Source: Ignavibacteria bacterium (GTDB lineage: Bacteria > Bacteroidota > Ignavibacteria > Ignavibacteriales > Ignavibacteriaceae). Taken from it: a stretch of DNA of 64,000 bases. The notes beneath the pieces were generated by a model. It searched no databases, had not been told where the DNA came from, and worked only from the letters and a program-made list of their open reading frames with translations. Every line of letters begins with the position of its first letter. Within the stretch, counting starts at the first letter, position 1. The stretch lies in assembly GCA_017302895.1 (NCBI GenBank), contig JAFLBV010000001.1:620001-684000 (forward strand), in the 5' to 3' direction. Shown one piece after another: positions 1-64,000 of the stretch. Position numbers and translations under genes: made by a program.

Positions 1-333
1 TAACTTCTTATGTGCCTTTCTCTCTCTTTTTTTTACATTTAATTCCAATCCGATGGCATGAAAATTGACATTCTCAGAATTGTAATCAATACTAGCTTCA
101 AATGTATCTTCAAAACACGCAATTATTTCTATGGGTTCATCACATCCATTATGAAAATCGGTATGCTTAATCCTACGCATAACATATCCGGGTGATATAC
201 AATAATTTATAGCTTCGAGCAAAGTGGTTTTGGAGGTCCCATTGTCACCGACGAGAATATTGAATCGATCAAATTCAAGCTTTTCGATGTGATCGATTCC
301 GCGGAAATTCTTTATAGTAATAGTTTTTAGCAT
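1..333 (-). CDS. OLD/RecF-like AAA ATPase, N-terminal part, runs off window edge
   Basis: This reading frame starts at the ATG at 333 and is still open at base 1, so only about 111 N-terminal residues are visible. It begins MLKTITIKNFRGIDHIEKLE and continues into FNILVGDNGTSKTTLLEAI, the start of an SMC/RecF/OLD-type ABC ATPase: a short beta strand, the NFRGI motif, then a P-loop. The P-loop is off-consensus, with Ser where the last Gly before Lys is usual (GDNGTSKT). The start codon overlaps the end of the truncated helicase upstream by 7 nt, so the two would be translationally coupled. OLD-type ATPases are common in anti-phage loci, which fits a helicase neighbour, but the nuclease or other C-terminal domain is outside the window. 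Family call is good; exact function unknown. Confidence 0.75.
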   Translation of the reverse strand, partial: MLKTITIKNFRGIDHIEKLEFDRFNILVGDNGTSKTTLLEAINYCISPGYVMRRIKHTDFHNGCDEPIEIIACFEDTFEASIDYNSENVNFHAIGLELNVKKRERKAHKKL

Positions 334-1460
334 GTTTGTGCCTGTAGTTCATAGGTTTTATTTGTCTCTGTCCGGAAGGAATGAGCTTCATCAACTATAA
401 TATTTTTTATTCGTCTTAATCGATTTTCATCAATCTTGTCAAGTTTTCCGATTGATTCAAATGTAGCTTGTACTTTAAAATCGCGCATAACATTTTTCCA
501 CGAACCGGGATTAGTTTCGTCAAGCAAAACGGGTGATCCCAGAACTAGGGTGTGCCCTTCAAGCTGTCCTGCAATCATTGAGGCGATGTAGGATTTTCCA
601 AGCCCCGCCACATCCGAAATAAATACACCACCATGTTCTTCAATTATCTTTATGGCATTAACGACATCTTGACGCTGATATTCGAGGTCGATAAAATCTT
701 CGGGGTACTTATCCCTGATTAGATTGTAATCATAACTCAGATCGAGTTTGAAATATTCATAAAGGAATTTCAGATAGAATTCATAAGGAGTGATTGAATC
801 GTTTACCCATGTATCTTCCATTACCGTCTGAACAAAGTCTTCCGATATGTCGATTGACTGTGCCCACAGATTTTCGAATTTATCGAGTGCAAAACGGACA
901 TCGTAACCTTTTTTCAGCTCATCATTAAATTCAAGATTTTCATGCAGGCCCGAATAGGAAAAATTACTTGATCCCGTTATAACTCTTCCTAGGTCTTCAT
1001 CATCTTCTGATTTTCTGAGGATATATACTTTAGCATGAATTACTTGAAGGCGATAAACTTTCATCTCCAGTTTGCTGGATCGAAAGAATTCGATGAATTT
1101 TTTTAAGCCGGTATTGGTTTCGAAGTTATCTTCGATCGATTGAATATCGTCGCGGAGTTCTTTTTTATAGTCGAATTTTATGAGAGGGGTTGATCTGAAA
1201 TTTATTTGTTCCGTGGTGGTTGCATGGCGGTGCACATCCCGGGTATGTTCATCGAGTTTTAGCCCGACAATCACTCTTATCTTTTCAACATCTTCCAGCG
1301 ATTCATAGAGATTGTAGAATTCGCTGGCACGGAAATAGCCAACGAGGATGTCGAAATATTTGGTGGTTCTTAATACTTCTCTGAACCTATCGAGAAGAGA
1401 CCCGTTTTCATCATTAGTGAAAAAAATGAGATCAAGAGGATCTTTGTTTCCGGTGCCCAT
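327..1460 (-). pseudogene. PLD-nuclease/SNF2-like helicase, truncated after motif II
   Basis: The 377-residue product has a phospholipase-D-type nuclease domain in its first half (HAK at 142-144, GSSN at 163-166, then a downstream Glu/Asp cluster) and the front of a superfamily 2 helicase: a YQRQDVV Q-like segment near 261, Walker A DVAGLGKS at 283-290 and DEAH at 357-360. It then ends at residue 377, soon after the conserved SFRTETNKTYE stretch. Full proteins of this architecture are usually about 900-1100 residues, with helicase motifs III-VI still to come, so the ATPase cannot be complete. The stop lies inside the overlap with the ATPase gene that follows, suggesting a deletion that removed the C-terminal two thirds. 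Such PLD-helicases occur in defence islands. It could be a decayed gene or a surviving PLD-only effector. Confidence 0.7.
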
Positions 1461-1591
1461 GCAAGCCTGAAATTAATTAATCTGCCCTCGAAGTTAGGAA
1501 AAGTTTTGGTTTCAGGCAACAGGTTTTTTCAGGTATGAGGTGTTGGGTATCTGGTATTATTTTTTTCGGTGAAATGGAAAGTTATCGGTTG

Positions 1592-1610
1592 GACAATCGA
1601 GACGATTGTC
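1592..1610. repeat. Dispersed palindromic repeat, copy 1
   Basis: GACAATCG and CGATTGTC form perfect 8-bp arms around an AGA loop, followed by GCTCCTTTTCTGAAAAT. The same block recurs at 1724 and 28565. Confidence 0.75.
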
Positions 1611-1723
1611 GCTCCTTTTCTGAAAATGAGAGTTTTTGGGTAGCTAATAGTTCATAGATCCCAGATCATGGCAGTTTCTACCCATATGTCGCCCGGAGGG
1701 CTTTTGGGGGAATTGGTCGTTGG

Positions 1724-1743
1724 GACAATCGAGGACGATTGTC
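1724..1743. repeat. Dispersed palindromic repeat, copy 2
   Basis: The 8-bp arms are the same as in copy 1, with a 4-nt AGGA loop, followed by GCTCCTTTTCCGAAAAT. The flanks, including the preceding GGTCGTTGG/GGTTGG, are also similar between copies. Confidence 0.75.
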
Positions 1744-1873
1744 GCTCCTTTTCCGAAAATAAGAGTTTTAGCCGGCTTATAGTTCATAGACCATAGATCA
1801 TACCTGACTCATGCTCCTTTTCCGAAAATACGGGTTAAATCAGCTTATAGTTCATAGATCACAGTTCATAGCT

Positions 1874-2644
1874 CTAGAACAGCAGCATCCAAAGGACATA
1901 GTCGAGGATAAGGATGAGAGCGGCGGAAAGGACAAAAGAACGAATGGTTGCATTGCCGACACCTTCGGCGCCACCGGAGGTTCGGAGACCGTTGTGAACA
2001 CCGATGAGGGCTGTGACAGCTCCAAAGAAGACGGTTTTAATTAAGCCGGTGAAGAGGTCATAAAGCTGAAAATACTGTTTTACGGAATGGAAAAAGACAG
2101 CTTCCGAGACTCCGAGGAAGTAGTTTGAAACGAGAAATGCTCCAATAACGGCGATGAAGGAAGCAAAAAGTGCGAGTATGGGAAGCATAACGATTGATGC
2201 GAGGAAACGGGGCATGGCCAGAAATCTTATCGGGTTAATCGCCATGCTCTCGAGCGCATCGATTTGTTCGGTAACTTTCATTGTGCCGAGTTCTGCTGCT
2301 ATTGAAGCACCAACTCTTCCCGCGATTACAATTCCGGTGAGAACGGGACCCAGTTCTGTGATAATTGCTCTGCTCGTTGCGGCACCAAGAAATGAGACGG
2401 GTGCAATTCCCTTAAGTTGATATGCAGCTTGCCATGCGGCAACAGCTCCTGTAAAAACCGCGATGATAAGAACCAGCGGCAGCGAGCCAACACCGATATG
2501 CTCCATCTGAAACAGCACTTGCTTTCTGTTTTTGATGATTTTGGGAAAGAAAAAGATGATTCGCATCAGAAGGAGTGAAATTTCACCAATTTCAGATACA
2601 AAATCGATTGTCTTCTTTCCCAGAAGGGCTACAAGTCTGGTCAT
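1874..2644 (-). CDS. mlaE: MlaE-family ABC transporter permease
   Basis: This 256-residue integral membrane protein is the permease of an MCE/Mla-type lipid transporter, which moves phospholipids between the inner and outer membranes. The family core is clear: GAVAAWQAAYQLKGI, then TELGPVLTGIVIAGRVGASIAAELGTM with TEQIDALESMAINP (residues about 95-140), and the C-terminal GLRTSGGAEGVG block that contacts the ATPase. Length and motifs are complete. MlaE normally sits just upstream of an ATPase (mlaF) and an MCE protein (mlaD); here nothing follows except repeat-rich non-coding DNA, so its partners must be encoded elsewhere or have been lost. It is divergent from pckG, with about 195 nt between them. 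Confidence 0.92.
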   Translation of the reverse strand: MTRLVALLGKKTIDFVSEIGEISLLLMRIIFFFPKIIKNRKQVLFQMEHIGVGSLPLVLIIAVFTGAVAAWQAAYQLKGIAPVSFLGAATSRAIITELGPVLTGIVIAGRVGASIAAELGTMKVTEQIDALESMAINPIRFLAMPRFLASIVMLPILALFASFIAVIGAFLVSNYFLGVSEAVFFHSVKQYFQLYDLFTGLIKTVFFGAVTALIGVHNGLRTSGGAEGVGNATIRSFVLSAALILILDYVLWMLLF

Positions 2645-2839
2645 TTAGGGCTTTTATCGTTTCAAATTATGTTGCTGTGCAATCGTGTTTTTGAAAAATG
2701 TATTAATATTTGTAGTTTTGAATGTTAGAAAATAATAACTAACATACGCGGAAGATTAACTAATATTTATTAATTACCGTTTATAGAGCGTAAAAATAAC
2801 TATAAACTGTAAAATAATGAAACAATTTGAGGCATTTAT

Positions 2840-4624
2840 ATGACGACAAACAAAAAGCTGTTGAAATGGGTTGACGAAATGGCTGCACTCTGCAAGCCTG
2901 ACAATGTATATTGGTGTAACGGTTCGGAGGCAGAATATGATGAAATGGCTAAATCACTCGTGGAAAACGGTACCTTTCTCAGGTTAAACGATGAAAAAAG
3001 GCCCAACAGTTACATTTGCATGTCAGATCCAAGTGATGTGGCAAGGGTTGAAGACAGAACTTTTATTTGTTCGGAAAAGAAAGAAGACGCAGGACCCACT
3101 AACAACTGGATGGCTCCTGCCGAAATGAAAAATATTCTTACCGGGTTGTTTGATGGATGCATGAAGGGAAGAACGATGTTCGTAATTCCTTTCAGCATGG
3201 GACCTCTCGGAAGCAACATTGCACACATCGGAGTGGAACTTACAGATTCACCTTATGTGGTTTGCAACATGAAAATTATGACAAGAATGGGACAGAAAGT
3301 CCTCGATCAGCTCGGTGACGGTGAATTTGTTCCCTGCCTCCACTCAGTAGGAAAACCCCTCGCATCGGGTGAAAAGGATGTTCCATGGCCCTGTAACACT
3401 ACCAAATATATAGTTCACTTCCCTGAGGAAAGATCAATCTGGTCGTTTGGAAGCGGATATGGTGGAAACGCTCTTCTCGGTAAAAAATGTTTTGCTCTCA
3501 GAATAGCCTCGGTAATGGCTAGAGATGAGGGCTGGCTTGCCGAGCATATGCTCATCGTTGGAATTACCAACCCAAAAGGCGAGAAGAAATATGTGGCTGC
3601 AGCATTCCCGAGTGCATGCGGCAAAACGAACCTCGCAATGCTTACCCCTTCACTTCCCGGATGGAAAGTTGAATGTGTCGGCGATGATATTGCCTGGATG
3701 AAATTTGGGCCTGACGGAAGATTGTATGCAGTTAATCCTGAATACGGTTTCTTCGGTGTGGCACCCGGTACTTCGAATAAAACAAATGCCAACGCCCTTC
3801 TTTCGGCAACTAAAAATTCGATTTTTACGAATGTTGCTCTCACCCCTGACGGCGATGTTTGGTGGGAAGGAATGACGGATGAAAAGCCGGCAAAATTGAC
3901 CGACTGGAAGCACAGGGAGTGGACACCTGAGTCACCTGAACCTTCCTCTCACCCCAATTCAAGATTCACAGCTCCTGCAGGACAGTGCCCTGTGATAGAC
4001 CCTGAATGGGAAAATCCCGCCGGTGTGCCGATTTCAGCCATACTTTTTGGCGGCAGAAGAGCAAAGGTTGTTCCCCTCGTTGCAGAAGCTTTCGACTGGG
4101 ATCACGGTACTTTCCTTGGATCTACGGTTTCATCAGAAACTACCGCTGCGGCAGTTGGTGCTGTCGGTCAGATCAGAAGAGACCCTTTCGCAATGCTTCC
4201 TTTCTGCGGCTACAACATGGGTGACTACTTCAAACACTGGATCGAAACAGGACAAAAAGCTGACAAAACGAAGCTTCCGAAGATATTCTATGTGAACTGG
4301 TTCAGAAAAGATGAAAACGGAAAGTTCATTTGGCCGGGTTACGGCGAAAACATTCGTGTTCTCGAGTGGATTTTCAACAGAGTTGACGGTGCTGACATTG
4401 CGGTTGAAACCCCCAAAGGATTCCTTCCAAAACCGGGCACAATCAATGTCGAAGGCCTTGATCTTTCAGAGGAAAGAGTTGCAAAACTGTTCGAGATCCA
4501 CAAAGATGACGGTCTCGAAGAGATGGCAAGCATCAGAAAATATTTCGACTCATTCGAAGGACATGTTCCAAAAGAACTTTATGCCGTTCTCGATAAAGTT
4601 GAAGGAATGTATAACAAACTTTGA
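2840..4624 (+). CDS. pckG: Phosphoenolpyruvate carboxykinase (GTP)
   Basis: Interconverts oxaloacetate + GTP and PEP + CO2 + GDP in the cytoplasm, linking the TCA cycle to gluconeogenesis. The 594 residues match the GTP-type family in length. Key pieces are the P-loop with the reactive Cys (SACGKTN at 258-264), the metal/nucleotide segment [11 protein letters not shown], the substrate-side [14 protein letters not shown] stretch and the guanine-side FFGVAPGT region. The ATG at 2840 fits the family start and lies about 195 nt from the divergent mlaE, so the promoter should be in that AT-rich gap. A strong hairpin terminator follows. Single-gene unit; neighbours do not suggest a specialised role. 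Confidence 0.97.
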
Positions 4625-4646
4625 TTTGTTAACCACAGATGATCTT

Positions 4647-4679
4647 AAAAGCTGCCTTCTAAACGGGGGCAGCTTTTTT
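4647..4679. terminator. Bidirectional terminator between pckG and tspO
   Basis: AAAAGCTGCC and GGCAGCTTTTTT form a perfect stem around an 11-nt loop, with a T tract on one side and an A tract on the other. It lies between the convergent ends of pckG (+) and tspO (-) and overlaps the tspO stop region. Confidence 0.85.
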
Positions 4680-5148
4680 ATTTGTTCAAAATCCAGATCG
4701 CTCCATTAAGCGCGGAAGCGAAAGTAACCCAAAGAATGTACGGAATTTGCAGAAGTGCTGCCTTTTTATTTACGGGGTAAAAGGTGAGAATCATCGCAAG
4801 TACCGAAATCCAAACGAGGATAATCTCGAAAAAAGCCACTCCGATGAGACGGAACTCAAAAAAGATGAAACTCCATGCGAAATTGAATGCCAGTTGGATA
4901 AAAAAGACTTTCAAGGCTCTGGTTCGCAATCCACCCTTTTCTGATTCCCAGATCAGGTATAATCCAACTCCCATAAGAATGTACAGCAAAGACCACATTG
5001 GACCAAAAATCCAGTTAGGCGGGCTGAAAACGGGTTTGTTCAAATACATATACCACGACTTTATGTTTGGCGTGGTTGCGAGTCCGGCTATACTTCCAAC
5101 CAGAAGGGGAATTGAGACAGCAACGAGTATTTTGAGAAACTTATTCAT
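4678..5148 (-). CDS. tspO: TspO/MBR family tryptophan-rich sensory protein
   Basis: This 156-residue protein with five predicted membrane helices belongs to the TspO family, which binds porphyrins and related ligands and is linked to stress and tetrapyrrole handling. Visible hallmarks are the SWYMYLNKPVFSPPNWIFGP loop after helix 1, the following MWSLLYILMGVGLYLIW helix and the FNFAWSFIFF segment. Length is normal for bacterial members. The gene ends inside the shared terminator with pckG. The physiological ligand cannot be read from sequence. Confidence 0.93.
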   Translation of the reverse strand: MNKFLKILVAVSIPLLVGSIAGLATTPNIKSWYMYLNKPVFSPPNWIFGPMWSLLYILMGVGLYLIWESEKGGLRTRALKVFFIQLAFNFAWSFIFFEFRLIGVAFFEIILVWISVLAMILTFYPVNKKAALLQIPYILWVTFASALNGAIWILNK

Positions 5149-5305
5149 ATTAATCTTCCATTCTAAACATTTTTCTTCTATTTACCTTGACATGGTGTGG
5201 CCGATGGAACCTTATAGTGTGGTAAAGGTATAAAAAAGGTAAATTGCAACACTAATTTAAACACTTTTGCCGGTTAAACGGCTTTCCCCCCAAATGGAGT
5301 AAATA

Positions 5306-6034
5306 ATGAAATTTTACATCAGGATATCCGTCCTTTTTCTTCTCTTAAGCGGCGTTATGATTCCCCAGTCTTTGAAGTGGTACACCCCCGCTGAAGGATT
5401 TGCCAAAGCAGCAAAGGAGAATAAAACTGTTCTACTCGATGCCTACACTGAATGGTGCGGCTGGTGCAAGGTTATGGATACAGCCACATACGGCAAGCAA
5501 AATGTTATAGATTTGCTTAACAAGGACTTTGTATGCATCAAATACAATCCTGAGACCGACGGCAACATTTCAATAGCGGGAAAATCATTCACTCCTGAAC
5601 AATTCGGCAAATCATTTAAGATTTCGGGTTATCCAGCCACTGCTTTCTATACTTCCAAGGGTGAATTTATTCAAACAATTACCGGATATATTGAGCAGGA
5701 AGAATTTGCGACAAAGATACTTCCCTTCATTCTTAGCGGAGAGGCTTTCAAAACAAATTACGGCTCGATGAAATACCTCAAGGCTCTTGACGAATTTGCA
5801 AAACAGGGAATGAATTCATCGTTGAAACTTGCATACGCTCTTGTCTATTTTGAAGTGGAGGGGGATGAAGCAAAAGCAGTAAATACTGTAAAAGAGATTG
5901 AGCAAACCGATAGCCTCTTCTGGCTTGCTGGTGAAATTCTCGCCTACTTTAACGACCGTGAAAATTACGAACTGAGCCCAAAAGGACAGGAAAAAATTCA
6001 GGAAATAGTGCAGCAGTATCTCAGAGTAGAATAA
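5306..6034 (+). CDS. Secreted thioredoxin-fold protein (CGWC)
   Basis: The 242-residue protein has an N-terminal signal peptide (about residues 1-20, cut before QSLKWY) followed by a thioredoxin-like domain with a CGWC redox pair at 51-54 in TEWCGWCKVMD and the cis-proline segment SGYPATAFY. It should act outside the cytoplasmic membrane as a thiol-disulfide oxidoreductase or reductant, similar to the Thioredoxin_7/DUF255-like group of Bacteroidetes proteins. The last ~90 residues are helical and look like a small substrate-binding or TPR-like tail. It is followed closely by the pirin gene (50 nt), possibly one transcript. Substrate unknown. Confidence 0.85.
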   Translation: MKFYIRISVLFLLLSGVMIPQSLKWYTPAEGFAKAAKENKTVLLDAYTEWCGWCKVMDTATYGKQNVIDLLNKDFVCIKYNPETDGNISIAGKSFTPEQFGKSFKISGYPATAFYTSKGEFIQTITGYIEQEEFATKILPFILSGEAFKTNYGSMKYLKALDEFAKQGMNSSLKLAYALVYFEVEGDEAKAVNTVKEIEQTDSLFWLAGEILAYFNDRENYELSPKGQEKIQEIVQQYLRVE

Positions 6035-6084
6035 ACATGCTTTTAGAAGTTATATTTCGTGATTAATCAAAAAAGAGTGTAAAT

Positions 6085-7101
6085 ATGGAAACAAACCCGA
6101 TAATTGCAGTCGTACCGCTTAGTTTTCAATGGCCCGTTTTGGATCCGTTTATTTTTTGCGCACATCACAACGACCACTATCCCCGCGGAAATGGTGAAAT
6201 GGGTCCTGCAGCTTCCCTTGAGGGAAGACGCCTCGGTGAGGATTTTGTGGTGAAAGACGGGTGGCGGATGTATCACGGTGAATCAGTTCCCGGGTTTCCG
6301 GCACATCCACACAGAGGATTTGAGACTGTTACTGTGGTGATGCAAGGATTTGTTGATCATTCCGACTCTCACAAACAGGCCGGCAGATACGGTAACGGCG
6401 ATGTTCAGTGGATGACGGCAGGAAGCGGACTTCAGCACTCGGAAATGTTTCCTCTGATCAACGAGGATAAGGAAAATCCTCTCGAACTGTTCCAGGTGTG
6501 GTTAAACCTTCCGCGCGAAAAGAAAATGGCTCCCCCTTACTTTAAAATGTTGTGGGCGGATGAAATTCCCGTTGTAACCGTAAAGGATGAGACAGGTCTT
6601 AAAACAGAAATCAACCTGATAGCTGGTAGAATTGGCGATGTTCAGGCACCCGCACCGGCTCCTGATTCGTGGGCTGCAAATCCGGAAAATGAAGTGGCAA
6701 TCTGGACAATTAAAATGGAGCCCGGAGCGGTCTGGGAGATACCCAAAGCCTCTGAAAACGCATTCAGAGTCATCTTCTTTTACAGAGGAGCATCCATCCT
6801 CGTGGAAGAAACACTTGTAAATGAATATACTGCAGTACAGTTAAAAGCCGATTCTTCAGTAAAGATTACCGCAGGCGAAACAGATTGCTTCATTTTTCTG
6901 CTTCAGGGTATGCCCATAAATGAACCGGTATATCAGTATGGCCCTTTTGTTATGAATACAAAAGCCGAAATAACTAAAGCTTTTGTCGATTTTGACCAGA
7001 CTCAATTCGGTGGCTGGCCCTGGGAAAGGCGCGACAATGTTTTCCCCAAAGATGTCGAACGGTTTGCCGAGCATATCGACGGAAGAAAAGAAATAAAATA
7101 A
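6085..7101 (+). CDS. Pirin family protein
   Basis: This is a two-cupin pirin of 338 residues, slightly longer than most bacterial pirins (230-300). The N-terminal cupin carries the metal-binding set: HPHRGFET, then a DHSDSH segment, then GLQHSEMFP, matching the His/His/His/Glu ligands of the family. The C-terminal cupin (from about residue 225) lacks such ligands, as usual. Some bacterial pirins have quercetinase activity, others bind enzyme partners; neither can be chosen here. It lies 50 nt after the thioredoxin-fold gene on the same strand and ends close to the convergent his operon. Confidence 0.9.
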   Translation: METNPIIAVVPLSFQWPVLDPFIFCAHHNDHYPRGNGEMGPAASLEGRRLGEDFVVKDGWRMYHGESVPGFPAHPHRGFETVTVVMQGFVDHSDSHKQAGRYGNGDVQWMTAGSGLQHSEMFPLINEDKENPLELFQVWLNLPREKKMAPPYFKMLWADEIPVVTVKDETGLKTEINLIAGRIGDVQAPAPAPDSWAANPENEVAIWTIKMEPGAVWEIPKASENAFRVIFFYRGASILVEETLVNEYTAVQLKADSSVKITAGETDCFIFLLQGMPINEPVYQYGPFVMNTKAEITKAFVDFDQTQFGGWPWERRDNVFPKDVERFAEHIDGRKEIK

Positions 7102-7127
7102 TCCCGTTTTTACTCACGATATTGTGA

Positions 7128-7155
7128 AGGTAGAGATTCTTTTGAGTCTCTACCT
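7128..7155. terminator. Hairpin between pirin gene and hisIE
   Basis: AGGTAGAGATTC and GAGTCTCTACCT pair over 12 bp (one wobble) around a TTTT loop. It covers the hisIE stop codon and lies between convergent genes. There is no long T tract, so its activity as an intrinsic terminator is only likely. Confidence 0.5.
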
Positions 7156-7770
7156 GCCGTGTCTCGCCATAAGTGTTTCAATCACTTCGCCCTGGTTGAT
7201 CCCCTGTTCCGACAAAAGAACAAGCAGATGAAACAACAGGTCTGCCGACTCGTTTTTTATCTCTTCCTTGTTCCTGTTTTTTGCCGCAATTACCACCTCA
7301 ACAGCCTCTTCACCCACTTTTTGGATAATCCTGTCTGCCCCTCTCTTAAAAAGGGAAGTGGTGTAAGACCCCTCCGGCAACTTCTCTCTCCTCTCTTCGA
7401 TTACCGAGAAAAGCCTGTCAAGAAAAGCAAACGGGATTGCCTCATTTTCACCAAAGCAGGTGTGTGAACCTGTGTGACAGACAGGACCGGCCGGTTTTGC
7501 TTTTATCAGGAGCGTATCATTGTCACAGTCAGGGATGATCTCTTCCACAAATAGAAAATTTCCGGATTCTTCGCCTTTGGTCCAGAGTCTCCCCTTCGTT
7601 CTGCTGAAAAAAGTTACCTTTCCTGTTGAGATCGTCTGTGTGACAGCCTCATTGTTCATGAATCCTACCATAAGAACCTGCCCTGAATGGTAATCGGTGA
7701 TTACGGCAGGGATCAGACCGCCCATTTTCTTAAAATCCAATAAACCTGTTTCAAAAATTCTGTTTTTCAT
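7150..7770 (-). CDS. hisIE: Bifunctional phosphoribosyl-AMP cyclohydrolase / phosphoribosyl-ATP pyrophosphatase
   Basis: Catalyses steps 2 and 3 of histidine synthesis. The HisI half (about residues 1-115) has the metal motif CHTGSHTCFG and the Asp cluster in PDCDNDTLL; the HisE half (about 117-206) has the helical EEAVEVVIAAKNRNKEEIKNE signature with its Glu pairs for Mg-PPi. Length 206 fits the fused enzyme. It is the last gene of the operon and its ATG overlaps the hisF stop by 4 nt. Confidence 0.96.
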   Translation of the reverse strand: MKNRIFETGLLDFKKMGGLIPAVITDYHSGQVLMVGFMNNEAVTQTISTGKVTFFSRTKGRLWTKGEESGNFLFVEEIIPDCDNDTLLIKAKPAGPVCHTGSHTCFGENEAIPFAFLDRLFSVIEERREKLPEGSYTTSLFKRGADRIIQKVGEEAVEVVIAAKNRNKEEIKNESADLLFHLLVLLSEQGINQGEVIETLMARHGR

Positions 7771-8522
7771 GATCTTGTTTCAACTCCATTCTTTCTTAAA
7801 AATTCTTTTAATTCGGGGATTGCGAGTTCACCAAAATGGAACAATCCTGCAGCGAGACAGGCATCCACACCCGCTTTTTCGAAGGCATCGAGGAAGTGCT
7901 GCTTGTTCCCTGCTCCACCTGATGCAATAACGGGGATATTCACTTCACCCTGTAAACGGGATAAGAAATCGATATCGAATCCTTTTCTTGTACCGTCGCA
8001 GTGCATGGAAGTGAGAAGTATCTCTCCCGCACCAAGGTTTTCCACCTCTTTGCACCAAATAAAACCGTCAAAATCTGTCTTCTTCTTCCCGCCGCTAACA
8101 TAAACGGGATACTGTCCGCCTTCAAGATTTATGTCAATTGCGGCAACAACTGCCTGACTCCCGAATCTGTAAGCTGCTTCGGTAATAAATCCGGGATTTC
8201 GTACAATCGAACTGTTCAATGAAACCTTGTCGGCTCCCGCCCTCAACAGTTTTTCAATGTCAGACAATTCCGAAATGCCTCCACCAACAGTAAAAGGTAT
8301 TGAGATTGCTTTTGCAACCTCTTCCACAAAAGCGAAGATTGTTTTCCTCCTCTCAAGTGTTGCGGTGATGTCGAGGAATACCAGTTCGTCAGCTCCGCTG
8401 TCAGAGTAGAGGGCTGCGAGTTCAATGGCATCACCCGCATCTTTAAGTCCGACGAAATTTGTTCCTTTTACGACCCTTCCCTCTTTGACATCAAGGCAGG
8501 GGATTATCCTTTTAGCAGGCAT
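7767..8522 (-). CDS. hisF: Imidazole glycerol phosphate synthase cyclase subunit
   Basis: HisF is a (beta/alpha)8 barrel that takes ammonia from HisH and PRFAR to form imidazole glycerol phosphate and AICAR. The two catalytic Asp residues are in PCLDVKEGRVVKG near the start and AAIDINLE in the middle. The phosphate loops TVGGGIS and IASGGAGN are intact. The 251 residues match the family. The start overlaps the end of hisA by 11 nt. Confidence 0.97.
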   Translation of the reverse strand: MPAKRIIPCLDVKEGRVVKGTNFVGLKDAGDAIELAALYSDSGADELVFLDITATLERRKTIFAFVEEVAKAISIPFTVGGGISELSDIEKLLRAGADKVSLNSSIVRNPGFITEAAYRFGSQAVVAAIDINLEGGQYPVYVSGGKKKTDFDGFIWCKEVENLGAGEILLTSMHCDGTRKGFDIDFLSRLQGEVNIPVIASGGAGNKQHFLDAFEKAGVDACLAAGLFHFGELAIPELKEFLRKNGVETRS

Positions 8523-9228
8523 CTTTCATCTCCTCGAGGGTGATTTTGTTTTCATAGTACGCTTTCCCGACCACAACAGAGGGGACATTGCTTTCTTTTA
8601 ATTGTTGAAGGTCGGTTTTGTCTTTTACCCCACCCGAAGCGATCAGGAATATGCCGGGGAAATCTTTAACAAGCTTTTTATAGAGTGACAGATTTGTCCC
8701 CTCGAGGGTCCCGTCCTTGCTGATATCGGTGACAAGGAATGAATTTATTCCGAGTGACCGGCAGTAGCTGATTTGATCCTCAAGTCTGATAACCGAAGTC
8801 GATTCCCAGCCGTCAACAGCAATCATGCCGTCTCTCGAATCACTCGCGGAAATAATTGCGTTTGCACCAATCTCACTTGTAATTTTTTCAAAAATGTCTC
8901 TGTTTTTCACGGAAATGGAGCCTGCGACAAGAAAATCCACTCCGCTTTCCAAAACCCGAAGTGCATCATCGAGCGTTCTTACTCCACCGCCCGACTGAAT
9001 TTCCACAGGAAACAGAGATTTTATCTCCCTGACAAGGTTCATAATCCGGGGTTTTCGCTCCCTTGCGCCTGAGAGATCCACGATGTGAAGCCTGTTAAAT
9101 CCTGCCTCAACGAATTTTTCCACAACCTTAACGAGTGTAGAGGAATATGTGGTGACGGAGTCAAATTCTCCTTTTACGAGTCGAACCACTTTCCCGTCAA
9201 GGATATCCATTGCCGGAATGACTAACAT
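8512..9228 (-). CDS. hisA: ProFAR isomerase
   Basis: HisA is the paralogous barrel that isomerises ProFAR to PRFAR. Visible features are MLVIPAMDILDGKVVRLVKG with the first catalytic Asp, SGGGVRT, the second Asp in LVTDISKDGTLEGTN, and the phosphate loop IASGGVKD. The 238 residues are normal. It overlaps hisH by 7 nt and hisF by 11 nt, consistent with one polycistron. Confidence 0.97.
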   Translation of the reverse strand: MLVIPAMDILDGKVVRLVKGEFDSVTTYSSTLVKVVEKFVEAGFNRLHIVDLSGARERKPRIMNLVREIKSLFPVEIQSGGGVRTLDDALRVLESGVDFLVAGSISVKNRDIFEKITSEIGANAIISASDSRDGMIAVDGWESTSVIRLEDQISYCRSLGINSFLVTDISKDGTLEGTNLSLYKKLVKDFPGIFLIASGGVKDKTDLQQLKESNVPSVVVGKAYYENKITLEEMKDAC

Positions 9229-9818
9229 TTTACCTCCATTTCAATAAAATTTTGAAGCGTTTGCTTTCCCTGTGTCGATGACTTTTCGGGATGAAACTGA
9301 ACGCCAAAAAAATTGTCTTTCTGAATCGCCGCTGAATATTGCCCGCCGTTTTCAGATTCAGCAATCGTAAACGATGAGACGGGAAGGTAATACGAGTGGG
9401 CAAAGTAGAACCATTCACCACTTTTTAATCCGTTAAAAAGTCCAAATGGATCTTTGAAAGTCACCTTGTTCCACCCCATCAGAGGCACCTTTGTTTTACC
9501 CCTGTCGAAGAGAATGCATTTCCCCGGAATGACACCGAGACAATCGATATCCCCCTCCTCAGAGTGGTCAACAAGCAGTTGCATCCCAAGGCAGATACCG
9601 AGAAACGGTTTTTTCCAGCCCTTCATCAGATCGACCAGTCCTTTTTCTCTCAGACTCTCCATCGCAAAGCGGGCGGAGCCAACCCCGGGGAGAATCAGTT
9701 TGTCGCATTTTTCGAGTTCATCAGTTGAGGAAGAAACAATGAAATCAGCACCAAGCCGGGAGAGGGCATAACCCACCGACGCAGTATTGCCTGCACCATA
9801 ATCGATAATTCCTGTCAC
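9222..9818 (-). CDS. hisH: Imidazole glycerol phosphate synthase glutaminase subunit
   Basis: HisH is a class I glutamine amidotransferase that feeds ammonia to HisF. The nucleophile is C76 in LGICLGMQLL; the His-Glu pair is in FHPEKS near the C-terminus; GAGN and PGVGSA frame the active site. Length 198 is normal. The start overlaps the hisCB stop by 4 nt. Confidence 0.97.
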   Translation of the reverse strand: MTGIIDYGAGNTASVGYALSRLGADFIVSSSTDELEKCDKLILPGVGSARFAMESLREKGLVDLMKGWKKPFLGICLGMQLLVDHSEEGDIDCLGVIPGKCILFDRGKTKVPLMGWNKVTFKDPFGLFNGLKSGEWFYFAHSYYLPVSSFTIAESENGGQYSAAIQKDNFFGVQFHPEKSSTQGKQTLQNFIEMEVKC

Positions 9819-11491
9819 AACACCCCCTTTGTTGAGGGGAGGGAACCTTGAGTTCTCTCGTCAAGTCGGGCAGCTTCATTTAATGCTTTTGCAAATGCTT
9901 TGAATATCGCTTCGATTTTATGATGATCATTTTTCCCGCTTGCCTTTATAACGATGTTTGCTTTCATTCCGGATGCCATGGCTCTGAAAAACTCCTCCGC
10001 CAGTTCGGCAGGAAACTCACCGATGAACTCCCTCTTAAACTTTGCCTTAAACTTAAGATGTGTTCTTCCACCGAGGTCGATTGCACAGCTTGCTTCGGAA
10101 TCATCCATAGGAATCCAGAATCCATACCTTTGTATTCCTGCTTTGTTTCCGAGTGCTTTTAGAAGTGTCTCACCGAGAACTATACCGGTGTCTTCGACAG
10201 TGTGGTGTTCGTCAATTCCGAGATCACCGTTCACCTTTATTTTCAGTCCGATATTTCCGTGCCTTGCAATCTGGTCGAGCATGTGATCAAAAAATCCGAT
10301 TCCGGTTGAGATTTGTGAATTGCCGGGTTCATCAAGCCTTACTTCAATCGCAATGTCGGTTTCCTTTGTTTTTCTTTGTGTAACTGCAAAACGGCCGTTT
10401 TGAGCGGGATTATCAAACCCGGTGATTTCAGGGTAAAAAGAGTATATTTCCGACATCACACTTATGAGGAGGGCTATTTCCTCCTTTGTACCGACGGAGA
10501 TCCTTACACAGTTCTTCAACAGTGATTGTGAGGAACGATCCCTGATAATTATCTTTCTTTTAGCCAGCTCGCTGCATAGAAAACCGGAATCCTGCACCTT
10601 CACAAGAAGGAAGTTGGCATCGGATGGAAACACTTTTTCAACTGCGGGGAACTGAACCAGCAGATCGGCAAGGTATTTCCTGAGTTTAACTATCTCATCG
10701 AGAGATTTTGCAAAAAAAGGAATCCTGTCGATCGTTTCAAGGAGTTTCTTTTCGGTCAGCTTGTTGATCGAGTATGGTGCCTTAATCTTGAAGAGGTAAT
10801 CCACGAGTTCCGTATTTCCGCAAAGATACCCGATTCTGGCACCGGCAAGACCATAAACCTTTGAAAATGTTCTCATTACACAGAGGTTTGGGATTGTTAT
10901 CGAGTCTTTTATAAACCCGTCACCATTTCCAAAACCGATGTATGCTTCATCAACCACAACCAGACCGCGAAACTTTTCTGTTATCTTAATTACTTCCATT
11001 CGCTCCAAAAGATTGCCAGTTGGATTGTTGGGTGAGCAAAGGAAAATAATTTTAGTCGAATCTGTTACCATTTCAAGGAGTTTATTGGCATTCAGCGTAA
11101 ATCCATCTTCTTCCAGCTCACTGGTTTTGATTCTGATATTATGGATATTGCAGACTGTTTCATACATCCCGTAAGAGGGTGTAATGGTCAAAACCTCGTC
11201 CTTACCCGGATCACAGAACAGTTTTACCAGAAGGTCGATTATCTCGTCACTTCCCACTCCGAAGAAAAGGTTTTCGCTTTTTATTTGCAGATACGCTGCA
11301 AGCCGTTCCCGAAGGGCAGTTTGAGCGGGGTCGGGGTATCTGCAAAGGTCGGGGTCGGAAAGTCCGTTCATCGATGCAAGTGGATTTTCATTTGCATCAA
11401 GAAATGTATAGTCTTCTCCTTTATAGAGGTCCCGTGCGGATGAGTATGGTTTAACATCCACGAGGTGTTTTCGAATAATCGTTTTTATCAT
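9815..11491 (-). CDS. hisCB: Fused histidinol-phosphate aminotransferase / imidazoleglycerol-phosphate dehydratase
   Basis: One 558-residue ORF carries two consecutive enzymes of the pathway. Residues about 1-350 are HisC, a PLP aminotransferase with CSPNNPTGNLL, VVDEAYIGFG and the PLP lysine in RTFSKVYGLAGARIGYLCG. Residues about 368-558 are a complete HisB dehydratase, with the Mn-binding GFFDHMLDQIARH and DEHHTVEDTGI motifs near its start and KASGKNDHHKIEAIFKAFAKAL near its end. A ~15-residue linker around FDNPAQNGRFAV joins them. In E. coli HisB is instead fused to a HAD histidinol-phosphatase; no such phosphatase is present in this operon. The reading frame is continuous, so the fusion is not a frameshift effect. 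It overlaps hisD and hisH by 4 nt each. Confidence 0.93.
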   Translation of the reverse strand: MIKTIIRKHLVDVKPYSSARDLYKGEDYTFLDANENPLASMNGLSDPDLCRYPDPAQTALRERLAAYLQIKSENLFFGVGSDEIIDLLVKLFCDPGKDEVLTITPSYGMYETVCNIHNIRIKTSELEEDGFTLNANKLLEMVTDSTKIIFLCSPNNPTGNLLERMEVIKITEKFRGLVVVDEAYIGFGNGDGFIKDSITIPNLCVMRTFSKVYGLAGARIGYLCGNTELVDYLFKIKAPYSINKLTEKKLLETIDRIPFFAKSLDEIVKLRKYLADLLVQFPAVEKVFPSDANFLLVKVQDSGFLCSELAKRKIIIRDRSSQSLLKNCVRISVGTKEEIALLISVMSEIYSFYPEITGFDNPAQNGRFAVTQRKTKETDIAIEVRLDEPGNSQISTGIGFFDHMLDQIARHGNIGLKIKVNGDLGIDEHHTVEDTGIVLGETLLKALGNKAGIQRYGFWIPMDDSEASCAIDLGGRTHLKFKAKFKREFIGEFPAELAEEFFRAMASGMKANIVIKASGKNDHHKIEAIFKAFAKALNEAARLDERTQGSLPSTKGVL

Positions 11492-12771
11492 AGTGACATC
11501 CTTGTTGTTACGGCAGCAGCGTGGGCATCCAGTTTCTCAATTTCTGCCAGTGTGACCACTGTTTCGGAAATCCTTTTCAATCCATCTCTGCTCAGTTCCT
11601 GAAAAGTAATTCCTTTCATAAATGATTCGACAGCTACACCTCCCGTTGCGCGGGCATAACCCGATGTGGGAAGTGAGTGATTTGTCCCTGAAGCGTAATC
11701 ACCGGCACTTTCGGGAGACCACTGACCAATGAATACCGATCCCGCATTTATGACTTTACTCTTTAGCATGCGTGCATCTTTTGTGTTGATTATCAGGTGC
11801 TCGGGGGCATATTTATTGGAAATCGTAAACGCATCTTCAATGTTTGCCACCTTCACCAGCCGGCTGTTGGAAAGGCTGCCTTCCATTTCTTTCTTCCTTG
11901 GGAGAAGGGACATCTGTTGGGCAAGTTCCTGTTCCACTTCATCAATAAGCATTTCAGAGGTGGATAGAAGAATTGTCTGGGAATCAGTCCCGTGTTCAGC
12001 CTGTGAAAGTAGATCTGCAGCTACAAACCGGGCATCGGCTGTTTCATCGGCAATTATCAACAGTTCGCTCGGACCTGCCGGCATATCGATGGAGCAACCT
12101 GAGCCGTCTGTCGAGACTGCCATTTTTGCGGCAGTAACGAACTGATTACCGGGACCGAAAATTTTATCAACTCTATCCACTCCTTCCACTCCGTAAGCAA
12201 GCATCGCAACAGCCTGGGCACCACCGACCGCGTATATTTCAGAAATTCCGCAAAGGTTTGCGGCGTATAATACAGCAGGCTCAACTTTTTCAGATGCGGG
12301 AGTAACCAATACAACCCGTTTACACCCTGCAATCATGGCAGGCACCCCAAGCATAAGTACGGTTGAAGGGAGCACAGCAGAACCACCGGGAATATATAAC
12401 CCAACATTTTCAATCGGAATAAATTTTCTCTCACACAAAACACCTTCTGCTGTTTCAACGGAATAATCGACGGGTTTTTGCGGTTTGTGGAATGCAAGAA
12501 TATTATCAAAAGCCAACTGAATCGCATTTTTTGACCGTGAGTCAAGCCCCTTAATCGCATCCTCGATCTCGTCTTTAGTGAGCCGGATACTAACCCTTCT
12601 GAATCTGTCAAATTTTTCTGCATATTTAATTACTGCCTTTAGTCCATCTGACTTTACTTCGGAGATTATGGCTTCCGCTGTCTTCCGGGCAGATGAGATA
12701 TCGAGTCCCGTTCTGGCAGTCACTCCGCCGAGAATATCTTTGGTAAGATTTGTTGCATCAATTTTTTTCAT
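11488..12771 (-). CDS. hisD: Histidinol dehydrogenase
   Basis: Catalyses the last two oxidations, histidinol to histidine, with NAD and Zn. The 427 residues contain PGGSAVLPSTVLML, the FGPGNQFVTAAKM stretch, the Zn/active-site segments LLSQAEHGTDSQTIL and YAPEHL, and GTNHSLPTSGYARATGG. The gene begins 7 nt after hisG and overlaps hisCB by 4 nt. Confidence 0.97.
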   Translation of the reverse strand: MKKIDATNLTKDILGGVTARTGLDISSARKTAEAIISEVKSDGLKAVIKYAEKFDRFRRVSIRLTKDEIEDAIKGLDSRSKNAIQLAFDNILAFHKPQKPVDYSVETAEGVLCERKFIPIENVGLYIPGGSAVLPSTVLMLGVPAMIAGCKRVVLVTPASEKVEPAVLYAANLCGISEIYAVGGAQAVAMLAYGVEGVDRVDKIFGPGNQFVTAAKMAVSTDGSGCSIDMPAGPSELLIIADETADARFVAADLLSQAEHGTDSQTILLSTSEMLIDEVEQELAQQMSLLPRKKEMEGSLSNSRLVKVANIEDAFTISNKYAPEHLIINTKDARMLKSKVINAGSVFIGQWSPESAGDYASGTNHSLPTSGYARATGGVAVESFMKGITFQELSRDGLKRISETVVTLAEIEKLDAHAAAVTTRMSL

Positions 12772-12778
12772 ACAGTCC

Positions 12779-13657
12779 TTACGGTATCATGTTTTCAATT
12801 GGCAGAACCAGAATTCCCGTAGCCCCCGCATTTTTAAGAGGGTCGAGTACCTCCCAGATGTATCCTGACGGAACAACTGCATGAACTGCGACAGTTGATT
12901 CATCAAAAAGCGGAAGAATAGTCGGACTTTTTGAAGCGGGAATCATTTTAATTACCTCCTCAAGTGAAGCTTTAGGTACATTCATCATCAAGTATTTCGA
13001 TTTTCTTGCAGTAATCACCGATCTTATTCTTTTCAACAGATCGGAGACGAGTTGCTCTTTTACCGGATTGTCCCGTAACGCCGGGGATGCAATAAGTGCG
13101 GCTTCCGACTCAAAAACAGTAAAGCCCCTTTTTAATTTGTTCAGTTTGAGTGTGTTGCCTGTAGAGACAATATCACAGATTACATCGGCGATACCGAGAG
13201 CGGGAGCGATCTCCACCGAACCGGAAATCTCAATGATTCTTGCTTCGATACCGTTCTCAGAAAGAAATCTTCCAAGAATTGAGGGGTATGTGGTTGCGAT
13301 TTTCTTTCCGACAAGCCCGGAAACATCATCAATTTGCATCGAATCGGGGTATGCGATCATAATACGGCACTTCCCGAAACCGAGTTTTTCCTTCAGGTCT
13401 ATCGATACAGGCTTTTCAGTTATTACATTTTCACCGACTATACCAAGGTCGGCAACGCCATCCTGAACATATTCGGGGATATCATCATCCCTGAGGAAAA
13501 GAATGTCCGCAGGAAAGTTGGTAGCAGAGATATAGAGGCGGTCGGTATAGTTGTCTATCCCGAGTCCGCACATATTCAGGAGCTCAATCGATTTTTCAGT
13601 GAGCCTTCCTTTTTTCTGAACCGCGATTTTTAAGTTGCCATTATTGAGGGGAAACAT
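12779..13657 (-). CDS. hisG: ATP phosphoribosyltransferase, long form
   Basis: The first, committed step of histidine synthesis. At 292 residues this is the long HisG: a periplasmic-binding-protein-like catalytic part (KIAVQKKGRLTEKS at the start, the PRPP loop DIVSTGNTLKLN in the middle) plus a C-terminal ACT-like regulatory domain (from about residue 220, ending GYIWEVLDPLKNAGATGILV), the form inhibited by histidine without HisZ. The ATG is preceded by AAAGGA 5 nt upstream, and that ribosome site lies immediately after the attenuator terminator. It is therefore controlled both by transcription attenuation and, by family knowledge, by feedback inhibition. Confidence 0.97.
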   Translation of the reverse strand: MFPLNNGNLKIAVQKKGRLTEKSIELLNMCGLGIDNYTDRLYISATNFPADILFLRDDDIPEYVQDGVADLGIVGENVITEKPVSIDLKEKLGFGKCRIMIAYPDSMQIDDVSGLVGKKIATTYPSILGRFLSENGIEARIIEISGSVEIAPALGIADVICDIVSTGNTLKLNKLKRGFTVFESEAALIASPALRDNPVKEQLVSDLLKRIRSVITARKSKYLMMNVPKASLEEVIKMIPASKSPTILPLFDESTVAVHAVVPSGYIWEVLDPLKNAGATGILVLPIENMIP

Positions 13658-13670
13658 CAGAGTCCTTTAA

Positions 13671-13703
13671 AATAAAAAAAGCCCCGGCGCTGTGCCGAGG
13701 CTC
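13671..13703 (-). terminator. his attenuator terminator
   Basis: Read on the minus strand, AGCCTCGGC, a 5-nt loop (ACAGC) and GCCGGGGCT make a 9-bp stem with one G-T pair, followed by seven T and then ATTTT. It sits between the histidine-rich leader peptide and the hisG ribosome site, exactly where an attenuator terminator belongs. Confidence 0.9.
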
Positions 13704-13727
13704 TTTAGTTATCAAAAACAACATAGA

Positions 13728-13796
13728 TCACCGCCGACACATACCGTGTGCTAAATGATGATGGTGATGAATGTTGGTTAAGTTTTCAAAAATCAT
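13728..13796 (-). CDS. hisL: his operon leader peptide
   Basis: A 22-codon ORF on the minus strand: MIFENLTNI, five consecutive His codons (CAT CAC CAT CAT CAT), then LAH, a sixth His, and GMCRR before TGA at 13730-13728. It lies 25 nt before the terminator stem and about 70 nt before hisG. ATCACC within the His run can pair with GGTGAT over the stop codon, while CGGCG before the stop can pair with CGCCG of the terminator, so stalling at His codons could free sequence that disrupts the terminator. This is the textbook layout of histidine attenuation; the pairing scheme is my inference. No ribosome site is visible and the probable start of transcription coincides with the ATG, so it may be translated leaderless. 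Confidence 0.88.
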   Translation of the reverse strand: MIFENLTNIHHHHHLAHGMCRR

Positions 13797-13802
13797 GCTG
13801 TA

Positions 13803-13830
13803 AAAATATAAGAATTTTCTTTCATGTCAA
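13803..13830 (-). promoter_or_regulatory. Probable his operon promoter
   Basis: On the minus strand TTGACA (13830-13825) is followed after a 17-nt gap from TTG by TATATTTT (13810-13803), fitting the TTG/TAnnTTTG pattern of Bacteroidetes-type promoters and also an E. coli-like -35/-10 with 16-nt spacing. Either model places the start of transcription within a few bases of the leader-peptide ATG at 13796. Confidence 0.6.
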
Positions 13831-14024
13831 GGGGAATTATTTTTCTACGAAGGAGATGTCCACTCAAGAAGTGCTCCAAAGCCTCAAATTTCCCCCAAAT
13901 TTGTTATATTTACGCATGCTTTACAAAAAATTCCACGACTCCACTCCGATTTGAGAGCCCGGCGGCTCCGCCACTTCCTTTTATAAAACTTTTTTATCCC
14001 TTTTTAGCAATTTAACTTCAAACA

Positions 14025-15638
14025 ATGACAAGTATATCAAAACAGATAAACAGCAGAAAAACTTTCGCAATTATAAGCCATCCCGATGCGGGAAAAACGA
14101 CTTTAACCGAGAAGCTCCTCCTTTTTGGCGGTGCCATTCAGGTGGCAGGAGCGGTAAAATCAAACAAAATTAAGAAAACCGCCACCTCCGACTTTCTCGA
14201 GATAGAGAAGCAGCGCGGCATCTCTGTAACCACATCGGTGATGAACTTCAGTTACAAAGGGGAGAAAATCAATCTTCTCGATACTCCGGGTCACAAGGAT
14301 TTTGCCGAGGATACCTACAGAACCCTGACAGCGGTCGACAGCGTAATTCTTGTTATCGATTGCGTAAAAGGTGTTGAGGAGCAGACCGAAAAACTGATGA
14401 AAGTCTGCCGGATGAGGGAAACCCCCGTGATTGTTTTTATAAACAAGCTTGACCGTGAAGGTCGCGACCCCGTTGAACTGCTGGATGAAATAGAGGCAAA
14501 ACTTGATATCAGGGTAAGACCCCTTAGCTGGCCTCTCGGTATGGGAAAAGAGTTCAAGGGAGTTTACAATATTTTCGAAAATACATTCAACTTCTTCAGT
14601 CCGAGCAAACAAACAGTTGAAAAGGATGTGGAGACTTTCGCAGGTCCCCGTGATCCCGAATTTGTAAAACTTTTCGGGAAAGACGCTGAAAAACTTGATC
14701 ATGAACTCGACCTTATCAACGGCGTTTACGGTGATTTTGTTGAAGAGGACTATCTGAACGGTTCGCTGGCCCCCGTCTTTTTTGGGAGCGCACTCAATAA
14801 TTTCGGCGTCAGGGAACTGCTCGATACTTTTATTAAAATTGCACCCAACCCAAGACACCGCGATTCCACAAAAGGAAGAATTGAACCCGAAAGTGACAAT
14901 TTCTCCGGATTTGTATTCAAGATTCACGCGAACCTTGACCCCAAACACCGCGACAGAATCGCCTTTCTTCGCGTTTGCTCGGGTAAATTCGAGAGAAATA
15001 AGTTTTATCACCATGTCCGTCTCGACAGGAATATCAGATTTGCTAATCCTGCAACCTTTATGGCACAGGACAAAAATCTGATTGAGGAAGCATTCCCCGG
15101 CGATGTTATCGGCCTTTATGATTCAGGCATCTTCAAGATCGGCGATACGCTTACCGAAGGGGAGAAGTTCATGTTCAAGGGAATTCCTTCCTTCTCGCCT
15201 GAGATTTTTAAGGAACTTGTCCTCAATGATCCGCTGAAATCGAAACAACTGGAGAAGGGAATTCTGCAATTGACCGATGAAGGTCTGGCACAGGTATTTC
15301 TGCAGACCTCGACAAACAGAAAAGTGGTCGGCACTGTCGGCGAACTCCAGTTTGATGTTATCCAGTATCGCCTGATCAACGAGTATGGTGCGGACTGCCG
15401 ATTTAGACCGCTAAACTATTACAGAGCCTGCTGGGTTAAATATGATTCCATCGACGACATTTCAGAATTGCTGCGGCTTCGCTCCCACAATCTTTTCCAC
15501 GACAAACACAAAAACCTCACATTTCTTGCCGAATCGGTCTATCAGCTTGAACTGGCAAAGGATAAAAATCCAAAAGCGCAGTTTCTTTTCAGCATCGAAC
15601 ACAACTCCGAGACCGTTGAAATGGAAAAGATTGCTTAA
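14025..15638 (+). CDS. prfC: Peptide chain release factor 3
   Basis: RF3 is a translational GTPase that removes RF1/RF2 from the ribosome after termination. The 537 residues begin with the G1 loop [22 protein letters not shown] in the RF3-specific form, followed by G2 in [11 protein letters not shown]3 [11 protein letters not shown] and G4 [12 protein letters not shown], then domain II and the C-terminal RF3 domain ([18 protein letters not shown]). Full length compared with E. coli (529). It diverges from the his operon across a ~195-nt gap and is followed by a clear terminator. Confidence 0.97.
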
Positions 15639-15662
15639 GTAATCCGTCTGATTTTTCCTCCT

Positions 15663-15693
15663 GAGGCTCTCGATTTGATGAATTGAGAGCCTC
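15663..15693 (+). terminator. prfC terminator
   Basis: GAGGCTCTC and GAGAGCCTC form a perfect 9-bp stem around a 13-nt loop that can itself pair (GATT/AATT), followed by GATTATTTCA. It is 25 nt after the prfC stop. Confidence 0.75.
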
Positions 15694-15810
15694 GATTATT
15701 TCAACCCCGTTTTAACACAATTCCATACCTCAATATTTCCTATATTTAAACATAATTTTAGATTAATTGTATGATTTTTTAATATTTGGTTCATTACATC
15801 CGGCACAGTT

Positions 15811-17172
15811 ATGACAACTGAACTTTGGGCTCGACTCCAGTTTGCTTTTACAATCTCATTTCATTACATCTATCCACCACTTAGTATAGGTCTTGGAATT
15901 ATCCTCGTGATCATGGAGGGTATGTATCTGAAAACGGGGAACAAGATGTATGAGATAATGACAAAGTTCTGGGTGAAGATATTCGCACTCACATTTGCAA
16001 TGGGGGTTGCCACCGGAATTGTAATGGAATTTGAGTTTGGTACCAACTGGTCAACCTACTCGCGATTTGTAGGTGATATCTTTGGAAGCGCCCTCGCTGC
16101 CGAGGGAATATTTGCCTTCTTTCTCGAATCAGGATTTTTGGCGATACTTCTTTTTGGGTGGAACAGGGTGAGCCCCCGGGTACACTTCTTTTCAACTTGT
16201 ATGGTTTCGCTTGGCTCAATGCTTAGTGCCGTTTGGATAGTGGTTGCAAATTCATGGCAGCAGACCCCCGCAGGATATCACATTGTGGAGAACGGGGGTA
16301 TAGCCAGAGCAGAAATAACAGATTTCTGGGCGATGGTTTTTAATCCCTCAAGCGTCGACCGGCTTTCCCACACTCTCGGCGGATCATTTCTCGCGGGAGC
16401 TTTTCTTGTGGTTTCGGTGAGTGCCTACTATCTGTTAAAAAATCGACATGAAGACATTGCAAAAGCAGGACTGAAAATTGCACTGGGTGTTGCGTTTTTC
16501 GGTGTGTTTTTCCAGCTTTTTACAGGGCACTCAAGCGCTCAGGGAGTGGCAAAAAATCAACCCGCGAAACTCGCAGCATTCGAGGCTCATTATGACTCCC
16601 TCGCCCCGGGTGACCTTTACATGTTCGGCTGGGTGAATGAAAAAGACAAAACTGTCACGGGCATAGCAATACCGGGAATGTTAAGTTTCCTGATTCATGG
16701 AGATACAAAAACTCCAATAAGGGGACTCGACAGTTTCCCAAAGGGTGAAACTCCTCCCGTACAAATGACTTTTCAGACCTATCATACGATGGTGGCTATC
16801 GGGTTTACCCTGATCGGTCTCGTGCTTATTTCCCTCTTCCTTCTTTGGCGGGGGAAGCTCTTCACCTCGGTGCTTTGGCTTAAAGTTCTCGTCGTTTCGG
16901 TACTTCTTCCTCAGATTGCCAATCAACTGGGCTGGTACACAGCCGAAATCGGTCGACAACCATGGGTTGTTTACGGTTTGTTGAAGACTTCAGACGGCTT
17001 GTCGAAAGTGGTCACCTCAGAGCACATTATCTTTTCTCTGGTGCTTTTTACCCTGATTTATGCGGGTCTTTTTGTTGTATTCCTTTATTTGTTAGACAAG
17101 AAGATAAAACACGGGCCCGATGATCATGTAATGGAACTTGATCTCAGCGAAAAACCAAGGTTGATGGAGTAG
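15811..17172 (+). CDS. cydA: Cytochrome bd oxidase subunit I, short Q-loop
   Basis: Quinol-oxidising subunit of the copper-free terminal oxidase. The haem ligands are visible: H18 (ISFHYIYPP), H187 (DRLSHTLGG) and M327 (YHTMVAIG); proton-path Glu are E98 and E106 ([12 protein letters not shown]). The quinol loop is the short type, with [20 protein letters not shown] giving K253 and E258. The [12 protein letters not shown] block is intact. At 453 residues it is the usual size of short-loop CydA. The gene is 2 nt upstream of cydB. It allows oxygen use at low tension and protects against oxidative or nitrosative stress. Confidence 0.96.
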
Positions 17173-17174
17173 CG

Positions 17175-18203
17175 ATGGAATTTACATTAGACATAAACAC
17201 AATATGGTTCATTCTGATCGGCGTCCTGCTGTCCGGTTACGGTATTCTCGATGGATTCGACCTTGGTGTAGGGTCTCTTCACCTCCTCACCAAATCGGAT
17301 CTCGACCGGAGGATTCTCCTCAACTCAATCGGACCTGTCTGGGACGGCAATGAAGTGTGGCTCGTCACGGGAGGTGGTGCCCTTTTCGCCGCATTTCCTG
17401 ATGTATATGCCACTGCATTCTCGGGGTTCTATATCCCTTTTATGCTGTTGCTTTTTGTACTGATCTTTCGGGCGGTCTCGATTGAAGTGCGGAGTAAAAG
17501 CGAAGGGAAACACTGGCGCGCAGGCTGGGACAGGGCTTTCTCAATCTCCAGTATGGTGATCTCCCTCCTCATCGGCATAACAATCGGAAATGTAATTCTC
17601 GGTTTACCGATAGGGAAAGACAAGGAACTTTACAGCAGTGTCATTGACATGTTGAATCCTTACGCCCTTCTTGTCGGACTGACAACCCTCGCCGCCTTCA
17701 TGATGCATGGATCAATATACCTCGCCATGAAAACAGAGGGCGAACTTCAGAAACAGGTGCGCGGGTGGATAAACAATACAATAATTTTCTTTGTGATTAC
17801 ATATGTGACCGCAACTATGGCAACCCTCATTTACATCCCTCACATGGTTGAACCATTCAGACAGCACCCGTCATTTTTTGCACTCGCAATTCTGAACATG
17901 CTCGCAATTGCCAACATCCCGCGCGAGATAAACCGCGGTAAGGATTTCTTTGCCTTCCTCTCTTCATCGGCAGCAATTCTTAGCCTTATGGCTCTTTTTG
18001 CAGTCGGTCTTTTCCCCAACTTTCTTATCTCTTCAATTTCACCCGAATATAATCTGACGATTTACAACGCTGCCTCTTCCGAAAAAACACTGGATACAAT
18101 GCTCACCATGGTGATCATTGGAATTCCATTTGTACTCGCCTATACGATCAGCATTTACTGGGTTTTCAGGGGTAAAGTGAAACTTGATCATATGAGTTAT
18201 TGA
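17175..18203 (+). CDS. cydB: Cytochrome bd oxidase subunit II
   Basis: Partner subunit of CydA, eight to nine membrane helices, 342 residues. It opens with the family signature: FILIGVLLSGYGILDGFDLGVG, followed by RILLNSIGPVWDGNEVWLVTGGGALFAAFP. The gene begins 2 nt after cydA, so the two are co-translated. I see no CydX/YbgT-like small subunit gene after it in the 235 nt before the next ORF. Confidence 0.96.
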   Translation: MEFTLDINTIWFILIGVLLSGYGILDGFDLGVGSLHLLTKSDLDRRILLNSIGPVWDGNEVWLVTGGGALFAAFPDVYATAFSGFYIPFMLLLFVLIFRAVSIEVRSKSEGKHWRAGWDRAFSISSMVISLLIGITIGNVILGLPIGKDKELYSSVIDMLNPYALLVGLTTLAAFMMHGSIYLAMKTEGELQKQVRGWINNTIIFFVITYVTATMATLIYIPHMVEPFRQHPSFFALAILNMLAIANIPREINRGKDFFAFLSSSAAILSLMALFAVGLFPNFLISSISPEYNLTIYNAASSEKTLDTMLTMVIIGIPFVLAYTISIYWVFRGKVKLDHMSY

Positions 18204-18438
18204 AAAGATTTTCAGAGTCATAAAATTCATTTGTAGCAGAAAACCACTACCTGCCTGGCATAATATTAAACATACAACTAGTTTGACCTCATTTAATATT
18301 AGACTTGTAATTATTTGATTGCAAATTAAATGAATTTTTCATAGTTTAAATTGTAATTCTGAAAAATCCTTTGCAGGTTGTTTAGGGCATTGTGGCAGGC
18401 GGTACATCACAGCAATAAAACCCCCGGAAGTTATAAAT

Positions 18439-21400
18439 ATGCATAACATAAAGAATGTTATCATGCCTCTGACAGGAATGACATGCACGAACTGTGTGTC
18501 AGGCATTGAGATGAGCCTCGGGAAGCTAAAAGGCATACTCGAAGCCCGCGTCGATTATGCAAACGAAAACCTTCATCTCTCCTTCGATGCCGGACTTCTG
18601 ACAGAAAACGATATCATTGCTTTCATCAAGCGCATTGGTTATGGTGTCTCGACCGCCAAAGTGGAGGTGGTGATCACCGGAATGGCTGATGAAACCGATG
18701 CATTAAACCTCGCAAAACTCATCAAGTCCCATGAAGGAGTGGTAGCCGCAAATATCAGTTACACTTCCGAAACAGCAATCCTTGAATACTTCCCCGGAAT
18801 GACCAATCTTTCTGAACTCCTTTCTCTGATCCGTGAAGCAGGATTTGACCTTGTAAAAACAAATGAAACTGAAGAATTTAAGGATGTTGAATCTGAAATC
18901 CGTGCTTCTGAGTTAAAAAAACAAAAACGATTGATGATAACGGGTCTGATTTTTACCATTCCGCTCATCATCTACAGCATGCTTCGTGATTTTCAGGTAA
19001 CGGGATTTGAATACGATCTCTATGCGATGCTCGCTGTTGCAACCATTGTTCAGTTTTATGTCGGAGGCAGGTTCTATTCCGGTGCATACCACAGTCTCAG
19101 GCTCGGAAGAGCCAATATGGATGTCCTCATTGTTCTTGGCTCTTCGGTGGCATATTTCTCAAGCCTTCTGGTGGTTTTCGGCATCATAAAAAGCCCGAAT
19201 GTGTATTTTGAGACGGGAGCAACAATAATTGCGTTTATCAGACTCGGGAAGTATCTCGAAACAAAAGCCAAAGGCCGAACCACTGATGCTTTAAAATCTC
19301 TGTTTGGGTTGCAGTCGAAAACTGCAACTGTTCTTCGGAACGGTGCAGAGATGACCGTTGATGTAAATGATGTGGTTTTTGGGGATATGGTGCTTCTGAA
19401 ACCGGGTGAGAGGGCACCTGTCGATGGAGTGGTGTGTGAAGGCAAGTCGGCATTTGAAGAGTCGATGATAACGGGAGAATCGATGCCCGTTAGCAAAGGT
19501 CCCGGTGATAAGGTTTTTAGCGGTACCATCAACCGTGAAGGGTTGATAAAATTCGAGGCTGTAAATGTGGGTAAAAACACCACCCTCGCACATATAATCC
19601 GGCTTGTAAAAGAGGCACAGGGGAGCAAGGCACCAATCCAAAAATTGACAGATGAAATCGGCAAATATTTTGTACCGTTAATAATTGCTCTCGCTTTTTT
19701 CACTTTCACGGGATGGATTTATGTAGCTCAACTCGATTGGGCTGGAGCGATGATAAATGCGATTGCAGTTCTTGTTATCGCATGCCCTTGTGCAATTGGG
19801 CTGGCAACCCCGACTGCTATCATGGTCGGTACCTCAAAGGGGGCGGAAAACGGAATTCTCTTCAAGAACAGCGAAATTCTGGAGAAGGCGAGCAAGATTA
19901 ATATTGTTGTGCTCGACAAAACAGGTACCATCACCACAGGCGAATTGCAGGTAAAGGATATTATTCCCCTGAACGGATACACAAAAAGCGAGGTGCTGCA
20001 TCTCGCTGCCTGTGCAGAGAGGGGTTCGGAACACCCCATCGGCAAAGCAATTGTGAAAGCCGCTGAGGAAAGAAATCTTAATCCTTTGCGACCGTCAAAG
20101 TTCAGGGCGTTTGCCGGTTTTGGTGTAAGAGCGCTGGTTGGGGAGAAAACCATCTCGATCGGTAACTCCCGTATGATGAGGAATGACGGTCTGGACCTGA
20201 GGCAACTGGAAAAGCAGATTCTGCCTCTCGAAGAGGATGGAAAGACTGTGATGACTGTTACCGTTTCCGACCTGGTGAATAACCTGCCGCTTCAAGTAAT
20301 TGGTATTATTGCCGTGGCTGATACCATAAAGGAGGGTTCAGTAGGAGCCATTGCCGAACTGCAACAACTTGGTCTTGAAGTGGTGATGATAACAGGCGAC
20401 AACAAATCAACCGCCAACTCAATTGCAAAACAGGTTGGGATCACAAGGGTAATAGCTGAAGTGCCCCCCGGTGGTAAAGTTGATGCAATTAAGGAAATGC
20501 AGAATACTCGCTCACTCGGGAATTACTCCTCCCCCGTTGTTGCAATGGTTGGTGACGGAATTAATGATGCACCGGCTCTCGCTCAGGCGGATGTCGGAAT
20601 AGCAATAGGAACAGGAACCGATATCGCCATCGCAGCTGCCGGAATCACTCTGATAAGTGGTGAGCTCACAGGCATCGGCAAAGCAATTTCCCTCTCCCGC
20701 GGCACTTCCGAAACCATCGTTCAAAATCTTATCTGGGCACTTTTTTATAACATCGCCCTTATTCCTGTTGCTGGATTCGGACTCCTCAGTCCGATGTTTG
20801 CCGCCGGTGCAATGGCATTCAGTTCCATCTTTGTTGTTACAAACAGCCTCCGGTTAAAGGGATATAAAGTGAGGACTTTCGAACCTCCAAAATCGATCGC
20901 AAAACAATCGATTGAACTGATACCACGACTTGCACTTCCGACAATTTCTCTCGCAGTTCTTATTACCCTTCCGATGCTCGCCATGTCGAAGAGCGAAATG
21001 GAAATAAAAAATGTGATCGAAAACGGCATGACACCACTTCTTATGATGGTGATGGCTATTTCAAACGGCCTCATTGCGATTTCTTACGCATCGATCCCCG
21101 TTTTTCTTGTAGTCTTTATCAGGAAACGAAAAGACCTCCCCTTCAGTTGGATTCTTGTTCTGTTCGGATTGTTTATTCTTGCATGCGGAACCACGCATGT
21201 TGTCCATATTATCGGTTTGTGGTGGTCGGTTGACTGGTGGCAGGCAACAGTGGATGCAGCATGCGCCGTGATATCTGTCTCCACCGCCATCATTGTCTGG
21301 CCCATCCTGCCAAAACTGCTTGCCATCCCGAGTCCCGAGCAATTGAGACAACTGAATCTCGAACTGCAAAGTGAAAAGGAAAAACTTATTTTCACTCAAA

Positions 21401-23037
21401 CCGAGCTCCAAAAAGCCTATAATGAGGTGGAGCTGAGGGTCGCTGAGAGAACCGCCGAACTCCTCGTTGCGAACGAAAACCTTGTGAATGAGATAAGGGA
21501 GAGGCTTAAAGCCGAATCCGCACTTCATGAAACCAACGAGTACCTCGAAAACCTTTTTAATTATGCAAATGCCCCGATTATTGTCTGGGATAACGCTCTC
21601 TCGATTACCCGGTTCAATCACGCGTTCGAAAATTTGAGCGGTTATTCCAGCACAGAAGTTATCGGCAAAAATCTCGATTTCCTTTTCCCAAAAGAGACTG
21701 CAGCCGACTCTCTCGCATTGATTAAAAAGACTTCCGAGGGTGAGAGGTGGGAATCCGTTGAAATTGAAATCCTCAGAAAAGATGGCGAGATCAGAACGGT
21801 CCTTTGGAATTCTGCAAATATACTCGACAAAAATGATGTGGAAATTACCGCAACCATCGCACAGGGTAACGACATAACCGAAAGGAAATATGCTGAGATA
21901 GCCTTAAGGGAGAGCGAGAAACAGTTCCGTACAATGATCGAAACAATTCCTGTAGCTATCCATCTTTCAACGGGAATCGAACAAATAACCGAATATGTAA
22001 ATCCAGAGTTCGTAAAGCTGTTTGGCTATACCGAGAAAGAAGTCGGGTCGGGAAACGACTGGTGGCCTCTTGCCTATCCTGATGAGAAGTATAGAAAAGC
22101 CATTTCGGAAGAATGGATAAGAAAAGTGGATCATGCCATCGCCACACAAACGAAAATCCCTCCTTTCGAGTCGATTGTCACCTGCAAGGACGGTACAAAG
22201 CGAAACATCTCCTGGACTTTCATTACACTCGGTGAAAAAAACTATTCATGTGGTGTCGATCTGACTGCAAGAATTCAAGCGGAAAATGAGATAAAAGAGC
22301 TGAATCAACAGCTTGAGCATCGGGTGGAGGAAAGGACTTCACAACTTGCAGCCACCAACAAGGAGCTCGAGTCATTCAGTTACTCTGTTTCTCACGATTT
22401 GAGAGCACCCCTGAGGAGTATTGACGGATTCAGTCAGGCTCTACTCGAGGATTACTCCGAAAACCTTGACGATCAGGGAAAAATGTATCTGAACCGCCTC
22501 CGGTTCAATGCCCAGAGAATGGGGCAACTGATCGACGAAATGCTAAATCTCTCCCGGGTTACAAGGGCTGAAATGATTCTGAAGAGGGTAAACCTTTCGG
22601 ATATTGCCTCGGCAATCTGTCAGGAATTGAAAGAGCGCGAGCCGGGAAGAATTGTGGACATTTCAATCACTCCTGACATGACCGACCTGGCGGATCCCAC
22701 CCTGATAGAAGCCGTACTTCAAAACCTGCTGAACAACGCTTGGAAATTCAGCTCCAAAAAAGAAAAAGCAACTATTGAATTCGGATTGGCGACAATCGAG
22801 AAAAGGAAAACCTATTTCGTTAAGGACAACGGCGCCGGCTTCAATATGGAATATATAGATAAACTTTTTACACCTTTCCAACGCCTCCACAAATCCGATG
22901 AATTCAGCGGAACCGGTGTGGGTCTCGCTACAGTTCAACGCATTATCCGTCGCCATAGAGGAGATGTATGGGCTGAGAGCAAAGTGGGAGAGGGCACCGT
23001 TTTTTATTTCACTCTAAACTCTGAAAAGGAGCACTAA
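18439..23037 (+). CDS. Cu(I) P1B-type ATPase fused to ethylene-receptor-like sensor histidine kinase
   Basis: A single 1532-residue ORF. Residues 1-70 are a heavy-metal domain with GMTCTNC (C16, C19); about 75-145 a second such fold without the Cys pair; about 160-815 a complete Cu(I) transporter: TGES 345-348, CPC 449-451, DKTGT 493-497, HP 532-533, GDGIND 705-710, YN 770-771, MAFSS 792-796. An extra helix (about 832-850) follows, then three helices (about 868-955) that align without gaps with ETR1 residues 25-69: Y883, I886, P887, C916 and H920 match ETR1 Y32, I35, P36, C65 and H69 (the copper ligands); ETR1 D25 is N876. Then a coiled coil (960-1030), PAS domains (about 1035-1150, 1155-1275), HisKA with H1319 and an HATPase domain to the end. 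The architecture implies copper pumping and copper-dependent sensing in one chain. A receiver gene follows at once. Confidence 0.93.
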
Positions 23038-23478
23038 ATGTCATTCACTAAAACAATTCTGCTGGTTGAGGATAATTCTGATGATGAATTGTTGACTATT
23101 CGAGCCCTGAAAAAAAACAACATAACGAACAAAATTGATGTGGCTCGGGACGGACAGGATGCAGTCGACTACCTTTTCGAGAGAAAAAACAACGATGCAG
23201 ACATGCCGGCTTTGATAATTCTGGACCTGAAACTCCCGAAAATTGACGGTTTGGAAGTATTAAAAAGAATCAGAGAGAATGAAAAAACCCGCTTCATCCC
23301 TGTTGTCATTCTCACCTCTTCAAATGAGGAGGAGGATATTCTTGCCAGTTATGGACTTGGTGCCAACAGTTTTATAAGGAAACCTGTTGATTTTCTGAAA
23401 TTTGTTGAAGTGGCAAGCAATATCGGAATTTACTGGCTCATGCTCAATGAATCACCTACAAAATCATTCAATAAGTAA
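23038..23478 (+). CDS. Rcp1/CheY-like single-domain response regulator
   Basis: A stand-alone receiver of 146 residues with no output domain. The acidic pocket is E11/D12, the phospho-acceptor D63 (ILDLKLPK), with T93 and K115 (RKP) completing the set. The long insertion after beta 2 and the ILDLKLPKIDGLEVLKRI style match the Rcp1 group that partners phytochrome-like and other PAS kinases. Its ATG follows the stop codon of the ATPase-kinase fusion directly, so the two are almost certainly translated together and the fusion kinase is its likely phosphodonor. The output must be by protein contact or phosphotransfer. Confidence 0.93.
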   Translation: MSFTKTILLVEDNSDDELLTIRALKKNNITNKIDVARDGQDAVDYLFERKNNDADMPALIILDLKLPKIDGLEVLKRIRENEKTRFIPVVILTSSNEEEDILASYGLGANSFIRKPVDFLKFVEVASNIGIYWLMLNESPTKSFNK

Positions 23479-23493
23479 TAATCCGGTAAAAGT

Positions 23494-25446
23494 ATGAAAA
23501 TCCCACTCCGCGTTTTAATTGTCGAGGATTCAGAGGACGACAGGGAACTGTTGCTCATGAAACTGAGGCAGGGCAACTATGAACCTCAATTTTCCCAGGT
23601 AGAAACTAAACAAGACCTGCTTAAAGCATTCGAACAGCAACACTGGGATATTGTTCTTAGTGACTATTCAATGCCGATGTTTGATGGAATTGCAGCTCTT
23701 CGGACGGTGAGGGAGCTTGACCCTGATGTCCCCTTCATTATCATCTCAGGAAATATTGGTGAAGAAGTGGCGGTGATGGCAATGAAATCGGGAGCTCAGG
23801 ATTACATAATGAAGGGGAATCTTCAAAGATTGATACCTGCCATAGAACGGGAATTGAAAGAGGCTGAATCTCGCAGGCAAAGACGGGAAGCTATAGAAGC
23901 CAAAGAAACAAGTGAAAAAAGGTTTAGAAATGTCTTTGAGCACTCTGTAGACGCGATTGGTGTCTCAAAGGCCGGCATTCATATTATAGTGAACCCTGCG
24001 TATGTGGAACTCTTTGGTTACGAATCGAGTGACGAGTTAATCGGCGTACCCGTCCAAAATCTGATTGCGCCGGAGGAAAGGAAAAAAATCCATGAATACA
24101 TCTCAAAAAGAAACGCCGGAGAGAGTGTACCTTCCGGTTATGAAACCCTTGGGCTGCGAAAAGACGGCACCTCTTTCGAGATGGATGTTCATGTTTCCAC
24201 TTATGAGATGAACGGTGAAATATTTACCATGGTTATCCTCAGGGATATTACCGAGAGCAAACGGGCTGCCAGAGAGATTCTGGAAGCAAAAAACAAAGCT
24301 GAAGCCCTGAACCGGATGAAATCGAATTTCCTTGCGAATATGAATCATGAACTTCGGACCCCGCTGAACGGCATCTTGGGCTATTCAGAGATTCTGATTT
24401 CCACCCTGGATGACCCTGATCTAGTCAGCATGTCGCAGGGAATCTATGATTCGGGTAAAAGATTGAGCGAAACGCTCAACTTCATTCTAGATCTTTCTGA
24501 AGCGGAAGCTGAAACTCTCGCTGTGTTTGCCAAGGATGTCGATATAGTCGATCTGGTGAAGCAAAGCCTCGATGACTTCATCCCTGAGATCGAGAAGAAA
24601 AATCTGAAACTGGATACGGTTGTTCACAATGAGCAACTTTTCTCCCGTGTGGATGAGCGGCTGCTCAACAGGATCCTCTATAACCTCGTTGATAATGCCA
24701 TCAAATTTACAGAAAAGGGAAATGTTGGCATCGAGATTGGAAAGGAAGAGATTGACGGTAAAGGATGGGTTTACCTGAAAGTTAAAGATTCGGGAATTGG
24801 AATAGAAAAAACCAACTTCGACCTGATTTGGGAAGAGTTCCGTCAGGTGAGCGAAGGGAAATCCCGTTATTATCAAGGAACCGGACTCGGACTTACTATC
24901 ACAAAGAGAACAGTTGAACTGATGGATGGAGTCATATCAGTCGAGAGTGCGGTGGGTGAAGGCTCTGTTTTCACTGTTAAATTCCCGGAAACCCCTCCCA
25001 ATTCAGGCAGGGCGGAAACGACTCCTCCAGATTTGGCAACTGAAAGCCTTTCGCCAAGAATGTCTTCGGACAAACCGGGGCATAGACCCGTTGCACTTTA
25101 TGTGGAAGATGATCCAATAAATCTTGATGTAATGGGGTTGTTCCTTAGAAAAATTTGCGATGTCGACACGGCTGAAACAGGTGAAAAAGCTGCCGAAATG
25201 ATCAAATCGAAAAAATATGACATTTTCCTTCTGGATATAAATCTCGGATCGGGTATGAACGGTCTGGATGTGGTGAAGGAGATCAAAAAGCTGCCCGAAT
25301 ACGAAGGCGTTCCCATCGTTGCAGTAACGGCGTATGCCATGGGGAACGACAAAGCTGAATTCCTTAGAGGAGGTTGTACCCATTATCTTTCAAAACCTTA
25401 CCGGAAAGCTGAAGTTGTGGAAATTGTGGAGAAAGCTCTGATGTAA
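23494..25446 (+). CDS. Hybrid sensor kinase: receiver-PAS-HisKA-HATPase-receiver
   Basis: A soluble 650-residue hybrid kinase without membrane segments. The N-terminal receiver (1-125) has D57 (VLSDYSMPM); a PAS domain spans about 145-258; HisKA follows with H285 (NMNHELRTPLNG); the HATPase domain has the N box NLVDNAIKFTEKG and GTGLGLTITKR; a C-terminal receiver covers about 528-650 with its Asp in FLLDINLG. It starts 15 nt after the Rcp1-like gene and most likely forms a relay with it and the upstream fusion kinase. No DNA-binding output is present in these three genes, so the final target is unknown. Confidence 0.93.
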   Translation: MKIPLRVLIVEDSEDDRELLLMKLRQGNYEPQFSQVETKQDLLKAFEQQHWDIVLSDYSMPMFDGIAALRTVRELDPDVPFIIISGNIGEEVAVMAMKSGAQDYIMKGNLQRLIPAIERELKEAESRRQRREAIEAKETSEKRFRNVFEHSVDAIGVSKAGIHIIVNPAYVELFGYESSDELIGVPVQNLIAPEERKKIHEYISKRNAGESVPSGYETLGLRKDGTSFEMDVHVSTYEMNGEIFTMVILRDITESKRAAREILEAKNKAEALNRMKSNFLANMNHELRTPLNGILGYSEILISTLDDPDLVSMSQGIYDSGKRLSETLNFILDLSEAEAETLAVFAKDVDIVDLVKQSLDDFIPEIEKKNLKLDTVVHNEQLFSRVDERLLNRILYNLVDNAIKFTEKGNVGIEIGKEEIDGKGWVYLKVKDSGIGIEKTNFDLIWEEFRQVSEGKSRYYQGTGLGLTITKRTVELMDGVISVESAVGEGSVFTVKFPETPPNSGRAETTPPDLATESLSPRMSSDKPGHRPVALYVEDDPINLDVMGLFLRKICDVDTAETGEKAAEMIKSKKYDIFLLDINLGSGMNGLDVVKEIKKLPEYEGVPIVAVTAYAMGNDKAEFLRGGCTHYLSKPYRKAEVVEIVEKALM

Positions 25447-25603
25447 AATTTTTGATTTCATGTGAGTCACTCAAAGTGTCATCAGGACTCTTTATCCGCG
25501 ACAAACAATTTACATATCCGAATATATTTTCGGTTTTGTTTGTAAGTTTATGAAATTCTAATTAAGTTTACAGTCTGTTTTATCAAATCAGCTTGTAAAT
25601 ACA

Positions 25604-25861
25604 ATGATTATTACATTTGCCGCTTTGGCATTTCTTACCATTATTGTTACCCCCCTTCTTTTTTTGCTCCTTTCAAAAAGAAAAGAACGAACCCGAAACC
25701 TTAAATCCGGTGACCCAAGCGAAAATCCTCCGGAAAATGAACCTTTCAAAGTCGATGATCCCGAGGCAACCGGGCAGGAGACAACAGAAACCTACGAACT
25801 CTTCAACCCCGACGATCAGAAAGAACCCGAAGACCGAAACCCAAAAAGGCATTTTAAATAA
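25604..25861 (+). CDS. Small membrane-anchored protein ending NPKRHFK
   Basis: 85 residues: one N-terminal membrane helix (about 2-22), a basic KRKERTR stop-transfer segment, then an acidic, proline-rich, probably disordered cytoplasmic tail ending DRNPKRHFK. A 90-residue protein at 61401 has the same plan and the same last residues (TNPKHHFK), although the middles differ. I do not recognise a family. The shared C-terminal NPK(R/H)HFK suggests a short docking tag. It is a monocistronic gene with its own AT-rich upstream region. Confidence 0.7.
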   Translation: MIITFAALAFLTIIVTPLLFLLLSKRKERTRNLKSGDPSENPPENEPFKVDDPEATGQETTETYELFNPDDQKEPEDRNPKRHFK

Positions 25862-25988
25862 TACACGCATCCCGGTCTTTTTTCGCACAATATTTACCAT
25901 GTTTTATTGATGAATTTCTGTAATTCGTCAATAATTTGATATTATTGACAAAATACAGTATTTTTGTCCTTATTCATTTTATAAACAT

Positions 25989-26735
25989 ATGAACCACGAT
26001 ATCACTTTATATGATCTGCCGAACAACACGAATTTTCTGAGCAAGAAAGACCTTGTCTCCTTTTTTCGCGATAAATTTCCGGGTATTTCCAATTCGAATG
26101 TTAACTGGAAGATCCGGAATCTTATCAGAAACGGTTTCCTTGAGAGAGCCGGATTTGGTGTGTATATCAGATCTAACCGAACCCCCTTTGAAATTGAGAA
26201 CTATGAAATTGTACCAGCTATTGCGAAATATCTGAGAGAAAACTTTCCTGAACTTGAGTTCTCTCTTTGGGACACCAGAAACCTTGGGCGCTTTTCACTT
26301 CATCAAACTGCGAGGTTCATGATAATTCTGGAGGTGGAACGCGATTCGGTTTTCACGATATTTAATTTTCTTAAAGATGCATTCGATAACTTGTTTGTTA
26401 ATCCCGGAAAAAAGGAGTACGACCTGTACATCACTGACTGTAATGACCCTGTTGTAATCAAGGCCGGAGTCACACAGGCACCTCTCAAACTTAAAGAGGG
26501 TATTTCAGTCCCCAGTCTGGAAAAGATCCTGGTCGATCTGTTCGTCGAAGATATAATATTTACCCCGTTTCAAGGGTCAGAATTGATCACCATCTATAAA
26601 TCAGCATTCGCCTTGCACCCGATCAATTTAAGCTCGTTGCTCAGATATGCAGGACGCAGAGGCGCAAGAAAAAGAATTATGGAATTTCTTTCAGAGACAG
26701 GGTTAAATGACAGAATTATGAAAGGTGAGCCTTGA
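25989..26735 (+). CDS. AbiEi/DUF6577-like protein with N-terminal winged helix
   Basis: The 248-residue protein starts with a winged-helix-like segment (LSKKDLVSFFRDKFPGISNSNVNWKIRNLI... then LERAGFGVYI), followed by an alpha/beta domain with ELEFSLWDTRNLGRF and PSLEKILVDLFVED. This order resembles AbiEi-type antitoxins of type IV toxin-antitoxin systems and the related DUF6577 proteins of Bacteroidetes. The usual partner, an AbiEii nucleotidyltransferase, is not adjacent: the next gene is an MmcQ/YjbR protein. Function as an antitoxin is therefore uncertain; a DNA-binding regulator is an alternative. Confidence 0.55.
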   Translation: MNHDITLYDLPNNTNFLSKKDLVSFFRDKFPGISNSNVNWKIRNLIRNGFLERAGFGVYIRSNRTPFEIENYEIVPAIAKYLRENFPELEFSLWDTRNLGRFSLHQTARFMIILEVERDSVFTIFNFLKDAFDNLFVNPGKKEYDLYITDCNDPVVIKAGVTQAPLKLKEGISVPSLEKILVDLFVEDIIFTPFQGSELITIYKSAFALHPINLSSLLRYAGRRGARKRIMEFLSETGLNDRIMKGEP

Positions 26736-26785
26736 AAGCAATTGACAATATATAGTGCTAATCACTGTTTAAATTGGATAAAATC

Positions 26786-27151
26786 ATGATCCTCGAACAA
26801 ACAAGAGACCGGTGCCTTACAAAGCCGGGAGTGGAAGAAAGCCTTCCTTTTGATGCAGATTCACCCGTTTACAAAGTGATGGGGAAGATTTTTGCGATCA
26901 TTTCTCTCACGCCTCCTGAAGGTATAAACTTGAAGTGTGATCCTGAGAGGGCGGTTGAATTGAGGGAGGAATACGAAGGCATCACCCCCGGTTACCACAT
27001 GAACAAGGTGCACTGGAACACCGTCTCGTTCGATGGCACCGTTCCGCTCAATCTCATATTCGAACTGATTGACCACTCATACGATTTAATCGTTGCGTCG
27101 CTTCCGAAAAAACTAAAAGAGGAATTGAAGCGCCTGGAGACGGACATCTGA
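26786..27151 (+). CDS. MmcQ/YjbR family protein
   Basis: About 121 residues if started at the ATG at 26786; an upstream TTG at 26774 in frame would add four residues but has no better ribosome site. The protein shows the family pattern: a start helix then GVEESLPFDADSPVYKVMGKIFAIIS, NLKCDPERAVELREEYEGITPGYHMNKVHWNTV, and a C-terminal helix pair. YjbR-like folds resemble a CyaY-like double-wing and are proposed to bind DNA, but the function is unknown. It follows the AbiEi-like gene by about 50 nt. Confidence 0.88.
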   Translation: MILEQTRDRCLTKPGVEESLPFDADSPVYKVMGKIFAIISLTPPEGINLKCDPERAVELREEYEGITPGYHMNKVHWNTVSFDGTVPLNLIFELIDHSYDLIVASLPKKLKEELKRLETDI

Positions 27152-27274
27152 ATCAGGATGGTATTGTTCAATTCTTTTATAAAATCCTCAAAACTTAATT
27201 GAACTGTCCGTATTTTCCCTTTTAATTATTAATATTTTTTCAAAAATGCAATCTGCAGGACTAAGGACTAAAAA

Positions 27275-28225
27275 ATGGATTTCGAAAGGGCACTGGAACT
27301 TTCATACGAGAAGAGAACTGAATATGTCGAACTTCTAAGAAGCACTTATAAAAGTAAAGGGAAAAAGAGCAAGGGTGGCGACACTTCCGTCCCTGAAAAA
27401 CTTGCAAAACTGCAGCAGGAACTGACAGCCATTGAGAAACCGCTTCTGAGTGAGTTCCTTGAAGAGGAATTTGACACTCTCATCGTTCCCGTTCAGGCGC
27501 TCAGATCGAACATGTACAACCTCCTGATGGAGTATTATTTCAATTTGGAGGAAAAACCTGCTGATTTGCTAAAAGAGTTTAGTGAGTTTTTTCTGGTTAC
27601 TTTAAGCACAATGCAGGCATATCGAAAGGAAGAGCTTATTCCTTTTCTTGACAGGCATGGATTCACATTTCAAGAGTTCACTTCGAAACTTGAAAGCAGC
27701 GACCTTTACAATCAGTTGTCTCCCCTCTCACCCGTACTGGAACTGCCCGCTGACGAGTTTAAAAAAGTAAAAATGACAAAAAAGCAGGAGCAGGCACTTT
27801 TAACAAAACATGCCGAAAAGCATAACGAATTGCTGGATCTCCTCGAAGAAGCTGAAGCCAACCCAACCCCCGAAAGCACTGAGCAATCGGAAAAATTACT
27901 TAACGAACTCGGGGAAATCGAAAAAGAAAACCCTGAACTTATCTTAAATGCACTCATAGAGGTTATGTACGATCCGATAAGTGAGTACGAAACAGCATTA
28001 ACAGATATCCTGCTTTTCCGTGAAAAATTTGATCCGGCGGATAACAAGGTGCTGTTCAGTGAGCAGATGCAAGCTCTTGTGGAAACCATCAATGAATTTA
28101 TTGAGGTAATGAACAGTTATATCGAGCCCTTCTGCAATCGCAACAACATCAGCGCCGATTGGGTAGTCGAAGAATTTATCGAAGAGATCGACCTCTTCGA
28201 AGATTACGAAGATGAAGAAGAATAG
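27275..28225 (+). CDS. Hypothetical acidic helical protein
   Basis: 316 residues, almost entirely helical and rich in Glu, Leu and Lys, with no signal peptide or membrane segment. The last residues are strongly acidic (FEDYEDEEE). There is a Lys/Gly-rich spacer at about 27-38 and a predicted coiled coil around 190-235. I recognise no family. Codon use resembles that of the neighbours, so it looks like a real resident gene. It could be a scaffold or chaperone-like protein; no function is claimed. Confidence 0.75.
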   Translation: MDFERALELSYEKRTEYVELLRSTYKSKGKKSKGGDTSVPEKLAKLQQELTAIEKPLLSEFLEEEFDTLIVPVQALRSNMYNLLMEYYFNLEEKPADLLKEFSEFFLVTLSTMQAYRKEELIPFLDRHGFTFQEFTSKLESSDLYNQLSPLSPVLELPADEFKKVKMTKKQEQALLTKHAEKHNELLDLLEEAEANPTPESTEQSEKLLNELGEIEKENPELILNALIEVMYDPISEYETALTDILLFREKFDPADNKVLFSEQMQALVETINEFIEVMNSYIEPFCNRNNISADWVVEEFIEEIDLFEDYEDEEE

Positions 28226-28761
28226 TTTTACCTGATCAGGAGAAAAGTAGTTTTTGAGTCATCGATACAAAGAGATACATCAGGAACTTGATGAATCCCA
28301 AAAGGACCTGATCCGTCATAAATCCTCAAAATCTTAGAAGAAGGTTGAATGTCAGACAGAAGATGCTCAATTATTTTTAATATAAGTATCATAAACGGAC
28401 CCCAAATGGTTAAGATTGATTTAATAAGTTAATGTTATTGTAAAAAACGATACCTTTTGCGGAATCAGACCAGATGTTATATCCTATACACAGGAATAGT
28501 AAGTGAATTTGAAGTTCTCCGGAAAATTCAAAAAAATATTTTTTAGTTTTGGGTTTGTCGGTGGGACAATCGAGACGATTGTCGCTCCTTTTCCGAAATT
28601 AAAGATTCAGGGCAGATCATAGTTAATACCTCAAACTTCTGACTTCTTCATTCAGCCTTCAGAAATTCATCCCTCAGCCTTCAAACCATTTCTTCTCATA
28701 TTTTGTTGCTATTTATAAGTAAATTTAAAGTCACATTTTTACAGATTTAGCATATACTTGA
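28226..28761. other. Intergenic stretch before uvrA
   Basis: I see no convincing gene in these 536 nt. They contain a CCTGATCAGG palindrome at 28231, a weak 27-codon frame opened by TTG at 28255 (rejected), a third copy of the dispersed palindromic repeat at 28565, and AT-rich sequence just before uvrA that should hold its promoter. Confidence 0.6.
28565..28583. repeat. Dispersed palindromic repeat, copy 3
   Basis: GACAATCG-AGA-CGATTGTC followed by GCTCCTTTTCCGAAAT, the same block as at 1592 and 1724 about 27 kb away, again preceded by GGTGGG-like and followed by ATCATAGTTAAT-like sequence. Confidence 0.75.
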
Positions 28762-31593
28762 ATGAAGAAGCACGAAGCCAAAGACCGGAACATTGTTGTA
28801 AAAGGCGCACGAGAACATAACTTAAAGAATATCGATCTTGAGATTCCTTCGGGGAAACTTATTGTTTTTACAGGAGTTAGCGGATCGGGTAAATCATCCT
28901 TGGTGTTCGATACGATTTACGCCGAGGGGCAGAGACGCTATGTGGAATCCCTCTCCTCTTATGCACGCCAGTTCCTTGAACGGATCAATAAACCGGATGT
29001 GGATCTGATAACGGGCATCTCACCCGCCGTATCGATTGAACAAAAGACCATTTCGAAAAACACCCGCTCGACAGTCGGCACAACTACCGAGGTTTACGAT
29101 TATCTCCGTCTTCTTTTTGCAAGAATCGGCAGGACAGAATGTTTCGTCTGCGGAAAGGAAGTGAAACGGGCATCCACCTCGACGGTTTGCGATTTCCTCG
29201 AAACTCAGGAGGAAGGCGGGAAGTGGTTCCTGGGATTTCCTCTTCACAAACACGAGGGAAGAAGTGTAGCTGAAGAGATCGACCTTATCAGAAAAAGAGG
29301 GTTTTTCAGGGTTTTCTTCGATGGTAAGATGTACGAACTTGCCGACGAAACCCCGCTTCCAGATGACAAAGACAAAATTACGGTCATAGCAGAACGCTTC
29401 AAAATCAAAAAAGGGGAGATGCGCGACCGACTTGCTGATTCAATAGAAATGTGCTTTAAAGAAGGTGAACAAAGATTGAGGGTGATTCTCTCAGGGGATG
29501 ACTCCACCTCCGAAGATTCCGGCAATCCGGCATCAAAGCAGTATGATTTTAATACATTTTACGAATGCTGCGGAATCAGATACGAGGAGCCGGAGCCGAG
29601 ATTCTTTTCATTCAACAACCCGTTCGGTGCATGTCCCGTTTGTCAGGGATTCTCAAAAATGTACGGAATCGACATGAATCTTGTGGTTCCGAATGACAAC
29701 CTTTCGATAGTAAACAGCGCAATTGCCCCGTGGAAAAGTCCCAAATTCAGTCATTACAACAGGGCACTTATCGGAGCAGCGAAGAAATATAACATCCCGA
29801 TAAATGAACCGTTCAGATATCTGAGTGAGGAGCATGTAAACCTGATAGTCAGCGGCGCACCCGAATTTACGGGGCTGCAGGCTTTCTTCGATGAGCTCGA
29901 AAAAGACAACTACAAGATGCAAATCAGGATTTTCCTCGCCCGGTACAGGGGTTACACCAACTGCACCGCATGCAAAGGCACCCGGCTAAGGAGGGAAGCA
30001 CTTCAGGTAAAGATAGATAAAAAATCGATTCACGAAGTGGTGATAATGCCGATAGAGCAGAGCCTGAAATTCTTCTCAGGGCTTCAGCTTACCGATTATG
30101 AAAGTCAGATAGCCGACAGAATATTAAAAGAACTGATTAAACGGCTCACATTTTTGAATGATGTGGGGCTCGGTTACCTCACGATGGACAGGGTGAGCTC
30201 GACCCTCTCGGGGGGTGAATCGCAAAGAATCAACCTTGCGACTGCTCTGGGATCGGCACTCGTCGGCACTCTCTATGTTCTTGACGAACCGTCGATCGGG
30301 CTTCATCCCCGCGACAATTCCCGCCTGATAAAAATATTAAAAAACCTGCGGGATATCGGCAACTCTGTTCTTGTGGTTGAACACGATTCAGAAATGATGG
30401 AGAGTGCAGATCTTATCGTGGATATGGGTCCGAAAGCGGGCTTGAACGGTGGCGAGATCGTTGCTCAGGGTACATATAGTGAGATACTCGCGAATCCAAA
30501 ATCATTGACAGGTGCATATCTTTCGGGAGCCAAAAGCATCCCGATCCCCGCGAAACGAAACACGGAAAAGGGTTTTTCCATTGTCGTGAAGGGAGCGAGA
30601 GAGAACAACCTGAAAGATGTTGATGTCGAGATACCGTTGAACAAATTTGTTGTGGTTACGGGTGTCAGCGGTTCGGGGAAAAGTACGCTTGTGCACGATG
30701 TAATCTACGGAAACATTGCGAAAAACCTCGGCGGCGCCGTCTCGAACCCCGGGAAATGCGACTCGATAACAGGCGAAGTATATCTCGATTCGATAGAGAT
30801 TGTTGATCAGTCGCCCATTGGGAAATCACCCCGCTCAAACCCTGCAAGCTATGTGAAGGCATTTGAGCATATCAGAGAGGCATTTTCATCTACACATCAG
30901 GCTAAGCAAAAAGGATTTTCACCCGGCTTTTTCTCCTTCAACATCCCCGGTGGCAGATGCGAAACCTGTCAGGGAGAGGGATTTATCAAGGTTGAGATGC
31001 AGTTTCTCGCCGATATTTACCTCGAATGTGAGGACTGCAAGGGTACACGGTACAAAAAGGAAGTAAGGGACATCACCCTGCGGGGTAAAAATCTCGTGGA
31101 AGTGCTGGAAATGACAGTTGATGAGGCGTTGCACCACTTCGAGGGTTACAATAAAATCACAAAACCGCTTCAGGTCCTCTCGGATGTGGGGCTGGATTAC
31201 ATGAAACTCGGTCAGCCCGCTAACACGCTGTCGGGTGGTGAGGCACAAAGAATAAAGCTTGCACTTCACCTCAGCCAAAGGAAAGACAACAGGCATACCC
31301 TCTTTATTTTTGATGAACCGACAACGGGTTTGCATTTTGACGACATTTCAAAACTGCTGAAGTCGTTCCATTTGCTGATCGAAAACAACAATTCCGTTCT
31401 CCTGATTGAGCATAATCTCGATGTAATCAAGTGTGCCGATCATGTGATCGACCTCGGACCCGAAGCAGGTGACAAGGGAGGCTACATTGTGGCGACGGGC
31501 ACCCCCGAAGAGATTGCCGCATGTCGTGAATCGTGGACGGGAAAATATTTGAAGCCGTACCTTCAGGATTCGGGCTGGGAAAAAGTAAATTGA
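28762..31593 (+). CDS. uvrA: Excinuclease ABC subunit A
   Basis: DNA-damage recognition ATPase of nucleotide excision repair. The 943 residues have the tandem ABC plan: first Walker A GVSGSGKSSLVFDT, first signature LSGGESQRINLATAL, second Walker A GVSGSGKSTLVHDV, second signature LSGGEAQRIKLALHL and Walker B FIFDEPTTGLHF. The C-terminal zinc module is intact (CETCQGEG and CEDCKG). The inner zinc site is partly degenerate (FYECCGIRY where CxxC is typical, then ACPVCQG), as I recall is common in Bacteroidetes UvrA. No UvrB/C gene is nearby. The ORF is in an isolated unit with RidA-like downstream by 59 nt. Confidence 0.97.
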   Translation: MKKHEAKDRNIVVKGAREHNLKNIDLEIPSGKLIVFTGVSGSGKSSLVFDTIYAEGQRRYVESLSSYARQFLERINKPDVDLITGISPAVSIEQKTISKNTRSTVGTTTEVYDYLRLLFARIGRTECFVCGKEVKRASTSTVCDFLETQEEGGKWFLGFPLHKHEGRSVAEEIDLIRKRGFFRVFFDGKMYELADETPLPDDKDKITVIAERFKIKKGEMRDRLADSIEMCFKEGEQRLRVILSGDDSTSEDSGNPASKQYDFNTFYECCGIRYEEPEPRFFSFNNPFGACPVCQGFSKMYGIDMNLVVPNDNLSIVNSAIAPWKSPKFSHYNRALIGAAKKYNIPINEPFRYLSEEHVNLIVSGAPEFTGLQAFFDELEKDNYKMQIRIFLARYRGYTNCTACKGTRLRREALQVKIDKKSIHEVVIMPIEQSLKFFSGLQLTDYESQIADRILKELIKRLTFLNDVGLGYLTMDRVSSTLSGGESQRINLATALGSALVGTLYVLDEPSIGLHPRDNSRLIKILKNLRDIGNSVLVVEHDSEMMESADLIVDMGPKAGLNGGEIVAQGTYSEILANPKSLTGAYLSGAKSIPIPAKRNTEKGFSIVVKGARENNLKDVDVEIPLNKFVVVTGVSGSGKSTLVHDVIYGNIAKNLGGAVSNPGKCDSITGEVYLDSIEIVDQSPIGKSPRSNPASYVKAFEHIREAFSSTHQAKQKGFSPGFFSFNIPGGRCETCQGEGFIKVEMQFLADIYLECEDCKGTRYKKEVRDITLRGKNLVEVLEMTVDEALHHFEGYNKITKPLQVLSDVGLDYMKLGQPANTLSGGEAQRIKLALHLSQRKDNRHTLFIFDEPTTGLHFDDISKLLKSFHLLIENNNSVLLIEHNLDVIKCADHVIDLGPEAGDKGGYIVATGTPEEIAACRESWTGKYLKPYLQDSGWEKVN

Positions 31594-31652
31594 GCAAAAA
31601 TTCAGATGCAAATTTTATCAAACCATTATTTACCGTTAGCAAAGGTTGATTT

Positions 31653-32036
31653 ATGAGAAGGAATATCTCCTCAGGTGCCAAATATGAAGATATTGTGGGC
31701 TATTCACGGGCAGTCCGCATAGGAAATGTAGTCGAAGTGGCGGGCACCACATCTGTGTCGGAGGGAAAAGTAAGAGGTCTTGGCGAACCCTATTACCAGA
31801 CAAAAATTATCCTCAAGAAAATTGAGCAGGCACTGATCGATGCGGGCGCCTCGATCACCGATGTTGTAAGAACGAGAATATATGTGGTTGATATTTCGAT
31901 GTGGGAAGATGTCGGGAGAGCCCACGGTGAGGTGTTTGGTGCGATCAAACCCGCCTCAACCTTGGTTGCTGTAAGTTCCCTCGTCGATCCCGACATGCTG
32001 GTGGAAATAGAAGCTACCGCAATTATCGGCGGCTGA
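31653..32036 (+). CDS. Rid (YjgF/YER057c/UK114) family protein
   Basis: 127 residues with the trimeric Rid fold pattern: VEVAGTTSV, QTKIILKKIEQALIDAGASITDVVRTRIYVVD, and VEIEATAI at the C-terminus. In canonical RidA deaminases an Arg binds the imine's carboxylate in the PARSCVEV motif; here that place reads PASTLVAV, so the Arg is missing. By family knowledge this assigns it to one of the non-RidA subgroups and makes 2-aminoacrylate deamination unlikely. It lies 59 nt after uvrA and abuts the convergent reductase gene with no gap. Confidence 0.9.
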   Translation: MRRNISSGAKYEDIVGYSRAVRIGNVVEVAGTTSVSEGKVRGLGEPYYQTKIILKKIEQALIDAGASITDVVRTRIYVVDISMWEDVGRAHGEVFGAIKPASTLVAVSSLVDPDMLVEIEATAIIGG

Positions 32037-32573
32037 TTACTCCTCTTTTCTCATTCTGATTGAGATAAAACCGTTGTTGTATTTGTGTACTTCAACCGTG
32101 CTGTAGAGTATTTTAAGATCTTTCATCTGTGAAGGGAAAAGGGGAATTCCCTGTCCAAGAAAGACGGGTACAAGAGTGAGGTGTATCTCATCGATCAGTC
32201 CCGCTGCAAGAATGGAGGATATTATTGCACCGCCGCCCACCAGAAAAATATCCTTCCCTTCCCCTTTCCTTAACTCCGAAGCAAAAAGGGCAGGATCATC
32301 ATTTACAAACTCGACAAAGTTGTTGGATTCTGTTTTGGTCCGGCTGAAAACAAAATTTTTCAGGCCGGGATACGGATCTTCAATTCCCTCTTTCAACAAC
32401 CACTTATAAGTTTCATTCCCCATTAAAGTGGTATCGATGGTCTCGAGGAGTGAATTGTAGCCAAAATCATCTCCATCGGGATTCGGTGCCTTCGTCAACC
32501 AGTCAAGATCGCCGTCAGGTCTTGCAATGTAACAATCCATACTTGCTGCGATATACAGTTTTATTTTCTTCAA
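32037..32573 (-). CDS. DHFR/RibD C-terminal-like reductase
   Basis: 178 residues of the dihydrofolate reductase fold, in the RibD-C/YyaP-like branch: KKIKLYIAASMDCYIARPDGDLDWL at the start, MGNETYKWLL, the NADPH-binding GGGAIISSILAAGLIDEIHLTLVPVFLGQGIPLF. These proteins are typically of unknown substrate; true folate activity is not implied because the classical FolA active-site set is not present. The gene converges on the Rid-family gene with adjacent stop codons (32036/32037). Confidence 0.88.
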   Translation of the reverse strand: MKKIKLYIAASMDCYIARPDGDLDWLTKAPNPDGDDFGYNSLLETIDTTLMGNETYKWLLKEGIEDPYPGLKNFVFSRTKTESNNFVEFVNDDPALFASELRKGEGKDIFLVGGGAIISSILAAGLIDEIHLTLVPVFLGQGIPLFPSQMKDLKILYSTVEVHKYNNGFISIRMRKEE

Positions 32574-32717
32574 TCTGAAATTCCTCTGATTTTTGAATGT
32601 AATTTAATTTATTAAGCATCTCCAATTGAGCCGGATTCCACAAACGGTTATAAAGATATATGAACTGTCGGGAATTTTTTGTAATTTTCTGCAATAACTT
32701 TTCCCCGGAGTGAAAAA

Positions 32718-34766
32718 ATGTTTTTAAAATTGCTTGCCATTTCTCTTTTGCTCACCGTTTCTCTTGTCTCACAGGATTTAAAGAAAATTATCGATATCAG
32801 TCCTGACGGCAGATCAATCAATAAATATGAAAAGGGCGACCTGCAACCGGTGGTTTACCGGACTCCACAGGCTCCTTTTGGAACAACGCCTGCCTGGACA
32901 GCGGGACTTGAAAGGCAAATCGGGGGTCTTGCATTTGGCGATTTTGACATGGATGGCGACCTTGATCTCGCAGCGGGATGCTACTTCAGCAACTCGTTCC
33001 CCCCTATTCCTGACTATAACAATCTGATTTTTAGAAACGACAACGGTGTCCTTACCGTAAATCCCGTCTGGTACTCGGCTGACTCGAGATCAACAACCGA
33101 CATTAAGTGGGCAGACATCAACAACGACGGAAAACCCGACCTCTTCTCCGGAAACGGTGACGGCGGCTATGCACCCTCAACCATCTATCTAAACAGTGGA
33201 ACCGGAGTACCGACTACGCCTTCTTTCACTTTTGCCGGTCAGGCATGGACAGTAGGAACCGCTTTCGGTGATATCAACGGCGACGGACTTCTCGATCTGG
33301 CAGTCGGAAATCAGGGCAACACTTCCGATCCGTATAAACCAATTTTCTACTACATCAACCAGGGAACTGGCTACACAACATCCCCGACCTACACTTCGAA
33401 TGACGGGATGATCACCAATTCTGTTGCTTTTACCGATCTCGACAAAAGCGACCTTACAAGAGTGCAGGAGTCTTTCATCATCTCCGAAACGGGAAAAGGG
33501 GCGGTTCATCTCTCAAAAACACCCGTTGTGAAAGTTCATACGGTTAAGGTGAACGGAGTGGAAGTATTTAATTACTGTTACGACCCCGTTGGTGCGTTTG
33601 TCTCCATCGGTGGCGCCCTTCCGCAGGGTGGCAGCATTTCCGTTGATTATACTTATGTGAAAAAGGGGGATTTGGGTGCCGCGAAGTGGGTGAATTTCGC
33701 GTCAGGAGTTTACCTAAACTACCTCGGAGGAATGTCGGGAACTCCTGCATGGACAGTCGGAAACACAATCTCACAAAAAGGGTGCGGCTGGGGCGATTTT
33801 GACCTCGACGGATACGCTGATTTTGTGATTGGCGGAAACACCAATCAACATGTAATGTATAAAAACAACGCAGGAACGCTTGGCTCTTCTCCCGTTTGGA
33901 CATCGCAGGCGAGTTCCAATCCCGGAACACAGGAGTTGATAGTAAATGATGTGAATAATGACGGATATCCCGATGTTTCAACCGTAAGTTTCTCCCCTCC
34001 GAGGGTGGAAATCTACCTGAACAATGGCGGTACACTTCCCGTCACCCCCTCATGGACATACATCGGTGCATCTTCCCTTAACTCGATTGCCTACGGTGAT
34101 GTGAACGGTGACGGTATGCTCGATCTGGCAGTTGGTACTGCACGCACTCCGATTGTGGTATTCCTGAATCAGTTGACTCCCGTTCCTGTCGAGCTGACAT
34201 CTTTCTCCGCCACTGCAACAAATGGAGGTGTCTCACTGACTTGGACAACGGCATCCGAGACCAACAACAAGGAATTCAGAATAGAAAGAAAAATCGGATC
34301 AGATGAATCCTGGAAAGAAATCGGGACAGTTGCAGGCTCAGGAACCACAACTCAACAGAAGGAGTATTCGTTTACCGACATTTCCGCAAAAAATCTCTTT
34401 GGAAAGGTTTCTTACAGGCTGAATCAAACCGACTTCGATGGAACTCACAACTACTCCAAATCTGTGGAAGTGGAACTCTCTAACATTTCATCATTTGAAC
34501 TGCTCGGTAACTTCCCGAATCCATTCAATCCCTCGACCGTAATCAGGTACACCCTCCCCGAAACGGCATTTGTCACACTAAATGTATGGTCTGCCACAGG
34601 AGAAATCGTAAAATCCCATAAAGCAGGATTGACACAAAAAGGAATGCACGATATCAGTCTGGACATGTCACAATCGCCGTCGGGAGTTTACTTCTATACG
34701 ATCGAAGCCGCAGGATTGGTAGGTGGCATAAAAAGACTGACCGGGAAGTTTGTTTTAGGGAAATGA
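32718..34766 (+). CDS. Secreted FG-GAP/VCBS-repeat protein with type IX sorting domain
   Basis: 682 residues: a signal peptide (1-19, cut after LVSQ), then FG-GAP/VCBS-type repeats marked by DFDMDGDLDLAAG, DINNDGKPDLFSG, DINGDGLLDLAVG, DFDLDGYADFVIG, DVNNDGYPDVST and DVNGDGMLDLAVG, each a calcium-binding DxDxDG-like loop of a beta-propeller. Near 250-310 a segment with ESFIISETGKGAVHLSKTP interrupts the propeller. After PVPVELTSFSA comes a fibronectin-like spacer, and the C-terminus (about 600-682) has FPNPFNPSTVIRYTLPE and SPSGVYFYTIE, the type A signal for type IX export. It should be surface-attached or released. Binding target unknown. Confidence 0.9.
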   Translation: MFLKLLAISLLLTVSLVSQDLKKIIDISPDGRSINKYEKGDLQPVVYRTPQAPFGTTPAWTAGLERQIGGLAFGDFDMDGDLDLAAGCYFSNSFPPIPDYNNLIFRNDNGVLTVNPVWYSADSRSTTDIKWADINNDGKPDLFSGNGDGGYAPSTIYLNSGTGVPTTPSFTFAGQAWTVGTAFGDINGDGLLDLAVGNQGNTSDPYKPIFYYINQGTGYTTSPTYTSNDGMITNSVAFTDLDKSDLTRVQESFIISETGKGAVHLSKTPVVKVHTVKVNGVEVFNYCYDPVGAFVSIGGALPQGGSISVDYTYVKKGDLGAAKWVNFASGVYLNYLGGMSGTPAWTVGNTISQKGCGWGDFDLDGYADFVIGGNTNQHVMYKNNAGTLGSSPVWTSQASSNPGTQELIVNDVNNDGYPDVSTVSFSPPRVEIYLNNGGTLPVTPSWTYIGASSLNSIAYGDVNGDGMLDLAVGTARTPIVVFLNQLTPVPVELTSFSATATNGGVSLTWTTASETNNKEFRIERKIGSDESWKEIGTVAGSGTTTQQKEYSFTDISAKNLFGKVSYRLNQTDFDGTHNYSKSVEVELSNISSFELLGNFPNPFNPSTVIRYTLPETAFVTLNVWSATGEIVKSHKAGLTQKGMHDISLDMSQSPSGVYFYTIEAAGLVGGIKRLTGKFVLGK

Positions 34767-34811
34767 GGGGGTGATTATTTTTATGAACCAATCGTGATTA
34801 AGAGACAGAAT

Positions 34812-35468
34812 TTACTTTAGAGAATTTAGCTTTTTTGTGAGTATTTGGGTCAGCACGAAGGAAAACTCATGATATTTACCATCGACGGGAGTTGAGAATC
34901 TTCCGATGCTGTTTCTAACAAATTTTCTGTAGTCAACATCCTTTTTGGGAGGGAAGAGGAACAGATTGTTTATAGCATCCAATCTTAATTTTGAAAGTTT
35001 TGGGTGGTTTAAATTAAGTTTTTCGATAGTTGTTGTTGCGGCGGCGTCTGTGTCCATTGCCTCAACTTTTCCGTTCTTTTTATAAACAAATCTCGTTCTA
35101 CATGTCGGGTCAACGGGTTTTACAAACAGGTGTACCTCTGTGGATGATGGCCAGTCCGCTTTATATCGGGCACCAAACTCCTCGGAGTTGTTACAAACAA
35201 CCATATTCTTATACTCAACGGTTTCGAGAGGCATGTTCCGGGCAAGGCTGTCTGACTGAGGAATCAGATGTTCAATGTGATTATTGTTCACAGACAATCT
35301 GAGACCGGTGTAACAGCAAATATAGAACTGCTCACTTAATAATCTGTCTCTAATTACCTCCTTCACTCCCCCTTCCAAATATTTGAACTGGCAGTTGGGC
35401 ATACCCTTATTTGCACTAATCCAATTTTGTAGTTCGATTGGGGCAATACCTTTATCGACAAATTGCAT
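34812..35468 (-). CDS. ptuB: PtuB-like HNH nuclease (Septu)
   Basis: 218 residues of the TIGR02646/PtuB HNH family. The nuclease core is C51-C52 (ICCYTGLRL), H64 and H67 (NNHIEHLIPQS), N88 (YKNMVVC) and C92. The remainder, with a helical C-terminal half (FLFPPKKDVDYRKFVRNSIGRF), fits family members. It starts 2 nt after the PtuA stop, the normal order (ptuA then ptuB). In Septu systems the ATPase holds the nuclease inactive until infection, and PtuB then cuts DNA. The call rests on the combination of family and context. Confidence 0.88.
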   Translation of the reverse strand: MQFVDKGIAPIELQNWISANKGMPNCQFKYLEGGVKEVIRDRLLSEQFYICCYTGLRLSVNNNHIEHLIPQSDSLARNMPLETVEYKNMVVCNNSEEFGARYKADWPSSTEVHLFVKPVDPTCRTRFVYKKNGKVEAMDTDAAATTTIEKLNLNHPKLSKLRLDAINNLFLFPPKKDVDYRKFVRNSIGRFSTPVDGKYHEFSFVLTQILTKKLNSLK

Positions 35469-35470
35469 TA

Positions 35471-36736
35471 TTATTCCATTGAATTTAGAATTTCAAGGTT
35501 TCTGATTATTGCTTCCAGTCTTCTGATTTCCTCATCTCTAGTACCAAGTGATGCCTCAACCTCTGACAAAATTTGCTTTGCCTCTTCAAATCGTTCTTCG
35601 GCAACTGCAACATTAGCCCTGTTGATCAGATCATACACTTTTTTATTACGGGGAAGAGCATTCATGACTTCCTCAATAATGGTATTCGAATCGAGACCGA
35701 ATGAGTACGCCGGTTGATTACCGGTATCGAGAACTATTATTCTCTCCGGTGTTACTTCTCCAATTATCTGAGGTGAGTGTGTTGTACAGATAAACTGAAC
35801 AGAAGGGAAGATCTTACTCAGTTTGCTTAAAATATCTCTCTGCCATTTTGGGTGAAGATATAGATCCACTTCATCAATAAGGACTATACCGGGAGTATTA
35901 TTCAAAGTATCCTTACCCAAATGGGGATTCAGTTTCATCATTCTTACCGCAATATCACCTGCTAAAGCAATTATTTCACGCTGCCCGTCACTCAAATAAG
36001 AGAATGGAAGACACCGTCCATCATTGAAAGTAATCGACAGTTCTTTTAATTCAGGATCATATCCAACTTTCAGAGCCTCATCAATCGTTGCAAGTATTGC
36101 AGATTTTACCATTTCCAAAACATCGGATTCCTTGCCGGAGTTAAATGATACCCACTCTTGAGTGATAAACCAGTTCTGAAGAGATTTTGCAGTACAAGAT
36201 GCTCCTAGTGAATTTCTATAACCGTCAAACCGGGAAGGCTTTTCGCCATCTGAGACATCTTTAAAGGCATTTGTTTGATTTAGCCATAAGCGTCCATTTA
36301 CATAGTAGACTAAAACAGGGAGTATGGCCAATCCACCATTTCGTACTGCATTGTCCAAACCACGAGCTATGTTGATAATCTGAGTGGCATTTTTGTTTGA
36401 TTGAGTTCCCTGGCTGCTTTGTCTCTCAATTGTCCATTCGATGCCCTGGTAGTCTGATACCGAACCTTGAGCAGTTATTATTACGGGATATTTTCGCTCC
36501 CAGGTTGTTTTCCCATTGGTATTGCCCTCTAAACGAATATCATCTTTCTTTATTTTCCTCGAACCCGTTTCCTTGAATCCATGAAGAAACGCACCGATAC
36601 TACAGGCACAAGCTTCCAAAAGGGCAGTTTTGCCGGAGCCATTAACACCGATTACGAGGTTGATACCGGGTTTAAATTCAAATCTCCGCTCTGCAAAGCC
36701 ACGGAAGTTTTTCAAATAAAGTGAGTTTAATAACAT
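35471..36736 (-). CDS. ptuA: PtuA-like AAA/ABC ATPase (Septu)
   Basis: 421 residues of an SMC/OLD-type ATPase: NFRGFAERRFEF, Walker A GVNGSGKT (30-37), a helical insertion, the signature-like LSDGQREIIALAGDIAVRM, Walker B IVLIDEVDLYLHPKWQ (D288-D291), and H-loop CTTHSPQII. The C-terminal helices (NALPRNKKVYDLINRANVAVAEERFEEAKQIL...) are typical of PtuA. It is followed at 2 nt by the HNH gene, giving a complete two-gene type I Septu pair. No reverse transcriptase or msr RNA is seen, so it is not a retron Ec78-like version. It lies on the same strand as, and 115 nt downstream of, the Kdp sensor kinase. Confidence 0.88.
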   Translation of the reverse strand: MLLNSLYLKNFRGFAERRFEFKPGINLVIGVNGSGKTALLEACACSIGAFLHGFKETGSRKIKKDDIRLEGNTNGKTTWERKYPVIITAQGSVSDYQGIEWTIERQSSQGTQSNKNATQIINIARGLDNAVRNGGLAILPVLVYYVNGRLWLNQTNAFKDVSDGEKPSRFDGYRNSLGASCTAKSLQNWFITQEWVSFNSGKESDVLEMVKSAILATIDEALKVGYDPELKELSITFNDGRCLPFSYLSDGQREIIALAGDIAVRMMKLNPHLGKDTLNNTPGIVLIDEVDLYLHPKWQRDILSKLSKIFPSVQFICTTHSPQIIGEVTPERIIVLDTGNQPAYSFGLDSNTIIEEVMNALPRNKKVYDLINRANVAVAEERFEEAKQILSEVEASLGTRDEEIRRLEAIIRNLEILNSME

Positions 36737-36851
36737 CTACTCTCCGGAGAAAGGAAAAACAAAAAATAATGTAAGATAAGCACCTAATTTACCAATAGTT
36801 AAGTTAAATTCATCGGGTTGCAACGGATTTTCTCCCTGTCTCTGTTGCCCT

Positions 36852-38687
36852 TTACCCAACCACCGGCAAAGTGAATGAAAAACAACTCCCTTTGCCGGGG
36901 TCACTCTGAACGAAAATTTCTCCGCCCTGAGCCTGGACGAAGTCTTTCGCGATTACGAGGCCAAGACCCCAGCCGCTTTTGTCTTTGGGATCTATGCGGG
37001 CAAACCGTTTGAACAGCTTTTCCTGATCCTTCTGAGATATGCCGGGTCCGGAATCTCTTACGGCGAATTCCACAAAACCATCGAGCCTCCTGACCGATAA
37101 AACGACCGCCCCACCTTTGGGTGAGTATCTGATGGCATTATTTAGCAGGTTTACAAAAACAAAAACGGATTTTTCGATATCGCCTGATACTCCCGGAAGA
37201 TCATCCTCGATCTCGGTAACTAATTCGATTTCCTTTTCAGAAATGGGCATCATCAGGGCGATTGCACTCATTTCGAGCACATTGGCAGGATCAATCACGC
37301 CTATATTCAGCCTAATGTTTCCGGTTTCGATTTGAGAGAAATCGAGCAGTTCCTTAATCACTCTCGAGAGGCGGTTGCTCTGATTTCGCAGTGATACAAT
37401 CAACTCCTTCTGCTCATGGTTAAGCTCCCCTGTTCGCTCATCATTCAGCATCTTGAGGCAGAGATTTATTGAGGAGAGAGGTGTTTTTAACTCATGTGAT
37501 ACCGTTGCGAGCAGATTTGTCTTGGCGGCGTCCCGTTTTTGAAATTGAGTCACATCTTTTAACATTACCATTGTTCCGATGAAGATTTCTTTCTTCAGGA
37601 AGGCGGAATATGTAAGTATCTCGTCCGTTTCCATCTTGAAGAAGTATTCATCATCATCCAGCACTATACGAAGAGGGTTTTGATCCACCTCGGATTCTTT
37701 TTTTGAGATTGGAATATTATTTAGAATCTGCCGAAGCAGGTCGCTCCTTAATGCAATATCTTCGATGTTTCTGTTGATTACTTCTTCATGCTTCAGTCCT
37801 GTCAGCTTAAGGAATTTTTTATTAATCAGGGCAAGGTTTCTGTTCTCATCAATAAGAAAAACAGCATCCTCAAATGACTCGACGAGCGATTCCATTCTCT
37901 TCTTTTCAAAGATAATCTCGTCATAATGCTGTGCCTCATACGATTCGAGCTTTTCTGCCATATTGTTAAATGCAGTAGTCAATACCCCGATTTCATCTTT
38001 TGTCACATTTTCAAGTCTTTGATGGTATTTCCCCTCTATTATCAGTTGCATTTTTTGGGTAAGCACTCTGAAAGGTTCGATAATCTGCTTCGGGAAATAA
38101 AATATAAACCCAAGGGAAACAATGACACTAATCAGAACCGCAATCACCTTGTAAACTGTCAGATCATTCGCAGTTGAGACAAGATTATCGTTTTTCTCAA
38201 GGATTGCATTCATGTTCAGCTTGTAAATCAGCAAAATGGAATTGTTGACCTCCGCCTTCAGACTGTCGAGCACTCTGCTTTTTTGATTCCTGTTCAGGTT
38301 TTTTCCCTCAGTTTCAGCAGATTCCGAAAGATAATTCCTGTATTTTTCCTGCAAACCGGCAACGAGACCGGCTTCACCTGATTCGGTAATGTTTTGCGAT
38401 TCCAAGGCAAGCAATCTTTCAAATTCGGAATTTGCTTTTTTGAATTTGTTCAATTCGACGGAATCGGGGGCTTCTGAAGACAAAAATTTTGAATTGCAGC
38501 GATGAAGCTCATCCATTTTTTCCATCATCGAAACAGTATAGCTTACCGAGTGATAATTGTCTACAATTGTTCCTCTCGATTTGGTGGCGAGGTGATTTAT
38601 AAACGCAATACCAGCCACACCCAAAAGGAGGATAATGACAAAAAGGACGCCAAAACCGAGGGTGATTTTATTTTTTATCGTGATCAT
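36852..38687 (-). CDS. Membrane sensor histidine kinase of the Kdp locus (HAMP-PAS-HK)
   Basis: About 611 residues from the ATG at 38687, preceded by CTGGTGG; a TTG at 38711 would add eight residues. Helix 1 (about 7-28), a four-helix-bundle-like periplasmic domain (30-180), helix 2 (about 183-205), HAMP (205-258), PAS (270-380), HisKA with H398 (TVSHELKTPLSS) and an HATPase domain ending GWGLGLVIAKDFV. Its start overlaps the KdpD N-terminal gene by 20 nt, so the two are coupled. In E. coli these modules are one protein, KdpD; here the kinase has a different sensory domain and is separate. Its likely partner is the sigma-54 regulator at 44476, since there is no KdpE. Confidence 0.9.
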   Translation of the reverse strand: MITIKNKITLGFGVLFVIILLLGVAGIAFINHLATKSRGTIVDNYHSVSYTVSMMEKMDELHRCNSKFLSSEAPDSVELNKFKKANSEFERLLALESQNITESGEAGLVAGLQEKYRNYLSESAETEGKNLNRNQKSRVLDSLKAEVNNSILLIYKLNMNAILEKNDNLVSTANDLTVYKVIAVLISVIVSLGFIFYFPKQIIEPFRVLTQKMQLIIEGKYHQRLENVTKDEIGVLTTAFNNMAEKLESYEAQHYDEIIFEKKRMESLVESFEDAVFLIDENRNLALINKKFLKLTGLKHEEVINRNIEDIALRSDLLRQILNNIPISKKESEVDQNPLRIVLDDDEYFFKMETDEILTYSAFLKKEIFIGTMVMLKDVTQFQKRDAAKTNLLATVSHELKTPLSSINLCLKMLNDERTGELNHEQKELIVSLRNQSNRLSRVIKELLDFSQIETGNIRLNIGVIDPANVLEMSAIALMMPISEKEIELVTEIEDDLPGVSGDIEKSVFVFVNLLNNAIRYSPKGGAVVLSVRRLDGFVEFAVRDSGPGISQKDQEKLFKRFARIDPKDKSGWGLGLVIAKDFVQAQGGEIFVQSDPGKGSCFSFTLPVVG

Positions 38688-39813
38688 TTGATGCCACCAG
38701 TAAAATGTCAATGTTTTTTTTGCCTGTCAGACCTGTGAGCCGTCTGAAGAAATTGTTTAATCTCAATCTGTAAAGGATCGAGAATGAGGGTTCACCCATG
38801 ACGATCAAAGAAGCTTCAACCGACACGGCAAAATTAACAATTTCCAGAGCAGGATCATTGCTTTTCACTTCCACCACCTCCGAGCCAAGTTCTGTTGCAA
38901 GTCTGAAATTATTAATCAAATGCCGTTGAGCGCCCGGGTTTATTCTAAGTGGATCTTCATCGGGAGTTTGCACATAGATTGAGTACCACTTTGAATTGTA
39001 GAGGGATGCGATGCCGTATGACCTTCGGATAACCCTTTTTGCGGAGACATGGTTTGTACCGATTGCGGAAACTACAGCGCCCATTTTTTGCCGGTGTGTA
39101 AGGGGGATTTCACTTCTTATTTTTCTTTCGACCTGGTGGGACACCTCCTTCAGGGCAAGATCCCTGAGAAGAAGGAGTTTGTCTTTTTGAAAAAAGTTTT
39201 GAAGTGCCGTCGGGACTTTGGAGATGTCGTAAATTTTTCCCTCTTTCAGACGGTCAATCAGGTCTTCAATAGCCAGATCAATATTGACCACTTCATCGGC
39301 TGACTGCAGGAGCAAATCGGGCACCCTTTCCTCGACACAAATACCGGTGATTTTTTCCACGAGTTCATTCAGGCTTTCAATATGCTGGATGTTTACTGTG
39401 GTGATTACTCCGATTCCCTCTTCGATCAACTGGAGGACATCCTGCCATCTTTTTTTGTTTTTTGATCCGGGAGCATTAGTGTGGGCAAGTTCATCAACGA
39501 GAACTATGTCGGGTCGCTGAACCAGCACCGCTTCGAGGTCAAATTCCTCGAGGAGTTTCCCCTTGTAGAACACTTTTTTCCTCTCCAGAATCGGGATGCC
39601 AGCCATCAGTTTAATGATCTCTTTCCTCCCATGGGTTTCGATATAACCGGCAGTAACATCAATGTTGTTCTCGAGCAGTTCCTTCCCTTCCAGCAGCATA
39701 CGGTAGGTTTTCCCCACACCGGCAGCCATACCGATGTAGATCTTAAGCTTTCCTTTCTTCGATTTCTTAATCAGATTCAGGAAATAGTGAACGGGGTCGT
39801 TAACTTCAGCCAT
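38668..39813 (-). CDS. kdpD: KdpD N-terminal module (KdpD domain + USP)
   Basis: 381 residues holding only the cytoplasmic sensory part of KdpD. The KdpD domain (about 20-230) has Walker A GMAAGVGKT and Walker B DIVLVDELAHTNAPGSKN; a universal-stress-protein-like domain (about 245-378) follows with GEPSFSILYRLRL near its end. No membrane segments and no kinase. This module is known to sense internal potassium-related signals or nucleotides in full KdpD. The gene begins directly after kdpC (stop and start one base apart) and overlaps the kinase gene. Split KdpD occurs in Bacteroidetes-type kdp operons. Confidence 0.92.
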   Translation of the reverse strand: MAEVNDPVHYFLNLIKKSKKGKLKIYIGMAAGVGKTYRMLLEGKELLENNIDVTAGYIETHGRKEIIKLMAGIPILERKKVFYKGKLLEEFDLEAVLVQRPDIVLVDELAHTNAPGSKNKKRWQDVLQLIEEGIGVITTVNIQHIESLNELVEKITGICVEERVPDLLLQSADEVVNIDLAIEDLIDRLKEGKIYDISKVPTALQNFFQKDKLLLLRDLALKEVSHQVERKIRSEIPLTHRQKMGAVVSAIGTNHVSAKRVIRRSYGIASLYNSKWYSIYVQTPDEDPLRINPGAQRHLINNFRLATELGSEVVEVKSNDPALEIVNFAVSVEASLIVMGEPSFSILYRLRLNNFFRRLTGLTGKKNIDILLVASNDHDKK

Positions 39814-40383
39814 TTACCTGCCTCCGGTTGTCTCATCGAGCGCAAGATTCAATTTCAGCACATTTACACAGGGTGTTCCAAATATACCCAGGAACGGCTG
39901 TTTGATATTCTCTACTACAATTTTCATAATCACTTCCTCAGGCAGATTTCTCGCTTTGGCAATCCTTTTTATCTGAATTATGGCTGATTGAACTGAAATA
40001 TCGGGATCAATTCCACTTCCTGATGCGGTTATCAGATCGGAAGGTACCTCATCTTTTGTTATTCCCGGGTTCCGCTTCAGAAATTCCTCGAGCCGGTGAT
40101 TCACCGTCTTCAAATAAAGGGAATCTGCCACGGGTTTGTTGGAACCTCCTGATGCAGATGCGTTGTAACCTGTGGCGGAAGGTCTTCCCCAAAAGTATTT
40201 ATCGGCTGTGAATTTTTGTCCTATATTTTCAAACCCAAGAGTAGTGCCATTTTTGTGAACGGGTCTGCCTGCTGCATTCTCCGGTGTTGCAAGACCGAAA
40301 AGCCACACAACAAACGGGAAACCAATTGCGAGCAAAAAGAACAAAATCAGGTTAAGTTTTATCTCATTAACTAAACGATTCAT
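39814..40383 (-). CDS. kdpC: Potassium-transporting ATPase subunit C
   Basis: 189 residues: one N-terminal helix (about 10-32), then NAAGRPVHKNGTTLGFENIGQKF, YFWGRPSATGYNASASGGSN and DISVQSAIIQIKRIAKARN, the conserved KdpC blocks. KdpC sits beside KdpA and stabilises the KdpFABC complex and its ATP affinity. It begins 9 nt after kdpB. Confidence 0.96.
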   Translation of the reverse strand: MNRLVNEIKLNLILFFLLAIGFPFVVWLFGLATPENAAGRPVHKNGTTLGFENIGQKFTADKYFWGRPSATGYNASASGGSNKPVADSLYLKTVNHRLEEFLKRNPGITKDEVPSDLITASGSGIDPDISVQSAIIQIKRIAKARNLPEEVIMKIVVENIKQPFLGIFGTPCVNVLKLNLALDETTGGR

Positions 40384-40392
40384 ATCATCCTC

Positions 40393-42429
40393 TCAAAACA
40401 GGTGAGAAACCAGCAGGTCGATAATTTTGATTCCCGCAAAGGGAACGATCAGACCACCCAGTCCGTAAATCAACAGATTTCTGGTGAGCAAAGAAGAGGC
40501 TCCCAGAGGCTTGTACTTTACACCTTTTAGTGCAAGCGGAATAAGTGCGGGAATAATCAACGCATTAAAAATCACTGCCGACAGTATGGCTGAATCGGGA
40601 GAGTGGAGTCCCATTATATTAAGTGCCGAAAGAGCGGGAATACCCGTTGAAAAAAGAGCCGGAACGATTGCGAAATATTTTGCGACATCATTCACAATTG
40701 AAAATGTAGTGACATTTCCTCTGGTGATAAGAAGTTGCTTGCCGATCTCAATCACTTCGAGCAGTTTTGTGGGATCATTATCGAGATCAACCATATTTGA
40801 GGCTTCCTTTGCTGCCTGAGTACCCGAATTCATAGCGACCCCGACATCCGCTTGTGCGAGAGCTGGAGAGTCATTTGTACCGTCGCCCATCATCGCGACA
40901 AGTTTTCCCTCTTTTTGCTCATTCAGAATGTAGTTCAGTTTGTCGACGGGTGTAGCTTCTGCAATAAAATCATCAACACCTGCCTTGCCTGCAATGTACC
41001 CTGCAGTAAGGGCATTGTCACCCGTAACCATTACAGTCTTTACACCGATGCTGCGAAGCCTGTCGAATCTTTCCTTTATTCCCGGTTTTATAATGTCCTG
41101 AAGCTGAATAACCCCGATAATTTTTTTGTTAACAGCAACCACCAATGGTGTGCCCCCCTTCTGCGAAATACCGTTACATTCCGACATCACATCGGCATCT
41201 TCGGCGGTGATGTTTGCCCACCTGAGAATTGCAGAGGCAGCACCCTTTCTGATTACTGTTCCGTCCTCCAGATCGATGCCGCTCATTTTTGACTCTGCAC
41301 TGAAGGGGACAAAAGCTGCATTTTTGAGGTCATCTGTTGAAATGTTGCCGCCGGTAGTTCCTGCAAGTTCCACGATCGACTTTCCCTCGGGGGTCGGGTC
41401 GGCAAGAGAACTTAACCGGGAGTAAAGTGCAAGTTCATCAACCGTGTGTCCTTTGGATGGATGAAATGCTGTGGCTTTTCTGTTACCAATGGTGATGGTT
41501 CCTGTTTTGTCTAAAAGCACCACATCGATGTCACCGGCACTTTCGACGGCTTTCCCCGATTTTGCTATAATATTGGCAGAAAGCGCGCGTTCCATCCCCG
41601 CAATTCCGATCGCTGAAAGAAGTCCCCCGATGGTTGTTGGGATGAGACAAACAAAGAGTGAAATGAGTGATGTAATTGTGACGGTGGTTTTTGCGAACAG
41701 ACTGAAAGGCTGCAGAGTCACAGTTACCACGAGGAAAACAATGGTAAAACTTGCAAGAAGTAGTGTCAGCGCAATCTCATTGGGTGTTTTTTGCCTTCCG
41801 GCTCCCTCGACAAGTTGAATCATTTTATCAAGGAAAGACTCTCCCTTGGCCGTGGTAACTCTGACGACGATTCTGTCGGAAAGCACGGTTGTTCCTCCGA
41901 TAATCCCTGAATGATCTGTTCCGGCTTCTCTTACCACGGGGGCAGACTCACCCGTTATCGCAGATTCATCAAGTGAAGCAATGCCTTCGATAATTTCACC
42001 ATCGAGGGGAACCGTATCACCCGCTTCAGCCACATAAATATCACCTTTTACGAGGTTTGTAGAACTGGTTATCGTTACCGAGCCGTCTCTTTCGAGTTTT
42101 TTGGCGGGGGTATCCTCTCTTGTTTTTCTCAGTGATTCAGCCTGTGCCTTTCCCCTTGCTTCAGCGATTGATTCCGCAAAATTTCCGAAGAGAATAGTAA
42201 GGAAAAGAAGAAAAGTGATTACAGAATTATAGATAAAATCGCCCCTCTCGGGAGTTCCGTTAAAAACGGGTATCAGGGTTATAACCATCATCACGATTGT
42301 CCCCACTTCAACCGAGAACATCACAGGATTTCGCATCATTATGCGCGGATCAAGCTTCCGGAACGAATTTCCAATGGCATTGATGACAATCTTTTTTTCA
42401 AACAGTTTCAGATTTTTCTCTGTTTTCAT
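40393..42429 (-). CDS. kdpB: Potassium-transporting ATPase subunit B
   Basis: The P-type ATPase subunit of the KdpFABC pump, 678 residues. It has the A-domain loop ITGESAPV, phosphorylation site [18 protein letters not shown], and the hinge [18 protein letters not shown]. The TGES loop includes the Ser that is phosphorylated for inhibition in E. coli (TGES). Length is normal. It starts 5 nt after kdpA. Confidence 0.97.
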
Positions 42430-42434
42430 GGCGA

Positions 42435-44138
42435 TTACCCTCTGAGAAGTGATAAATATTCAGCTATCGGACCAAGTGTCAGAGCCGGGAAAAATGAAAG
42501 TGCGGCAATCACGATGATCACTCCTGAAAGAATAACACCGAAGGCAAGTCCCGATGTATCCAGTGTTCCCTCGGATTCAGGGACCGTATTCTTCGAGGCA
42601 AGCGATCCCGCGATGGCAAGCGGACCGATAATCGGGATGTATCTCCCCAAAAGCATAACAACCGCTGTGGTGAGATTCCAGAAAACGGTGTTGTCACCAA
42701 GTCCCTCAAATCCCGAGCCGTTGTTTGCCGCCGCTGAAGTAAACTCGTAGAGCATTTGTGAAAATCCGTGAAAGGATGAGCCGCTGATCCAGCCAGTGCC
42801 CGGATTAACAGAAGCCACATATGAAGAAATTGCTGTTCCGGTCAGTATCAGAATCGGATGCAAAAGTATGACCAGCGCCGCAATTTTTATCTCTTTGGCT
42901 TCAATTTTTTTGCCGAGAAATTCGGGAGTCCTCCCGACCATAAGTCCGGCGATAAAAGCGGCGACTATGATAAAAAGGAAGAAATTGAGCATCCCCACCC
43001 CGACACCTCCGTAAATCGCATTGATCATCATATCTACCATATAAATGGCACCGGCTCCCGGTATATGACTGTCGAGCATCGAGTTGACCGACCCGTTGGA
43101 AGTGGAGGTGGTTGAGACTCCCCAGAGAGCGGAGAGAACAGACCCAAATCTTGTTTCCTTTCCTTCCATGTTTCCCTGTGGTTGACTGATTCCCGTCTGA
43201 GCAACATGAGGGTTACCGGCAGATTCGATCCCGATTGCACCCGTAGCAAAAACGATAAAAAGGAGAGTCATCACTCCAAAAAAGAGTATCGACATCCTGA
43301 TCCGATTTAAATAAAAACCGAATGTGAAAACCAGTGCCATCGGAAGGAGTAAAATTGCAAAATTCTCAAGGAAGTTGGTGATTGAGTTCGGGTTTTCAAA
43401 AGGATGAGCAGAATTTGCTCCATAATATCCGCCGCCGTTTGTTCCGATTTGCTTTATTGAGGTGATTGTTGCAACGGGTCCCATCGCCACAGTTATACTG
43501 TCCTGCTCCAAACCATTGTGTTGTACGGGGGGTGAATAGTTGTTCGGGGAACCGGCAAGAATCAGCAGCACCGCCATCACGAGGGAAAGTGGAAGGAGAA
43601 TTCGAGTTACACTTCTGACAAAAAAGAGATAAAAATTGCCCATCCCCTTCGAGTGCCGTTTGACAAGACCAACAAGCAGAAGAGCAAACACTGCTATACC
43701 AGAGGCTGCCGAAACAAACTGAAGGAAACATACCACGACTATCTGTGACAGATACGACAGATTTACTTCTCCTGAATAGTGCTGGAGATTTGTGTTTGTC
43801 ACAAAACTGACAGCGGTATGGAAGGCAAGGTACGGGTCCATCGATGCGATATTCGCAGGATTCAACAACCCTGTTTCCCCCTGAAAAATCAGCACGAGGA
43901 AAGCAAAGATGAAGAAAAATGAATTTATCCGAAGGAGAGCCATTGAGTTTTCCACCCACCCCATCTCGTGGAGGGCGTCAATTCCCGCATAGTGAAAGAT
44001 TCTTTCTTCTAACGGTTTCAGAAAGTCGGTGAACACAGGTTCACCTTTGAATACATGGCTGATGTATCTCCCTAGAGGGTAAGCCGCTGCAATTGAACAG
44101 ACAAAAATCAGAATTACTGTTATGATATCGGTGTACAC
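42435..44138 (-). CDS. kdpA: Potassium-transporting ATPase subunit A
   Basis: Channel-like potassium-binding subunit, 567 residues and about ten helices. The four selectivity-filter-like segments can be seen, including [46 protein letters not shown] and [16 protein letters not shown]. Complete relative to E. coli KdpA (557). It lies 7 nt after kdpF. Confidence 0.97.
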
Positions 44139-44145
44139 AACTGCC

Positions 44146-44223
44146 TCAAAATTCTTCCGGGTTAATCAGGACATAGAACAGATAGAGCAACAGCATAATA
44201 CTCAGGACAAGCAGAGCGATCAT
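44146..44223 (-). CDS. kdpF: KdpF-like small subunit
   Basis: A 25-residue single-helix peptide: MIALLVLSIMLLLYLFYVLI followed by NPEEF, the usual KdpF ending (NPE.F). A GAGGAG ribosome site lies 8 nt before the ATG, and kdpA starts 7 nt after the stop. KdpF lines the KdpA-KdpB interface and stabilises the complex. Confidence 0.9.
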   Translation of the reverse strand: MIALLVLSIMLLLYLFYVLINPEEF

Positions 44224-44235
44224 TTTGGTTTCTCC

Positions 44236-44319
44236 TCACAGTTTATTGAAAAAGACAACGAGAAGTTTCATCATCCGGAAAAAAACCATCCCGGCAAACA
44301 GCAATACAAAAGTTTCCAT
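44236..44319 (-). CDS. 27-residue hydrophobic ORF preceding kdpF
   Basis: First ORF of the kdp transcript: METFVLLFAGMVFFRMMKLL followed by VVFFNKL, then TGA. CGAGG lies 8 nt before the ATG, and its TGA is part of the TGTGAGGAG that provides the kdpF ribosome site, so kdpF translation would be coupled to it. It is hydrophobic enough for one membrane helix with interior Arg/Lys. It could be an extra small Kdp subunit, a leader peptide or a chance ORF; its position just after the predicted transcription start argues for translation. Confidence 0.55.
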   Translation of the reverse strand: METFVLLFAGMVFFRMMKLLVVFFNKL

Positions 44320-44346
44320 TTCATTACCTCGTTTTTACGATGTATG

Positions 44347-44362
44347 TGCTAAAAGCGTGCCA
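44347..44362 (-). promoter_or_regulatory. Sigma-54 promoter of the kdp operon
   Basis: On the minus strand TGGCACGCTTTTAGCA matches the sigma-54 -24/-12 consensus (TGGCAC-N5-TTGCA) with one change in the -12 element. It would start transcription near 44337, about 18 nt before the first ORF, and the gene upstream encodes a sigma-54 activator. Confidence 0.75.
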
Positions 44363-44422
44363 GAATGATATTTAATGTAAAAAGGGGTGTAAATGGGGGT
44401 TTTTAGATGGATATGGTGACAC

Positions 44423-44466
44423 TACCCTATCAAAATGAGAGGGTAACCGTGTTAAAATGAGAGGGT
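44423..44466. promoter_or_regulatory. Upstream activator sites for the kdp sigma-54 promoter
   Basis: A 23-bp palindrome with one mismatch (arms TACCCTATC and GAGAGGGTA around AAAAT, 44423-44445) is followed by a second copy of AAAATGAGAGGGT at 44454-44466. The two copies begin 22 bp apart, two helical turns, and lie about 60-105 bp upstream of the -24 element, as expected for an NtrC-type enhancer. Confidence 0.65.
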
Positions 44467-44475
44467 GGAGCCGGG

Positions 44476-45822
44476 TTAGTCGCTGTCTGTTTCTATTCCG
44501 TATTTTTCCAGTTTGCGGTAGAGAGTGGCCACACCGATGCCAAGAGCTGCTGCCGTGCGTGTTTTATTGTTGTCAAATTTTCGCAGAATGTTGAGAATAT
44601 GTTCCTTTTCCACCAGCTCCAGATTTTCGGTCTCCAGTGCGGGAGGTGCTGCAGAGATAAGCTCGAACGGGAGGTGGGTTTCCTTCAATTTCCCGTCAGT
44701 GGAAAGGATGAGCGATCTTTCAATTACATTTCTTAACTCCCTGATATTCCCGGGGAATGAATAGTTTTCAAGCTGACGGAGAAACCTTTCTTCCATTTCA
44801 GCTTTTGGGCGGTTCATTTTGAAGCATAGAGAGTTGGTGATCTCGAGAGCAAGTTCCCTGATATCTTCCTTTCTCTCCCGAAGTGGCGGTATTATCATGC
44901 TGAAAACACTAAGTCTGTAATAGAGATCGGCACGGAAATTCCCTTTGACGATCTCCTCCTCAAGATTTCTGTTTGTGGCAGCAATTATCCTTACATCCAC
45001 ATGCGTGGGGAGGGTATCGCCTGTCTTAATGAACGAGTTTGTCTCGATCACCCTTAGAAGTTTAGCCTGGGCAAGCGGTTCAAGTTCACCCACCTCATCC
45101 AAAAATAGCGTACCGTTATGGGCTTCCTCGAAAAGCCCCTTTTTGTTTTTGGCTGCACCCGTAAAAGCACCTGCCTTATACCCAAACAGCTCCGATTCAA
45201 TCAGGTCTTTTGGTATGGCGGAACAGTTTATTGTTAGCAATAGAGCCTGCGAGCGGTTGCTTCCGTTATGAATTGCCTGGGCAAGAATCTCCTTCCCCGT
45301 ACCTGTCTCACCTGTGATCAAAACGGGGACATCGGTAGCAGCCACTTTTTTTGCCATTTCCCTGATCTGTTGAATCGCAGTGCTGCTGCCCGTAAGCGAA
45401 TCGAAATTGTGCCCCAAACCGATTTTTTGTTCGAGATGATGAATTTTCTTTTTTAATTCGATCTTTTCAAAAGCTTTTGCGATCACGGGAAGAATTTTGT
45501 TGTCCTCATCACCCTTGGTTATATAATCGAAAGCACCTCTTTTGATCGATTCCACACCGTCTTCAATATTACCATAAGCGGTAAGCAAAATCACTTCGAT
45601 AGTGCTGTCGATCGTCTTTACCCGTGACAGGAGATCAAGTCCCGACATACCCGGCATCTTCAAATCAGTGAGTACAACCGGAAACTCCTCTTTCTGCAGC
45701 AAATCCAAAGCACCTTCTCCACTGTCTGCCTGTGTTACAGCGTATCCCTCGAGTGTCAGAAGTTTTACAATCAACTTCCTCAGTTCGACTTCATCATCAA
45801 CGACGAGTATCTTTTTCTTCAT
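44476..45822 (-). CDS. Sigma-54-dependent response regulator (NtrC family), probable kdp activator
   Basis: 448 residues: receiver (1-120) with D53 (VLTDLKMPG) and K103; a complete AAA+ domain with Walker A GETGTGKE (171-178), the sigma-54 contact loop GAFTGA (218-223) and Walker B LFLDEVGE; and a C-terminal Fis-type helix-turn-helix (about 405-445, TRTAAALGIGVATLYRKLEKYGI). It is encoded directly upstream of the kdp operon, separated by the enhancer and sigma-54 promoter described above. In E. coli kdp is driven by OmpR-type KdpE and sigma-70; no KdpE is present here, so this protein most likely takes that role, with the kinase at 36852 as partner. Confidence 0.93.
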   Translation of the reverse strand: MKKKILVVDDEVELRKLIVKLLTLEGYAVTQADSGEGALDLLQKEEFPVVLTDLKMPGMSGLDLLSRVKTIDSTIEVILLTAYGNIEDGVESIKRGAFDYITKGDEDNKILPVIAKAFEKIELKKKIHHLEQKIGLGHNFDSLTGSSTAIQQIREMAKKVAATDVPVLITGETGTGKEILAQAIHNGSNRSQALLLTINCSAIPKDLIESELFGYKAGAFTGAAKNKKGLFEEAHNGTLFLDEVGELEPLAQAKLLRVIETNSFIKTGDTLPTHVDVRIIAATNRNLEEEIVKGNFRADLYYRLSVFSMIIPPLRERKEDIRELALEITNSLCFKMNRPKAEMEERFLRQLENYSFPGNIRELRNVIERSLILSTDGKLKETHLPFELISAAPPALETENLELVEKEHILNILRKFDNNKTRTAAALGIGVATLYRKLEKYGIETDSD

Positions 45823-46006
45823 GCTTCTGATTATCTCTTTTTTTAACGGTAATATTACAGGTTTTTGTTGAATTTACAATGAATTCCAATCTTCGTCACT
45901 AAAATTCTCCCGTAAATCAGGGTATTTTTTGTTCACTTCAAACTCAATTTCACAAAATATACTTAAGTTTAATTCCGCACAATATTTTTTTATGAAAGTA
46001 AAATAA

Positions 46007-48133
46007 ATGAAAAAACTCTTCTTTTTAGTCATTTTTGTACTTGGTTTAAGTGCAGTTTTTGCACAAAAAGAAACCAAAGCACCAAAAGACACCATCGAGA
46101 TGAAATACCGCCTCGATGATGTTGTCATCACCGCAACTAGAGTCGGTGAAAAAATTATTGATATCCCCTACCCTGTTTACAGAATGGACAACAGTGCATA
46201 CACATTCGATAAAAAAACATCTGTAAATGAGGTTTTGGCGGGTGTCCCGGGACTTTTCATGCAATCCCGCTACGGAAACCATGATGTCAGAATGTCAATC
46301 AGAGGATTTGGAAGCCGGTCCAACTCCGGAATCAGAGGTATAAGAATTTTGCTTGACGGTATTCCCGAGTCGGAACCCGACGGACAAACCCGCATCGAGG
46401 CAATCGACTTCAATTCCATCGGATCAATAGAACTTGTTCGCGGAAGTGCTTCATCTCTCTATACAAATGCCCCCGGGGGAGTGGTGAACTTCATCAATGA
46501 GATCAATTTCCCCTCATCTTTTGTCACACAGTTCAATGAATTCGGGGAGTTCGGTCTAAGGAGAAATGGAGTAAAACTCGGTGTAAAATCGGATGATACA
46601 AAATTTATGGTTTCATATAATTACCACAACTTTGCGGGTTACAGACAACATTCCGAGGATTTCTGGAATATCCTTAATACAGTCCTTGAAACAAAATTGA
46701 CAGAAGTATCAAAACTTTCTCTCTTTGGTTACTCCGCCACGGGAACAATCAAACTCCCCGGTTCCCTGAAAAAATCGGAATTTGACCTCGACCCGTACCA
46801 GGCTGCGAAGACCGAAAAAGACTATGATTATTACAGACTCTCAAACAAAGGAAGATTGGGGATCAAATTCGAGACTTCGTTTGATGAAAAAAGGAACAAC
46901 GAATTTGAAATAACGGGATATGTCACACTTAAATATTTCGAAAGAGCCCAAAAAACCGTCAGAATCTTCAACCGCTACGGGATGGGAGCTTCGACGAGAT
47001 ATACCAACAAGTCAAAAATCGCCGGATTCAGCAATACCTTCTCAGTCGGCGGCGACCTTTTCTACCAGACAGGTCCTATCGAAGAATACAACAACATCAA
47101 CGGTATGAAAGGTGACAATCTCCTCACCCTGGTCGATGAAACGATTCAGAATGCAGGATTCTTCCTCCAGGAAAGATTCGAACTTATCCCTGACAAATTT
47201 GCTCTCCTTCTGACGGGCAGATATGATAATGTAACATTTGCGGCTAAGAACAGGCTTTTGGGTTCGCAGGATGACAGAAAAAAATATGAGGCATTCACAC
47301 CCAAACTCGCTCTGAATTATAAACTGACACCATATCTTTCCCTTTATACTTCATACGGGCTAAGTTTCGACTCCCCTGCCGGCAACGAACTTGACAACTA
47401 TCCGACAAGTTCGAACCAGGGAAAAATCTACAACCCTGATCTCGAGGCACAGAAGTCAAAAAACTTTGAGTTTGGTGCCAAGGGAAACCTGATTTTCTCT
47501 CAGGGACTCTTCAACTACCTCTTCTTCGAGGGTACTTTTTTCAATATCATGATCGATAATGAAATTGTTCCTTTTGAAGTTTTGGGAAGTGTTTTCTATC
47601 GTAATTCTGCAAAAACCAACAGAACGGGTATCGAACTTGGTGCTGAAACAGCCATTTTAAAGGCTCTTGTGTTCAAGTTTTCCTACACCTTCAGCAGTTT
47701 CAACTACGATACATATACTGCGAGAGTGATTAAATTGGACAATCAAGGTAACTTTGTAACCCAGGATAAAGATTTCTCGGGTAAGATTGTGCCCTCAGTT
47801 CCAAAGCACAACTTCTACTTCTCGGCAGCATGGAGCAAAGACCTGACTGAAAATCTTACAGGATTTGTTAAGGGGTCTGTAGTGCATATCTCTGACATGT
47901 ACACAGACGATGCAAATTCGGAAAGCAACCCCTCCTACACTCTGTTGAATTCCGTTCTTGGTCTCGATCTCAAGGTTAAAAATCTCAATTTCATGCTCTC
48001 GGGTGGTGTAAATAATATCCTCGATAAAAGATACGCAGCCTTCCTTAACATAAATTCAACTTCTGCCAGATTTTATGAACTCGGTGAACCAAGAAATGCG
48101 TTTATATCTTTTACAATGGGATACAGGTTTTAA
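46007..48133 (+). CDS. TonB-dependent outer-membrane receptor
   Basis: 708 residues: signal peptide (1-19, cut after VFA), a TonB-box-like region (DDVVITATRVGEK), the plug domain (about 45-155: NEVLAGVPGLFMQSRYGNHD, MSIRGFGSRSNSGIRGIRILLDGIPE, SIELVRGSASSLYTNAPGGVVNF) and a ~22-strand barrel ending in an aromatic residue (FISFTMGYRF). It lacks the N-terminal carboxypeptidase-like domain of SusC types, so it is more like siderophore or metal-chelate receptors (FecA/aerobactin style). Substrate cannot be read. An 8-bp tandem repeat begins at its stop codon. Confidence 0.92.
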   Translation: MKKLFFLVIFVLGLSAVFAQKETKAPKDTIEMKYRLDDVVITATRVGEKIIDIPYPVYRMDNSAYTFDKKTSVNEVLAGVPGLFMQSRYGNHDVRMSIRGFGSRSNSGIRGIRILLDGIPESEPDGQTRIEAIDFNSIGSIELVRGSASSLYTNAPGGVVNFINEINFPSSFVTQFNEFGEFGLRRNGVKLGVKSDDTKFMVSYNYHNFAGYRQHSEDFWNILNTVLETKLTEVSKLSLFGYSATGTIKLPGSLKKSEFDLDPYQAAKTEKDYDYYRLSNKGRLGIKFETSFDEKRNNEFEITGYVTLKYFERAQKTVRIFNRYGMGASTRYTNKSKIAGFSNTFSVGGDLFYQTGPIEEYNNINGMKGDNLLTLVDETIQNAGFFLQERFELIPDKFALLLTGRYDNVTFAAKNRLLGSQDDRKKYEAFTPKLALNYKLTPYLSLYTSYGLSFDSPAGNELDNYPTSSNQGKIYNPDLEAQKSKNFEFGAKGNLIFSQGLFNYLFFEGTFFNIMIDNEIVPFEVLGSVFYRNSAKTNRTGIELGAETAILKALVFKFSYTFSSFNYDTYTARVIKLDNQGNFVTQDKDFSGKIVPSVPKHNFYFSAAWSKDLTENLTGFVKGSVVHISDMYTDDANSESNPSYTLLNSVLGLDLKVKNLNFMLSGGVNNILDKRYAAFLNINSTSARFYELGEPRNAFISFTMGYRF

Positions 48134-48174
48134 TGCAGTAATGCAGTAATCCAATAATGTAGTAATGCAGTAAT
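48131..48174. repeat. 8-bp tandem repeat at the end of the TonB receptor gene
   Basis: Five 8-bp units beginning at the stop codon: TAATGCAG twice, TAATCCAA, TAATGTAG, TAATGCAG, then a final TAAT. Every unit offers a TAA in the same register modulo 8, giving stops in several frames. Confidence 0.7.
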
Positions 48175-48185
48175 TTTCCGTATGA

Positions 48186-48201
48186 GGGGCATTCGTGCCC
48201 C
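48186..48201 (+). terminator. Hairpin after TonB receptor gene
   Basis: GGGGCA-TTCG-TGCCCC is a perfect 6-bp stem with a stable TTCG tetraloop, followed by TTTGCG. The T run is short, so termination strength is uncertain. Confidence 0.5.
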
Positions 48202-48251
48202 TTTGCGATCTTTGCGTCCTCTGCGGTTTTTATAAAATAACGGAATATTAA

Positions 48252-49892
48252 ATGTCACTTATACATACCGGATACTTTTTTAAGAAGGTTTTCCACCTCT
48301 TTGCATTTCTATGTTTATTAACCGTTGTTTCAGCTCAAAATTATACCCGTTTGGGTATCCCCAACTATCCTATATTTCCTTCTGCAGTCACACAAACTGA
48401 AGTCGTGGCTACCGTTAATCACAACTTCCCTGACATGATATTTGTATCAGCAAATGCCATCAGTTTTTCCCCGCAGTTTTTTGTCAGTGAGGGTATATAT
48501 GTCTCGACCAATGGTGGAACCTCCTTTTTCGGAAGCGATACCTGTTCGGGTGGTCCCTCGATAGCTTTTCACGGTGGTGACCCGGGGGTGGTTATCGATA
48601 AAAACGGCACATTTGTCCTGACCCGAAACGGTAAAATACCCCTTTACGGACTTTATTCGCACAGATCAACTGATCAGGGAAGGACATGGTCGAATGCAAA
48701 ATCAATTACAAATATTGAACTCGAAAGGGCGTGGCTTGCTTCCGATAATTCTCCGGCAAGTCCTTATTATGGAAGAATTTATGTCGCATGGGTGAGATAC
48801 AGCCCCCCTTACCCTTTGGTTTTTGTTTATTCCGATGACGGTGGACAAAACTGGTCGGCAATACAACAAATCAACTCTCCAACTGACAGAAACTACGGGG
48901 GTGGACTTGTGGTTGATAACTCCGGAGTGGTCTATGCAGTCTGGGCAGCGGTTACATCTGTCTCACCATTTACGGAAAAATACACAGGTTTTGCAAAATC
49001 CACCAACGGTGGCACTTCCTGGACTGTAACCGAAAACGCTTTTGTAACCAATGGTATTCAGGGGGTACTCCCGACAAAACAGAATATTAGAGTAAACAGC
49101 AATCCCCAGCTTGCCATCGATCTTTCGGGCGGAGTGTCAAACGGCTGGCTTTATGTAATCACCACCCAAAAAAACACTTCTGTGGCGGGGTCTGATCCCG
49201 ATATCATATTTAATCGCTCGACGGACGGAGGAGCTACCTGGTCGGGTGGAATTCGAGTAAATCAGGATCCGCTAAACAACGGTAAAATCCAGTTCTTTCC
49301 TGCGATGACGGTGGATGAGTTCGGCGGGATCAATGTGATTTATTACGATGACAGAGCGACAACCTCTGACTCCGCAGGCGTTTTTCTTGCAAGGTCTCTC
49401 GACCATGGTACCACATGGACAGAGTATGAGATTTCAGACAGAAATTTTAAGCCAACCCCGATTGGCGGATTGGGACAGGGATATCAGGGAGACAACATCT
49501 CAATAGTTTACCGGCAAAACACCCTTCATCCTTTCTGGATGGACAACCGCTCGGGCATTTATCAGATTCAAACAATTAAAATCCCCCTTTCCACAGTCGG
49601 AATCGAAGAAAACTCTTTAGAAACCCCGGCAGATTTCAGAATGGGAAATGCAACACCAAATCCCTTCAATCCGCAAACTGGATTCACTCTCGATATCCCT
49701 GCATCATCTGATCTTCAGATTACCCTGTATGACAGCCGCGGAGCACTCATCAAAACCATTTTCAACGGAACAAAAGAACCGGGCACCCACCACTTCACAA
49801 TAGACGGATCAGGTCTCCCCTCGGGAGTCTATTTCGTGCAGGTTTTCGCCGGGAACAAGAGACTGGTGCAGAAGATTTTGCTTTTGAAGTAG
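48252..49892 (+). CDS. Secreted BNR-repeat (sialidase-like fold) protein with type IX sorting domain
   Basis: 546 residues with a signal peptide (hydrophobic stretch about 10-27, cut after VVSA), BNR/Asp-box repeats of a beta-propeller (YVSTNGGTSF, HRSTDQGRTWS, YSDDGGQNWS, KSTNGGTSWT, RSTDGGATWS, RSLDHGTTWT), and a C-terminal sorting domain (TPNPFNPQTGFTLDIPAS, LPSGVYFVQVFAG). Asp-box propellers occur in sialidases, but I see no clear catalytic Arg triad, so a binding or unknown glycan-active role is safer. Export by type IX is expected. Confidence 0.88.
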   Translation: MSLIHTGYFFKKVFHLFAFLCLLTVVSAQNYTRLGIPNYPIFPSAVTQTEVVATVNHNFPDMIFVSANAISFSPQFFVSEGIYVSTNGGTSFFGSDTCSGGPSIAFHGGDPGVVIDKNGTFVLTRNGKIPLYGLYSHRSTDQGRTWSNAKSITNIELERAWLASDNSPASPYYGRIYVAWVRYSPPYPLVFVYSDDGGQNWSAIQQINSPTDRNYGGGLVVDNSGVVYAVWAAVTSVSPFTEKYTGFAKSTNGGTSWTVTENAFVTNGIQGVLPTKQNIRVNSNPQLAIDLSGGVSNGWLYVITTQKNTSVAGSDPDIIFNRSTDGGATWSGGIRVNQDPLNNGKIQFFPAMTVDEFGGINVIYYDDRATTSDSAGVFLARSLDHGTTWTEYEISDRNFKPTPIGGLGQGYQGDNISIVYRQNTLHPFWMDNRSGIYQIQTIKIPLSTVGIEENSLETPADFRMGNATPNPFNPQTGFTLDIPASSDLQITLYDSRGALIKTIFNGTKEPGTHHFTIDGSGLPSGVYFVQVFAGNKRLVQKILLLK

Positions 49893-49998
49893 GGAGTTAA
49901 TTTTCCGGCATAAACCCATTTTTTCCGAATAAGCTTCTTTTCATTCTATATTCTCTTCAGGAAGTTAAAACTTTGCATAAATATTTTCCGGAAGATAT

Positions 49999-50436
49999 AT
50001 GATTACAAATGAACAACTTAATAAGATTTTTGTCACACAGAACGAGCAATTTGTGTCTGTCTTGGGGCAGAGTTATGTCGCAAGTATTCTGCAGGGAGAT
50101 ATAAGCAACGGGGTTCTGTTGCTTAGTAACGAGAGAGTATACCAAAAGGGGCGGGTCTTCAACCTGTTTGGACAAAGTTTTTATTCGGAATCGATAATCA
50201 ATGTTGCCGATATCACGGGTACCAGGTATGTCCAGTTGAGCAATCCGCGGCTTTTGATCTTATTCTTTTTGATCATTCCTTTGATTCTTTACTTTCTTTT
50301 TCGCAAGAGGCTATTCATAATTGAGCACCCGGGTGGATATGTCGCCGTAAAAGCAAGTTGGTATGATCCGAGAGAGATAAGGGAGTTCCAAAAGGCCATT
50401 TACAAACTTCAAGACAGCCGGCAACCTTACCGGTAA
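49999..50436 (+). CDS. PH-like domain split by a membrane hairpin (copy A)
   Basis: 145 residues. The pattern is FVSVLGQSYVASILQGDISN, LLLSNERVYQKG, then a hydrophobic hairpin (about 90-112), then RLFIIEHPGGYVAV and an amphipathic C-terminal helix. The same pattern appears twice in the next gene. It looks like a bacterial PH-type domain whose beta-sheet is interrupted by a two-helix membrane anchor. I do not recognise a named family. It is the first of three genes in a tight cluster (13 nt to the next). Confidence 0.7.
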   Translation: MITNEQLNKIFVTQNEQFVSVLGQSYVASILQGDISNGVLLLSNERVYQKGRVFNLFGQSFYSESIINVADITGTRYVQLSNPRLLILFFLIIPLILYFLFRKRLFIIEHPGGYVAVKASWYDPREIREFQKAIYKLQDSRQPYR

Positions 50437-50449
50437 CTGCGGGGAAACA

Positions 50450-51520
50450 ATGGCGACAGATTTTTCAAAGGTTTTACTCGACCCTGAAGAAAGAATCATC
50501 AAGGTAGTCGGACAAGGCTATATTGCCTCATTGATGGACGGGTCACTGGCTTCCACTTTTATAATCCTTACCGACAAACGAATATACTTCAGGGGTGTAC
50601 AATTTTCCCTGCCTCTGAATCGGGCGACAGAGAATAAAATTGTCCCCCTTCGTAAAGTCACCGGTGTAAAGTTTGTTACTACAGAGTTTTGGATTCGCAA
50701 GATACTGGGGTTGATTTTTTTCCCTCTTGGTATAGCCGGTATAGCTCTCTCTTTAAGCAACAATTTCCATCGTAATTTTGGTTTGCATGTGGTAGTGATA
50801 GCGCTTACCATCCTGCTTATTCAATTTTCAATTGGTTTTTTATTTGACGCATTTTTTGGGAAACAGAAAATGTTTATTGTTGAATACCCCGGCGGGTCAA
50901 TTGCCACCCTTGCCAAATTTTTCTCTGCGGCCGAGTTATATGATTTTCAACATTGTGTCTTCATTGAGAGATCAATTATGGCCGAAGGGAACAGCAACCC
51001 TGCAATCGACAGGGTGTTTCCAGATTCTGTCTCTCTTCCCTCAGATGTTAATATCCGAAAAATGTTGCACGATTGGGACGAGAGAGCTGTCTTCGCTTTG
51101 GGCGAGGGATACATAACGGGACTGCTAAAGGGGAGTCTCTCAAAAAATATAATGGTTGTTTCAAACAAAAGAGTTTACGCATATGGAAGGTTGTATAAAG
51201 GCGGGCTCAGACTTTCAGGCAGCCAGATAGTGGAGCTTAAAGATATCAGGGGAGCCAGATTCATCGAATATAAACCTACTCCCTATCTGATCCGGGCTAT
51301 AATTTGTCTGGGACTCTCCTGGCCTCTTATTCCATTCTTTTTTGCAGGAGTGTTTTATCTGATACTGTATTTTTTACGAAAAGACAAGCTGTTTCAAATC
51401 GACTACCCGGGTGGAACAACTGAGGTAAGCGTCAAACTTTATTCAAAAAGTGAGTTGAGAGCATTTATTAAAAAACTGAACATGATATCCAATATTGTCC
51501 GGGGATTGGAGGCAGCATAA
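50450..51520 (+). CDS. Tandem PH-like domains, each split by a membrane hairpin (copies B1, B2)
   Basis: 356 residues with two repeats of the domain in the preceding gene. B1: IIKVVGQGYIASLMDGSLAS, ILTDKRIYFRG, helices about 83-130, KMFIVEYPGGSIA. B2: VFALGEGYITGLLKGSLSK, VVSNKRVYAYG, helices about 275-305, KLFQIDYPGGTTE. Shared core: hydrophobic-G-(Q/E)-x-Y-(I/V), G-x-(L/I)-S, (S/T)-(N/D)-(K/E)-R-(V/I)-Y, and I-(E/D)-(Y/H)-PGG. The two halves and copy A evidently arose by duplication. The ribosome site overlaps GGGGAAACA before the ATG, and the stop overlaps the next start (TAATG). Function unknown; membrane-surface lipid or protein binding is a guess from the PH-like look. Confidence 0.72.
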   Translation: MATDFSKVLLDPEERIIKVVGQGYIASLMDGSLASTFIILTDKRIYFRGVQFSLPLNRATENKIVPLRKVTGVKFVTTEFWIRKILGLIFFPLGIAGIALSLSNNFHRNFGLHVVVIALTILLIQFSIGFLFDAFFGKQKMFIVEYPGGSIATLAKFFSAAELYDFQHCVFIERSIMAEGNSNPAIDRVFPDSVSLPSDVNIRKMLHDWDERAVFALGEGYITGLLKGSLSKNIMVVSNKRVYAYGRLYKGGLRLSGSQIVELKDIRGARFIEYKPTPYLIRAIICLGLSWPLIPFFFAGVFYLILYFLRKDKLFQIDYPGGTTEVSVKLYSKSELRAFIKKLNMISNIVRGLEAA

Positions 51521-51804
51521 TGGAAGCGGTACTCATATCTTTGGGGATTCTTCTCGGTATTGGCATTTTATATGTTTTATGGAAAATGTCAGTAATCATG
51601 CTTAGAGGATTTGTAGAGTTTATGATTTACTATCTGCCATCTATTGCCCTGGTTGCTTTGGGAATATTTATCAGCACAAAAGTTGTTGCTATTGGTGTAA
51701 TTCTGATTCTTTCGGGAGTCCTGATTAATTTTGTTCCAAAATATAAATGGCTCAGGGAGCGTGTATTCGACAGGATAATCCAAAAACTTCCGAAAGATTT
51801 GTAG
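51520..51804 (+). CDS. Small membrane protein of the PH-like cluster
   Basis: 94 residues with three hydrophobic segments (about 3-20, 30-48, 51-68) and a basic C-terminus (KYKWLRERVFDRIIQKLPKDL). Its ATG shares a base with the stop of the tandem PH-like gene (TAATG), so the two are translationally coupled and likely act together. No family recognised. Confidence 0.7.
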   Translation: MEAVLISLGILLGIGILYVLWKMSVIMLRGFVEFMIYYLPSIALVALGIFISTKVVAIGVILILSGVLINFVPKYKWLRERVFDRIIQKLPKDL

Positions 51805-51868
51805 TCTTAGTGAAGCTGAATGCCCCCGAACAGGCATTTAAAATACCTGCACGGGGTATCATATGAAA

Positions 51869-54223
51869 CTATTTCAAAAGGAGCATCTTTCTGGTCATGG
51901 TAAAATTGCCTGCCGAGATTCTGTAGAAGTAAACACCTGATGCAAGGGAATATTTTGCTGCATCTATCGTGAAACTATGGTATCCTGCCTCTTTAGACTC
52001 ATTAAAAATCGTTGCAACTTCCCTGCCTTGTGAGTTGTATAGTTTTACACTCACAAATCCACCAACAGGTAAGGAGTAATCAACCGTTGTTGCCGGATTA
52101 AACGGGTTCGGGTAGTTTGCACTCAATGAATATTCTTGAGGGATTCCGGATTCAACTTTTATTTCTGCAGAATATTCAAAACTGCCATCTGTGTCAATTT
52201 GTTTCAGACGATAGAAAACGGTACCATTTACAGAAGGCTGATCGGTGAACGAATAGTATTTTGGTGAGTTGGTGGTGTAGTGACCCTCAATGAAGGCGAT
52301 CTTCTGCCAAAGTGATCCCGGTGTTTTCCTTTCCACTTCGAAACCTGCGTTGGAGATTTCAGTTGCGGTTTCCCAGTTGAGGGTGATACCGGCGGCAGTC
52401 GCGCGGGCTGTGAATGATATCAACTCGACCGGCAGGGGGTTAAGCCCGTTCTTTTCCCACAAGAGATACATGTAGCCATCATTATAGCCCTCTTCTCTTG
52501 ACCAGACAGAAGTATTATAGTTCGCAGCAATGAAAACACTCTGATCTTTCATTTCCGAGGTCCATTTAGCTACTCCGCGGTCTACTGGAGCGGCACCGAG
52601 GTCGGCTGTGAATGCAGGTTCACCGAAGAGCGTACCGTCCAAAACCGGGTCGATCTGATTCACAATGGTTGTGCCGGATGTTTCATTCAATTTATAGTAA
52701 GAAACAAGGTTTCCCCAATTTGGGTGATCTGAGGTTACGTATCGATACTTCCACTCATTAATAGTATCTTTGTTGAGCGCCACAGACCAGATCCGCACCT
52801 CATCGATCATTCCGTTAAAGTATGGATCGGCTTCGAATTGTGAACGCCCAAAGTAATTATTGAAAGTGGCTCCCAAATTAAAAGGTCGTGGTGCAAGTGC
52901 CTCATTTGAATCCGCTAACACGCCATTGATATATAGTCTTGCTGTAGTTGAGGGAGTGTCTATGGTAATCGCGATGTGGTTCCAGGTATTCTGTGCAAGA
53001 GGTGCGGAAGCATTAATCCCCTGTTCGCCTGAAACGCCGCTTGTCGTGATTGCGAACCTGGGATTCCCACCGTATGAAGGAGTGAAATACATATACCCGC
53101 TTGTATCGTTTCCAAAATCAAAAACCCTCTGCCCCGGGTCGCCGCCTGCCCAGTAAACCCACGCTTCGATTGTAAACTCTTCGGGGAAAGCAGTAAGATC
53201 GAGAGGAATAATCGCATGATCATCAATGCCGTCGAATTGTAAAGCCCTGAGTTGATTGAAGTAGCCCTGCACTTCAGCGTCCCATAAAACATCCGTAATG
53301 GTAACATTGTTTTCGACAAACCCCACTGCGGGCGCTGAATTTGACCGGGCCATAAGAGAGGATGAAGTATAGCACCGGATTATTGAAGTATTTTCCATCG
53401 CGTAGCCGACAATTCCACCACGGAATTGGCCGATGAAGCTTGCAGTGCCATTGTAACCTGTCACTGCCCCTCTGAAATATGAATCTTCGATTAAACCGTT
53501 GAAAGCGGGAGAGGTTGAAGAGAGGAGTTTCCCCGCGATGCCTCCCGAGTAGCTTCCTGAGAGAGGACCAACCTCAACATTTGTGAGCGCCAGGCATTGT
53601 TCTATCCTTACAGCTTCACCTGCGATGCCTCCACGAGTAAGCCCGCCCGTAATTTTGCCTCCTGTCACGGAACATCGCCTGATTACGGAATTGGGGCCAA
53701 TCTGATTCCCGACAATTCCACCTGAGCTATAAACTTCAGTGCCGGTAATGTGTCCGCTACCCAGCATTATCACTCTACAGTCCTCAATTAATCCTGCTGA
53801 AGTTATCGCGATACCCCCGAAGTATATTCCCACACTATCCGGTATCGTTACGGTGCAATTCTGTACTTTCCCTCCATCCAAAACACTGTGTACAAAAACA
53901 GAACCCGTTGCAAGAACGATGTTCAAATTTTTAACTGTACCTGATACATTTTCGAAGAGAGAACTGGCAAAATTGGAAACGGTAAAATTATTTCCATCGT
54001 ATGTCCCCCGGATGTCCATTGAGCCTGAACCGGGCAATTCAAGATTCACCGTTTGTTTGTAAAACCATATTCCTGTGGTATCGATTTCGCGAATATAATT
54101 AAAGTCGCCCGCATCGCTGATTAAGAAAGGATCACTTTCAGTTCCGCTTCCGGCCAACTGGGGAAAAATAATTTTGTTAAATAGTGTGAAAAGTAATAAA
54201 AGGCGAAGTGCTGCTCCTGGCAT
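51869..54223 (-). CDS. Secreted LamG protein with GLUG-like repeats and type IX sorting domain
   Basis: 784 residues: signal peptide (1-22 or so), a beta-helix-like first third with GLUG-type repeats (SDPFLISDAGDFNYI, GGIVGNQ, GGIAGEAV, GGIAGKLL, GGIVGYAM), a LamG/concanavalin-like domain (about 330-500: FTIEAWVYWAGGDPGQRVFDFGN, WNHIAITIDTPSTTARLYINGVL, GMIDEVRIWSVAL), a fibronectin-like spacer after LPVELISFTA, and the sorting tail (YPNPFNPATTVDYSLPVGG, LASGVYFYRISAG). It is exported and probably binds carbohydrate or protein on the outside. The spacer shares near-identical DNA with the next gene. Confidence 0.88.
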   Translation of the reverse strand: MPGAALRLLLLFTLFNKIIFPQLAGSGTESDPFLISDAGDFNYIREIDTTGIWFYKQTVNLELPGSGSMDIRGTYDGNNFTVSNFASSLFENVSGTVKNLNIVLATGSVFVHSVLDGGKVQNCTVTIPDSVGIYFGGIAITSAGLIEDCRVIMLGSGHITGTEVYSSGGIVGNQIGPNSVIRRCSVTGGKITGGLTRGGIAGEAVRIEQCLALTNVEVGPLSGSYSGGIAGKLLSSTSPAFNGLIEDSYFRGAVTGYNGTASFIGQFRGGIVGYAMENTSIIRCYTSSSLMARSNSAPAVGFVENNVTITDVLWDAEVQGYFNQLRALQFDGIDDHAIIPLDLTAFPEEFTIEAWVYWAGGDPGQRVFDFGNDTSGYMYFTPSYGGNPRFAITTSGVSGEQGINASAPLAQNTWNHIAITIDTPSTTARLYINGVLADSNEALAPRPFNLGATFNNYFGRSQFEADPYFNGMIDEVRIWSVALNKDTINEWKYRYVTSDHPNWGNLVSYYKLNETSGTTIVNQIDPVLDGTLFGEPAFTADLGAAPVDRGVAKWTSEMKDQSVFIAANYNTSVWSREEGYNDGYMYLLWEKNGLNPLPVELISFTARATAAGITLNWETATEISNAGFEVERKTPGSLWQKIAFIEGHYTTNSPKYYSFTDQPSVNGTVFYRLKQIDTDGSFEYSAEIKVESGIPQEYSLSANYPNPFNPATTVDYSLPVGGFVSVKLYNSQGREVATIFNESKEAGYHSFTIDAAKYSLASGVYFYRISAGNFTMTRKMLLLK
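52150..52353 (-). repeat. Near-identical tract shared with 54729-54932
   Basis: About 200 nt inside the spacer/fibronectin-like part of two LamG genes differ at only a handful of positions, mostly silent; the encoded peptides differ by one residue (L versus Q before WQKIAF). Outside it the genes diverge strongly. Confidence 0.75.
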
Positions 54224-54334
54224 CTTGATTCCTTTTGATTAATAAAACAGGTTAAAAACGACCACGAATTTACATATGCAATATACAAAACACAAAAAAT
54301 TATTTTGCGGTTTCCTAAAGTGGTATTTTTTATT

Positions 54335-54350
54335 TAACCTGATCAGGTTA
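54335..54350. repeat. 16-bp perfect palindrome
   Basis: TAACCTGATCAGGTTA reads the same on both strands and sits in the 226-nt gap between the two LamG genes, upstream of the first. The core CCTGATCAGG also occurs at 28231. It could be an operator; no regulator is assigned. Confidence 0.45.
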
Positions 54351-54449
54351 TTATTTATTAAGGTTATAAATAGAACGAAAAGGGAGGAACTTCTTCGGGG
54401 CAGATGTAAAATCTACCCCGGAAAAGGTGTTGATAAAGGAAAATATTTT

Positions 54450-57062
54450 TTAACGGAGCAACATCATTTTGCGTGTGGAAGTAAATTTCCCGGATGTCAT
54501 CCGGCAGAAGTATAACCCGCTCGGAAGGTTTTCCGCCTTGAAGCTCACCTTATAGTTGCCTGCCTCCTGTACGCCATCAGCCAGAGTAATGATTCTCTCT
54601 CCAAGAGCGTTGTAAATCGAGATATTCACCTCACCGGTCACGGGCATCGCGTAACTGATTACAGTCTCAGGGTTGAAAGGATTCGGGAAGTTTTGATAGA
54701 GTGCAAACTCTGTCGGCAATCCAAATTCAACTTTTATTTCTGCAGAATATTCAAAACTGCCATCTGTGTCAATTTGTTTCAGACGATAGAAAACGGTACC
54801 GTTTACAGAAGGCTGATCGGTGAAGGAATAGTACTTTGGAGAGTTGGTGGTGTAGTGACCCTCAATGAAGGCGATCTTCTGCCACTGTGATCCCGGAGTT
54901 TTCCTTTCCACTTCGAAACCGGCGTTCATGATCTCTGTTTTTGTCTCCCAGTTCAGAAATACCTTTATTCCGGTTACAGATGCAGAAAAATTCACAAGTT
55001 CAACAGGAAGAGGATTGTCTGAATCAGCAGCAGTCCAAATAGAAAAAGCATCAATTGCTGTAAGTGTAACCTTGTTATTGTCCACATCCACAGTACCATT
55101 CATTTTAGTCCAGTCAGTACCGCTGTTTGTTGACTTGAAGAGGACGAGTTTACTTTCGGTCACGGAACCAAGTTCGAGTGAATTATAGTTAAAAACAAGC
55201 GTGGCATTCAAACCGGTATTGGTTGTCGGAGTAATATCATACCATCTCAACACACTCCCTGTACCGTGAGCAATCCTCGAGAAGTGCCCGCGACTGATAG
55301 TAGTATATCCCATATTTGCCGACGAGGTGATTAGAGCTCCAAGTCCTGCAACATTCTCGGAAGTGATGTTGGAGAGGGTCCTGCTTGCAGAGATACTCCC
55401 GGTGGTTCCGAAGAGCCTGCCTGATCCTTCAACAAGATATCCTGTGGATCCAAGAGAAATCTGCTGTCCATTGAGGTTGAGGTCGCTTTCGAGTACAAAA
55501 TTCCCGGCTATGGAGAGAGCCGAACCAAGTACAGGCGCAGAACCTGAAGAGACCAAAAGATTGTTTACTGCCGGTGTGCCACTAAAATTCAATTCGTTTC
55601 CCAGATTCCACTTGTAGGCACCTGCATTTTGAGTGTTATCAGGAGCGGTACCGAGACTCCAGTTCGCAGAGTTTGTCCAGGCAGTGCTTTCAGAACCGAT
55701 CCAGGTATTGTAAGCATAGGAAGTCACACGATCAGTTGCCGGTTCCATATTTACCATGGTTCCGTTCTGTGCGTTTGAAGAGAGATCATAAACCGTAGTG
55801 CCTTCTCTTTCTTCGAAACGATAGTATGCCTTCAGGTTGGTTTCATCACCTCTGAGGGGACGCATCATATTGTCCCTGATCTCCTGAGCCGAGCGGGCAA
55901 CCGACCAGATTCTAACTTCATCCACCTTACCAAGGAAATAATTATCTACGATCCCTATCCTGAAGTCTGTTGTGTTTACCGGCGTTTTACCCGAGGCACC
56001 TGTATAATTCATCTCCTCTTTCCCGTTTACATACAAACGGTAATTGGTGCCATCAAAAGTAGTTGCAATGTGATTCCACCGGTTCATTGTGAGTGGATTA
56101 CTGGTGGTAAGTTCGCTGTACCAGGTGGTGCCGTTACCAAATCCAAAGTGAACATTCAGTCCGTATGTATAAATACTTGGAGTTCTGGAGGGTGGTGACC
56201 CCGGATGATAGCCAATTATACCGCGATACTGCAACGATGCATCAGTTGGATAGATCCATACTTCCTCCGTGAAAGATGATCCAATGGCAGTACTGAGAGT
56301 TGCAGAAATGTATTCAGCTCCGTCAAAATCAATTGCATGCGTTGGATCCGCGAAACAACCTGAGGCTTTCCAGACCGGACCGCTGACAAGGTTACCATCG
56401 GTAGTACCGCCGGTTTTATTATCAGAAACAGTGGTTCCCAAACCGTTACTCATTTTGTAGTAAACAAGAAGGCTGTCTTCACTACCGGTCAGTTCTTTAT
56501 ACATGTACCTTTTTATTTCTTCGGCAGTTCTGCCCGTTTTCCAGAACCTGAACTCGTCTATTTTCATATTCGCGCTTCCATCGCCAGACCAGTTACTTTT
56601 ACCGATAAAGTTTGATGAACGGGATATAGCCCTTAGACCGCTTGTTGCAACTTCCCCTATGAGCAATCCGTTCATATACATTCTGGCATACCCGCTGGAA
56701 CAAGCCAACGCAATGTGCGTCCATTGATTCAGGGGTATTTGTGTATTTCCCGAAACCCCGCTTGTGAACAGATTGTTATTGTAAATTTCAAACCGGGGAT
56801 ACTCATTAGTCCCCCGCAACGAGAGAATCACATTGTTTGAACTGGGGCCGTTGGCAAAGTCAATGAGTCGCTTTTGAAATCCGGCATCCCGCAGGTATAC
56901 CCATGCTTCAATAGTATAGGTATTGTCATCGAAATATACTCCGTCAGGCAGGTCGATATAGTCATCGGTGCCATCCAAATCGACTGCATAACCGCCGATC
57001 TGCGCAAGCAGGTGACCAGAAAAAGCCAACAGTACAAACAAAATCAGTGAAATTCTTTTCAT
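54450..57062 (-). CDS. Secreted protein with two LamG domains and type IX sorting domain
   Basis: 870 residues: signal peptide (1-20), LamG 1 (about 25-215: YTIEAWVYLRDAGFQKRLIDF, WTHIALACSSGYARMYMNGLL, MKIDEFRFWKTGRT), LamG 2 (about 240-425: FTEEVWIYPTDAS, WNHIATTFDGTNYRLYVNGKE, GKVDEVRIWSVARS), a beta-rich region with NLLVSSGSAPVLGSALSIAGNFVLESD-type strands, the fibronectin-like spacer, and the sorting tail (FPNPFNPETVISYAMPVTGE, LPSGLYFCRMTSG). Architecture suggests a surface adhesin or glycan binder. Related to its neighbour at 51869 through the LamG domain and the shared spacer tract. Confidence 0.9.
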   Translation of the reverse strand: MKRISLILFVLLAFSGHLLAQIGGYAVDLDGTDDYIDLPDGVYFDDNTYTIEAWVYLRDAGFQKRLIDFANGPSSNNVILSLRGTNEYPRFEIYNNNLFTSGVSGNTQIPLNQWTHIALACSSGYARMYMNGLLIGEVATSGLRAISRSSNFIGKSNWSGDGSANMKIDEFRFWKTGRTAEEIKRYMYKELTGSEDSLLVYYKMSNGLGTTVSDNKTGGTTDGNLVSGPVWKASGCFADPTHAIDFDGAEYISATLSTAIGSSFTEEVWIYPTDASLQYRGIIGYHPGSPPSRTPSIYTYGLNVHFGFGNGTTWYSELTTSNPLTMNRWNHIATTFDGTNYRLYVNGKEEMNYTGASGKTPVNTTDFRIGIVDNYFLGKVDEVRIWSVARSAQEIRDNMMRPLRGDETNLKAYYRFEEREGTTVYDLSSNAQNGTMVNMEPATDRVTSYAYNTWIGSESTAWTNSANWSLGTAPDNTQNAGAYKWNLGNELNFSGTPAVNNLLVSSGSAPVLGSALSIAGNFVLESDLNLNGQQISLGSTGYLVEGSGRLFGTTGSISASRTLSNITSENVAGLGALITSSANMGYTTISRGHFSRIAHGTGSVLRWYDITPTTNTGLNATLVFNYNSLELGSVTESKLVLFKSTNSGTDWTKMNGTVDVDNNKVTLTAIDAFSIWTAADSDNPLPVELVNFSASVTGIKVFLNWETKTEIMNAGFEVERKTPGSQWQKIAFIEGHYTTNSPKYYSFTDQPSVNGTVFYRLKQIDTDGSFEYSAEIKVEFGLPTEFALYQNFPNPFNPETVISYAMPVTGEVNISIYNALGERIITLADGVQEAGNYKVSFKAENLPSGLYFCRMTSGKFTSTRKMMLLR
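54729..54932 (-). repeat. Near-identical tract shared with 52150-52353
   Basis: Second copy of the ~200-nt tract, 2.6 kb from the first and in the same orientation; suggests gene conversion or recent domain transfer between the two cargo genes. Confidence 0.75.
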
Positions 57063-57464
57063 TTTATTCTCCTTCTCTTAAGCGAGCACCCCTGTCGTCT
57101 CACCACGAAAAAAGTCATCACTCAATAAAAATTGATGGTCGATGACACACAGTTAGGGATTGGAGATTAAAAACAAGAGACGGGAAGAACAGTTTTTGCA
57201 AAATTGCAGATAAGACTGTCCACCACGGTCAGATGATGATGATTAGAAAGGCGACTAAAGCATTTGGAGAAGAAAGCACCCAAAAGTGCAACGGGTTAAA
57301 CAGGTTTCTCCGGAAAATAACCCTCACGATTATACAAACTCCACCATAAACCACGGGCAAGTGAAATAAATACCCGGGAGTAAAAATAATTATAAATTAT
57401 AAAAAAACAAGTATTATTGATCACATTTACTGAATTATTTTTGACCCGGTCAATAAAATTTCAT
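57063..57464. other. Intergenic stretch between LamG gene and serine hydrolase
   Basis: 402 nt with no credible ORF, repeat or RNA. The part next to the LamG gene start (57063-57130) should carry its promoter; the part from about 57365 is very AT-rich (ATAATTATAAATTATAAA) and follows the serine hydrolase stop. Confidence 0.5.
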
Positions 57465-58577
57465 TTAAATATCCCCTATCGCTCTTATCACACTATCCCA
57501 AACACCGAGACCGCCTGAACTGTTTGTCATAATAACAATTCCTGAACCTTTTTTGCGGTTAAACTGCGAGTAGCATTTGAATCCTGAACCATTGGCACCG
57601 CTGTGGTAGCAGATATCCCCCTCGAGAGTGGAATCGATTACCCAGCCAAGCCCACGAAAGGTCTCAATGCCGTTTGATTTACCGGGCCTGACCTGTGGTT
57701 CTCTGGTCGTTACTTTTATTTGGGGAGTGAGCATCTGATCGATATACCCTGACGCGAGGGCATCTCCACCGGAACGGTCATTCGCCATCACATCCAGAAG
57801 GAACAAAGCGTAGTCCCTCCCTGAACAGTAGAGGGAATAGCCCGCATTTGCTCTCTTGTACGAGGTTTTCTGCTTGAAATTGCCGGAAGTGTCGTGACCC
57901 GAAGCCAGCCTTGTCTCAAATTCGGGTAGATACACAAAACTCGAATTCCTCATCAGATTTCTGTCGAACAGAGTTTCCTTTGCCAACACTTCGAGAGATT
58001 TTCCGGTTATTTTCTCGACAACTTTTTGAAGGTAATACATCCCTTCACCCGAGTAGCCGAATTTTGTGCCTGGTTCAAACTCAACGGGTAGATAACCGTT
58101 CTCTTCATCATCACCCTGACGCCAGTTGGGCAGACCGGAAGTGTGTGAGAGGAGCATCCTTGCCGTAATCTTCTTTCTTAATTCCTGCCCCTGAAATGCG
58201 GGATCGTCAAAAATCGTCCAGACCGGAGTATCAAGTCGAAGATTTCCCGATTCGACCTGCTTCATCGCAAGATATGAGAACACAGGTTTCGTCATCGAAC
58301 AGGCTTCAAACATCGTTTCATCTGTCACGGGTTCATTCGTTTGCACATCCTTTACTCCAAAACCGCGCGAATATACTATTTTGTTATCCCTGATAAGAAC
58401 CAAAGATACTCCGGGCACCTTAAACTCTTTTTGAAATGCCGGTATCATGCTGTCTACTTTGGCTATTATTTCACGGGTGGATTTCCAGTCTTGTCCGTAT
58501 GTTTCAAGACCAAAAGTCCAAAGAATTATAACAGAAAATAAAATCATGCCGAAACCCGGGAAGCGTCTCCACATCAT
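57465..58577 (-). CDS. Secreted serine hydrolase, class C beta-lactamase/peptidase fold
   Basis: About 370 residues when started at the ATG at 58577, which has AGGAGA 8 nt upstream and overlaps the preceding stop codon; a longer in-frame start at 58619 lies inside the upstream gene and is unlikely. A signal peptide (hydrophobic about 6-24) precedes the catalytic domain with the nucleophile motif SMTK (in FEACSMTKPVFSY), the second motif YSG (FGYSGEGMYYL, where YxN is usual) and HSGANGSG as the third box. These proteins are D-Ala-D-Ala carboxypeptidase, esterase or lactamase relatives; activity cannot be chosen. Translationally coupled to the D-cysteine desulfhydrase-like gene. Confidence 0.88.
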   Translation of the reverse strand: MMWRRFPGFGMILFSVIILWTFGLETYGQDWKSTREIIAKVDSMIPAFQKEFKVPGVSLVLIRDNKIVYSRGFGVKDVQTNEPVTDETMFEACSMTKPVFSYLAMKQVESGNLRLDTPVWTIFDDPAFQGQELRKKITARMLLSHTSGLPNWRQGDDEENGYLPVEFEPGTKFGYSGEGMYYLQKVVEKITGKSLEVLAKETLFDRNLMRNSSFVYLPEFETRLASGHDTSGNFKQKTSYKRANAGYSLYCSGRDYALFLLDVMANDRSGGDALASGYIDQMLTPQIKVTTREPQVRPGKSNGIETFRGLGWVIDSTLEGDICYHSGANGSGFKCYSQFNRKKGSGIVIMTNSSGGLGVWDSVIRAIGDI

Positions 58578-59602
58578 TTTTTCATCTCCTGTACCTCTTC
58601 GACACTGTACTTCCGGCATTTTTCGTATTCTCCATACAAGAGTGTATCTGAAAACACCTCGGGCATCCCGCCGGTGTGGAGGAATATCACAGGTTCCTCC
58701 CTGTTCAACACCCCCTTAACCGCGAGATCAAACAGCCCCGCCATAGCTTTGCCGGTATATACCTGATCGACTATAATCCCTTCGAGCATGGCACAAACCT
58801 CCGCTGCATCTTTCGCAATTTTGATATGCTTTGCGTATTCCTCGTGGTAACAGTCATAGACAAAAAACTCTCTTTTCGACAGGGCAGGGTCAGCATCGAT
58901 TAACAGGGCAGCCTCCCTCATCAATTCCCTTGTCCTTCTGTAGATGTCCTCTTTAGTACGGGAAACACTGATTCCATATACCTCTGCTCCGGGCAGGAAA
59001 AGTGCAACTCCCAAAACAGTTCCGGCAAGAGTTCCGCATGAACCAACGGGACAAAATATCTGCACCTTGTCATCCTCGAGTTGACCTCTCAACTCTTCCA
59101 TGGCTTTTACATATCCAAGCGTTCCGAGGGGAGTTGAGCCACCGAGAGGAAGCGCATACGGCTTTTTACCGGCTGCCTTCAGTTCGTCGCACCACTTCAT
59201 TTGAAGCGTCTGAAGATCATCATCCTCATCACTTCCGGAAATATATCTGATATCGGCACCAAAAAGGGTATCGAGAAGCAGATTCCCCTTAAATTCAGTA
59301 AAATCTTTTCCACCGAGAACCAGTTTGACATCAATTCCGAGTTTCCGGCAGGCTGCGGCGGTCATTCTTGCATGGTTCGATTGCTGTCCTCCCACCGTGA
59401 TTATTGTGTCATACCCGCCTGCAACTATGCTTGCGAGTTCAAATTCAAGTTTCCTGGCTTTATTGCCCCCCATCGCCAGACCAGTCAGATCATCCCTCTT
59501 AAAAAGAAAAGACTTCAGCCCGAGATGTGCAGCAAGTTTTTCGGCGGGCTCCAGTGGAGTTGGGAGATTGGCCAACGGGAGTCTGTTTATTTTTTCAAAC
59601 AT
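58574..59602 (-). CDS. D-cysteine desulfhydrase / ACC deaminase family PLP enzyme
   Basis: 342 residues of the fold-II PLP family that contains ACC deaminase and D-cysteine desulfhydrase. The PLP lysine is in MGGNKARKLEF, with VGGQQSNHARMTAAA and the phosphate loop CPVGSCGTLAG. Two positions separate the activities: ACC deaminase has Tyr-Glu and Leu where this protein reads VYTGKAM (Thr for Glu) and FLHTGGMP (Thr for Leu). By that established distinction it is a D-cysteine desulfhydrase or a related D-amino-acid lyase rather than an ACC deaminase. The serine hydrolase gene downstream overlaps it by 4 nt. Confidence 0.85.
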   Translation of the reverse strand: MFEKINRLPLANLPTPLEPAEKLAAHLGLKSFLFKRDDLTGLAMGGNKARKLEFELASIVAGGYDTIITVGGQQSNHARMTAAACRKLGIDVKLVLGGKDFTEFKGNLLLDTLFGADIRYISGSDEDDDLQTLQMKWCDELKAAGKKPYALPLGGSTPLGTLGYVKAMEELRGQLEDDKVQIFCPVGSCGTLAGTVLGVALFLPGAEVYGISVSRTKEDIYRRTRELMREAALLIDADPALSKREFFVYDCYHEEYAKHIKIAKDAAEVCAMLEGIIVDQVYTGKAMAGLFDLAVKGVLNREEPVIFLHTGGMPEVFSDTLLYGEYEKCRKYSVEEVQEMKK

Positions 59603-59662
59603 TTTGATCTCTGAATAATTGTTAAATGATCAGTCAAAAATAAAAAGAACTGGGGAGGGATT

Positions 59663-60721
59663 TCAATTAAAAGCCCCCAGGACATCCGACATAATGAGGT
59701 TCATGGTTGCCATCCACTGTTGATTCGCAACAGAGGATCCAACACCGCTCCATTTATTGGTCGCCACGATCACCAGTTTATAGTCCGGTACAACCACGAT
59801 AAACTGCCCTCCCCAACCGTTCGCGAAAGCATACTTCCCTTTTGAACCTTCCCCAGTCCACCAGCCAAATCCGTATCCGTTTGCATAATTCATCGTGTTG
59901 TCTGCAATGGAAATCTGGTGAGCTTTCAATCGGGTGATCCATTCCTGAGAGACTATTCTTCGTCCCATATACTCACCCTTGTCGAGAATCAAATTTCCGA
60001 TTTTTATCATCTCGCGGGGCGTAAGTTCCAATCCGGCGCCACCGTTGTTGTAACCTTGCCGGTCTGTCTGCCAGTTTCTCGCACCCATTTCAAGTCTTTC
60101 AAAGAAATGAATATTTGCAAATTCGAGGGTTTGCATTTTGGCAGCACGGGAAATAATCACCGACAGGATATGCAAAGCTGCAGAGTTATAAGTAAAAGTC
60201 AGTCCCGGTAACGAAGTTAACGGCTTTGCAAAAAGATATTGAACCTGATTTTCAGCAAGCACCCAGTTGTTGTAACCGAATTCAGAATTTAGCTCATTCC
60301 ACTCGAAACCGCTGCTCATCGAGAGGAGATGGCCAATGGTGATGTTCCCTTTTTCAGTTGAGAGATCGGGAACCAGGGGCCTGATAAAGCTGTCGATTGG
60401 CTGTTCTGAAGATTTAATCAATCCCTTATCGATTGCAATTCCCGTCAGAATGGCAACCACACTTTTTGTTACAGATCTTACATCATGCGTAAGATCAGCG
60501 CCGCCACCGTTAAAATACGCCTCTTTTACTATCGTTCCATTTCTGGAGACAACAAGACTTTTAAGATTTGTCATACCGGCTGCCCGTGAAAAAGCTGCGT
60601 CAAGTTTTGTCTGATCCACCGGTTCTACAGGATTGGAGGAGTTCTCCTTTGAGCAGGATAAATTGAGGATCACAAAAAGAAAAAGAAGGGAAATTTTAAC
60701 TGAATTAATGAGATTTTTCAT
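59663..60721 (-). CDS. Lipoprotein serine hydrolase, beta-lactamase-like
   Basis: About 352 residues from the ATG at 60721, chosen because it begins a normal lipoprotein signal (MKNLINSVKISLLFLFVILN then LSC, the lipid-bearing Cys); the longer frame to 60775 has no such sense. The catalytic motif SVTK (RSVTKSVVAIL), YNS (FTYNSAALHILS) and a C-terminal GWGGQF box in place of HxG place it with 6-aminohexanoate-dimer-hydrolase-like and class C esterases. After the Cys comes a short Asn/Ser/Pro linker. Anchored at a membrane facing the periplasm or outside. Substrate unknown. Confidence 0.87.
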   Translation of the reverse strand: MKNLINSVKISLLFLFVILNLSCSKENSSNPVEPVDQTKLDAAFSRAAGMTNLKSLVVSRNGTIVKEAYFNGGGADLTHDVRSVTKSVVAILTGIAIDKGLIKSSEQPIDSFIRPLVPDLSTEKGNITIGHLLSMSSGFEWNELNSEFGYNNWVLAENQVQYLFAKPLTSLPGLTFTYNSAALHILSVIISRAAKMQTLEFANIHFFERLEMGARNWQTDRQGYNNGGAGLELTPREMIKIGNLILDKGEYMGRRIVSQEWITRLKAHQISIADNTMNYANGYGFGWWTGEGSKGKYAFANGWGGQFIVVVPDYKLVIVATNKWSGVGSSVANQQWMATMNLIMSDVLGAFN

Positions 60722-60927
60722 TTTTTCATCTCTTGTTTGTGAACGAAGCTGATATCGCTTCATCCGGTCAAACATAATAAAATTTAAAGATGACTAAAAT
60801 TACAAAATATTTTTTGTAATACAATCCAGGAGGGGAGGAGGGGGCAATGTTTCGTTTGATCCTCAAGATCACTTAGAAATGAAATGATGTGCCCTTTTTC
60901 ATTCAGTAGAATCTGAGATTAGTAATT

Positions 60928-61155
60928 TCATATCGCGATTTTTTTTCGGTGTTCCCTTTCAGCGGCAAAAGCCAGACACGCCAGAATATCGTCATGGGTT
61001 AATTCAGGAAAATCTTCAAGTATCTCCTGCATTGTCATTCCTGAAGCAAGCCAGCTCAATACATCATAGACGCTGATTCTGGTATCTCTCACACAAGGTT
61101 TACCAAATCGTTTTTCGCTCTGAATTGTTATGATATCATCATATTTCATTTTCAA
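60928..61155 (-). CDS. DUF433 protein
   Basis: 75 residues (or 73 from the second ATG). The DUF433 signature is clear: KRFGKPCVRDTRISVYDVLSWLASGMT, then EILEDFPELTHDDILACLAFAAERE. DUF433 proteins are winged-helix antitoxin-like proteins usually followed by a DUF5615 PIN-type toxin; the ~200 nt downstream contain no such gene, so this is an orphan. Small and AT-flanked. Confidence 0.88.
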   Translation of the reverse strand: MKMKYDDIITIQSEKRFGKPCVRDTRISVYDVLSWLASGMTMQEILEDFPELTHDDILACLAFAAEREHRKKIAI

Positions 61156-61400
61156 GTCTCGTATTGAATTAAATTACATCCAAAACCACTAAATTTCAGA
61201 TACAATATAAAAAATACACAGTAATTGATTTAATCCTCTTTGGATTCTCCCGACAGAATAGCCTCTGCAGAACCCGCTGGTTTCGGCCTGGTTGCTACCA
61301 TTCATCATTAAATTAGTGTTAATTCTGTATAAAAATTAGTAGATCTACTAATTTATTTTTAATTTTGGATAGTATAATTTCGTAATCTTCCCGGTTTAAT

Positions 61401-61673
61401 ATGAGCGACTCTCTTGTAATAATCGTAACGCTTGTCTTTTTTATAGTTGTCCCACCCGTCAGTATTGCTCTCTTCAGGAAGCAGAAAGACTCTTATCTCG
61501 ACCCCGAAACTATCGAGAACATGTCGATTAATCCCGATCTGGTTGCTTTCGAAGATGAATCACGGGTAGATGAGAATTCTGAAACAGAGGATTCTGATAA
61601 TGTTGAAATCGAGCGCGAACCTCCCAAACATAAGTTTTCGCGAAAAACCAATCCCAAGCACCACTTCAAATAA
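61401..61673 (+). CDS. Small membrane-anchored protein ending NPKHHFK
   Basis: 90 residues: membrane helix at about 4-24, basic RKQK, then an acidic disordered tail with EDESRVDENSETEDSD, ending RKTNPKHHFK. It parallels the protein at 25604 in length, topology, acidic middle and the last residues. Family not recognised. A terminator hairpin follows at 61699. Confidence 0.7.
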   Translation: MSDSLVIIVTLVFFIVVPPVSIALFRKQKDSYLDPETIENMSINPDLVAFEDESRVDENSETEDSDNVEIEREPPKHKFSRKTNPKHHFK

Positions 61674-61698
61674 TTGGATAGTTGAGGTATTTAAAACA

Positions 61699-61729
61699 AA
61701 AAAGCCCTCAGATTTCTCTGAAGGCTTTT
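61699..61729. terminator. Terminator between small membrane gene and tRNA-Lys
   Basis: AAAAGCC-TCAGA and TCTGA-GGCTTTT form a two-part stem around TTTC with one bulge each side and A/T tracts on both flanks; it can serve both converging transcripts. Confidence 0.8.
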
Positions 61730-61733
61730 CTTG

Positions 61734-61805
61734 TGAGCACGGGTGGGCTCGAACCACCGACCCTCTGCTTAAAAGGCAGATGCTCTACCCCTGAGCTACG
61801 TGCCC
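61734..61805 (-). tRNA. tRNA-Lys (anticodon TTT)
   Basis: On the minus strand the 72 nt fold as a full cloverleaf: acceptor GGGCACG/CGTGCTC, D stem GCTC/GAGC, anticodon stem TCTGC/GCAGA with loop CTTTTAA, T stem GGTGG/CCACC with TTCGAGC loop, discriminator A. The anticodon TTT reads Lys codons. CCA is not encoded. Confidence 0.95.
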
Positions 61806-61828
61806 AACAAACAATAAAAAACTTTTTC

Positions 61829-61887
61829 GGCCCGAACCACCGACGCTTCCGATAAATCGGAATGCTCTACCCCTGAGCTACGTGCCC
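61829..61887 (-). pseudogene. tRNA-like remnant next to tRNA-Lys
   Basis: Read on the minus strand, the first 26 nt are identical to the neighbouring tRNA-Lys (acceptor 5' arm and whole D arm). The anticodon region is different (TTCCG-ATTTAT-CGGAA, with a six-base loop) and after GTCGGTGGTTCGGGCC the T stem and 3' acceptor strand are missing. It cannot make a cloverleaf and looks like a truncated, diverged tandem duplicate or a recombination scar. Confidence 0.75.
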
Positions 61888-62161
61888 AACTACAACTTTG
61901 AATAAAAAATCAAAATTAGCTTACAAATATAAGCACATGGAAAATAAATTCAAAATGTTTTTTTAGCGTCAGTCGTTATTTAAAGAGGTCTATTTGAAAA
62001 AATAGTGGCAAAAGATTGAAGTGTTCAATTTGAAAGGGGGAAAAGATAGAATTCGAGAAGCATCATAGCCGGAAATTTGGACGATATAATGCGATTTTAG
62101 AAGATATCTCCCGACTGCTCCTGTGAACACAAACCATTAACAATAAGGAATCTTTTCAATG

Positions 62162-64000
62162 CTATCGCATAACAACCATCTTCTTCACTAAACTCACCCC
62201 TCCCGATGCCATCCTGTAAAAATAGACCCCGCTTGGCAGGTTATCTGCCTTAAAGGTGACCCGGTGATTGCCTGCTTCTTGTATGCCTTCAACAAGTGTG
62301 GCGATTTTTTGTCCGAGAGTGTTATATACAATTATTGTTACTTCACCGGTGACAGGTAGTGTGTAAGAGATAATGGTTTCCGGATTAAATGGATTTGGGT
62401 AGTTCTGCCCGAGTTCAAATGAGACCGGTGTGGATGTTACAATTTCGTCAACAGAAACCACACCACCTCCGTCAGTGGTTTTCAGAATGGAGCCGTAAGA
62501 CCCTGCAATCCATGCTGTCTGTCGATCAAACATTTCTACCGTATAAAATGCGTATGTCGTTCCACTATTCTGTTTTCCCCAGGTGTCACCCCCGTCTGTG
62601 GTGAAAAAGAGGGTTCCATTTGCACCGACTGCCCGACCAGACATCTCATCCGCGAAATCGATCGATTCGAGCAAAAGTCCGGGTTCCAAATGCTGACGAA
62701 CCCATGAGATACCTCCATTTGTTGTTTTCAGAATCGTACCATTCCAACCACATGCCCAACCTGTTAGTTCATTTACGAAGCAAAAAGAGTACATTGTCAC
62801 GGTTCCAACATAGATCCCCTGCCAGTTTCCTCCCCCGTTGGTTGTCTTGTAGATCACTCCGCCATCCGCGATGCACCAACCTGTCTGACTGTTTATAAAT
62901 CTAATCTCCATTATTGAACTTGTAGTATCGTTGAATTGGGGGATCCAGGTTTGCCCCCCGTCAGTGGTTTTCCTTATCTTTCCAGAGTGACCGGCAACCC
63001 ATCCTGTCTGAGAATCAACAAAACTCAATGAATGTAAAGGGTATTCAGTGGTATTCTCCTGTAGTGACCAGCTTACACCCCCATTAGTGGTCCTAAGAAT
63101 ATTCCAGACATAACCCTCTCCTCCGACAGCCCATCCATTCATGTTATCCACGAACTGTACCGCCCTCAAAGGTTGAGTTGTGCCACTGTTTTGGACCTCC
63201 CAGGTTGATCCGCTGTTGGATGTGTGGATTATAGTCCCGCCCAGACCCACCATCCAGCCGTTAAGGGAATCGGTAAAACTAGACGAGTAAAGTGTGGCAG
63301 AAGTAACCCGTGGTTTGGAGCTCCAGGTTGCTCCTCCATCGGAGGTAAGAAACAACTGGCCATACTGTCCGACTACACATCCTGTTGATGAATTTGCGAA
63401 ATGCATCCCTCTCAGGAACCAGGTGCCCCCTGTTATTGACTCATTCCATGTATTACCGCCGTCGGTGGTTCTTGACACATTGAACTTGTCGCTTAGAGCC
63501 CAGCCGTGCAGGGAATCGATGAATTGGAGCGCCATACGATACCGGGTCGAACCCGTGGTTATCCTGGTCCAGGAGGTTCCACCATTCGTGGTTTTCATAA
63601 TCGTTCCGGCACCACCTCCGCACGCCCATCCATTTTGTGAACCGAAGAACTGTATCGAATAGAAAGTCTCCAGTGTCCCTGTGGTTTGTGTCTGCCAGGA
63701 ATTACCACCGTCAGTTGTTTTAAGGATATAGCCTGACTGTCCGGCTGCCCAACCTGTGTTCTGATCGATAAAGAAAATTGATTCCAGCTTGATCTCCGGT
63801 TGATTACGGAAAGTGCTCCAAGAGGTTCCGCCATCAGTCGTCTTCATGATTACACCTCCCCACCCTGTTGCCCACCCCGTCATTTCGTTTATGAAGAAAA
63901 CATCAATCAGGTCTTTATTCACAATTGCATCCGAAACTTCCCAGTAACTGCCGCCATCGGTGGTTTTAAGGAAGGTTCCATGGTCGCCCACTGCAAAACT
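62162..64000 (-). CDS. Ycf48/BNR-repeat protein with type IX sorting domain, 5' end outside window
   Basis: At least 612 residues are visible and the frame is still open at base 64000 (the GTG at 63991 is internal, preceded by Ser-Phe-Ala in frame). Some twelve to thirteen repeats of about 42-45 residues follow the pattern DGG.(S/T)W ... (I/L).F.(D/N)...GWA.G..G.I.KT, the Ycf48-like propeller (GWATGWGGVIMKTTDGG, GWAAGQSGYILKTTDGG, GWACGGGAGTIMKTTNGG and so on). The C-terminus has YPNPFNPETIISYTLPVTGE and LPSGVYFYRMASGG, the type IX signal. It should be surface-exposed. The photosystem role of Ycf48 does not transfer; function here is unknown. Confidence 0.9.
   Translation of the reverse strand, partial: SFAVGDHGTFLKTTDGGSYWEVSDAIVNKDLIDVFFINEMTGWATGWGGVIMKTTDGGTSWSTFRNQPEIKLESIFFIDQNTGWAAGQSGYILKTTDGGNSWQTQTTGTLETFYSIQFFGSQNGWACGGGAGTIMKTTNGGTSWTRITTGSTRYRMALQFIDSLHGWALSDKFNVSRTTDGGNTWNESITGGTWFLRGMHFANSSTGCVVGQYGQLFLTSDGGATWSSKPRVTSATLYSSSFTDSLNGWMVGLGGTIIHTSNSGSTWEVQNSGTTQPLRAVQFVDNMNGWAVGGEGYVWNILRTTNGGVSWSLQENTTEYPLHSLSFVDSQTGWVAGHSGKIRKTTDGGQTWIPQFNDTTSSIMEIRFINSQTGWCIADGGVIYKTTNGGGNWQGIYVGTVTMYSFCFVNELTGWACGWNGTILKTTNGGISWVRQHLEPGLLLESIDFADEMSGRAVGANGTLFFTTDGGDTWGKQNSGTTYAFYTVEMFDRQTAWIAGSYGSILKTTDGGGVVSVDEIVTSTPVSFELGQNYPNPFNPETIISYTLPVTGEVTIIVYNTLGQKIATLVEGIQEAGNHRVTFKADNLPSGVYFYRMASGGVSLVKKMVVMR

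Follow-up and report, generated by a model that had tools for sequence, protein, structure and literature searches.

Ethylene receptors such as ETR1, AzoEtr1 of Azospirillum brasilense and Etr1 of Synechocystis combine a three-helix ETR1_N domain and a Cys/His pair of copper ligands with a kinase output. In the cyanobacterial layout, the ethylene-receptor kinase has a single response regulator downstream. According to an extract of PMC6586836, the sensor domain of ETR1 holds one Cu(I) per monomer with femtomolar affinity. Passages of PMC11819568 report that mutation of C65 or D25 abolishes ethylene binding by ETR1, and describe D25 and K91 as a predicted bonded pair, of which D25 is needed for ethylene binding and K91 for the output.

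In plants, the copper ATPase RAN1 (HMA7) is a protein distinct from ETR1, to which it binds. In the portion of PMC6656775 used here, RAN1 binds the transmembrane part of ETR1 with a KD of 33 nM, mainly via its N-terminal cytosolic metal domain and not via its exit side. The direct contact has thus been measured; the copper itself might pass at the pump exit or at the cytosolic domain. Another relevant system is Ks-Amt5 of Kuenenia, a membrane transporter that runs into a histidine kinase and which, in the excerpted text of PMC10433425, is itself taken as the sensor.

Here we analysed a stretch of 64,000 nucleotides (the window) in which pump, receptor-type domain and kinase are found in one protein. 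The features of the locus, all on the forward strand, are as follows.

18439..23037, +, whole fusion ORF, 1532 aa, with an orthologue of the same length in an independent genome (G363)
18439..18648, +, N-terminal metal-binding (HMA) domain with CxxC at residues 16-19 (Pfam; alignment)
18649..18873, +, second HMA-like unit, residues 71-145, without CxxC (model secondary structure and sequence)
18886..20871, +, CopA-type P1B ATPase body, residues 150-811
20896..20982, +, adapter helix, residues 820-848, past the end of the CopA match at 809 (hydropathy; structure models)
20983..21054, +, methionine set M849, M854, M864, M869, M870 and M872, in the link and the start of receptor helix 1
21040..21327, +, ETR1_N domain, residues 868-963, with ligands C916 and H920 and family-specific N876, H923 and D939
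21334..21465, +, long predicted helix toward the sensor and kinase part, residues 966-1009 (structure model)
21529..22293, +, two PAS domains, about residues 1031-1285, the end of the second being estimated (Pfam, NCBIfam)
22369..22560, +, HisKA dimerisation/phosphoacceptor domain, residues 1311-1374 (Pfam)
22693..23022, +, HATPase_c kinase domain, residues 1419-1528 (Pfam)
23038..23478, +, single-domain CheY/Rcp1-like response regulator, directly downstream, a likely partner
23494..25446, +, REC-PAS-histidine kinase-REC hybrid protein, third gene of the set

The earlier note on this DNA had read the frame as a complete Cu(I) P1B ATPase that continues without a break into an ethylene-receptor-type domain and a kinase, and this description holds. 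The ORF is uninterrupted, with no stop or frameshift between pump and receptor domain, and its order of domains is HMA, CopA-type P1B ATPase, ETR1_N, PAS-PAS and histidine kinase. CPC, DKTGT, YN, MxxSS and TGE are motifs of P1B copper ATPases; the protein has CxxC at residue 16, CPC at 449, DKTGT at 493, YN at 770 and MxxSS at 792, and TGE is present as well, i.e. the motifs of a P1B-1 copper ATPase are there. It scores 559.7 bits against NCBIfam TIGR01511 (copper-translocating P-type ATPase; cut-off 397), and Pfam finds HMA (13-68), E1-E2_ATPase (291-470), Hydrolase (487-718), PAS, HisKA and HATPase_c. The expected ethylene-receptor profile is hit by residues 868-963 (ETR1_N, PF25487; 105.1 bits, cut-off 27, E=2.4e-30). 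The second HMA-like unit has no Pfam match of its own.

Compared with the known systems, the pump shares with CopA and RAN1 the catalytic and copper-path motifs and the fold, and the match to CopA ends before the hydrophobic adapter helix. Whereas RAN1 and ETR1 are separate, pump and receptor domain are covalently joined here. In having a transporter and a histidine kinase in one polypeptide, the protein resembles the transporter-histidine kinase fusion sensors; unlike Ks-Amt5, it has a receptor-type domain of its own placed between the pump and the kinase. Among solved structures, neither sequence comparison (best E 0.64) nor Foldseek at E<=0.001 gave a relative of the receptor domain. Structure models of moderate confidence (pLDDT 70 and 74, pTM 0.55 and 0.51) predict that the pump ends inside, that the adapter helix carries the chain to the outer face, that the link 849-865 lies outside and that receptor helix 1 enters the membrane from there.

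With residues 800-1010 as the query, 317 of 1366 candidate proteins matched, and 120 of these matches are listed here. In 114 of these 120 listed matches, CPC and DKTGT (and TGE or SGE) lie upstream of the receptor domain, while the remaining six have only the end of the pump there and are taken as contig-truncated. The architecture is therefore that of a conserved family. HATPase_c appears in the precomputed Pfam lists of 101 of the 120 listed matches (counted by eye). We aligned 111 of the 121 proteins (the 120 listed and that of the window), leaving out the six with the pump end only and four that have SGE for TGE along with CPC and DKTGT. The 111 rows were picked for DKTGT, CPC, TGE and GDG, so these motifs are invariant there by choice; among the pump residues outside this selection, Y770, N771, S795 and S796 are kept in all 111 listed fusions and M792 in 110. 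Both cysteines of the HMA CxxC are found in 107 of the 111 listed fusions, the other four rows being gapped.

The hosts are some Bacteroidota and Chlorobiota bacteria. Five of the listed matches carry organism names, namely Bacteroidetes, Bacteroidales (3) and Prolixibacteraceae MAGs. Over whole genomes, the fusion is rare and patchy: within the window's own order (164 genomes), it occurs in three, all members of the window's genus, and a fourth genome of this genus (90% complete) does not have it. The order of G434, reached via a Bacteroidales MAG, has the fusion in 5 of 393 genomes and weaker, truncated or broken matches in seven more. In a sample of 296 genomes from the phylum, ETR1_N was found in 17 and a frame of fusion length only in the window's genome. 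The orthologue in G363, from the same genus, is a 1532-aa ORF with 93.6% identity and the same gene order, which speaks against an assembly join; together with the 114 of 120 listed relatives, it leads us to reject an assembly artefact or chance join.

The dN/dS values between the window's genome (G000) and G363 are 0.047 for the pump, 0.046 for adapter and link, 0.013 for the receptor domain and 0.057 for the kinase, consistent with strong purifying selection on all parts. In a tree of the receptor domain, 39 fusions and one pump-less protein (L008, see below) group as one clade (100/100) that has a long stem and excludes the other stand-alone domains, which come from Cyanobacteriota, Pseudomonadota, Planctomycetota and further genomes of the phylum; with 115 columns for 69 rows, the inner forks of this tree are poorly resolved.

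The earlier note knew of no described protein with this architecture. Among titles and abstract starts of the open-access literature, we found no paper on a pump-receptor-kinase fusion, nor, in the open-access literature, one on a P-type ATPase continuous with a histidine kinase. Section 2 of PMC7700396 describes diverse output domains, and within that section the word 'ATPase' occurs 0 times. On the other hand, the sequences themselves are already public under automatic names, e.g. 'heavy metal translocating P-type ATPase'.

We next turn to the copper site. The proposed equivalence of C916 and H920 with the ETR1 ligands Cys65 and His69 is borne out, and both residues are present in all 111 listed fusions. 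A gap-free alignment with ETR1 had also been proposed. Its spacing agrees, since N876 (the D25 equivalent) and H920 are 44 residues apart, exactly as D35 and H79 of the A. brasilense receptor, so that the ETR1-type block can be aligned without a gap; the D25 position itself, however, is not an Asp. The A. brasilense Sp7 locus reproduced the published numbering D35, C75, H79 and K98. The likeness to ethylene receptors is thus partial. Of the seven residues called essential for ethylene binding, six are kept: Y883, I886, P887, I913, C916 and H920, equivalent to Y32, I35, P36, I62, C65 and H69, occur in 110-111 of the 111 listed fusions.

The charged pair is swapped. The D25 equivalent is N876 and the K91 equivalent is D939 in all 111 listed fusions, whereas 28 of 29 stand-alone domains have D at the former and 28 of 29 have K or R at the latter position. 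H923, invariant in the 111 listed fusions, is found in none of the 29. Because of N876 and D939, ethylene binding by the fusions cannot be assumed: the site has the copper ligands and yet differs from proven ethylene receptors, and H923 and D939 are possible extra ligands. Two of the compared stand-alone domains (L032 and L041, in G148 and G365 of the window genome's family) are divergent and ETR1_N-like, and do not have the copper Cys.

A second difference lies between pump and receptor domain. M849, M864, M869, M870 and M872 are invariant in the 111 listed fusions, and M854 is Met in 105 of them; a protein outside this set (P0126) has Leu at 872. The six columns are on average 99% conserved, compared with 69% for the remaining columns of this 24-residue stretch, and a random choice of six columns was equally conserved in 1 of 20,000 draws, with the caveat that the Met columns were picked after they had been seen. 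These 24 residues hold six methionines, against a Met content of 2.5% over the whole protein.

For the comparison with receptors that have no pump, we used 40 of the 111 fusions and 29 stand-alone domains (L008, one duplicate and the fusion loci were left out). None of the 29 has Met at 864, 869 or 870, and only one has it at 872. In place of the methionine set, 20 of the 29 have PHGxCYxW before helix 1 (counted by eye). A Met is aligned with M849 in 16 of the 29 and is in many of these the Met of MPHG, so that M849 does not separate fusions from stand-alone domains. In the models, M869, M870 and H923 are estimated to be close to the outer face; M872, H920 and D939 would sit a little further in (their similar depth being predicted from the helix ends), and C916 and N876 deepest of all.

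The fusion, the regulator and the hybrid kinase form a trio, which recurs in the same gene order in G363 and, with 57% and 42% identity, in G535 from the other order (loci L045 and L064). The regulator is close to the structures of CheY and Rcp1 and has no DNA-binding domain. Arrangements vary: in L006, a kinase-less fusion is followed by a separate kinase, a regulator and a REC-PAS protein; in L008, a regulator follows the pump-less kinase; in G434 and G692, the regulator is not adjacent to the fusion. In G599, the frame after the fusion is cut, and its start resembles that of the TonB receptor next to the fusion of G692; in G493, the contig ends 323 bases downstream of the fusion. The neighbours scanned include a TonB receptor, a YfiR-like protein, a ROK protein, glycosidases, a subtilase, a cupin, DUF4249 and a sensor kinase; among them, we recognised no copper gene beside the fusion at the loci examined.

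Directly upstream, in the window and in G363, lies cydAB (cytochrome bd oxidase; 15811-18203 of the window); of the other loci searched, only that of the sister genome shares this arrangement. The window's genome has two COX1-family oxidases as well as cydAB. Among its other P-type ATPases are a separate CopA-like ATPase of 730 residues on contig 6 (43% identity) and an ATPase at C2:252024-254063 (27% identity), which adjoins a COX1-family gene at C2:250445 and is, by its position, likely an oxidase-supply ATPase. Therefore, the fusion need not be what provides bulk export or oxidase supply.

The reading we prefer, and which we regard as about evenly balanced between right and wrong, is that the fusion is a self-loading copper-site sensor. 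Cu(I) would leave the pump domain at the outer face and be relayed in cis by the methionine set to C916/H920, a site whose state the kinase would signal by phosphotransfer to the Rcp1-like regulator. The direct metal handover that the earlier note had suggested becomes more likely with the invariant methionines between pump and receptor domain, which the note had not mentioned. The 1:1 ratio of pump and receptor, the outward, relay-like position of the methionines and the possible ligands H923 and D939 fit a sampling of copper that leaves the protein's own pump. We infer the handover in cis, the phosphotransfer and the passage of copper, which seems likelier than ethylene as the main signal.

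A more specific version holds that a methionine ladder carries Cu(I), driven by the ATPase, straight into an ethylene-receptor-type site of a new, charge-swapped class, that the kinase reports the flux, and that the protein is a covalent counterpart of RAN1-ETR1 in which direct transfer has been selected in nature. This we put forward tentatively, as somewhat more apt to be wrong than right. The plant contact, mainly at the N-terminal metal domain, speaks against simply transferring the exit-side model. The fusions offer an opportunity: with pump, likely relay and site in a single polypeptide, the copper-delivery step would become testable by point mutation in a common laboratory strain, and a swapped Asp/Lys pair in an ethylene-receptor-type copper site would show which residues are behind the ethylene response.

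Several observations weigh against the sensor reading, among them the lack of a recognised copper gene beside the fusion at the loci examined and of a DNA-binding domain in the adjacent regulator. The six kept ethylene-binding residues would be needless for a pure copper sensor, and they lend weight to the main rival, namely that the fusion is a self-loading receptor for ethylene or another small ligand, whose pump only supplies the copper cofactor in cis and whose kinase reports the ligand. The Pfam match to ETR1_N, and the receptor kinase with a single regulator downstream as in cyanobacteria, point the same way. Yet N876 and D939 stand in every listed fusion where the A. brasilense receptor has D35 and K98, and loss of D25, like that of C65, is what the cited passages of PMC11819568 connect with abolished binding in ETR1. 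Moreover, a femtomolar site is loaded once, for which a pump in 1:1 ratio would be excess capacity. We consider this explanation unlikely, although a serious competitor.

Less probable still, in our view quite improbable, is that the protein is a pump regulated by gas or copper, in which the receptor domain gates copper export and the kinase part is secondary. For nineteen of the 120 listed relatives, the precomputed Pfam domains do not include HATPase_c; some of these proteins are probably cut by contig ends, while others, such as P0015, P0029 and P0100, end in PAS domains and a recurring tail. Two pumps (G733, L065 4273-6987; G797, L066 4274-6988) even keep only helix 1 of the receptor domain after pump and adapter and then stop; CPC and DKTGT are present and ligands and kinase absent. 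Against a secondary role of the kinase, the other 101 listed relatives do have HATPase_c, and in L006 kinase and regulator follow as separate genes. G733 and G797 are sisters (86%), so that they probably represent one event. In a gap-free alignment, they keep M849 and M872 and have lost M869 and M870, and G733 also M864. Since these pumps without the ligand helix keep M849 and M872, part of the methionine set may serve the pump.

The reverse case bears on the preferred sensor reading, too. L008 (Bacteroidales Cfx3-06) is a receptor-kinase of the fusion clade without a pump, which counts against that reading. Its start codon lies at fusion M854, i.e. pump and adapter helix are missing together. 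It pairs with the fusion P0067 (SH-aLRT 99 in a tree without outgroup), and on this pairing it was probably derived by loss of the pump. L008 keeps N876, C916, H920, H923, D939, M864 and M869, whereas Ile stands in place of M870 and Lys in place of M872. It is of limited use for testing the methionines cleanly, since it departs at 13 of 52 otherwise conserved sites in 854-1005 (single fusions at most at 2) and not only at M870 and M872. A further protein (P0127, 793 aa) starts at the position of M849 and has both the methionine set and the receptor domain complete. Either it is, like L008, a protein without a pump, or its start may be mis-called or cut; if truly pump-less, it would weaken the tie between methionines and pump.

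That two unrelated genes were joined by chance with no functional coupling is very improbable and was already disfavoured: the halves can separate, as L008 and G733/G797 illustrate, but pump motifs and receptor domain are kept together in 114 of the 120 listed matches, four of the five methionines and the Asn/Asp swap mark the fusion clade, and dN/dS is low on all parts.

A search for stand-alone receptors with the signature of the fusions (candidates of about 385-1225 aa) gave 30 matches among 978, and most of the short ones shown still have pump sequence upstream. Two candidates were rejected: P0140, whose start lies within the receptor domain, appears to be the G493 fusion annotated from a wrong start (same letters), and P0141 is an ordinary receptor. 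One copy of the fusion (G642:C13, L067) has several stop codons in the receptor part and is apparently decaying. In P0123 (485 aa), the pump core is missing in frame and the helix before CPC runs into the adapter helix, which is either a real deletion or an assembly error.

The recurring tail has the form RExxxxxLKxEVNxLLxxxGExxxY and closes relatives that have no kinase, namely P0015, P0029, P0060, P0093, P0100, P0105, P0108, P0124 and others, as well as at L006 8234-9940 and L008 15130-15723; neighbouring REC-PAS proteins end similarly. One possibility is that a shared kinase docks on it.

Finally, no fusion was found on viral contigs, and a tblastn search with the junction returned 19 plasmid records, 0 of which cover 80% of it. 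Plasmid p2 of Novosphingobium sp. ES2-1 carries a stand-alone receptor-kinase (L071 1423-2577) and a response regulator; this plasmid is typed as conjugative and has a Cas9 gene near the receptor-kinase.
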